Source: Myxococcota bacterium (GTDB lineage Bacteria > Myxococcota_C > UBA6777). Taken from it: a stretch of DNA of 39,840 nucleotides. Below the pieces are notes generated by a model, which worked only from the letters and a program-made list of their open reading frames with translations, ran no database searches and was not told the origin of the DNA. The first letter of the stretch is position 1. Each line of letters begins with the position of its first letter. This document shows positions 1-39,840 of the stretch, in pieces. The stretch is taken from assembly GCA_963169055.1 (NCBI GenBank), contig CAUJFU010000489.1, positions 1-39,840 on the forward strand, given 5' to 3'. The position numbers and the translations under genes are program-made.

Positions 1-3
1 GTC

Positions 4-2640
4 TTGTGGTGTGATCGAGAAACAGGAGAGAAACCGTGTACGCAGTCCTTTACAGCGGGCTTGGCGGGGCCGCCTTTTTGCGTGGGGGATTGGATGGTGG
101 TAGGGACGATCGATGGGACGGTTGCGCGGCTGGATCTGCGCAAGAACGGGAGCGTTGCGTGGAAGCAGAAGCATGACCGTGGTTTGCGTTTGGCTCCGAT
201 GGGAGAGACTTCGTTGGCGCAAGTATCCGAACACGGCGAGGGGCTTTTGTTGGCGGGGATCTCGGGGTCGGGTCAATTGTTGCTGTGGGATGCCAAAGAG
301 GGCAATGTGCTCTTGTCGCGTGACATCGGAGCGACCGAGGCGATCGGCGTAGAGGTGTTTGAGAACACAGAGATCTTTGTGATGGATCAGGCGGGAGATG
401 GGGAGAAGTGGTCGAATGAAGGAGACAGCGAGACGTGGAAAGTGAAGCGGCGACAAGGCATCCTTCGCTCGTCTGCGTTGTGTGGTGTGACGCACCATGC
501 GCCCGTGTGGAAGGCGTTTCAGGAGTATGTCTTTGGGACGGCTTATGGGGAGGTGATGCGCCGAAGCGTGTTGGAGGGGGTGGAACGTTGGCGGGTACAG
601 ATGCCCGATCCATTGTTGCGGTTGGAACGGCGAGAAGGGAACCTCGTGGTGTGCGGGCGAGCGGGTTCGGTGGTGTGGCTGGATATCTGGAAAGGCCGCC
701 CCTTGTGTACCTTTCGCTTGTCAAGAACGCCTCAATGGGTGCGTGTCCTTGGAGACGGTGGACTCTTGGTGTCGGATACATCGGGGGGATTGTCATGGTA
801 TCGCGGCGGCTGGTGGAAACGAACGCCACCCGCCACAGCTTCGAATCGGCGCAAAGCGTCCAAACTAGCGCAGCCCAAGTTTCATGACGCACAACCAAGC
901 CTCACCTCGCCCTCTCCAAAAGCACAAACGACCGAACCACCGCATCGCACCGAAGCCAAGACAGGATCACAATGGAAAGGCGCAGAACGCATCTTTTCAA
1001 CCACAGCCACCGCGACAGCGCGTGCGTCCGAAAGCCCCGATTCTTCGACCGTTTCGGAACTCTCGGTCGGGATCGAAGTATTATGCGAGCGGTTGAGCGA
1101 CAGAAAACAGAGCGACGAAGCATCCAGAAGGTTAGTGGAGCTTGGTCCAGCGGTGCTTTCGTCGCTGTGGCCGGAGTTATCGAGTGCAGGGATGTTTGGC
1201 CGTATGGCGATCCAAGACACGATGCACAAGATCGCACAAAAACATCGGTTGGATCTGCTGTTTGCGTGGACAGAGCGTTGCATGGCCGTGTTGTTCCATC
1301 CACCCGCGCTGGTGCCGATGCTGGAGATGCTGTTGTTTTGGCCTGATCCAGACGCACGAGAGATCAAGGATGCGTTGCTGCCCCTGCAAGGGCTTTGTGA
1401 AGCACCAACGGACGAATTGAAAGACACATGGACGCGGGTGCAGCAGCGTTATCCATCTTTGGATTTCGATTTCTTTTCTCCGCCGACTTCCGAACAAGCG
1501 CAAAGAGTCGCTCTGCGCCAAGAGCGTGCCGCCAAAGCATCGAAGGCATCGCCTGCATGGGAAACCGTACACGGCCAAGCCGACGCCCAAGACACAGGAT
1601 TTTTTGCAAAGCGTCTCGGCCCGACAAGCCACGATACACGGGTGGCTTGGTCTGGTATGTGGCGCAAAAAAGTCAAAGCAAAAGAACAAGTCCAATCGCC
1701 CAAAGCCTTGTGTCTAGGGGGCGCGGTGGTGGTATTGAATCCTGATGGAACGGAGATGAAAGCGTGGAACTTTCCAAAGCAAGCCAATCAAGGGATGTTT
1801 CTGCGTTGGGAATGGCCGAGCCGTCGGGCGATCAGCAACTTTGCGCTGTGGGAAGATGCGGTCTTGGTGCGTTATCAAGACGGTACGTTGGAGATCGTTC
1901 GGGGTGAAACAGGAGAGGTGCTTTGGGGAAGCGATATACCGAGAGATATCAACTTGTTGTTGCCTGAGCGGGACAGCCTTTACACGCTGCGGCAGGATCG
2001 CGACCGTTGGCTGTTGCGGGCCGAACGGATGAAGGCGTTGTGGTCGATTGAGAAAGTGTGGGAAGTGACGTTGGGGAAAGAACGCCCAAGTACGTTGATC
2101 TTGTCGAGGTCTGGGGATCTTGTGGTGAATGGAACAGAAGGGATGTTTCGGGTGCATCGTACGGAGGATGGGGCATTTGTGTACGAGAAGAAACACCCTT
2201 CGTTGGGCCGATGCTGGTTGATTGGGGCTGAAGAAGGCGTGTTGTTTGCGAACAAAGCAGGGGATTATGGATGTTTGGACGATCAAGGCGAGGTGCGTTG
2301 GCAAGACCGCTCCGAGTATCGCTTGGGAGGAGCGCCCGTGTACGCAGAGGGCCAGATGTATCTGACCAACGAAGATGGTGACGTGTGTGGCGTGGATGCC
2401 GAGACAGGAAAGACGCGCATCATGACCCACACAAGCTCCCCGTTTGGCGGTGCGGTGATTGCGGGAAATGTGCTGTTTGTATGCGACGAAAGCTCGGCCT
2501 ACGGGATAGATCGACGCAACAACGATCAGCTCTGGCGCAAGCCGATCTCAGGGCCGCTAAGTTGGCGCCCGCCAGTGGTGTGGGATCGCAAGTTGTTGGT
2601 CTTTGATCTCAAGGGAAAGATGCACTTGTTGGGGGCGTGA
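4..2640 (+). CDS. PQQ/WD40-like beta-propeller repeat protein, 5' end probably outside the window
   Basis: Long ORF open at the window edge (first codon is an internal TTG). Repeated W/D/G-rich blades such as VVNGTEGMFRVHRTEDG, VYAEGQMYLTNEDGDVCGVDAETG and LFVCDESSAYGIDRRNNDQLWRKPI resemble BamB/PQQ repeats. Central helical segment. Confidence 0.7.
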   Translation: MWCDRETGEKPCTQSFTAGLAGPPFCVGDWMVVGTIDGTVARLDLRKNGSVAWKQKHDRGLRLAPMGETSLAQVSEHGEGLLLAGISGSGQLLLWDAKEGNVLLSRDIGATEAIGVEVFENTEIFVMDQAGDGEKWSNEGDSETWKVKRRQGILRSSALCGVTHHAPVWKAFQEYVFGTAYGEVMRRSVLEGVERWRVQMPDPLLRLERREGNLVVCGRAGSVVWLDIWKGRPLCTFRLSRTPQWVRVLGDGGLLVSDTSGGLSWYRGGWWKRTPPATASNRRKASKLAQPKFHDAQPSLTSPSPKAQTTEPPHRTEAKTGSQWKGAERIFSTTATATARASESPDSSTVSELSVGIEVLCERLSDRKQSDEASRRLVELGPAVLSSLWPELSSAGMFGRMAIQDTMHKIAQKHRLDLLFAWTERCMAVLFHPPALVPMLEMLLFWPDPDAREIKDALLPLQGLCEAPTDELKDTWTRVQQRYPSLDFDFFSPPTSEQAQRVALRQERAAKASKASPAWETVHGQADAQDTGFFAKRLGPTSHDTRVAWSGMWRKKVKAKEQVQSPKALCLGGAVVVLNPDGTEMKAWNFPKQANQGMFLRWEWPSRRAISNFALWEDAVLVRYQDGTLEIVRGETGEVLWGSDIPRDINLLLPERDSLYTLRQDRDRWLLRAERMKALWSIEKVWEVTLGKERPSTLILSRSGDLVVNGTEGMFRVHRTEDGAFVYEKKHPSLGRCWLIGAEEGVLFANKAGDYGCLDDQGEVRWQDRSEYRLGGAPVYAEGQMYLTNEDGDVCGVDAETGKTRIMTHTSSPFGGAVIAGNVLFVCDESSAYGIDRRNNDQLWRKPISGPLSWRPPVVWDRKLLVFDLKGKMHLLGA

Positions 2641-2659
2641 CGATCGGAGGGATGGGGAT

Positions 2660-4471
2660 TTAGGGTGCGGGGGTGTTCGAAAGCTGTTGAAAAAAGGCGT
2701 GGTATCGGTACTTTTTGGCGAAGGCAAGCAAGGCTTGTCGGAGGGCGTCTCGTTGTGCGGGGGGAGTGGAGTCAAGGATCTGTTTGGAAAGCGCGATAGC
2801 TTGGTCTGTTTGGTCGTTTTGAAGAGAGCGATAGAGTTGGACCATCTGCTGTTTTTTGGAGGGGGACCATTCGTTTGAGACGACCGATAGATCGGAAGGA
2901 AGCTCATTCTTTTTAGGAGAGGATGGTGCGGGTTCCTGAACGACTCGTGGAGCGGGATCTTGCGAGGATTGCGGAGCGGGGAGCGGGGGCTGGCTCACGG
3001 GTTGGGTGGGCTGGTTTGTTTTGGCTTGTTTGTCAAAGGCGACAGAGCGGGGCGAAGTGATCGGTTTTTTGGGGGCAGGAAAGCCCGTGTTAAGGGGAGC
3101 GGGAGGCGAAGGGGGTGCGGGTGGGCTCGCCCGCCCACCGCCAAGATAGAGGCCTTCAGGTTGTGAGCGTGGGGCGCGTTTCTTCGTGGCGTATCGAGCG
3201 GGTCGAGCGAGCCGAGGGCGGCGTTTGCGTGTGTTGCGCACCGTGGCGGTGACTTCGGGCTTGCGTGTATCGGTAAGCGAAGAAGGTTCTTGTTTGGTTG
3301 CTTCGACGTCATCGCGTTGTGAAGGGCTTTTGCGTTCGTTGTCTTTGTGCGCGGATGCGCGGTAGTGTTTGGATTCGTTATTTTTGTGCGCGGATGCGCG
3401 GTAGCGTTTGGGTTGGTTGTTTTTGTGTGTGGGTGCGCGATAGCGTTTGGGCGATCTCTTGTAACGCCCAGCCGATCGGCCTCTGCGCGATCGAGTATTC
3501 GAGCGATCTGCGGGTGGGGGTTCGGGATCAGCCATGCGTGCAGGAGGCGGAGAGCCGGGCGTCGGAGAGGTCCATTCGGGATCTGATTTTTTTTCGAGAT
3601 CCGCGTCTTCTTTTTTTGTTGCTCCATCCGCGTTTGCTCGTGCGATCGGAGCTTGGCTTGGGAGAGCTTTGGCAGGAGAGGCCGCAGGAGGGAGGACGGG
3701 TTGCGGCGTTTGGGTTGAGCCTTTTCGCCCTTCGCGTAGGGAAGAGGATTCCGTATCACCGCTTTTTTCTGCTCGTTTTGGAGAAAACAGATCACGAAAG
3801 AATTGGCCGAAGCTGCGGCGTTTTGCTTTTCGGGGCGGCGTGGGAGGAGAGGCGACGGAGGTTTTTTTTTGCTCTTCGACTGGGGGAGGAGGGGCATAAC
3901 TTGGAACAGTTGAAGTCTCGGAGGATTGAGAGCGCGTAGGTTCAGCAGTATGGGGGGTTTTGGCGGGAAGGGTGTTAAGCGATCCTGAGGGGCTTTGTTT
4001 TTGTTTGGCGGTAGTGTTGGGGGCCTCAGCAGCGGAAGAGGGCGAGGGCATGGGAGAATGGGCCGCACGTTGGCCTGTTTGTGGAGCGGCAGGAGCGATG
4101 TCACGCGCAGACAACGACGGCGCGGAGGTTTCTTGTTGGAGGGTTTTTTGCGAGAGCAAAAAAGTCATGCCGACGACAAGGGTGAGTGTGGCGAAAGTGG
4201 CGAGCGGCTGCCAGTTTTGGAGAAACCCGTGCAACCAAGAGCGTGCGGGAGGGGTGGCGTATTGGGCGGCCTGTTGGCGTGCAGCGCGCAAGATCTGCTG
4301 ATCCAACGAAGCGGGAGGTTCGTGCTGTTGGAGATGGTGTCGGATCTGATCCGAGGTGTGACGCCACGCCCGAAGGGCATGTCGCTCTTCGGGATTCGAC
4401 GTCAGATCTTCGGGTGCTTCGGGGCGATCCAACCATTCGATTAGTTTGTTTTCAAAATCTTGACGATCCAT
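2660..4471 (-). CDS. Putative membrane anti-sigma-factor-like protein with long Pro/Arg-rich C-terminal region
   Basis: Start ATG at 4471 with AAGGATGG upstream. Short N-terminal cytosolic-type domain, single TM segment (LATFATLTLVVGMTFLLS), directly downstream of an ECF sigma gene on the same strand. Confidence 0.65.
   Translation of the reverse strand: MDRQDFENKLIEWLDRPEAPEDLTSNPEERHALRAWRHTSDQIRHHLQQHEPPASLDQQILRAARQQAAQYATPPARSWLHGFLQNWQPLATFATLTLVVGMTFLLSQKTLQQETSAPSLSARDIAPAAPQTGQRAAHSPMPSPSSAAEAPNTTAKQKQSPSGSLNTLPAKTPHTAEPTRSQSSETSTVPSYAPPPPVEEQKKTSVASPPTPPRKAKRRSFGQFFRDLFSPKRAEKSGDTESSSLREGRKGSTQTPQPVLPPAASPAKALPSQAPIARANADGATKKEDADLEKKSDPEWTSPTPGSPPPARMADPEPPPADRSNTRSRRGRSAGRYKRSPKRYRAPTHKNNQPKRYRASAHKNNESKHYRASAHKDNERKSPSQRDDVEATKQEPSSLTDTRKPEVTATVRNTRKRRPRLARPARYATKKRAPRSQPEGLYLGGGRASPPAPPSPPAPLNTGFPAPKKPITSPRSVAFDKQAKTNQPTQPVSQPPLPAPQSSQDPAPRVVQEPAPSSPKKNELPSDLSVVSNEWSPSKKQQMVQLYRSLQNDQTDQAIALSKQILDSTPPAQRDALRQALLAFAKKYRYHAFFQQLSNTPAP
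3327..3443 (-). repeat. 39-bp in-frame tandem repeat (x3) in the anti-sigma-like gene
   Basis: Protein repeat YRAPTHKNNQPKR / YRASAHKNNESKH / YRASAHKDNERKS. DNA anchors at 3361, 3400 and 3439 give an exact 39-bp period. Confidence 0.8.
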
Positions 4472-4593
4472 CCTTGGTTCTTTTCAAACCCCACAGCGGG
4501 GATGTTCGGGTTGATTTGTTGAAGGTGTGTCGGCGCAGAGCAGAGCGCAAGAAGAAAAGTGCAGCGGAGGAAAAGGCGAATAGCAGGGGGGGA

Positions 4594-5241
4594 TCAGCGT
4601 TGAAGATCTTCGAGGGTGACTCCTTTGGATTCGAGGTGGCGTCGCAAGTATTCGAGCGCGTAGCGCATACGGCTTTTGACCGTATTTTCGAGTGTACCGA
4701 CGACGTCAGCGATCTCTTTGTAAGAGAGGTGAGAGACCTCGCGCAACAAAAAGACCTCGCGTTGTTCGGGGGGAAGTCCTTCCAATCCGATCTCAAGGCT
4801 GTGATGTATCTCCCGAAAAAATGTGTTGTCCTCGCTGCGTTCTCTTGCTTCGGCGTCTTCGATGCTTTGTTCGAGGGTCGGTCCTTCGTCTTGTGTGCGG
4901 CTTGGTGCGCTTTGATGGAGCGAGAGCATCACACGATGGCGTTGGCGACGATAGGCATCAATGCAGATGTTGCGTGCGATGGTGTACAACCAAGTCGTAA
5001 ACTTGGCCTGTTTGGTGTAGCTTTGCGCATTTTGGATCACCCGCATAAACACTTCTTGCATCAACTCTTCGGCTAGTTCGACGGAATGAACGGATCGCAA
5101 GATAAAATTGAAGACTGGCTTGCGATGGCGCGCATACAGCCGCTCAAAAGCCTGCGCGTTGCCTTTGGCATAATCGAGCATCAAGTCCTCATCCGTTGCT
5201 TCGGTGGTTTGAAGCGCGAGGGTGAGGGTTCCGACGCTCAT
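4594..5241 (-). CDS. RNA polymerase sigma factor, ECF (sigma-70) family
   Basis: Region 2 (FERLYARHRKPVFNFILR, ELAEELMQEVFMRVIQ, FTTWLYTIARNICIDAYRR) and region 4 (LPPEQREVFLLREVSHLSYKEIADVVGTLENTVKSRMRYALEYLR). Likely start at MSVGTL (5241). Confidence 0.93.
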   Translation of the reverse strand: MSVGTLTLALQTTEATDEDLMLDYAKGNAQAFERLYARHRKPVFNFILRSVHSVELAEELMQEVFMRVIQNAQSYTKQAKFTTWLYTIARNICIDAYRRQRHRVMLSLHQSAPSRTQDEGPTLEQSIEDAEARERSEDNTFFREIHHSLEIGLEGLPPEQREVFLLREVSHLSYKEIADVVGTLENTVKSRMRYALEYLRRHLESKGVTLEDLQR

Positions 5242-5600
5242 GCTGATGAATACGAGAGAGAGCCACAAACGATCTTCTCCTTTCCAAAAAAGGATCGCAC
5301 CACACGGGCGGAGAGGGGGGGAAGCCGGCCTGTGCGGACGAAAGAAGCCTCTGTGCGAGAGGAGATTTTGACTTTACCGCATCGGCAAGCAGAATCAAGG
5401 GGAAAGCGCTGACCTATGGATCGTGCAGATGTGCAGATCCGCCGGAAGGTCGCGCTTGTTGAGGACTCCATTTGCGATCTCTTTGAGAACAGATCGCGCT
5501 ATCCGAGACAGAACCCACAACCCAAGCGGTTGGTTGGTAGGCGATCCCACCGCAAAGTTCCCTCAAGACCGTCTTCTCCGCAGAAAGGATCCCTGAGTCA

Positions 5601-6362
5601 ATGAAGATCGAACAACAAGAGCAAAAACGCATCTTCGCACAGATGTACAACGAGGCCAACCAACTGCAAAACGCCGATCCAGTCGCCGCCTTACAGATAT
5701 TTGAGGAGATGCAATCGCGCTTTCCAAACGCCGATGGCATCGCTCCTTGGATCGCTTATTTGCGAAAACGCATCCAACGCTCCGAAAAATCCCCATCCAC
5801 CGACGCTTTCAGCGCTTCGCCCCAGCCCGAAACGGCACAACGTCCTGCCCCAAACCAAACTCCTCACACGCCGTTGACTCAACCCGTGCAAAGCCCTGTT
5901 CCATCCGCCAAAGTCGAGATCGATCAAGATCAGATCAAACAATGGGTGCGCCAAGCAGGCGATGCCGCGAAAGAAGGCGATCGAGATGCCGCCGCAGCAT
6001 TATTCGATCGAGCCTTAACCATGTTGCGCGATGGCGGTGGGCCCGAAAAAACACGGCTCAAGCTCATGGAAAAACGGCTGTCCATCAAAGTCGATCGAGC
6101 CATGTGCATCGAAGGTGCAAAAATCTCCCAAGAAACAGGCGACGTGGATCTCGCGGGGCGTTTTTTGGAGATCGCCGTTCGACAAAACCCCCATGACTTG
6201 GAGTGTTTGCGCATGGACGTCGATATCGCTCGACTGATCGCCACACCCCACCGCCTCTTGAGCGCGCTGTTAAAGCTTAGCGATGCTTACGAAAAAACGG
6301 GCGATCTGGTCTCTTACGACCGAACACAACGGGAGCTTCGCGCCGTCCGCGATCAGATGTAG
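5601..6362 (+). CDS. Hypothetical protein with TPR-like helical repeats
   Basis: ATG at 5601. Helical A-rich sequence (AKEGDRDAAAALFDRALTML, GDVDLAGRFLEIAVRQNPHDLECLRMDVDIARL). Confidence 0.6.
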   Translation: MKIEQQEQKRIFAQMYNEANQLQNADPVAALQIFEEMQSRFPNADGIAPWIAYLRKRIQRSEKSPSTDAFSASPQPETAQRPAPNQTPHTPLTQPVQSPVPSAKVEIDQDQIKQWVRQAGDAAKEGDRDAAAALFDRALTMLRDGGGPEKTRLKLMEKRLSIKVDRAMCIEGAKISQETGDVDLAGRFLEIAVRQNPHDLECLRMDVDIARLIATPHRLLSALLKLSDAYEKTGDLVSYDRTQRELRAVRDQM

Positions 6363-6465
6363 TCGATCATGCGAAGAAACATCGTGGTGAAACAGACCGT
6401 AGGAAGGGGAAGATTGTGGGATAGGTAGCAGGGAGGAGGGGAACAAGACAACAAGAGATGGACGA

Positions 6466-8427
6466 TTAATCGTTGTTTTGGGGCTCGTTGTTGTCTTGGG
6501 GTTCGCTATTGTTGTCGTCGTCTTGGGGTTCGTCATCGCCCGTTGTGGTGGGGTTTGCAGGAGCCGGAGCATCTTCTTGGGGCGCTGCAGTCGGTTCTTG
6601 CGAAGCAGCGGGTTCGTCTTGAGCAGCGTCGTTGTTTTGTGCGCCGTCATTGTCCGCGAGTTGCGTACCATCGGCAGGAAGCATCTCACCGCCAAGCCAT
6701 TTACCAGCTTTCATAAAGGCCGCAAAGTGGGCTGCTTTGATCTCGACGGTGGTCCAGAAGATCTTGAACATCTTTTTGCCGCGCTTGGCGACCATCTTCT
6801 TGATCTTCTTTTTCTTGAGTTTCATCAAGTTGTATTTGACGCGCTGTTCGGCGGTAAAGATCTTTTGCTTCTTGAGGAAGTACTCGATCTTCGCGGCAAG
6901 CAAAGCGTCTTTCGCTGCGATCACTTTGTCGATTTGTTGTGTCAGTGCGGGGAGTGTGATGTGGATGTCCATCATCAACGCAGCGAGGATCATTTTTTCG
7001 GCTTTGTAGCGTGCTTTCAACGGAAGCAGCGCACGTTTCATGTCGTACTTGAGGACATGAAGTTGTTGTTTTTGTTCTTGCGTTAGCGACTTACGGAACT
7101 TCATTTGCTTTTGGATGCCCGCAAGCATGAAGGCTTTCATGTAAAGCTTGCGCTTGTTGCGCTTGCCATGCTTGCCACGACGGCCCCACTTGCCACGACG
7201 GCCCCATGCTCGGCCTTTGTCGCCACCTTTCCAACCTCGGTCTTTGCCTGCGCCTGCTTGGTCTTTGCCACAGGTACACTTGCCGGGTTCACACTGGCAC
7301 TTACCGGGTTCGCATTTGCAGCCGGGTGTTCCGCAGGTTGCAGCACTACAAGCAGCTTCTTTGGCATGGTCTTTTGCTTTTCCACACTTGCATTCACCGG
7401 GTTTGCACTTGCACTTGCTAGGTTCGCATTTGCAATCAGGCGTTCCACAAGCCGCACAAGCGGTTTTTGCATCGCTGGCTGCCCCGTGGTGATGGTGGCC
7501 TTTTCCGTGGTGATGATGGCCTTTGTCCGCGTGTTTGTGACCTTTGTCGCCCCATGCGCCTTTTTTGTCTTTGCAAGCTTTTTTACCAAAGGCTTTTTTA
7601 CCGAAGGCTTTTTTGCCAGAATGGCCATGACGCTTGTGTTTTTTCAGTTTTTTGAAGGGACAACCGCCGTCTTGAAGGCGAAGTTTACGAGCTTTTTTGT
7701 GCAAACCAAACGCGATCAATTTCGCCATTTTGTTTGCGCGTTTTTGGGCTTTTTTCATCGCCATTTTGCGAGCAAAATACATTTTGGTGAAAGCGCGTTT
7801 GTCTTTTTCAGAGCCGAAGAAAGCGCGTTTTTCGAGGAAGAAGGCAGCCTTGGTCACCATCTTTTCGCGTTTGGCGGCCATCAAGGCTTTGCGTTTTTCA
7901 GCGATCACCTTGGTATCGGGGCTGTCGCTCATCTTGGCTTCGGCGAGTTCTGCTTTGCGCAACTTGACGTAAAGCTTGATGCTTTTCATCTTGAGCTGCT
8001 TGCGAAGCTTAAAGCTCTTGGCTTTGGCCTTCACTTCGGGCGTCAGGCTGGCCATCAGTTTGGCTTTTTTGATGGCAAGGCGTTTGACATGGGCTTTTCG
8101 CGCCGCACGCATCAGCTTGCGCATCTTGCGTTGCTTGTTCCAACCGCGTTTTTTGGCGCGCTTGCCCCAACGACGGCCTTGGTTGCCCCAACGACGGCCT
8201 TGACGGCCCCAGCGCTGGCCTCGATGACCCCAACGATGACCTTGGCGGCCCCAACGGCCTTGGCCCCAACGATCGCGGCCCCAATGACCGGGGTGGTTGG
8301 GCTTGAGGTAGGGACATGCCACAACAGCAGGGCAAAGTCCTTGTTGTGCGTGATGATCCGCTTTTGCACTCTGGGGCAGCAGTGCGAAAGAAAGACCGGC
8401 AACGAGCGTGAGAAGCAGTTTTCTCAT
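6466..8427 (-). CDS. Secreted Arg/Lys-rich protein with two Spy/CpxP-like segments, His-rich stretch and duplicated Cys-rich metallothionein-like module
   Basis: Start ATG at 8427 preceded by AAGGAG. Signal peptide MRKLLLTLVAGLSFALLPQSAKA. Contains GHKHADKGHHHHGKGHHHHG, two CGTPxCKCEPxKCxCxPGxCxCGK modules, and LTQEQKQQLHVLK...FTAEQRVKYNLMK resembling LTxxQ motifs. Confidence 0.8.
   Translation of the reverse strand: MRKLLLTLVAGLSFALLPQSAKADHHAQQGLCPAVVACPYLKPNHPGHWGRDRWGQGRWGRQGHRWGHRGQRWGRQGRRWGNQGRRWGKRAKKRGWNKQRKMRKLMRAARKAHVKRLAIKKAKLMASLTPEVKAKAKSFKLRKQLKMKSIKLYVKLRKAELAEAKMSDSPDTKVIAEKRKALMAAKREKMVTKAAFFLEKRAFFGSEKDKRAFTKMYFARKMAMKKAQKRANKMAKLIAFGLHKKARKLRLQDGGCPFKKLKKHKRHGHSGKKAFGKKAFGKKACKDKKGAWGDKGHKHADKGHHHHGKGHHHHGAASDAKTACAACGTPDCKCEPSKCKCKPGECKCGKAKDHAKEAACSAATCGTPGCKCEPGKCQCEPGKCTCGKDQAGAGKDRGWKGGDKGRAWGRRGKWGRRGKHGKRNKRKLYMKAFMLAGIQKQMKFRKSLTQEQKQQLHVLKYDMKRALLPLKARYKAEKMILAALMMDIHITLPALTQQIDKVIAAKDALLAAKIEYFLKKQKIFTAEQRVKYNLMKLKKKKIKKMVAKRGKKMFKIFWTTVEIKAAHFAAFMKAGKWLGGEMLPADGTQLADNDGAQNNDAAQDEPAASQEPTAAPQEDAPAPANPTTTGDDEPQDDDNNSEPQDNNEPQNND
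7270..7458 (-). repeat. Two tandem copies of an 8-Cys metallothionein-like module
   Basis: ACAACGTPDCKCEPSKCKCKPGECKCGK and ACSAATCGTPGCKCEPGKCQCEPGKCTCGK, separated by about 8 aa. Confidence 0.8.
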
Positions 8428-8811
8428 GGAGACTCCTTGGGTTTCGATGACTATGGGAAACGATGCAACCACGTGCATCAAGGGAAACGAGTTGGAAAAG
8501 AACATCACAACAAAGCTGATTTTTGTTTCGTAGTATCCTCAGTTGAAATCACAAGGCAAGGGGCGAAACAATCCGTCGTCGTTTTTTGTTCCCAGAAGGA
8601 GGGAAGCGAAGAAAGTATTGAAATAAAGCAGCGAGCGCGCTTCAGGCATATCTGGGCGGCATGGACAAGCAGATTCAAAGATCGGTTTACGAACCACAAA
8701 GAAGTTTTTGCGATCCAAGCCCAGATCGGCGAGGATAAGACAACGGTTGCCAAACCAAACAACCGCAAAATGCGGCTTTAGCGAGCAACAAAGAACGAGA
8801 GAGGGAGTGTG

Positions 8812-9573
8812 ATGGCGTTTGAGATCTTGGTCGTTGGTGTGGGGGATGCGTTTAGTGTTCGCCACTTTGGAACTTCTTTTTTGTTGCGGCGTGGAGATTT
8901 TGTGTGCGGCGTGGATTGCCCCGATCTCTATCGTCGGGCGTTGCACACACATCGCTTTCAGCACCAAGGGGATCTTTTGGATGCCCAACACCTCGATGCT
9001 TTGATCTTGACCCACCTACACGGAGATCATGTCAACGGCTTAGAGATGGTGGCTGCTTACTTGCGTTTCGGTTTTCGCAAAAAACTCAAGCTGTACACCT
9101 CCAAAGAAGTGATCCAAGATCTCTGGAATCGCCGATTATCGGTCTCTTTAGGACAGATGTGGGACGGCCAAGGCTATCAAACCCTGTCTGTCGAGGATTA
9201 CTTTGATCTCGAAGAGATCTCTTGGCAGGTTCCCGCACAAATCGGACCCTTTACCGTGACGACACGGCGCACCATCCACCACCTGCCGACGATGGCCCTT
9301 CAAATCAGCGATGGCGAACACACCTTCGGCCATTCGTGCGATACAGCCTATGATCCCGATCTGATCGATTGGTTACAACGCTGCGATCTGTTTTTTCACG
9401 AAGCGAATTTCGGACCCGCCCATACCCCCCTCGAACGCCTTCAAGCCCTCCCGCTCGATGTACGAAAAAAAATGCGCCTCGTCCATTATTCCGATCTGCT
9501 CGACCTCTCGACGCTTCAAGGCATCCAACCCGCATCTGAAGGACAACGCATCGTTGTGGGTTCGGATGAATAA
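8812..9573 (+). CDS. MBL-fold metallo-hydrolase
   Basis: HLHGDH motif (LILTHLHGDHVNGLE), downstream His (TIHHLP) and SCDTAYDP. ATG at 8812. Confidence 0.9.
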   Translation: MAFEILVVGVGDAFSVRHFGTSFLLRRGDFVCGVDCPDLYRRALHTHRFQHQGDLLDAQHLDALILTHLHGDHVNGLEMVAAYLRFGFRKKLKLYTSKEVIQDLWNRRLSVSLGQMWDGQGYQTLSVEDYFDLEEISWQVPAQIGPFTVTTRRTIHHLPTMALQISDGEHTFGHSCDTAYDPDLIDWLQRCDLFFHEANFGPAHTPLERLQALPLDVRKKMRLVHYSDLLDLSTLQGIQPASEGQRIVVGSDE

Positions 9574-9599
9574 AGAACGGACGCTCTCGCGTCGTTTGG

Positions 9600-9721
9600 T
9601 GGGGCAACGCCCCACACCCCACAAGGGGTCACAGCCCCCTTGACCCCGGTATGGCGGGGAGATCAAACGCTTTTCACACAAACAACTGTGCCGCTTGGAC
9701 GAGCTCGAACACGGCTTTGTT
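9600..9721. repeat. Dispersed intergenic repeat, copy A
   Basis: ggggcaacgccccacaccccacaagggg...ccttgaccccg...ttttcacacaaacaac...ccgcttgg...cgaacacgg. Aligns without gaps to copy B over 121 bp. Confidence 0.75.
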
Positions 9722-9790
9722 GTCGTCAAGTGACATCGATACGAGCGCCATTCGCGTGGTGCAGTGGAGAGATTGCGGGGGAGAGGAGAG

Positions 9791-10087
9791 CTATGCGTGC
9801 GGAAGCAAGGGGAGGATCGCAAGAAGATCATCCAACTGAGCGAGCAGAGCCGCCGCCGCGCTATCGTCGATAGCGTAGCGGCGGAAGCCGTCTTCGTCCT
9901 CGATCTCGATCTCATAAAGCGTACCATCAGGCATTTGTGACGAAGACAACGCGGCGGGTATGCCGAGTGTTTGTGCGGTTCCTTCGAACTGTTCTGCAAG
10001 AAAGGCGGCATCTTCGGAGGCATCAAAGATCTCGTAGCGCTGTTCGAGGCCCCCAAAGCCACCGCTGGTCACGATCGCGATGCGCAT
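9791..10087 (-). CDS. Emfourin-like protealysin inhibitor family protein
   Basis: MRIAIVTSGGFGGLEQRYEI...MPDGTLYEIEIEDEDGFRRYAIDDSAAAALLAQLDDLL. Start 10 nt after the stop of the M4 protease, with an AGGAG SD. Confidence 0.75.
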   Translation of the reverse strand: MRIAIVTSGGFGGLEQRYEIFDASEDAAFLAEQFEGTAQTLGIPAALSSSQMPDGTLYEIEIEDEDGFRRYAIDDSAAAALLAQLDDLLAILPLLPHA

Positions 10088-10097
10088 CCACGACTCC

Positions 10098-11315
10098 TTA
10101 CCAACCAAACAAGCGCTTCACACCTGCCCAAAAGCCCGTCTCTGGGGGAGTTGTGCCGGGCGTGTTTGCCTCCGCAGCGGTGGGCAGTCCAGCGGGTGGG
10201 TTGTTGTTGATATCGTTGGCAGCATCGGTGGGGGAGCCATCTTTGTTGAGCAGCCCCACAGAGACCCACGCATCCAAAACAGCCTTGCGCTCGCTGCTAT
10301 CGGCTCCATAAAGAGAGCTTGCGGCTTCGAGACTGAGCTGCGCGAACTTCAAGAATGTTGCGTCGGGATTTTGAAGGCGCTGCAAAGTTTCGTACCAGAT
10401 CTTGCCTGCTTTTTCCCACGCATGGCCGCCGATCTGAGTCGCCGCAAGATAGAAGGCGCGGTTGGGGATGCCCGAGTTGATGTGAACGCCGCCATTGTCA
10501 CGGCTGGTCTTGACAAAATGGCTCATGTGGCCGGGCTGCGGATCTTTCCCAAGCAGCGGGTCGTTGTAAGCCTCCCCGGGCGCTTTCATCGAACGCAGCG
10601 CTTGGCCTTTGATGTTCGGAGCCAATATCTCTTTTCCCACCAACCAATGGGCTTGTGCTGCGGTTTGCTTTTTCTTGAATTGTTCGGTCAAACAACCGAA
10701 TACATCGGCCAGATGCTCGTTGAGCGCGCCCGATTGATAAACATAGTTCAATCCGCCCGAAAATTGGACCATACCGTGGGAAAGTTCGTGGCCGATCACC
10801 GTCAAGGCTTGCGTGAAGCGCGTAAAGATCTTGCCGTCGCCATCGCCATACGCCATCTGCTTGCCGTTCCAAAAGGCGTTGTTAAAGTTGCGGCGCACAT
10901 GCACACTTGAGATCAGCGGCATGCCCTTGCCATCGAGAGAATCGCGCCCATACACTTCTTTCAAAAGTTGGTAAGTGTCCCCCGCTCCATCGTAGGCTTC
11001 GTTGACAGCGGCATCTGCATGGGCTGGATCGCCTTCGCCCCGAGCAAGGGCTTTTTGAAGCTCTGTCGAGTATTCGGCATTGTAGACCTTGCGTTGCAAA
11101 CCCTCCGCCTGAACGTCCAATTCTGCGGAAAAAAAAGCCATCGCCAAAGCCAACGTGGTGCTGTCGCGTTCGATGCGCACCTCTTCGGAGATCTTCGCCA
11201 ATTCTTCTACAGAAGCGATCAACTCGGTATCTCCCGATGCTTTGATTGCGTCGACCATGTAGGGGGGGATGATGCACTGGATCGGATCGTGACCATGACC
11301 GTGACGACAAACCAT
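10098..11315 (-). CDS. M4 family metallopeptidase, protealysin-like
   Basis: HELSH zinc motif, GALNEHLADVFG third-ligand motif, N-terminal CIIPPYMVDAI precursor motif, no evident signal peptide. ATG at 11315 with GAGGAGG SD. Confidence 0.92.
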   Translation of the reverse strand: MVCRHGHGHDPIQCIIPPYMVDAIKASGDTELIASVEELAKISEEVRIERDSTTLALAMAFFSAELDVQAEGLQRKVYNAEYSTELQKALARGEGDPAHADAAVNEAYDGAGDTYQLLKEVYGRDSLDGKGMPLISSVHVRRNFNNAFWNGKQMAYGDGDGKIFTRFTQALTVIGHELSHGMVQFSGGLNYVYQSGALNEHLADVFGCLTEQFKKKQTAAQAHWLVGKEILAPNIKGQALRSMKAPGEAYNDPLLGKDPQPGHMSHFVKTSRDNGGVHINSGIPNRAFYLAATQIGGHAWEKAGKIWYETLQRLQNPDATFLKFAQLSLEAASSLYGADSSERKAVLDAWVSVGLLNKDGSPTDAANDINNNPPAGLPTAAEANTPGTTPPETGFWAGVKRLFGW

Positions 11316-11504
11316 ACAACCTCCTCTCGAAGCAAATAGAACCCTGATGAAGATGCGCTACAACGCGCAGAGCGGTTTCATGACGAACCAACCGCCAAGT
11401 CTAAGGCCGACGCCCCGAACAAGTCAACAACACTTGCCTTCTTCGACAAGAAAAGACACACCCAAAAGAAGCGGCTTGTGATCGGTGCAAAAGGAGAGTT
11501 GTCG

Positions 11505-11816
11505 ATGAAACGGATATCGTTGTGTGTGTTGTGTGTGGGAGCTTTGTTGTGGGCGGCGTGTACGCCTTCGCCGATGACAACGGCAGGATACAGCAAGACC
11601 TGTACAGCCAAAGAAGATTGCGCGGCAGTTTACGTCGGACCTGTTTGCGGGTGTGGCTGTGACGGCGACGCCATCGCCAAAACAGAGATCGACCGTTATC
11701 AGAAAGAATACAGCGCTCGCCAAAAAGGATGCGGTCAACTCCCGCTGTGTGCGCCTTGTCCCACCACCAAGTACGAATGCAAGGCTGGTGTTTGTGCTGT
11801 ACTGAGCGGAAACTAA
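11505..11816 (+). CDS. Small Cys-rich lipoprotein
   Basis: Signal MKRISLCVLCVGALLWAAC with lipobox (LWAAC), Cys-rich mature region, AAGGAG SD. Confidence 0.7.
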   Translation: MKRISLCVLCVGALLWAACTPSPMTTAGYSKTCTAKEDCAAVYVGPVCGCGCDGDAIAKTEIDRYQKEYSARQKGCGQLPLCAPCPTTKYECKAGVCAVLSGN

Positions 11817-11994
11817 CACGAGATCCGCCCAAAAAAGACGATGGATGTTGTCAAGGGCGATCAGTCCGATGCGTTGGAGACAGACGACCATTCGCATCAA
11901 GTGGCTTTTTGCATCATTCCGTCTATTTCGCCTTGGCAAGCCCCATCCCGCCTCACACCCCACCAAACCATCCCCCAACAGAATCCGCCCAGAA

Positions 11995-12951
11995 TCATTC
12001 GCCCGAACAACGATAGCGTTCGTTGTCGCAACAACCTTTTTGGTTGCCATCGCAACTCTGGGCCTTTGCACATTGCGCCCATGTAGTCATGCACTGTGTA
12101 CAGGTAGAGGAAAGCGACTGAAAACAAGCACCTTGGCAGTTTTGATCTGAGCCGCACGGTTGGAGGCACTTGAGCAGCGTATCGATCTCCGCACGTCCAC
12201 AGCTATTGGGTTGCAAACAAACATTTTGGCTCATCGCCGCATAATAGGCGCATTTCATCCCAAGCTTGCAGTCTTGATCCGATGCGCATTTTTTCGAGCA
12301 ATAACCGCTACGGCTCGCCGCCATCATGCAGACCCCCGAAGAACAAGCGCTCCCTTCGGTGCAATACTTCCGCTGATCGTGAGACACTTCGAGCTTGAGA
12401 TTGCCAAAGCAAGCAGCGTATTCTTGGCCGCAACAACTGCCCGAAGCCGAAAGGGTACCGCTGCATTTGTTTTTGTTTACACAACCATAAAACTGGCCGA
12501 CACATGGGCTGCAACCGGGTGATTTGAGCGTCTTGTCAAGGCAGCTAAGAAAGCACGCGCTGTATTCTTCTTGAGTTTTCGTGTTGGCGCTACATGAGGA
12601 ATGGCAGACGTCGAGCATGTCGTCGATATCGGCTTGATTGCATTTGGCTCCGCTGGGGTTGGGGGTGGGGTTGGTTCCTCCCGGGTTGGGGTTGGGGAGG
12701 CCCAATCCACCGGAGCCGCCCGGGGTGGGGTTGGGGTTTTTGGCGCACAGTCCGCCGCCTCCTTGGAGAGTTGCACAATAAAGGCTTTGGCAATCGTTAT
12801 GGTTGGTGCAGCTTTCACCGTTGGGTCGGCCTTGGCGGTTGGTCCCACCGATCCCACCGTTCCCACCGCCCCCATAATTGTTGGGTACGCCACAGGCGAT
12901 CAAAAGGCTAAGAGCGGAACTTGCGAAGAGTGCGAGGGTTTGTCGTTTCAT
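11995..12951 (-). CDS. Cys-rich lipoprotein with internally duplicated domain
   Basis: MKRQTLALFASSALSLLIAC lipobox, Gly/Pro/Asn-rich linker, two related Cys-rich segments. ATG at 12951 preceded by GGAG. Confidence 0.8.
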   Translation of the reverse strand: MKRQTLALFASSALSLLIACGVPNNYGGGGNGGIGGTNRQGRPNGESCTNHNDCQSLYCATLQGGGGLCAKNPNPTPGGSGGLGLPNPNPGGTNPTPNPSGAKCNQADIDDMLDVCHSSCSANTKTQEEYSACFLSCLDKTLKSPGCSPCVGQFYGCVNKNKCSGTLSASGSCCGQEYAACFGNLKLEVSHDQRKYCTEGSACSSGVCMMAASRSGYCSKKCASDQDCKLGMKCAYYAAMSQNVCLQPNSCGRAEIDTLLKCLQPCGSDQNCQGACFQSLSSTCTQCMTTWAQCAKAQSCDGNQKGCCDNERYRCSGE

Positions 12952-13211
12952 GGTTTGTTCTCCTTGTTTGATTTGGTTTGGAATCTTTGGGTTTGGGGGA
13001 ATGACGAATCGCTGGAAAGCGCCTTCTTTCGGAAGTGTTTGAACGCTGTTGTTTCGTCGTTGGGAGGGCCTTGTGGCAAGGCATGTGCCGAGGGCCGCAA
13101 ACAAGGACATCGCCTTGTGCAGAAAGGAGATCGCCAAGATCGCCAAGGGATGGGACAGATCGAATCGTCCAGATCACAAACACGGAAGTGTCCAAAAGAC
13201 AGGCACTCGCA

Positions 13212-13347
13212 AGCAACGAGCGGGGCTGTGTTCGGACAGATCACCAGCGACGAGCGGGGTTGTATTCGGACAGATCACAAGCAACGAGCGGGGTTGTGTT
13301 TGGGCAGATCACAAGCAACGGGCGGGGTTGTATTTGGGAAGATTCGT
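13212..13347. repeat. 34-bp tandem repeat, 4 copies
   Basis: AGCAACGAGCGGGGTTGTGTTCGGACAGATCACA-type units starting at 13212, 13246, 13280 and 13314. Confidence 0.9.
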
Positions 13348-13429
13348 GCTATAAACCGTGCCGTTCCCTTTTGGTGTAATAGCTCGGAAAGCAAGCGTAC
13401 ACGGGCAAGATGGAATCGGGAGGAAGGCG

Positions 13430-15145
13430 TTGGTAGGAGAACAGATCCCGCAAGAGCGTTGGCGAGCGCGGTTGTTGTTGGCTGCGGTGTTTGTGTTGGT
13501 GGGTTGCGGCATCGTGATGGAGTTGATGATCGCGGGGTACGCATCCCATCTACAAGGCGATAGCATCTATCAATTTTCGCTGACGATCGGCTTGTTTATG
13601 AGTGCGATGGGGGTGGGCAGTTTTTTGACCCAGCGCTTTGAGGATCGTTTGGTCGAGCGGATGGCGTGGGTGCAATGGAGTTTTGCAGCGAGCAGCGCGG
13701 CGACGATCTTGTTTTTGGGGTTATCGGATCAATTCACGACCAGCTTTTCGTTGATGTCGCATGGATGGACGGTATGGATGGGGGGGCATATCGGCTTTAT
13801 GCTGCCGTTGGCGGTGCGGATCGTGGAGAGCGATCTACCGCTGCCGCGCTTGTTGGCGAGCGTGTTGTTTATGGACTACCTTGGGGCGTTGGCGGGTTCG
13901 TTGTGGTTTCCGTGGTGGCTGTTGCCGACCTTGGGATTTGCAAATGGCGCGCTGGCGGTGGCTTTGGTGGCCTTGATTGGGCTATCGTTGCTTGGGATCG
14001 CTTTTTGGCGGATTCTGCGATGGGAACGGGGCCTTTGGTGGGCGACGTTGCTTTTGTTGGGTGGTATCGCTCTCTCGTGGGATCGCACAGAACGGATCCT
14101 TGAGCATTTGTCGATGCGTGGGATGAAAGGTGTCGAGAAGATCCATATCGAACGCTCACGCTACCAAGAGATCCGCTTTTTTCGTTATGGAAAAGAACAT
14201 TTTTTGAGCCTGAATCGGTTTGCGCAATTCAGCAGCCAAGACGAACACCGCTATCACGAGTCGTTGGTGCATCTTGCGATGCACCGGGCCAAACAGCACA
14301 AGCGGATCTTGATCTTGGGAGGCGGGGATGGCCTCGTGTTGCGCGAGTTGTGGCGTTATGCGGATGTTGCGCATGTTGTGATGGTCGATCTCGATCCCGC
14401 GATGACTCGTTTTGGTGCAACGCATCCTGTGATGCGCCGCCTCAACGAAGACTCAATGATCCCGCCCAAGCCGCGAACCTACTGCCTCTACGAAGCCATC
14501 TGCGGTACAGCCCGCCCCAAGCGGCTCTATCAACAACGCATCGAACGCCCCGAAGCTTCTTGCCCACCAATCCCCGCCCACAAAAAGCCCGAATCTGCGA
14601 CCTGTTCGCTGCACATCCGCAAACAACAAAGCCATCCGACGCTGGAGATCCGCAACGAAGACGCTTGGAAATACGTTGAACAAGCCAACACGCCGTTTGA
14701 TATCATCCTCTCGGATCTACCCGACGCCACCAATATCTCGCTGTCCAAGTTGTACAGCATCGAATTTTATCGGATGCTTCGGCGTTTACTGGTTCGGGGT
14801 GGAGCGATGGCGGTGCAATCCACGACGGTGGCTCCGGGCTATCGTCGTGCCTTTTGGTGCATCTACAACACCATCCATGCAGCGGGCTTTCACACGCAAG
14901 CCTATCATGCTTGGATCCCAAGCTTTGGCCTGCATACGAGTTTTGTGTTGGCCGCCGATGAACCTGTCGGCTTGCAAACGCTCCAATTCACGGTGCCGAC
15001 GCGCTTTTTGCACGATCATTTTCTGCCTGCGATGTTGTGGTTTCCCAAAGATATCGAACACGTCGAGACGCGGATCAATCGGATCGACACGCACATCTTG
15101 TTGCGCTATCTGCTGAAAAACTCGCTGCTTGGGTCTGTAGAATGA
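13430..15145 (+). CDS. Membrane-anchored spermidine synthase-like protein (paralog 1)
   Basis: N-terminal TM segments, then RILILGGGDGLVLRELWRY, VVMVDLDPAMTRF, FDIILSDLPDATN. Start ambiguous: TTG at 13430 after GGAGGAAGG, or GTG at 13358. Confidence 0.88.
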   Translation: MVGEQIPQERWRARLLLAAVFVLVGCGIVMELMIAGYASHLQGDSIYQFSLTIGLFMSAMGVGSFLTQRFEDRLVERMAWVQWSFAASSAATILFLGLSDQFTTSFSLMSHGWTVWMGGHIGFMLPLAVRIVESDLPLPRLLASVLFMDYLGALAGSLWFPWWLLPTLGFANGALAVALVALIGLSLLGIAFWRILRWERGLWWATLLLLGGIALSWDRTERILEHLSMRGMKGVEKIHIERSRYQEIRFFRYGKEHFLSLNRFAQFSSQDEHRYHESLVHLAMHRAKQHKRILILGGGDGLVLRELWRYADVAHVVMVDLDPAMTRFGATHPVMRRLNEDSMIPPKPRTYCLYEAICGTARPKRLYQQRIERPEASCPPIPAHKKPESATCSLHIRKQQSHPTLEIRNEDAWKYVEQANTPFDIILSDLPDATNISLSKLYSIEFYRMLRRLLVRGGAMAVQSTTVAPGYRRAFWCIYNTIHAAGFHTQAYHAWIPSFGLHTSFVLAADEPVGLQTLQFTVPTRFLHDHFLPAMLWFPKDIEHVETRINRIDTHILLRYLLKNSLLGSVE

Positions 15146-16746
15146 ACGCGATCCGTATGGGCTTGCGCCCTGAACGCAGTTTGGTGATCGGTTTGGGTTG
15201 TTTGTTGGGGGCGTACTTGTTCCAAGTGCAGCGCTATACGTGGGGTTGGGGTACAATCCCGGGGCGCGGTGCAGCGTTTTGGGTGTTGGTGGGTTTGTTT
15301 GTGGGGATGGGATGGGGATGGAAACGACCGATTCATCGGGGTGTTTGGGTGGTGTTGTTGGCTGTGTTATCAAGTCCGCCGTGGTTGCACGAGGTGTTGC
15401 GTCGCGAATGGATCGGGCGGTGGTGGCTTGATGGCGCAAGTGTAGTGTTGATCGGTTCGGCGGGATGGGCCTTTGCGATGCCATTTCGTGCGTTGGTGCA
15501 GATCGATCTGCGCAAGGAAGAACGTGTTGCGTTGGGGACGTTGTTGGGAGACATCCTGCTCTTGGCGACGATCTTGGCGATCCTACCGTACTTTGGTGTC
15601 TTGCCTACGGCGGCAGCGTTGGGAGTGACGTTGTGGTTTTGGTTGTGGCGCGCATGCCCCTCGATGCTTCTGGCGTACAGTTGCTTTTTTCCCGCTCTGG
15701 CGTGTGGGCTGATGCCTTGGAGTAGCGGGGTGTTCCTTAGCATCGCGGGGACGTGGCCTGTGGAGCACCGCGTGATCGACGGTCGTTCGTTCTATCTGGA
15801 GCGTGATCGACGAGTGCCTTTGTTTCGGATGGTGGGTCCGGGCGGAGAAGTGTTGTCCGCAGATCAGCATCGGATGGCGGAAGCGATGATCGCCCCGTGG
15901 TTCGAGGATATCCGAGGCCCTGCGCGGATCATGCTTGTGGGCGGAGAAGACGGGATATTGTTGCGTGAGCTTCTTTCTTCGCCAGCGGTCGTGAGGGTGG
16001 ATCTGTGGAGCGTGCGGGCGGCTCGCCTTGCGTTCTTTGCGAATCACCCGATCACTCGGCGCTTTCATCAAGATGCTTTCCGAGATCCGCGTGTTTTCGT
16101 TCACATCCAACCAACCCCCGCAGCGCTTGTTGTTGCGCTTGAACGCGCCGCACCAAAAGAGTACGCAGCGATCCTCCAAGCCGTCGATCCGCCCGCCCAT
16201 CGGAGCGATCGGTGGTTGTATCAACCGAGCGTTTTTCGCATCTTGCGCCGCCACCTGCAACTGCAAGGCCCGCTCATCGTCGCCGCAGGAAACTGGGAAG
16301 ACCCCGATGATATCGCTTGTGTTGGTCATGCTCTGCGCTGGGCTGGCTTTTTTACACAGCCCTATCGGGCCTCGGGCATGGATATCACATGGTCTTTTTG
16401 GTGGGCCTCGACAAAGCGCCCTTCCCCCCGCCTCGTTCGCATCCCTGCGGGTTTGCGATCGTTCCGACAAGCCCGATGGCCCGGAATGATCACATTTCCT
16501 CGCCTCTTTGATCCCCGCCGCGCACCCTTGCCCGAATGCACCCCGCCCTCTGTATCGCCTTCGATGCCGCCCGCTGTGCCGCCTTCGATGCTGCCTTCGA
16601 TGCTGCCCGCTGTATCGCCCTCCTCACGGCCCATAAACCACAAGGCGGTTCCGCCAATTCAACCACATCAACAACGTCCAAACAACGGGGAAAAACAGCC
16701 CTCCGCTCCCCGCAAGACTCTCCTCCCCTTTCGCCAATCGATGTAG
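15142..16746 (+). CDS. Divergent membrane spermidine synthase-like protein (paralog 2, probably catalytically degenerate)
   Basis: ATGA overlap with paralog 1. TM segments, then ARIMLVGGEDGILLRELL, with the co-substrate and catalytic acidic motifs altered. Confidence 0.7.
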   Translation: MNAIRMGLRPERSLVIGLGCLLGAYLFQVQRYTWGWGTIPGRGAAFWVLVGLFVGMGWGWKRPIHRGVWVVLLAVLSSPPWLHEVLRREWIGRWWLDGASVVLIGSAGWAFAMPFRALVQIDLRKEERVALGTLLGDILLLATILAILPYFGVLPTAAALGVTLWFWLWRACPSMLLAYSCFFPALACGLMPWSSGVFLSIAGTWPVEHRVIDGRSFYLERDRRVPLFRMVGPGGEVLSADQHRMAEAMIAPWFEDIRGPARIMLVGGEDGILLRELLSSPAVVRVDLWSVRAARLAFFANHPITRRFHQDAFRDPRVFVHIQPTPAALVVALERAAPKEYAAILQAVDPPAHRSDRWLYQPSVFRILRRHLQLQGPLIVAAGNWEDPDDIACVGHALRWAGFFTQPYRASGMDITWSFWWASTKRPSPRLVRIPAGLRSFRQARWPGMITFPRLFDPRRAPLPECTPPSVSPSMPPAVPPSMLPSMLPAVSPSSRPINHKAVPPIQPHQQRPNNGEKQPSAPRKTLLPFRQSM

Positions 16747-16755
16747 GACAACGTC

Positions 16756-18471
16756 ATGTCTTCCAACCGCCCCGATACTCCAGCCACAACGCAAAAAGCC
16801 CACGGCACCAAGGCCTCTCCCGAAGTGTCCGCGCCTTTGGCGTCGCCACCCTCTCAAACACCCGATGTATCGCCCCCCTCTCAAACACCCGATGTCTCGC
16901 CATCACCTCAAACATCTGATGTCTCGCCATCACCTCAACCATCCGATGTCTCGCCACAGTACCTCGCAGGGCGACAGAAAAGCCGCGTCTTGCTGTTTTC
17001 CATTATGTTGATTGCCACCAATGGCGTAATCTACGAGCTTTTGATCGGCGGCTATTCTTCGTATCTGCTTGGCGACAGCATCACACAATTCTCGCTCACC
17101 ATCGGTTTGTTTATGAGTTCGATGGGTGTGGGTTCTTGGTTGACGCAGCGCTTTGAGCGCGATCTCGAAGCGCGTTTTGTGGAAGTCGAGATCTTGTTGG
17201 CCTTGGTGGGCGGTCCCACGGTGCTTTTGTTGGCGATGGCCCACATCTACACGCGGCTGTATTCGTGGGTGATGTTTGCCCTGATCATCTTGATTGGATG
17301 CTTGATTGGTTTCGAGATCCCTTTGGTGACGCGGATCGTCGAGCGTTATGGCGGTCTCAAAAAAGCCCTTGCGAACGTGCTTTCCTTTGATTACATCGGC
17401 GCGTTGTTTGGCTCGCTGTTGTTTCCGTTGGTGTTGTTGCCCGAGCTTGGTTTTGCGCGAACTTCGTTCTTTATCGGCTTGGTGAATCTCGGCGTGGCGA
17501 GCGTCAATCTCTGGAGTTTTCGCAGCGATCTAGGAAAAAACCTAGGGCGACTGTGGTTTGGAACGATCTTTACAGCGCTGCTATTGGGGATCGGCTTCTT
17601 TTACTCGGCAGGCTGGATCGAACGTGCCCGTGAATCGGCCACCCAACAAAAGCTCGTTCATCTCGAACATACCCCTTACCAACATCTTCGCTTTGTCAAA
17701 GAACAAGGCAAAAGAGGCCCTATCTACCGACTTTATCTGAATGGAGAGCATCAGTTTAGCAGCGACAGCGAACGGCGTTATCACGAGGCTCTGGTGCATC
17801 CAGCGATGGCAGCGGCTCCCAAGCGCCAACGCATCCTGATCTTGGGCGGTGGCGATGCGCTCGCCCTGCGCGAGATCTGCCGCTACAAAGAAGTCCGTGA
17901 GATCGTGATGGTCGATCTCGATCCAGCGATGACTCGCTTTGCACGAAACCACCCGCTCATGCGCCAACTCAACGAAGACGCCCTACGCGATCCGCGCTTG
18001 ACGCTCTACAATATGGACGCTTCGCTTTACATCCAACGCCCGAACATCCGCCCTTTTGATGTCGTGATTATCGATCTACCCGTTCCCACAAATATCGGTC
18101 TATCCAAGCTCTACACCGTCCATTTTTATCGGATGCTTCGGCGTGTGACACACCATCAAAGTGTTCTTGTCACCGAAGCGGCTGTCCTCAACCCCATCGA
18201 ATACAAACCCTTTTGGTCAATCCATCGCACACAAACCCGCGCAGGTTGGCGAGTTTACCCCTTTGTTCTCGAAACGATGGCCTTCTTTCTCTTTCGCCAA
18301 ACGCCGCTTGATACGGACTCTCTGCGCCCGCTTGTTCCCACACAATCACTTTCCGATGGCGCCCTTGCTGCGGCCTTTTCACTCCCTCCCGATGCAACAC
18401 CCTCCCGCCTTCTTCCCGCCAATACGCTCGACACTCACGCTCTTTTGCACCTGATCTTGCAACTGCGCTAA
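16756..18471 (+). CDS. Membrane-anchored spermidine synthase-like protein (paralog 3)
   Basis: RILILGGGDALALREI, EIVMVDLDPAMTRFARNHP, FDVVIIDLPVPTNIGLSKLYTVHFYRMLRR. TM N-terminus closely related to paralog 1. Confidence 0.88.
   Translation: MSSNRPDTPATTQKAHGTKASPEVSAPLASPPSQTPDVSPPSQTPDVSPSPQTSDVSPSPQPSDVSPQYLAGRQKSRVLLFSIMLIATNGVIYELLIGGYSSYLLGDSITQFSLTIGLFMSSMGVGSWLTQRFERDLEARFVEVEILLALVGGPTVLLLAMAHIYTRLYSWVMFALIILIGCLIGFEIPLVTRIVERYGGLKKALANVLSFDYIGALFGSLLFPLVLLPELGFARTSFFIGLVNLGVASVNLWSFRSDLGKNLGRLWFGTIFTALLLGIGFFYSAGWIERARESATQQKLVHLEHTPYQHLRFVKEQGKRGPIYRLYLNGEHQFSSDSERRYHEALVHPAMAAAPKRQRILILGGGDALALREICRYKEVREIVMVDLDPAMTRFARNHPLMRQLNEDALRDPRLTLYNMDASLYIQRPNIRPFDVVIIDLPVPTNIGLSKLYTVHFYRMLRRVTHHQSVLVTEAAVLNPIEYKPFWSIHRTQTRAGWRVYPFVLETMAFFLFRQTPLDTDSLRPLVPTQSLSDGALAAAFSLPPDATPSRLLPANTLDTHALLHLILQLR
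16846..16956 (+). repeat. 27-bp in-frame tandem repeat (x4) in N-terminus of paralog 3
   Basis: PPSQTPDVS / PPSQTPDVS / PSPQTSDVS / PSPQPSDVS. 'gatgt' anchors at 16864, 16891, 16918 and 16945. Confidence 0.85.
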
Positions 18472-18648
18472 CACCTCACAAAAACGATCCCACTGCGGCC
18501 CCACAACCACGCTGCGCTTTGCGATCGCGGGTTCGGCTTGGTGGTTGGGGCTTGGCGAGGGCTTGGCTTGATCTTCGTAGGGTTGGCTGCTAGAGTGGGG
18601 GCGTTTCGCGGCAAGTTTGTATTTTGAAAAAATGTAGAGAACACGACG

Positions 18649-21582
18649 ATGTCTGAGTATGCAGCAGCCTCTCCGAGCGGCGCTTCGTTATTGAATCAAA
18701 AGTTGGGCAAGTGGCATCTTCTGCGCCAGTTGGGCGAAGGGGGGATGTCGATTGTGTACTTGGGCTATCATCCGCTGCTTGAGCGCAAAGGGGCCGTCAA
18801 AGTGATGCGCCCCGAGATGCTCCAAAACAAAGACGTCCTCGAACGCTTTCGACGCGAAGCGCTCGCCACCAACAAGCTCCAACACCCCAACATCATCCAA
18901 GTCTACGACTTTGAAGAAGCCCCGCAGGTCGGCTATTACATGGTCTTGGAATACCTCGAAGGCCAAGAGATGGGCGAGATCGCCCCTCAATTCCCCATGC
19001 CGATCGATTGGATTTTAGGGGTCTTTGAACAAGTCTGCGCCGGCCTCGCAGCCACCCACAAAGCAGGCATTATCCACCGCGATCTCAAACCCTCCAATAT
19101 CTTTTTACTGCCCCACCAACCCCACCCACGCGCCAAGATCCTCGACTTTGGGATCGCCAAACAACAAAAAGTCGACCACCAACTCACCCGCACAGGCACG
19201 ATCATGGGTACGCCGGCCTATCTCGCGCCGGAACAGATGATCGCCCAAAAAGACCTTCCCAACGCCCAAAGCGCCGATATCTACGCCATCGGCGTGATTT
19301 TATACCAAGTCCTCACAGGCAAACTCCCGATCGAACGCGAAAACTTACTCGAATTCCTTTACGCCATCGCCAGCGAAGAACCCGCCAAGATCGGCCACTT
19401 TCGCCCCGAACTCAAAGGCTCTCTGCTCGAAAAACTCGTCGCACGCATCCTGCTCAAAGATCCTGCGGCACGCCCGCAAACCATGGAAGACCTCTGGGCT
19501 GAACTCGAAAAAGCAGGGAAACGCTTTCAAGACCCCCTCCAAGGAACAAAGTCGATCCCTCCCATCCGCATCCCTGAACCCTTCCCATTGCCATCCTCCG
19601 CTGACTTGCTCACCCCTCCCCCCATCAGCCTTGCCCAACCTTTGCCCACCCCTTCGCCTGCGTTTCAACCCCCCCCTTCCACCCCCAAGGCCACCCCCGC
19701 ACCCCGACAAGCCCTTCCTACGGGCTTTCTCGAAGAACCCCTTGAGCGCGCTTCGACGATGGCCTTTGAGGACACTTCCACCAACGACCTCCGCCCCAAA
19801 GCCCACGCAGCACAACGCGATATCTCCGCACACACGCCCCAAAGCCCCTTCGCAAGCCCATCTTCGCACACTCCCCCCTCTTTCCCGGAAGAAAACGAGA
19901 CGACGGCCTCCCCTTCCCACGCAGCCCACGAACACGACACCCAACGCATCGACCTCCCTCAAAAGCGCCGTCGTCAAACTGTATTTTTGGGCTTTGCTGT
20001 GCTGGTGTTGGTGGCGAGCGGTTGGTTTGGATGGGGCCAATTTCGCCCCACCATAACGCCCACGGAAACGCCCGTTGTTTCGCGCCCGATCACACCACCG
20101 CCACCTCGCCGCTCTTTTCTTGATGGCCTACTTGCCGAGGCGGGCGATGCTTTCCGTCAGAAAAATTACCAAAAAGCTGTGGCGCTCTGGAAACGTGCGC
20201 TTGATGACAAACGCCTCGATCCCAAACAACAAGGCAAGTTATTTCGAGGCATCGGGTTGGCGATGGTTCGGGACAACAAAAATGACGCTGCGATGCGGTA
20301 TTATCAGCTCTATCTGCAAGCCCCCGACAGCGAAGATGCCGAAGATGCCAAAGAACGCGCCCGAGTCCGCGAAGAAGTCTTGCCCCAGATGGAGCGCGAC
20401 TTCAAAAACCGCATGGCCGAAGTCGAGCACTTGATGATCCAATTCAAACGCCACGCTCGCGCCAAAAAACTCGCCGCCATGAAGGAGACTTACGCGAAGA
20501 TCCAAGCCATCCTCCCCACCGCCCCCTCCATCCACACACAAGTCGCTCAACAACTCGCCCCCCTCTTGCCCTACCATGCGCTCACCCTTTACAACCGCAC
20601 ATCCGACAAGATGACGTTGACTCCCCAAGAATACGAACGCATCCAACAAGGCATCAAGGATCTCCGAAAAAGCCTTGAAAACCGCGAAAACGCCCTCGCC
20701 AAGGCATTCCAAAAAACCTTCGCGATGTTGCCCAAATCAAAAAAGCATCAAGCCGCCCAAGCCATGCTTCTTCGAGAGTTCCGCAAAACGCCGATACTCG
20801 GCTTCCAACATCCAAAACTCGCCGCACATCTCGACGAACTTGTCCACAAAGCGCCTCGGATCGCGGATGCCTTGTTGCGCGAGTGGCACACTCACCAAAG
20901 CAAGCTCGAAAAGCACGGTGCCTTGGCTTGGAAAGAGCAAGCCCCCAACCCATACACCGACAGCGCACAACTTCAACAACGGCGCGAACAACTCTCCCAA
21001 CTCAGCAAACTTATCGCGCTGCGTCAACAGATGCGCGAAGCTTTACACAAACTCTCCGCCAACGACTCGATCGCGCTCTACTCATCATTTCGCAAACAAT
21101 GGAAACGCGCAGACACCGACCCCTTCAAAGATCGCCCTCGCTTCTTTCCGCGACTCAACGCCTACGCCACACTCCCCGACGTCATCGATGCGATGTGGAA
21201 AAGCCACAAGCAACTGCTCCGCCACCGCGACGAAGGCGCTTTTCGCACCTTTTCCCAAGAAGCCGCTCGCCTTCGCGGTCTCCTCCAACAACACTCCACT
21301 TTTCTTGCGGCGCTCTATTCCCCCGCCCTGCTCAAACATTGGCGCAAGGAGATCCACCGCCTCGAAAAGCTCTGCAAACAAGGGCAAGAACTTCTCCAAA
21401 CAGCAGGCGCTCTCCTGCAAAAACAACGATGGCTCCAAGCCGAAGAACGCTTTACGGCTTTCCAAAAACTTTTCCCCCAATACATCCGCATCGATTGGCT
21501 CAACAAACAGATCCGCACCTGCCAATGCGCACGCGGCGTGACATGGGTCTCTTGCGACGATATCCAGATCAAAAGACCTTGA
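18649..21582 (+). CDS. Ser/Thr protein kinase (Hanks/PknB type) with TM segment and C-terminal helical repeat region
   Basis: LGEGGMSIVYLGYH, GAVKVM, HRDLKPSNIFLL, KILDFGIAK, GTPAYLAPEQ; TM VFLGFAVLVLVASGWFGW. Confidence 0.95.
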   Translation: MSEYAAASPSGASLLNQKLGKWHLLRQLGEGGMSIVYLGYHPLLERKGAVKVMRPEMLQNKDVLERFRREALATNKLQHPNIIQVYDFEEAPQVGYYMVLEYLEGQEMGEIAPQFPMPIDWILGVFEQVCAGLAATHKAGIIHRDLKPSNIFLLPHQPHPRAKILDFGIAKQQKVDHQLTRTGTIMGTPAYLAPEQMIAQKDLPNAQSADIYAIGVILYQVLTGKLPIERENLLEFLYAIASEEPAKIGHFRPELKGSLLEKLVARILLKDPAARPQTMEDLWAELEKAGKRFQDPLQGTKSIPPIRIPEPFPLPSSADLLTPPPISLAQPLPTPSPAFQPPPSTPKATPAPRQALPTGFLEEPLERASTMAFEDTSTNDLRPKAHAAQRDISAHTPQSPFASPSSHTPPSFPEENETTASPSHAAHEHDTQRIDLPQKRRRQTVFLGFAVLVLVASGWFGWGQFRPTITPTETPVVSRPITPPPPRRSFLDGLLAEAGDAFRQKNYQKAVALWKRALDDKRLDPKQQGKLFRGIGLAMVRDNKNDAAMRYYQLYLQAPDSEDAEDAKERARVREEVLPQMERDFKNRMAEVEHLMIQFKRHARAKKLAAMKETYAKIQAILPTAPSIHTQVAQQLAPLLPYHALTLYNRTSDKMTLTPQEYERIQQGIKDLRKSLENRENALAKAFQKTFAMLPKSKKHQAAQAMLLREFRKTPILGFQHPKLAAHLDELVHKAPRIADALLREWHTHQSKLEKHGALAWKEQAPNPYTDSAQLQQRREQLSQLSKLIALRQQMREALHKLSANDSIALYSSFRKQWKRADTDPFKDRPRFFPRLNAYATLPDVIDAMWKSHKQLLRHRDEGAFRTFSQEAARLRGLLQQHSTFLAALYSPALLKHWRKEIHRLEKLCKQGQELLQTAGALLQKQRWLQAEERFTAFQKLFPQYIRIDWLNKQIRTCQCARGVTWVSCDDIQIKRP

Positions 21583-21601
21583 GACGGGTTCTCGGTCGAA
21601 C

Positions 21602-22768
21602 TCAGACCATCGTGTCTTCGATATCGAGGCCAGAGGCTTTGACGCCGCTGACGTGATAGTGGGAGGAATTGAGGAAGCTTTCAAAGATGGTGAGAAAGGC
21701 AAGAGCGGCTTCGATCATCAGTTCTTTATCGTCTTGCATTTTTTTGAGCATGGCTTTGCGGGTCTTGCTGTCGGGATGATCGAAGCGATCCTTGAACAAG
21801 CCGTCGAGCTTGTGACCGCGTTGTGACGAGGTGATGCGATTGATGCCCCCGCCGTAACAGTATTCCATCGCATCCATCAACAGATGGCGTTGCTTGATCG
21901 GATCAACAAGTTGGTAGCTGAGGATCTGGCTGAGGATGCGTCCTGATTCTTGGATACTCGCGGAAGCAAGGGCATCGAAGAGGCGTCGTGCGGTCAAAGT
22001 TTCGGAGTCAAGGGAGTAATTGCGCACAAGGGTCAAGAAGACGGCATTTTTGAACATCTGATAAAGTCGGTGGGCTTCGTCCATTTGACCGGGAACTGGA
22101 GGGGTGGTGGGAGTTTGACGGCGATCGGCTTTTCGCAAGAACAGGACATCGAAGATCAGTCGGAAGTATTCGTCGTTTCCTTCGTCAACCACGCGGAGAT
22201 CGTAGGTATTGTCGAGCCGATCGGCGAGTTTTACCCAGATCAGCTCGGGGGTATGGCGGGCCTGCATCAAGAGGCGCCCAAGATATTCGTGGTATTGTTC
22301 TTCGGGTCGTTTGGTCAGCCACTTGATGCGCTCATCGAGAAACCAGCGTTCTTCTTCGCTGAGTTGTTGTTGGAGCATCTCATAGCGCCATTCGAGTTCT
22401 TGGCGTTGTTCGCTGTCCATCTCGGGGGTGAAGATATCCTCGTAGTAGTCGTGCAAGAAAGCGGTCAGGGTATCAAGGACCGTGGGATTTTCAGAAGCCA
22501 AGACAAGAAGGTGCGAGGCTCGGAGGGGATGCAAGACAGCGAGCGGACCCAAGCGGCGAAGACGATTGCGATAGGCGCGCAACAAAAAAGAGATGCCTGA
22601 AGAGAGCGCTTCCATCGAGCCTTGCAAGCGGCGGCGCGCCACCAAACGGCCCATCAACGCTTCGATCGAGGGGTCTTTTGCGGCGAGCAGATAATTGATG
22701 CGAGCGGAAAGGCTCAAAAAGTCCTCGACAGAAAGGACTTGAAAGGGTTCATTTGAGGGATGATGCAT
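21602..22768 (-). CDS. RelA/SpoT-type HD-domain protein (hydrolase-like, no synthetase domain seen)
   Basis: HPLRASHLLVLAS...TLTAFLHDYYED...LIWVKLADRLDNTYDLR matches the RSH hydrolase H / HD / ED / KLADRLxN pattern. ATG at 22768 with AGGAG SD. Confidence 0.75.
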   Translation of the reverse strand: MHHPSNEPFQVLSVEDFLSLSARINYLLAAKDPSIEALMGRLVARRRLQGSMEALSSGISFLLRAYRNRLRRLGPLAVLHPLRASHLLVLASENPTVLDTLTAFLHDYYEDIFTPEMDSEQRQELEWRYEMLQQQLSEEERWFLDERIKWLTKRPEEQYHEYLGRLLMQARHTPELIWVKLADRLDNTYDLRVVDEGNDEYFRLIFDVLFLRKADRRQTPTTPPVPGQMDEAHRLYQMFKNAVFLTLVRNYSLDSETLTARRLFDALASASIQESGRILSQILSYQLVDPIKQRHLLMDAMEYCYGGGINRITSSQRGHKLDGLFKDRFDHPDSKTRKAMLKKMQDDKELMIEAALAFLTIFESFLNSSHYHVSGVKASGLDIEDTMV

Positions 22769-22840
22769 GGCGAGCTCCTGTGGGCATACAGCGCATGGCA
22801 AGGCGTTATGATGCGCAAGCCCCACAGCGACGTCAAGCAC

Positions 22841-23833
22841 CTATGCACGCGTCTCGGCTTTACGCAATTGTTGCAACAAGGCCGTCAGATCAGGCGGAAA
22901 TGGAGCCTCGATCTCGATGACTTGTTGGGTCACAGGGTGCATAAAGCGCAAGCGAAGGGCATGAAGGGCAAGGCGCTTGGATTCGGGGATCGGGAAACTG
23001 GGCAGCTTTCCACGGATACGGCAGGCTTTGGCGTAAACCTTGTCACCAAGCAAGGGGCATCCCGCTTCGCTGAGATGGATACGGATCTGATGGGTACGGC
23101 CCGTCTCAAGGCGACAAGCGATCAAGGTCGCGTGTGCAAAGCGCTCCAAACAAGTGACGTGCGTGATCGCTTCTTTGGCATCGCGTCGTACGGCCTCGAT
23201 CTCAGGCACAGAACCACGATAGCTATCCCCGCGATCTTCGGCGATCCAAGAGCGGATCGTCCCATCCGTGGGGTGTCCTGCGACGATCGCACGATATTCG
23301 CGTTGGGCTTGATGGCTCACAAACTGCTCTTTGAGAGCGTCTTTGATCTCTCGGTTGCGGGCAAAGATCATCACCCCGCTGCTGTCTTTGTCGAGGCGAT
23401 GGACAAGAAACAACGGGTCTTTGGCGCGCCCTTTTCGGATATGTTGCAACGCACCACGCGTCAACATCTCTGCGCTCGGTTCTCCCGCTTGTTCGGCATA
23501 AGCATACGAGAGCAGTTCGGTGGGTTTGTCGATCACCACCAAGTGTTCGTCCACAAACAAAAGCCTCGCAGGATCGAGTTCCCCAGTCAAAACGCGGCGT
23601 GGTGTGCTCATGCGTACATACAAAATATCCCCGCGTTTCGGGCGCAATGCAGGATCGTCCATGCGTTCGTCATCCAAATAGACCTTGCCACTCCACACCA
23701 ATTCTCGCGCAGCATTCCAGCTCAGCGTTGCGGGTGCATAACGCCGCAACAAGGCCGCGATCGTTTCTTCGCGATCTTCTGTCGTGAGCGGATGCGACCA
23801 TTGATCGGGTTGATTTGCCGTTGTATCGGTCAC
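22841..23833 (-). CDS. RluA/RluD family pseudouridine synthase with S4-like N-terminus
   Basis: HRLDKDSSGVMIFARN catalytic motif, GRTHQIRIHLSEAGCPLLGDKVYA. GTG start at 23833 with AAAGGAG SD. Confidence 0.92.
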   Translation of the reverse strand: MTDTTANQPDQWSHPLTTEDREETIAALLRRYAPATLSWNAARELVWSGKVYLDDERMDDPALRPKRGDILYVRMSTPRRVLTGELDPARLLFVDEHLVVIDKPTELLSYAYAEQAGEPSAEMLTRGALQHIRKGRAKDPLFLVHRLDKDSSGVMIFARNREIKDALKEQFVSHQAQREYRAIVAGHPTDGTIRSWIAEDRGDSYRGSVPEIEAVRRDAKEAITHVTCLERFAHATLIACRLETGRTHQIRIHLSEAGCPLLGDKVYAKACRIRGKLPSFPIPESKRLALHALRLRFMHPVTQQVIEIEAPFPPDLTALLQQLRKAETRA

Positions 23834-23911
23834 TTGTCGATTCTCCTTTTGCTCTTTGTGATCCCCAACGCAGCGCGATCTGTGTTTGAGGCATAGACAC
23901 AACGTGCGCTC

Positions 23912-24078
23912 TTGCGGTATGCGGTCGCCCAAAGCGCCCGATTGGGGGCGGTATGCGGTCGCCCAAAGCGCCCGATTTGGGTTTGTGTGAGGTGTTGTTT
24001 TTCGATCGGCCTGACGCGCCCTTTTTGGGCCTGTGTGAGGTGTTGTTTTTCAATCGGCCTGACGCGCCCTTTTTGGGC
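23912..24078. repeat. Composite tandem repeats: 34-bp unit x2 followed by 48-bp unit x2 plus a partial copy
   Basis: GCGGTATGCGGTCGCCCAAAGCGCCCGATTGGGG at 23912 and 23946, then GGGYYTGTGTGAGGTGTTGTTTTTCRATCGGCCTGACGCGCCCTTTTT twice and a partial third copy. Confidence 0.85.
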
Positions 24079-24175
24079 TTGTGTATGGCGGTCCGAGATT
24101 GTATGTTGCAGGGCGCGTTTGAAAAAGCCACCTATTCCCGAGCGCATCGGACTTTGCGCGCACAAGAGAGAGGGC

Positions 24176-25264
24176 ATGATGCCCATGCACAACAGCTTGC
24201 ACCCTTCGCCTTCCAATCCAGCCCCGTTTTTGCCTTCCGAACGAAAGGTCGTGGATGCCGTGATGGAGATGCTGTGCAAAGAAGATCCCGCAGCCTACGC
24301 CATCCTGCTGCAAGGTGAAGGGCGCCTGATGCGTCTGAGCCTGCTGTTGCGGGACTATCCCTCGTTGCGTTCTCAAGAAGATCTCGGCCCCTATCACCGC
24401 GATACGGATAGTTTGATCGACACGTTGTGTTATCTCGATCCGCTCGAACTCAAACTACGGATGCCGAGCAAGGCTGTTCTTGTCGAAAGCTACATGCTCA
24501 CCAAAGCCCAACACCTCAAAGGTTTGTTGTTGTCGGTGCATGGGCTTCCACCCACCGAACAACGCAACACCTTGCGCAGCGCGTTGTTTTTTGAAGTGAG
24601 CAACATCATCCACACTTACCTGTTGTATCAGTTGTTGTTGGATGTGATCCTTGACGAACATCTTGATCGGGAGATCAAGCGCCATGCTGCGCGTTATTTG
24701 ATCGCGTTGTGGGATACCTGCGCCGCCCAAGAAGAGTTATCGGGATTTTTCCACATCATCCGCTCGCTTTGGGATGCGCGCATCCATATCCGCGTTCGCT
24801 ACGGCACCTTGCTTGGCACCGACGAACTGCTCCAACTGCTCGAAGCCGAATGTGATCCGCTGATCCTCGAACACTTTATGGATCGCGATCTCTCCGAAGA
24901 AGAAGCGGCTGCTTTTCAAGAGTTTTTGTTTGGCTTGACCTACGAAGAGCTCTTGCGCTTGCGCGACACCATGAAAAGCCAAGGTATGCGCGTGATCTCT
25001 TCGCAAGAAGTGTCGCAGATGCTTTCGCTGCCCAAACCCACCAAAAGCCACTACTTTGGGATGGAACAAGATCCTCATGAAGTGTATCGCTCTTACAAAC
25101 GAAGGCGCTTTCAAGCCCGTTATCGGCTCAAAAACGGCCTCGAAGGACCACGACGCACAGCCGAAGAATACTTGGTTTTGTGGATCTTGCGCGATCACAC
25201 CGAAGGCGTGCTATCGAGCCCAGAGATCCCTGTGTCGTTGGTACGCGATCTCGATCCGTCTTGA
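24176..25264 (+). CDS. Conserved-looking hypothetical helical protein
   Basis: Long ORF with start MMPMHNSLHP after GAGAGAGGG. No recognised motif. Confidence 0.6.
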   Translation: MMPMHNSLHPSPSNPAPFLPSERKVVDAVMEMLCKEDPAAYAILLQGEGRLMRLSLLLRDYPSLRSQEDLGPYHRDTDSLIDTLCYLDPLELKLRMPSKAVLVESYMLTKAQHLKGLLLSVHGLPPTEQRNTLRSALFFEVSNIIHTYLLYQLLLDVILDEHLDREIKRHAARYLIALWDTCAAQEELSGFFHIIRSLWDARIHIRVRYGTLLGTDELLQLLEAECDPLILEHFMDRDLSEEEAAAFQEFLFGLTYEELLRLRDTMKSQGMRVISSQEVSQMLSLPKPTKSHYFGMEQDPHEVYRSYKRRRFQARYRLKNGLEGPRRTAEEYLVLWILRDHTEGVLSSPEIPVSLVRDLDPS

Positions 25265-25367
25265 AGAGGTGAGAAGGACAGGTATGCGAAGCAAACGTGA
25301 GCAACAAAAGCGATCAAGGGATGCGATCAAGGCAGGTCGAGATCACGGGGGGCATCAAGAGGCAGGC

Positions 25368-25634
25368 TTAGGCTTGGGCTTGATGAACCAACTTCATCAG
25401 GCGGGAGATGTAGCGGGAAGCCGTGTTCTTGTGGATGACGCCTTTCGAGGCGACGTGGCCGATCATCTTGACGGCGGCTTGCAGGTTGCCCTTGGCGGCG
25501 TCAAGATTGCGCTCACTGACGGATTTGCGTACTTTTTTGATAGCTGTACGCATGGTGGATTTCCAGTAGCGATTGCGCGCACGGCGCTTGATGTTTTGAC
25601 GCAATCGTTTCAAGGCAGACTTGCAGTTGGCCAT
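25368..25634 (-). CDS. rpsT: 30S ribosomal protein S20
   Basis: MANCKSALKRLRQNIKRRARNRYWKSTMRTAIKKV...ASKGVIHKNTASRYISRLMKLV. Confidence 0.96.
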   Translation of the reverse strand: MANCKSALKRLRQNIKRRARNRYWKSTMRTAIKKVRKSVSERNLDAAKGNLQAAVKMIGHVASKGVIHKNTASRYISRLMKLVHQAQA

Positions 25635-25835
25635 GTTCTCGCTTCTCCGATCTTGTTTTTCTCACGCCCTCGCAAGCGGGGCTTGTTTGGGGAGTGTTTT
25701 TTCTTTTTTCGTACGTTGATCTTGTGCAACACAAATAAGGTACACTCGGGAGGCAGGTTTTTACCAGCCTCTCGCAAAGATGTCAAGCGAAAAGGCACGT
25801 TGGTTTGTTTTCAAGGCAAAGGAGCGCTCCCCACC

Positions 25836-26531
25836 ATGTTCAAACGTCCCTTCCAATCCAAGAGTCTTTCGTTTCCTCCCCTTCACCCGCCCACATCAAA
25901 ACCACCGAAGCCTTCGAGAGTATCGAGATCGCCTCGCGCTCATCACCCGAACCATCAGAGAGGGTTCGGGCTGATCGAGGTGGTGTTGTCGATCGCGATC
26001 GTCGGTGTGTTGCTCGGGATCGCGATCCCTGTGGGCCGCCATTATAGCCGAATCTCTAGGGGTTCCGAGGCCGTGGTCAATCTAGGTCGCCTGTTTGCGG
26101 GTTCTCGCAACTATTACGAGCGATCGATCCGCACTCCCCTTGGGAAAGAACTCAAAAAACGACACTTTCCCTCCACCGCCAAAAGCCGCCAAAAAGAAGG
26201 CGATTTTGCAGCCAAGCCTGCCGGGATGCCTTGCAGCCTCGGTAGCGCCCAGTATCCTGCGGCTTCGACCACATGGAACGAGTCGGACGAGCCTTGGCGA
26301 GATCTCGGCTTTTCCATCGAAAGCGCTCATTTCTTCCGCTACTTGTACGCTTCGGAACTCAGTTGCACCAACAGCGCGCTCGTCAAAGGCCAAGCCTGCT
26401 TTCATGCCCAAGCCCAAGGAGACCTCGATTGCAACGGCGTCCGAAGTTTTTACTCTCTTCACGGCGGATTCGATCAAATGAGCGGCGACGTGGTGCGGGG
26501 TTCCATTCTTGTGCATCGACGGGGCGAATGA
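25836..26531 (+). CDS. Type IV pilin-like protein with prepilin cleavage motif
   Basis: QRGFGLIEVVLSIAIVGVLLGIAIP (G|FxxxE prepilin motif plus hydrophobic helix). C-terminal GDLDCNGVRSFYSLHG resembles PilA-like proteins. Confidence 0.8.
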   Translation: MFKRPFQSKSLSFPPLHPPTSKPPKPSRVSRSPRAHHPNHQRGFGLIEVVLSIAIVGVLLGIAIPVGRHYSRISRGSEAVVNLGRLFAGSRNYYERSIRTPLGKELKKRHFPSTAKSRQKEGDFAAKPAGMPCSLGSAQYPAASTTWNESDEPWRDLGFSIESAHFFRYLYASELSCTNSALVKGQACFHAQAQGDLDCNGVRSFYSLHGGFDQMSGDVVRGSILVHRRGE

Positions 26532-26689
26532 ACGCGCACAGCAATCGGACATTCTATGGGTTTGTTCGGTGGGGCGGTGGGTGCTTGAGACTCGACGGGT
26601 GCAGAGGCAACGAGCAGCGAGCGGATATGTTGTTGATTTGAGCGTTGAGGCATCGGGATACGCACAAAGATCGGACGTTGCGGTTGGTT

Positions 26690-27157
26690 CTATCGTCGGC
26701 GTTGGAGGGCTTGCTCGATCTGGCGTTGTGCTTCGCGTTTTGCGATATCTTGGCGTTGATCGTGTAGCTTCTTTCCTTTGCAAAGACCGAGATCGACTTT
26801 GACCCACGGGCCTTGGAAATAAAAACGCAACGGGATCAGCGTGTACCCTTCGAGACGAGCTTCTTGGGCGAGGCGGCGGATCTGTCGTTTGTGCAACAAA
26901 AGCTTGCGAGGGCGTTCGGGATCGTGGTTAAAGCGATTGCCTTGGAGATATTCTTTGATGTGTACATTGTGGAGCCACATCTCGCCGTCTTCGACAGAAG
27001 CATACGCATCCGTAAAGTTGATCTGCCCCATCCGTAGGGATTTGACCTCCGTCCCAGTGAGTTGAATCCCTACCTCCAAGGTATCTTCGACGGTATAATT
27101 GTGCCGTGCGCGCCGATTCTCCGCGATCAGGCGTTCTTTGGTCGTGCCTTTGGCCAT
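26690..27157 (-). CDS. smpB: SsrA-binding protein SmpB
   Basis: ENRRARHNYTVEDTLEVGIQLTGTEVKSLRMGQINFTDAYASV...LGLCKGKKLHDQRQDIAKREAQR. Confidence 0.97.
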   Translation of the reverse strand: MAKGTTKERLIAENRRARHNYTVEDTLEVGIQLTGTEVKSLRMGQINFTDAYASVEDGEMWLHNVHIKEYLQGNRFNHDPERPRKLLLHKRQIRRLAQEARLEGYTLIPLRFYFQGPWVKVDLGLCKGKKLHDQRQDIAKREAQRQIEQALQRRR

Positions 27158-27273
27158 CTTTTCTCTCCAACACATCGCGCTTTGCCTTCGCGCTCCAACG
27201 ATGTCCGATCCAAGTCCATTTCGATGGACGCTCAACCCCCAACGGGATGTAAGCTGAAACGCTCCAACGAGAT

Positions 27274-28155
27274 TTAAGCCGAAACAGGGGGAAGTCCGCA
27301 CGCCCCGCCAAGCGGCGCGTTGTCAATCAAGCGAGCGCGCCCAAGATACACTGCCACAAACAGCCGATCCTCGGGCTTGGTCTCGCCCTCTACGGCACGC
27401 AATGCCACAGGTTCGCGCACTTCCACATAATCGATCTCGATCCCTGATGTCGATTCGAGGATCGCACGCGCAACCCCAAGCAAGCGCCGTACATCGCGTT
27501 CCCCCGCAGCAAAACTCAAACGCGCCTCCGTAATCGCCCGACTCAAGGCGCGTGCAGCCATCCGCTGATCGGGATCAAGGTAAGCGTTCCGCGAGGACAT
27601 CGCCAAACCATCGGCTTCTCGGACGATCGACCCACCCAACACCTCCACAGGAAATCGCAGATCCCGCACCATCTGTCGGATCGTCACCAGTTGTTGAAAA
27701 TCTTTCTCTCCAAAGATCGCGACATCGGGCTGAACAATCAAAAAAAGCTTGCAAACCACCGTAGCTACGCCTCGAAAGTGGATCGGACGGCTCACACCAC
27801 ACAGCGGTTGGGTGACTTCCATCACTTCGACAAAGGTCTGCGCACCTTGCGGATACATCGCTTCGACCGAAGGAAAAAACACCAACGCCTCTCCCACGCT
27901 CCGAATCTTCGCCAGATCTCCTGCCAGATCTCGCGGGTAAGCGCTCAAATCTTCGGTGGGACCGAACTGTGTGGGATTGACAAAGATGCTCACGACTAGC
28001 CGATCACAACAAGCCAGCACTTGCCGCATCAAAGACAAATGCCCCTCGTGTAAGTAGCCCATCGTTGGGACAAAACCGATCCGCTTGCCTTCTCGACGCC
28101 ACGCCGCAACCTGCGACCGAACTTCTGCGATCTCTTGCACAACCCTCGAATCCAT
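27274..28155 (-). CDS. panC: Pantothenate synthetase
   Basis: GFVPTMGYLHEGHLSLMR, SIFVNPTQFGPTEDLSAYPR, FGEKDFQQLVTIRQMVRDL, ADGLAMSSRNAYL. Confidence 0.97.
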   Translation of the reverse strand: MDSRVVQEIAEVRSQVAAWRREGKRIGFVPTMGYLHEGHLSLMRQVLACCDRLVVSIFVNPTQFGPTEDLSAYPRDLAGDLAKIRSVGEALVFFPSVEAMYPQGAQTFVEVMEVTQPLCGVSRPIHFRGVATVVCKLFLIVQPDVAIFGEKDFQQLVTIRQMVRDLRFPVEVLGGSIVREADGLAMSSRNAYLDPDQRMAARALSRAITEARLSFAAGERDVRRLLGVARAILESTSGIEIDYVEVREPVALRAVEGETKPEDRLFVAVYLGRARLIDNAPLGGACGLPPVSA

Positions 28156-28213
28156 CACCCACAACCTTTCCACCACAACACGCCGAGATCCTTCGACAAG
28201 CCACTTCTGTCTA

Positions 28214-29407
28214 TCAAAAGAAGGAGTGCTCGGATCGCGGAAACTCCGCCTGTTTCACCTCATCGCGATAAGTCTGCACGGCCTCGGAGATCGAGGTAAA
28301 CAGATCAGCATAATGCTTGACAAAGCGCGGCTTAAAATCAGGGGACATCCCCAAGAGATCGTAGATCACCAACACCTGTCCGTCGCATTCAACGCCCGCA
28401 CCGATCCCGATTGTCGGAATCGAAAGAGACGCCGTAATCTCCGAAGCCAGCGCCGCAGGGATCCCCTCCAACACGATCGAACACACCCCCGCCTCTTGCA
28501 ACGCGATCGCGCTACGCTTGATCGCCTGTGCTTGCTCGGGCGCACGCCCCTGCACCACGAAACCGCCCATCGCATGGACACTTTGGGGCGTCAACCCAAG
28601 ATGCCCCACCACCGGGATCCCTGCGCGAACCAATGCCGCGATCTGCGGGACGACTTCTTCTCCGCCCTCCAACTTCACCGCGTGCGCACCGCCTTCTTTC
28701 ACCAAACGACCCGCGCTTTCCAAAGCTTGCGCTGGCGAGATCTGATAGCTCATAAACGGCAGATCTCCCACCACCATCGCCCGCTTGGTTCCTCGCGCAA
28801 CGCAGCGTGTGTGGTAGATCATCTCCTCCAACGTCACCGACAACGTGTTTTCCTGCCCCTGTACCACCATCCCCAACGAATCGCCCACCAACAACATCTC
28901 GATGCCCGCCTCATCCAACAGCCGCGCAAAGGTCGCATCATAGGCGGTCAGCATCGTCAGCTTTTCGCCTCGCTGCTTCATCTCGCGCAACGTTCGCACC
29001 GTGATCTTTCGCGGCTTTTTCGCAGGCTCGGCAGGACGCGGTATGGAAAGCGGGCGCTCCGTCTGAGGCGCGTGTTCCGCATGCAAGACCCCCTGATCTT
29101 CGGCCTCGGGTGCCTCCATCCGAGCCAAAGCAGCACCTTCTCGCAGCGAAGTCGAGCGCCGTTGAGACGAAGGCGTGTGCAAAACCCGCAGTGTTGGGAT
29201 CGAATGTGTCGCCGAAGACTGCACATTTGTTTTCAGCCCAACTCGCGTCTCCGCTCGTATCTCAGAGCGCATCTCAGAGCGCATCTCGGCTTGTGCATTT
29301 GGGGGGTGGGGGGAGGCGACGAAAGCATCGGAAGAATGGGAGGTGGGTGAGTGAAGAGCGAGGCTTTGTTGTTCTTTCTCTTCGATCAATCCGTGACGAC
29401 CGTACAT
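28214..29407 (-). CDS. panB: 3-methyl-2-oxobutanoate hydroxymethyltransferase with ~130-aa N-terminal extension
   Basis: [84 protein letters not shown] at 29407 with AGAAGGAGA SD. Confidence 0.95.
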
Positions 29408-30016
29408 GTTGTTCTCCTTCTGTCTCTTTTGGGGTACAGAGGAACCTTTTACGAACCGTTGCTCGGCATGGTGATGCCCATGCCAAGGTCTTTTGTGGTC
29501 CGTCTCTGTCTCGCGGTGCGAATTCAGAGCGGTGTCTGTGGCGCGTGATTGCGTGTGGATGTCCGTGCGCTTTCATCTTGAAAACACACGGATGTTCGGG
29601 CGTTTGCGGTTGGAGCCTTCCTTCGAGGAGATGGCCCCGTGCGTCGTTTGGATGTCGGGGGATGAGATCCGCTGCGGGTATCTCGCCCAAGGCACAAGAA
29701 ACGCGCATCGCAAACGCAGAGAACACGCGGCATCATAGAGATCTCTTTTTGTTGGCGCAAGAGAGAAGCAAACAGCACCCCACAAAAGATGCGTGAACCC
29801 ACACGGATCACGCGATGTATCGCCAAACATCGCGGTGAACGTGTGGTACGGCCTCTTCTGCCAGAGAAACGAGACCACAAACCATGCGATGTGTCGGGGG
29901 GTATGGAAAAGCAAAAGCGAGCAACGAAGAGAAAACAGGCGGGATGATTTGCAAGGGAACCAAAAAGAGCAGACAGGTTCTTGGGGCTGTCAACCTTTTG
30001 GTGACAAAGGTCGAGC

Positions 30017-30493
30017 TTACTTCTTGGGTTTTTTGTCTTTTGCGGGAGCAGCTTTTTTCTCTGCCTTTGCAGGAGCGGCTTTTTTCTCTGCTTTTGCAGG
30101 AGCGGCTTTTTTCTCGGCTTTTGCAGGAGCGGCTTTCTTGTCTGCCTTTGCAGCATCTTTTTTCGCGGGGGCGGCTTTCTTCTCAGCTTTTGCGGGGGCT
30201 TTTGCGCCTGCTTTTTTGGGGTTGGCCACCACCTCTTTGAGATCAGAGCCTGCGCTGAAAGCAGGAACCGAACGAGCAGAGATCAAGAGTTCTTCCCCAG
30301 TTTTGGGGTGACGGCCTTTCTTCTCAGCGCGTTTTTTCACCGAAAAGGTGCCAAAGCCCTTGATTGCAATCTTCATTTCTTGGCCCAACGCTTCTTTGAT
30401 GGTTTCAAAGATTTGCGTGAAAGACGCTTCCACATCTTTTTTGGAGAGACCCGTTTTGTCAGCAACTTTCCCGATCAGTTCTTTCTTGTTCAT
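30017..30493 (-). CDS. HU-family DNA-binding protein with histone-H1-like Lys/Ala/Pro tail
   Basis: MNKKELIGKVADKTGLSKKDVEASFTQIFETIKEAL...GFGTFSVKKRAEKKGRHPKTGEEL followed by (AAPAKAEKK)n. Confidence 0.95.
   Translation of the reverse strand: MNKKELIGKVADKTGLSKKDVEASFTQIFETIKEALGQEMKIAIKGFGTFSVKKRAEKKGRHPKTGEELLISARSVPAFSAGSDLKEVVANPKKAGAKAPAKAEKKAAPAKKDAAKADKKAAPAKAEKKAAPAKAEKKAAPAKAEKKAAPAKDKKPKK
30043..30160 (-). repeat. 27-bp in-frame tandem repeat in the HU tail
   Basis: 'aggagcgg' anchors at 30071, 30098 and 30125 (27-bp period) encoding AAPAKAEKK. Confidence 0.85.
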
Positions 30494-30900
30494 CAGAGAT
30501 TCTCCTTGCTACATCAGATTCTTTGGAAGGGCAGTGAATGTTCCCATCACTACGCGGGCTACGCTCGCTGTTTTGTATCTAAACAACCTTTCGCCTTGTC
30601 GTCAAGAGAAAATCAAAAAAAAGTGAATGCAAAAGCTCCCGAGTGACCGCAAAGTCGCTTCACCCAACCTTCGATCGCCCCCAACACGTCGCAATACAAA
30701 AACACAACAGCTTGATTTTATTATACAAATCAAATGCTCACTCTTTCCTCTCCTTCCTTCCCAAGTTGCTTCCACAACCCCCACCAAACCAACAAGATCG
30801 CTCTCTTTTTGTCTGCTGTCTTTTGTGGTGTTCGCTCCTTCTCGAACGCTTTTAGTGATGTAGATCACGGAACACTTGATAACACCCCGCAAACAAGGCC

Positions 30901-30944
30901 GCGATCACAAGATCGTGATCTGATGATCGCGATCTTGTGATCGC
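30901..30944. promoter_or_regulatory. Long inverted repeat (20-bp arms, 4-nt loop), GATC-dense
   Basis: GCGATCACAAGATCGTGATC-TGAT-GATCGCGATCTTGTGATCGC: 19 of 20 arm positions complementary. Confidence 0.7.
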
Positions 30945-31404
30945 AGAAAAGATCGCAGATCCTCCCCACCCCCCCGCTTGATCAGTCACCTCAGATCGTT
31001 GGTGTTAAGTAAAGTATCCACGAAAAGCCCCATCCTTGGGGCAAGACCATACCCCCTCGCTCTGTCTTTTGCGGATCTTTTTGTAGATGGATCGCGTCTT
31101 CTCACCCGAATATGGGGGACGACAGAGCATGCCTTTTCTTTTTTGCCGATCAGAGAAGATCAAACCCACGTCCAAAAGCCCCGATATTTGATTTCGTGGA
31201 TGACACGTGATCATACTTTATCTTTGATAGAAGCGAAATAAAAAATAAATAATATAGCATTACTACTTCTCAAAAAAGGGACTTATCTTTCAAAGCAAAG
31301 GAGCCTTTTCTAAAATAGGATATTGGGGGGGCATCATTTCGTAGGCAAGACGGAGGGGGATTCAGCGAGGGATCGAGGAGGCGGTGATCGGAAGCAGCGA
31401 TCCG

Positions 31405-33330
31405 TTAGGAGCGACCGATGCCTTCGTAAGTAAAGCCGAGGGCTTTGAGTTTTTCGGGAGGGTAGATATTGCGGCCATCGATTAGGATGGGTTGGCGCAT
31501 CAATCGGCGAACTTGTTCAAAGTCAGGATCGCGGAAAGCGAGCCATTCGGTGACCAGCACGAGAGCGTCGGCTTGATCGAGAGCTTGGTATTCGTCATCA
31601 CAAAGCCGCAAGGCTCCAGAACGCAGCGCATCGCAGAATGCCGCGCCTGCGGTTTCTTCGGCGACTGGGTCGTATGCAGAAACGCGAGCACCTGCTTCGA
31701 TCAGATGTTGGATCAAGACGATCGAAGGGGCTTCGCGCATATCATCCGTCTCAGGCTTAAAAGCGAGTCCCCACAGAGCGATCTTTTTGTTGCGCAGATC
31801 CCCAAGCAGCCGCTTGAGTTTCAAGAAGGGGACGGACTTTTGGTGCGCATTGACGTCCTCAACCGCCTGTACGATCCGCAGATCGTAATCATGTTGCCGC
31901 GCCACATGCAGCAAAGCCTGCGTATCTTTTGGAAAACAGTTATGAGCCACAAGCCCTCCCGTTGTGACGACGGTTTGGTACGCAGTTTCCAGCGAGTACA
32001 CCAGCCCTTTATAAGGTTCCATTGTCACCTCTTTCACACGAACACGGGCCGTCGGATTTCCCTTATTTAAGCGTAAATCCGACGCGGTGGGCTGGCTGCT
32101 TGGCGTGGAGCAAAAAAGAGAATTGATCTCGTCGTTTTGTAGCGTTTCGGCTGTCGGTAAATGAAAAGGCAACCAATCACGAGCGTCCAACTCATTCGCT
32201 AATTTGATCCCCTGCACATCACCGACTTCGTCGAGCACATAGAACGGATGATCGCCTGTACACGCGATATGCGTCCCCATGCTCGCACGCAAGTGAGCGA
32301 TCTCCCCCTCGTAGCCGCGTCGGGTGAGTGCCATCACAGGAGAAAAAGAAAAGTTTTGCCTTTCAGGATCCCAAGACAGGGCCTCCAAGCCGTTCGGAGC
32401 AAGAGAACACAAACTGAAAGCATCCTCTTGCGTTTCGTCTGGTTCGTCTTGCGTTTCTGTTGTTTGAAAGCGCTCGAAAAGCTCCTCGAAGGTCAGCACC
32501 TCAACGCGCCCTTGATAACGGATCTGAAGCGTTTCTTGCCCAACAAAACACGAGCCGCCGTAGCCAACACCCGCGTAAAGGAAGTGATGGCCGATACGGT
32601 GATCTGTCCCCATGCCTCGACGGATCTGCTCGATATTGGCTCCAACGCGTTCGCAAAGGTTGGCGAGATCGTTCATAAAAGAGATGCGTGTCGCAAGCAT
32701 CGCATTACAGGCGTATTTGCAAAGCTCTGCATCGCGAGGAGCCATCGTCAGGATCTGCGAGGCATCCTCCACAAAGGGCCGATAGAGATCGCGCATCATC
32801 TCGGAACCACGGTCTGTATTGCAACCGATCACGACGCGATCAGGTTCCAAGAAATCTTTGAGCGCAAGTCCCTCACGCAAAAACTCTGGGTTGCTGACCC
32901 AATCGACGGGAAAACGCGCATGATGCTCACAGTGCGCACGCAATTGATCTTGTGTGCCTACAGGTACGGTGCTTTTGACCACCAAAACCAACCGACCCGT
33001 CGCGGCCTTGAGTACGGCCTCGGCAACCGCAAAGACTTGCGAGAGATCCGCCGAGCCATCCTGCGCAGGTGGCGTTCCAACCGCAATAAAGCACACATCA
33101 ACGCCTTGAACAGAAGTCACCAGATCGGTTGAAAAAACAAGGTTTCCTTTTTGATGGTTACGGATCACAACCTCGTCGAGACCGGGTTCATAGATCGGCA
33201 TGATCCCTTTGCGAAGGTTTTCGATCTTTTGCGTGTTGATATCGACGCAGATCACATGCCGACCGCTCTCCGAAAAACAGGCCCCTGCCACAAGGCCCAC
33301 ATACCCTGTCCCGATAACGCATAACTTCAT
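31405..33330 (-). CDS. ugd: UDP-glucose 6-dehydrogenase precursor interrupted by a mini-intein
   Basis: MKLCVIGTGYVGLVAGACFSESGRHVICVDIN, GVGYGGS..CFPKDTQALLHVA, ALWGLAFKPETDDMREAPS. ATG at 33330 with AGAGGAG SD. Confidence 0.96.
   Translation of the reverse strand: MKLCVIGTGYVGLVAGACFSESGRHVICVDINTQKIENLRKGIMPIYEPGLDEVVIRNHQKGNLVFSTDLVTSVQGVDVCFIAVGTPPAQDGSADLSQVFAVAEAVLKAATGRLVLVVKSTVPVGTQDQLRAHCEHHARFPVDWVSNPEFLREGLALKDFLEPDRVVIGCNTDRGSEMMRDLYRPFVEDASQILTMAPRDAELCKYACNAMLATRISFMNDLANLCERVGANIEQIRRGMGTDHRIGHHFLYAGVGYGGSCFVGQETLQIRYQGRVEVLTFEELFERFQTTETQDEPDETQEDAFSLCSLAPNGLEALSWDPERQNFSFSPVMALTRRGYEGEIAHLRASMGTHIACTGDHPFYVLDEVGDVQGIKLANELDARDWLPFHLPTAETLQNDEINSLFCSTPSSQPTASDLRLNKGNPTARVRVKEVTMEPYKGLVYSLETAYQTVVTTGGLVAHNCFPKDTQALLHVARQHDYDLRIVQAVEDVNAHQKSVPFLKLKRLLGDLRNKKIALWGLAFKPETDDMREAPSIVLIQHLIEAGARVSAYDPVAEETAGAAFCDALRSGALRLCDDEYQALDQADALVLVTEWLAFRDPDFEQVRRLMRQPILIDGRNIYPPEKLKALGFTYEGIGRS
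31939..32550 (-). mobile_element. Mini-intein (204 aa) within UDP-glucose 6-dehydrogenase, no homing endonuclease domain
   Basis: In-frame insertion between GYGGS and CFPKD. Starts CFVGQETLQIRYQG (block A), has GTHIACTGDHPFYV (block B TxxH), VKEVTMEPYKGLVYSLET (block F-like), and ends VTTGGLVAHN followed by Cys+1. Confidence 0.93.
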
Positions 33331-33391
33331 AATTGCTCCTCTATTCAGCACGCCAAATGGCGGATCTTGATCTGGGTGGACTTGCGCGTTT

Positions 33392-33470
33392 GGATTTGTT
33401 TTCGTGGGGCTTGTTTTCGTGAGGCTTGTTTTCGTGAGGCTTGTTTTTGTGAGGCTTGTTTTCGTGGGGC
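33392..33470. repeat. 15-bp tandem repeat (~5 copies) upstream of ugd
   Basis: GGCTTGTTTTCGTGA-type units. The unit 'c' recurs at 33410, 33425, 33440, 33455 and 33470. Confidence 0.85.
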
Positions 33471-33586
33471 GTTGCCCCAAACCCCACAAGGGACCGATGG
33501 CCCCTTGACCCCGTGTTGGCGGAACGAACAGACCTTTTTCACAAAGACAACACCGCCGCTTGGGGGCCTACGAACACGTCTTCTTT
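33466..33586. repeat. Dispersed intergenic repeat, copy B
   Basis: ggggcgttgccccaaaccccacaaggg...ccccttgaccccgtgttggcgg...tttttcacaaagacaac...ccgcttgg...cgaacacg. Confidence 0.75.
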
Positions 33587-33708
33587 ACCCGCTGCGCAAC
33601 TCCCACCTTGGTGAACTTTCGCGCCCTTGCTCTAGCACAAAACGGAATACGCGATCAATGTTTGTGATGGAGCGGTTGACGAAACAAACAACGCAGATCG
33701 TCTGAAAC

Positions 33709-33801
33709 GCCGATGTGATGGGGCGGTGTCCATCGCCCAAACAGCCGATGTGATGGGGCGTATCCATCGTCCGAATAGCCGATGTGATGGGACGATGCAG
33801 A
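33709..33801. repeat. 34/35-bp tandem repeat, ~2.7 copies
   Basis: GCCGATGTGATGGGGCG... units starting at 33709, 33744 and 33778. Confidence 0.8.
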
Positions 33802-33805
33802 GGGT

Positions 33806-35068
33806 TTAAGAAGCGATGCGACGGGAAGGTTCGGGAGCGGGCTTGGGGGGGTGGATCGTTCGCTCGATCAAAGCGGAGTCGATGCGAAGTTCACGGGTGG
33901 TTTTTTGGGAGGGAAGTTCGTACATGAGATCGAGCATCGAGCGTTCCAGAATGGAGCGCAGCCCTCGTGCGCCTGTCTTGCGTTCGAGAGCCAGCCGTGC
34001 GACGGTTTGGAGGGCTTCTGGATCAAAATGAAGGGCGATACCATCCAACTCAAACAACCGTTGGTATTGGCGAGTTAGGGCATTTTTGGGTTCAGTGAGG
34101 ATACGGATCAAGGTTTCTTGATCGAGGCCGGAGAGGGTGGCGATCACAGGCAGACGTCCGACAAATTCGGGGATGAGTCCATAGCCGATCAGATCTTCGG
34201 GGCGAACCTCTTTGAGCCAATCGCCCGTGTCTTTTTGGACGCGGGTTGGAATATCAGCACCAAAGCCGATCACTCGCTCTTGCATACGGCGTTGAATGAT
34301 GGTTTCAAGGCCCGTGAAGGCTCCTCCGCAGATAAAGAGGATGTTGGTGGTATCGACTTGGAGGAAGTCTTGTTGGGGGTGTTTGCGCCCTCCTTTGGGG
34401 GGGACGTTGGCAACGGTGCCTTCGAGGATCTTGAGCAGGGCTTGTTGAACGCCTTCGCCAGAGACGTCGCGGGTGATGGAGGGCGAATCGCTTTTGCGAC
34501 TGATCTTGTCGATCTCGTCGATATAAACGATCCCGCGTTGGGCTTGCTCGATATCGTAATCTGCGGATTGTAGGAGGCTGACGAGAACATTTTCGACGTC
34601 TTCACCGACGTACCCTGCTTCGGTGAGGGTGGTGGCGTCGGCGATGGCGAAAGGCACTTTGAGGATGCGGGCCAAGGTTTGCGCCATCAAAGTTTTGCCG
34701 CATCCTGTGGGGCCGAGCAGCAAGATGTTCGATTTTTGCAGTTCGACATCATCCGTCGACAGATCGGAGTGGATGCGTTTGTAATGGTTGTGAACGGCCA
34801 CAGCAAGGGTCTTTTTGGCGCGTTCTTGACCGATGATATATTCATCGAGCAAGGCCTTGATTTGGGCGGGCTTGGGCAAAGAAAAGCGCGTGGAGCCGAA
34901 CTCTTCGCGTTCATCGGACTGTTCGGTGATGATATCGTTGCAAAGGTCGATACATTCATCACAGATATAGACCGAAGGTCCAGCGATCAGCTTGCGCACT
35001 TCGCGTTGGCTTTTCCCACAAAACGAACAAAACAGGTTGTCATCTTCACCGCTGCGACGGGCTGCCAT
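33806..35068 (-). CDS. clpX: ATP-dependent Clp protease ATP-binding subunit ClpX
   Basis: N-terminal zinc finger [30 protein letters not shown], Walker [27 protein letters not shown]. Confidence 0.98.
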
Positions 35069-35074
35069 GGCGCG

Positions 35075-35692
35075 TTAACTTTCTTGTTTTTTGATGGCGT
35101 CATCTTTGCTCGCCACCACATGATCGATAATGCCCAAGGAGCCGTAGTTTTTAGCTTCTTCGGCGCTCATAAAGTAATCTCGATCGGTGTGTTGGATGAG
35201 GGTTTCCATTTTTTGCCCGGTGTGACGAGCAAGGATCTCATGCAAGGCATCTTTTAGGCGCAGGATCTCGCGTGCGTGGATCTCGATCTCGGAGGCTTGG
35301 CCAGAAACACCTCCAAGAGGCTGATGGATCAAGATGCGCGAGTTGGGTAGGGCGTAGCGCTTTTTGGCTGCGCCTGCGGCCAAAAGCACTGCGGCCATCG
35401 AAGCAGCTTGGCCAAGACAAAGCGTCGAGACTTTGGGTTTGACGTACTGCATACAGTCATAGATCGCAAGGCCCGCCGTGACCGATCCACCGGGGGAATT
35501 GATGTAGAGATTGATATCTTTATCTGGATCTTCGGACTCCAAAAACAGCATCTGTGCGATCATCAGGTTGGCGACGTCGTCGTTGATCGGCGTCCCCAAG
35601 AAGATGATGCGATCTTTGAGCAAACGAGAATAGATATCATAAGAGCGTTCGCCACGGTGGGTTTGCTCGATGACAAATGGAATCAATGGCAT
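35075..35692 (-). CDS. clpP: ATP-dependent Clp protease proteolytic subunit ClpP
   Basis: [49 protein letters not shown] (Ser), [10 protein letters not shown] (His). Confidence 0.98.
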
Positions 35693-36083
35693 CGGGTTTT
35701 CCTTCCTTGATTGGATGGGTCTTTGGTGGAGCGGTGCGACGTGTGTCCCTTGTCCATCGCCGAAGGTTCAAGCCGATTCAAGCGACTGCGATATCGGCTA
35801 GAGTTGAGCCAACGACCGCGATATCGGCTTAATTTGTTCAGGCGATCTCTGCGCTGACGTAGGCCGTTTAAGCGCTCGATCTGTCGGCCTGCTTCGTTCG
35901 GACGAGCGCTGCGCTCATGGCTTGGGCGATTCGATCGATCGCGACGTAGGATCGGACCCTTCGGGTGATCGTAGCGTTGGTTTCGCGCATTCGGGCGAAC
36001 AAGGTGGAAAGAAGATATCCATCTTTTGAGAAAAGACAAGCAAACCCTCCCCTCGCACAACGTCCCCCCAAGATCGCAGCGTT

Positions 36084-37463
36084 TCACGCAGGAGCGGACA
36101 TCTCGGAAGAAGCCGCATCACGGGCTTTTTCAGCCTCTTTTTTCTCAGCTTCGGCTTCTTCTTGCTTTTCCGATTCGACACGTTGTTGGAGTGCTTCGGA
36201 AGATAGGCGCTCGATGTGATGGGCGACTTTTTCAAAAAGTCGATCCAAGGCTTTTCGGCTTTGGATCTCGCGCTTGAGTTCGTCAAGATCTTCTGGCGAT
36301 TGCGCACTTTTGAGATAAGCCACCGAGCGGTTTTGGCGTTTGGCGGTTTCGGCCAATTCTGCGTCGATCTCGTGTTCTTCGACTTCCACAGCAAAGTCAC
36401 GAACAGCTTGTTGGAGGATGATGCTGTTGCGGACTTCAAGGAAGGCCCCACGGCGGAGCGTCTCGCGCAATACTTCGGGATCAAACAGCGGGCGATCGCC
36501 TTGCATAAACATACGAAACTGCGCCAACATCCCACGCACTTTGTTGTTGAGATGGTTGTTGAGGAAGTGTTGCGGAACTTGTATATCGCAGGCTTCGCCG
36601 AGTTGTTGGAGCAATCGGGACTTGGCGCGATCTTTACATCGCGCTTGCCCATCTTGTTCAAGGCGAGTGCGGATCTTGGCGCGCATATCCGCAAGGTCGG
36701 TATAGCCGGCATCTGCGGCGAGATCGTTGTCAAGCTCAGGAAGAACTCGTTCTTGGATCGAGAGCAGCTTGAGATCGAAGTGTTGTGTGTCTTCGCCTTC
36801 GACGGGGATCTCGACGTGTTTTTCTTCCTCAGGAATCATCCCAACAAGCGCATCTTCGGCTTCTTTTGGCAAAACACCCAAGTAAGCGCCAAGCCGAACT
36901 TGGACATTCTCACGCGTCTTTGTCTCGTCGCCTTGTTTGAATTGGTATGTGACTTTCAGGATATCTCCCGACTGTGCAGCCCGATCCTCGATATCTCGCA
37001 ACGAAGACAACCGCTCGCGTTCGCGTTCGAGTTCGCGTTCCACGTCGGTATCCGAAAACTCGACCTCTTCAACGAGCAGCGTTGTGTCGTTGATCTTGCT
37101 AAGATCGACGGGTGGGCGGATCTCCAATTTGGCCGTAAAAGCGTACTCTTTTCCACGCAAGACTTCGCCGCTGTTCGAGTCGGGGATGCTCAAGATATCG
37201 AGGGATTTGTCCTTCATCAGTTCCGCAAAGGAGTTCTCGATCAAGCGTTTTCGTGCTTCTTCTTGGATGGCTTGGCGGTAATGAGGAAGTTGTTCGAGGA
37301 CTTGACGGGGGACTTTTCCGGGGCGAAAGCCTTTGAGACGAACGTTGCGCGAGAGTTTTTGAAAGATCTCGTTGAGGGCCGAGTCCACGTCAGACGCAGG
37401 GATCGCAAAATGGACTTGGCGCTCGACGGGGCTGACCTCTTCGATTCGGATATCGATCTTCAT
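36084..37463 (-). CDS. tig: Trigger factor (peptidyl-prolyl isomerase / chaperone)
   Basis: Start MKIDIRIEEVSPVERQVHFAIPASDVDSALNEIFQKLSRNVRLKGFRPGKVPRQVLEQ. Typical tig-clpP-clpX order. Confidence 0.95.
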   Translation of the reverse strand: MKIDIRIEEVSPVERQVHFAIPASDVDSALNEIFQKLSRNVRLKGFRPGKVPRQVLEQLPHYRQAIQEEARKRLIENSFAELMKDKSLDILSIPDSNSGEVLRGKEYAFTAKLEIRPPVDLSKINDTTLLVEEVEFSDTDVERELERERERLSSLRDIEDRAAQSGDILKVTYQFKQGDETKTRENVQVRLGAYLGVLPKEAEDALVGMIPEEEKHVEIPVEGEDTQHFDLKLLSIQERVLPELDNDLAADAGYTDLADMRAKIRTRLEQDGQARCKDRAKSRLLQQLGEACDIQVPQHFLNNHLNNKVRGMLAQFRMFMQGDRPLFDPEVLRETLRRGAFLEVRNSIILQQAVRDFAVEVEEHEIDAELAETAKRQNRSVAYLKSAQSPEDLDELKREIQSRKALDRLFEKVAHHIERLSSEALQQRVESEKQEEAEAEKKEAEKARDAASSEMSAPA

Positions 37464-37562
37464 GGCGACCTTTCTGTTGGGAATAGACGAAGGTTTTGAA
37501 TTTGGGATGGCTGCTTTGTTTGTTGGGGAGGCAAACGAAGAACACAGTAGCCTGAAAGGGAG

Positions 37563-37646
37563 TGCGATAGGGGGGAGTCGAACCCCCACGGTTGTTAAAC
37601 CGCTGGATCCTAAGTCCAGTGCGTCTACCAATTCCGCCACCATCGC
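37563..37646 (-). tRNA. tRNA-Leu (anticodon UAG)
   Basis: GCGATGGTGGCGGAATTGGTAGACGCACTGGACTTAGGATCCAGCGGTTTAACAACCGTGGGGGTTCGACTCCCCCCTATCGCA folds as a class II cloverleaf, anticodon loop CTTAGGA. Confidence 0.95.
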
Positions 37647-37689
37647 AAGAAACAAAGGGGTTTTTCGTTGTTTCAAAAAACCCCTTTTG

Positions 37690-37763
<74 letters not shown>

Positions 37764-37812
37764 AAAAGAGAGGGCATGGTTGTTTGTGTGTTTTGGTTCG
37801 GAAGAGCATTGA

Positions 37813-37886
<74 letters not shown>

Positions 37887-38045
37887 TTGGAAAAGAGACG
37901 CTCTTTGGGAGCGATGCGTTGCCTGAGCCACAAAAAACAAACGGGCGAAACAAGGCTTTCCGCCAAGCACACAGAACAGAGCGGAGTATATACAACGCTT
38001 TTGTTCAAGACGCAAGCAGATTTTCAAGCCTTTTCACAAGAGCGC

Positions 38046-38678
38046 TCAAGCAAGGGGCATTTGTTGGGGAAGCCACGCCAAAAGCCACGTCCGAAATGCC
38101 TGCAAAGCTCGCGCACGATGGCTGCGTTGGTTTTTCTCGATGGGTTCGAGTTCTGCGAGTGTTTTTTCTTGTTCTGGGATCCAAAACAAGGGATCAAACC
38201 CGAAGCCATGAGACCCCCGTTCTTCGGGGATGATCACTCCTTCACAGCGACCTTCAAACACGGCTTCGCCACCTTCCCAAAGAAAGACCAGCGTACAAAC
38301 GAAATACGCGCTTCTTTGTTCGGTGGGGATGTGTTGGATGGCCGCGATCAACTTGTTTCGGTTGGCTTGCTCGCGTTGCACACGATCAGGATGATGCCCC
38401 GCATAATAGGCCGAATCCACACCCGGTTCACCTCCAAGTGCAGGCACCACAAGCCCCGAATCATCGGCCAATGCCCAACAACCCGTATGCTCGTATGCTG
38501 AACGTGCCTTGATTCGAGCATTTTCCACAAATGTTTTCGCATCTTCGATCGGTTCGGGTAGCGCAGGGAAATCTTCAACCGTCAACACATTCATCGGAAT
38601 ATCGGAGAGGATCGCACGGATCTCGCGGATCTTCCCCGGGTTGTGCGAACAAACCAACAAACGATGGGAAACAGACAT
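38046..38678 (-). CDS. rdgB: Non-canonical purine NTP pyrophosphatase (RdgB/HAM1 family)
   Basis: LLVCSHNPGKIREIRAIL, FVENARIKARSAYEHTGCWALADDSGLVVPALGGEPGVDSAYYAG, HGFGFDPLFWIPEQEKTLAEL. Confidence 0.95.
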   Translation of the reverse strand: MSVSHRLLVCSHNPGKIREIRAILSDIPMNVLTVEDFPALPEPIEDAKTFVENARIKARSAYEHTGCWALADDSGLVVPALGGEPGVDSAYYAGHHPDRVQREQANRNKLIAAIQHIPTEQRSAYFVCTLVFLWEGGEAVFEGRCEGVIIPEERGSHGFGFDPLFWIPEQEKTLAELEPIEKNQRSHRARALQAFRTWLLAWLPQQMPLA

Positions 38679-38698
38679 CGCTCTCGATCCCCTTGTTT

Positions 38699-39415
38699 TT
38701 ACGAAACGCTCCGAATATAGGCCCTCATCACATCCAATATCTGCTCGATCCCCGCTTGCCCCAGTTTGATCATTTGCTGGAGTTGTTCCATCGAAAACGT
38801 GCTGCGCTCGCCTGTTCCTTGCACTTCAACCATCTGACCGCGCCCTGTCATCACCAAATTCATATCGACTTCTGCACGCACGTCTTGTTCATAAGCCAAA
38901 TCCAGCACGGCTTGCCCGTCCACGATCCCCACACTCACCGCCGCCACTTCGTCCACCAAAACCTTTCGACTGTCCAACACACCACGCTTCTCCAGTGCGC
39001 GCACCGCCAAAACCAACGCGACGTACGACCCACAGATCGAAGCGCAACGCGTCCCTCCATCCGCATTCAACACGTCGCAGTCCAGAGAAATCGATCGCGG
39101 CCCCAACGCCTTGGTATCCACAACAGCGCGTACCGAACGCCCAATCAATCGCTGGATCTCTTGCGAACGACCATCGATCTTGCCGTTGCGTGCGCGTTGA
39201 ACGCGCTGCTGTGAAGATGACGGTAACATCGCGTACTCCGCAGTCACCCACCCCGTCCCTTCGGGCACAAAAAGCGGTGCCTTCTCTTCGGACATCGCAC
39301 TACAATGCACGACTGTCTGACCCATCCGAAAGATCACCGAAGCAGCATGTTGTGAAAACCCCGCCTCAACGGATACAGGGCGCGTTTGCTCCCTTCCTCG
39401 ATCTCGCAATCCCAT
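38699..39415 (-). CDS. rph: Ribonuclease PH
   Basis: GTGWVTAEYAMLPSSSQQRVQRARNGKIDGRSQEIQRLIGRSVRAVVD, SISLDCDVLNADGGTRCASICGSYVAL. ATG at 39415. Confidence 0.96.
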   Translation of the reverse strand: MGLRDRGREQTRPVSVEAGFSQHAASVIFRMGQTVVHCSAMSEEKAPLFVPEGTGWVTAEYAMLPSSSQQRVQRARNGKIDGRSQEIQRLIGRSVRAVVDTKALGPRSISLDCDVLNADGGTRCASICGSYVALVLAVRALEKRGVLDSRKVLVDEVAAVSVGIVDGQAVLDLAYEQDVRAEVDMNLVMTGRGQMVEVQGTGERSTFSMEQLQQMIKLGQAGIEQILDVMRAYIRSVS

Positions 39416-39599
39416 ACTCTTCTCCCTCCATGTTTGCCTCGCAAACCAACAAACGCCTCGCCCGATCAGCAAGTGTTCCGGCTTGCTTTAACTTCTTGCA
39501 CACTCACAAACGCCCCACATTCGCCGCATTCGAACGCCCCGTCAAGAACCTGTTTCTTTCTCTTCTCCTGATCAAACTGGCTCCGCTCGATGGTTTTGG

Positions 39600-39720
39600 T
39601 GGGACTTCGCCTTCCCCCGCCTCCTTAACACCGCTCCCTTGACCCCGTGTAGACGAACAGATCGCGAGTTTTCCACTCCCACGAATCTGTCGCTTGAAAC
39701 ACCGCGAACACGGCCCTTTT
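39600..39720. repeat. Dispersed intergenic repeat, copy C
   Basis: ggtgggacttcgcc...cccttgaccccgtgtagacg...ttttccactcccacgaa...tcgcttga...cgaacacgg. The 80-bp core aligns without gaps to copies A and B. Confidence 0.65.
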
Positions 39721-39840
39721 TTGGCAGCTGCGTTACTCCGTATGAGAAAGCAGTTGGCTTTTTGTTCTCTTTGTGCTATGTCTATGCACGCTTTTTTCCC
39801 CAAGGTGTTCTCTGCCCTTGCTTGTTCCTTGCCACTTGGC

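Follow-up and report, generated by a model that had tools for sequence, protein, structure and literature searches.

A single intact open reading frame (ORF) on the minus strand of the window, the 39,840-nucleotide stretch of DNA analyzed here, encodes a polybasic protein of 653 amino acids that is predicted to be exported and that carries two helical domains whose membership in the Spy/CpxP/ZraP/CnrX (LTXXQ / Metal_resist) superfamily is well supported. The superfamily is already known; the tandem arrangement of its domains amid moving Cys/His arms matches nothing in Pfam, NCBIfam or PDB, and we found no description of such an architecture in open-access papers. The frame (6466..8427) starts with ATG and is preceded by AAGGAGTCTCC, a purine-rich ribosome site resembling AGGAG/GGAGG; the matching start codons of all four orthologues follow a similar site. 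Despite long ORFs that overlap it on the opposite strand, the gene is real, because an orthologue from the same genus, found in a genome deposited as Myxococcota bacterium MAG, is 95% identical to the window protein and the pair has an overall dN/dS of 0.11. Judged by this conservation, 6466..8427 codes for a genuine, conserved protein, present in one copy in the source assembly (G000; 6.6 Mb, 523 contigs). We place about even confidence in the proposal that this exported double Spy-type protein would buffer metals with its disordered Cys/His arms and hold envelope proteins in its basic helical cradles.

The initial annotation of this DNA had described a signal peptide, RWG repeats, helical segments, a His stretch and an acidic tail, and each of these could be located in the 653-residue frame (all coordinates are on the minus strand). 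Residues 1-23 (MRKLLLTLVAGLSFALLPQSAKA; 8359..8427) read by eye as a Sec type I signal peptide with cleavage after AKA and no lipobox. A hydrophobic, signal-peptide-like leader, likewise read by eye, opens all five orthologues, suggesting that these proteins cross the inner membrane to a periplasmic or secreted destination. The leader is followed in the sequence by a basic, Trp-rich stretch of RWGxxG repeats (residues 48-89; 8161..8286), with six RWG-type units at residues 53-90, and then by helical domain A (residues 107-251; 7675..8109), with an LTxxQ-type core at about residues 126-222. Next come a His cluster (GHHHHGKGHHHHG / GHHHHGKGHHHHGA; residues 303-316; 7480..7521), two Cys modules discussed below and a second basic segment, of WGRRG type (residues 408-421; 7165..7206). 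Helical domain B occupies residues 419-573 (6709..7173; core at about residues 446-541), and an Asp/Asn/Gln/Pro tail with a net charge of about -18 closes the protein (residues 590-653; 6469..6660). The protein as a whole is strongly basic, with a pI of 10.3 and a net charge of about +103 (114 Lys and 44 Arg).

Kinship of both helical segments with Spy/CpxP had first been guessed from motifs, on the understanding that segments lacking such similarity would speak against it. We found the similarity in A and B alike, with profile-profile comparison, AlphaFold2 and Foldseek in agreement. Taken alone, the window domains fall below Pfam cut-offs: A has no match, B reaches 12.0 bits for PF13801 (Metal_resist), and the PF07813 cut-off is also missed. 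Among the orthologues, domain A from G004 clears the PF13801 threshold (39.4 bits; cut-off 29.2) and that from G003 reaches 28.9 bits; the remaining orthologue domains have lower scores, for the most part in the same register. Compared by hhalign with a set of single-domain Spy/CpxP proteins, A scored 98.0%, B 98.1% and both 98.7%, and the two domains matched each other at 97.3%, while 40 column shuffles of each gave at most 1.0%. A profile built from eight of the domains alone was searched in 386 genomes, 381 of them outside the phylum, and matched single-domain, apparently exported proteins in 54 of these 381, nearly always over model positions of about 21-107. All seven outside proteins tested, taken from among the first ones and including L069, exceed both the PF13801 and the PF07813 cut-offs.

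The full-length AlphaFold2 model, built from only four sequences, contains two four-helix units (pLDDT 85-97, with 87-97 in the domain B core) and is near-disordered elsewhere; modeled alone, domain A forms four helices with a pLDDT of 94.3. Foldseek placed CnrX and NccX among the top folds for the full-length model, and ZraP, CpxP (3itf) and CnrX among those for domain A; Spy was also among the top folds found. The best matches reach a probability of 0.99 and a target-normalised TM of 0.74, with weak E-values, none below 0.001. Ranked by E-value, a phage small terminase comes first for domain A, at a poor TM of 0.35-0.41. We therefore treat the structural comparison as supporting evidence that is not decisive by itself.

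Several other matches were set aside. Hits of the full protein to ribosomal proteins and Erlin in Pfam, NCBIfam and PDB are compositional. A PDB sequence search with A2 ranked archaeal S19 first and returned short matches to LTPEQ and basic stretches, with Spy appearing only at an E-value of about 1. Over its full length the protein has no counterpart in Pfam, NCBIfam or PDB, in keeping with the initial view that its architecture is unrecognised, and PADLOC returned nothing for it.

The Spy/CpxP family (LTXXQ, PF07813) shares with the window domains a signal peptide, basic character, four helices and a pair of LTxxQ-type motifs, which lie about 75-80 residues apart. The window protein differs in having two domains per chain, five times the size, and disordered arms rich in Cys and His. 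ZraP (3lay) has the same helical fold (Foldseek probability 0.99, TM 0.65-0.74 on the target), yet it is one small domain that forms a decamer, whereas the putative ligands of the window protein are far more numerous and sit in long arms. CnrX, which with NccX represents the Metal_resist (PF13801) branch matched by the G004 orthologue, is anchored in the membrane and senses metal at a defined His/Glu/Met site; the window protein has neither such a site nor an anchor.

That CnrX shares the fold and acts in an ECF circuit raises the possibility that the window protein is a metal sensor signaling through an anti-sigma factor to a nearby ECF sigma factor. An ECF sigma gene does lie about 1.2 kb away (4594-5268, minus strand), followed by a 603-residue ORF (2660-4471, minus strand) with a weak anti-sigma match (E 0.0085). 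However, an oppositely oriented TPR gene intervenes, the sigma gene is not found beside the orthologues in other genera, neither the sequence nor the AlphaFold2 model has a transmembrane anchor helix, and the domain A core contains no His. We consider such a circuit highly improbable and rejected it because synteny is not kept and a His site is missing.

More generally, neighbors differ between genera: we found no conserved neighbor, operon or upstream motif shared between them and no metal-resistance gene conserved beside the gene, and promoter-like sites are near chance level. The adjoining ORF (8809-9573, plus strand) has a metallo-beta-lactamase fold and scores 55.5 bits for Apyc1 (Anti-Pycsar) against a cut-off of 50; it also matches Lactamase_B_2 and, from these family matches, is likely an ordinary member of the family. 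Elsewhere in the window, a UDP-glucose/GDP-mannose dehydrogenase ORF (31405-33489, minus strand) seems to harbor an intein that separates the central from the C-terminal domain (residues 369-517; PF14890, E 1.7e-6, under the Pfam cut-off), and two plus-strand ORFs (13358-15145 and 16756-18471) match the spermine/spermidine synthase domain.

Homologs with the same domain order, a search for which had been suggested at the outset, are present in all five genomes examined. These represent the whole sample of the phylum and span three genera, and searches at the family, order, class and phylum levels all reach the same five. The G003 orthologue is divided over two contig ends with overlapping sequence. 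Every protein has the leader, then helical domain A, then helical domain B, amid low-complexity basic arms. In a tree with single-domain relatives, the A domains of all five proteins cluster together (97/94), and their B domains make up a second group (95/96). Since each group spans all five genomes, the duplication that gave rise to A and B is, on this tree, older than the separation of the three genera.

Both groups adjoin L050, a single-domain paralogue from this phylum whose tail is basic and rich in Asp. Like L050, the Spy-like paralogues L027, L053 and L054 (all four from G002-G004) share with the window protein a signal peptide and a Spy domain, and the set carries unusual RWGRRG, HRGCRG or poly-Asp tails, that of L053 being an RWGRRG tail resembling the window repeats; they differ in having one domain only and a length of 170-306 residues. 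Such tails suggest a basic-tail habit common to the single-domain and doubled proteins. No frame with two profile matches was found in 426 genomes outside the phylum, where the survey also returned a few further long frames of 435-501 residues. In another phylum, a 513-residue frame (L087; genome G418, 295-1836, plus strand) has two LTxxQ segments, the first of them short; a signal-peptide-like stretch precedes the second and basic Cys/His arms are absent. From its sequence, L087 may be a pair of genes that share one open, high-GC reading frame. No plasmid relatives of the window protein were found. Restriction of the doubled architecture to one small Myxococcota-like lineage is thus provisional, resting on a non-exhaustive survey of 426 outside genomes.

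Between the window protein and its same-genus orthologue, dN/dS is 0.13 in domain A, 0.02 in domain B, 0.10 in the linker and 0.11 in the Cys modules. The low linker and module values mean that purifying selection extends to the low-complexity arms. Across genera, conservation is highest in the helical cores. This conservation, together with the lowest dN/dS in domain B and the electrostatic mode of capture used by Spy (PMC8144458), would suit a pure Spy-like chaperone, in which a doubled basic cradle and basic arms boost client capture and the Cys/His richness reflects compositional drift of the disordered arms. But the five proteins retain 20, 20, 42, 41 and 41 Cys, with none in the helical cores (a lone Cys counted in the G004 domain B segment precedes the B core), and drift would not hold counts so high. 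The purifying selection on the Cys modules points the same way, and we regard a chaperone with incidental Cys as distinctly unlikely.

The Cys of the window protein are arranged in module 1 (CGTPDCKCEPSKCKCKPGECKCGK; residues 327-350; 7378..7449), where CxC alternates with C-x4-C spacing, and module 2 (CGTPGCKCEPGKCQCEPGKCTCGK; residues 365-388; 7264..7335). The copies are identical at 18 of 24 residues, against 11 for the best pair in 300 linker shuffles, which bears out the earlier reading of a duplicated module. That reading had counted two 8-Cys modules, 16 Cys in all. Both modules exist, but the motif as written, CGTPxCKCEPxKCxCxPGxCxCGK, has 7 Cys, and 16 is reached only when one flanking Cys per module is counted. 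The description of the modules as metallothionein-like holds as a resemblance: they share with metallothioneins dense CxC, Lys adjoining Cys and small tandem Cys modules. It does not extend to family membership, for no metallothionein family in Pfam matched (best Metallothio_6, 7.5 bits, E 7.9, cut-off 23), the protein is predicted to be exported rather than cytoplasmic, and the modules lie inside a large protein. The best PDB match of the Cys block, kalata-B1 (E 0.11), was judged to be chance.

Among the five genomes, this type of module occurs only in the genus of the window. Arms rich in Cys and His are nonetheless found in every orthologue (26, 28, 43, 58 and 35 His per protein, few of them in the cores), with a location and sequence that vary among genera. 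The Cys arrays lie in the A-B linker in the window's genus, in an N-terminal array of 220-240 residues in a second genus (g2), whose linker is rich in His (26-32) and Trp, and in the linker plus a C-terminal array in a third (g3). By sequence comparison, then, the arms keep their composition while sequence and position change. With no Cys and few His in the helical cores, any metal binding would be mainly in these low-complexity arms.

The same arms could be read as a polycationic scaffold of the envelope or matrix, the main rival to metal buffering. Their Lys, Arg, Trp and Gly would bind anionic LPS, polysaccharide, extracellular DNA or mineral, inter-chain disulfides would cross-link a sheath or matrix, and metals would be incidental. 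The extreme net charge (+99 to +215 across orthologues), the arms that stay basic though they vary in sequence and position, and the absence of metal genes nearby are consistent with a scaffold; so are the Cys of g2 and g3, which lie in Gly/Lys-rich repeats at wide spacings (C-x3-C to C-x6-C) and not in strict CxC clusters. A scaffold leaves unexplained, however, why two Spy/metal-resistance folds are the sole conserved domains, and the dense CxC and His cluster of the window modules are typical of metal ligands. Also at odds with it is the acidic tail, which is confined to the window's genus, the g2 and g3 orthologues ending in Lys/Ala/Pro-rich or Cys-rich stretches. We judge the scaffold unlikely.

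A chaperone that buffers metals in the envelope, the reading we favor, fits a protein in which two cradles adjoin many soft-metal ligands. Spy binds its clients through a positively charged cradle by electrostatic capture, and deletion of spy makes cells zinc-sensitive (PMC8144458); ZraP is a periplasmic chaperone whose activity is enhanced by zinc (PMC10848872). From composition and from these relatives, we infer that the arms bind metal, that the cradles act as chaperones and that the two activities are coupled. On entering the envelope, metals of thiophilic or borderline character (Cu, Zn, Cd, Ag or Hg) would meet the polycationic Cys/His arms and be chelated there. The two cradles, both strongly basic, would catch envelope proteins as these unfold, as Spy does, and metal loading would perhaps tune the chaperone activity, as zinc does for ZraP. 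Against metal buffering stand the oxidising periplasm, where the Cys could form disulfides instead, and the lack of both a metallothionein family match and a conserved metal-resistance neighbor.

A more far-reaching and rather doubtful extension is that these proteins are lineage-specific "metal sponge chaperones", in which the Cys/His arms have been repeatedly replaced or moved at a roughly constant Cys load, selection acts on metal capacity irrespective of sequence and position, and metal loading switches the chaperone.

Known Spy/CpxP/ZraP proteins are small, have a single domain and act as chaperones or metal sensors. With 20-42 Cys in disordered arms, a conserved doubled Spy would let one exported protein both store metals and protect other proteins, and the analysis gives a name to a protein left blank by general family libraries. 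In their shifting Cys arrays, these proteins also provide a natural setting for asking whether selection on disordered metal-binding segments favors capacity over sequence.
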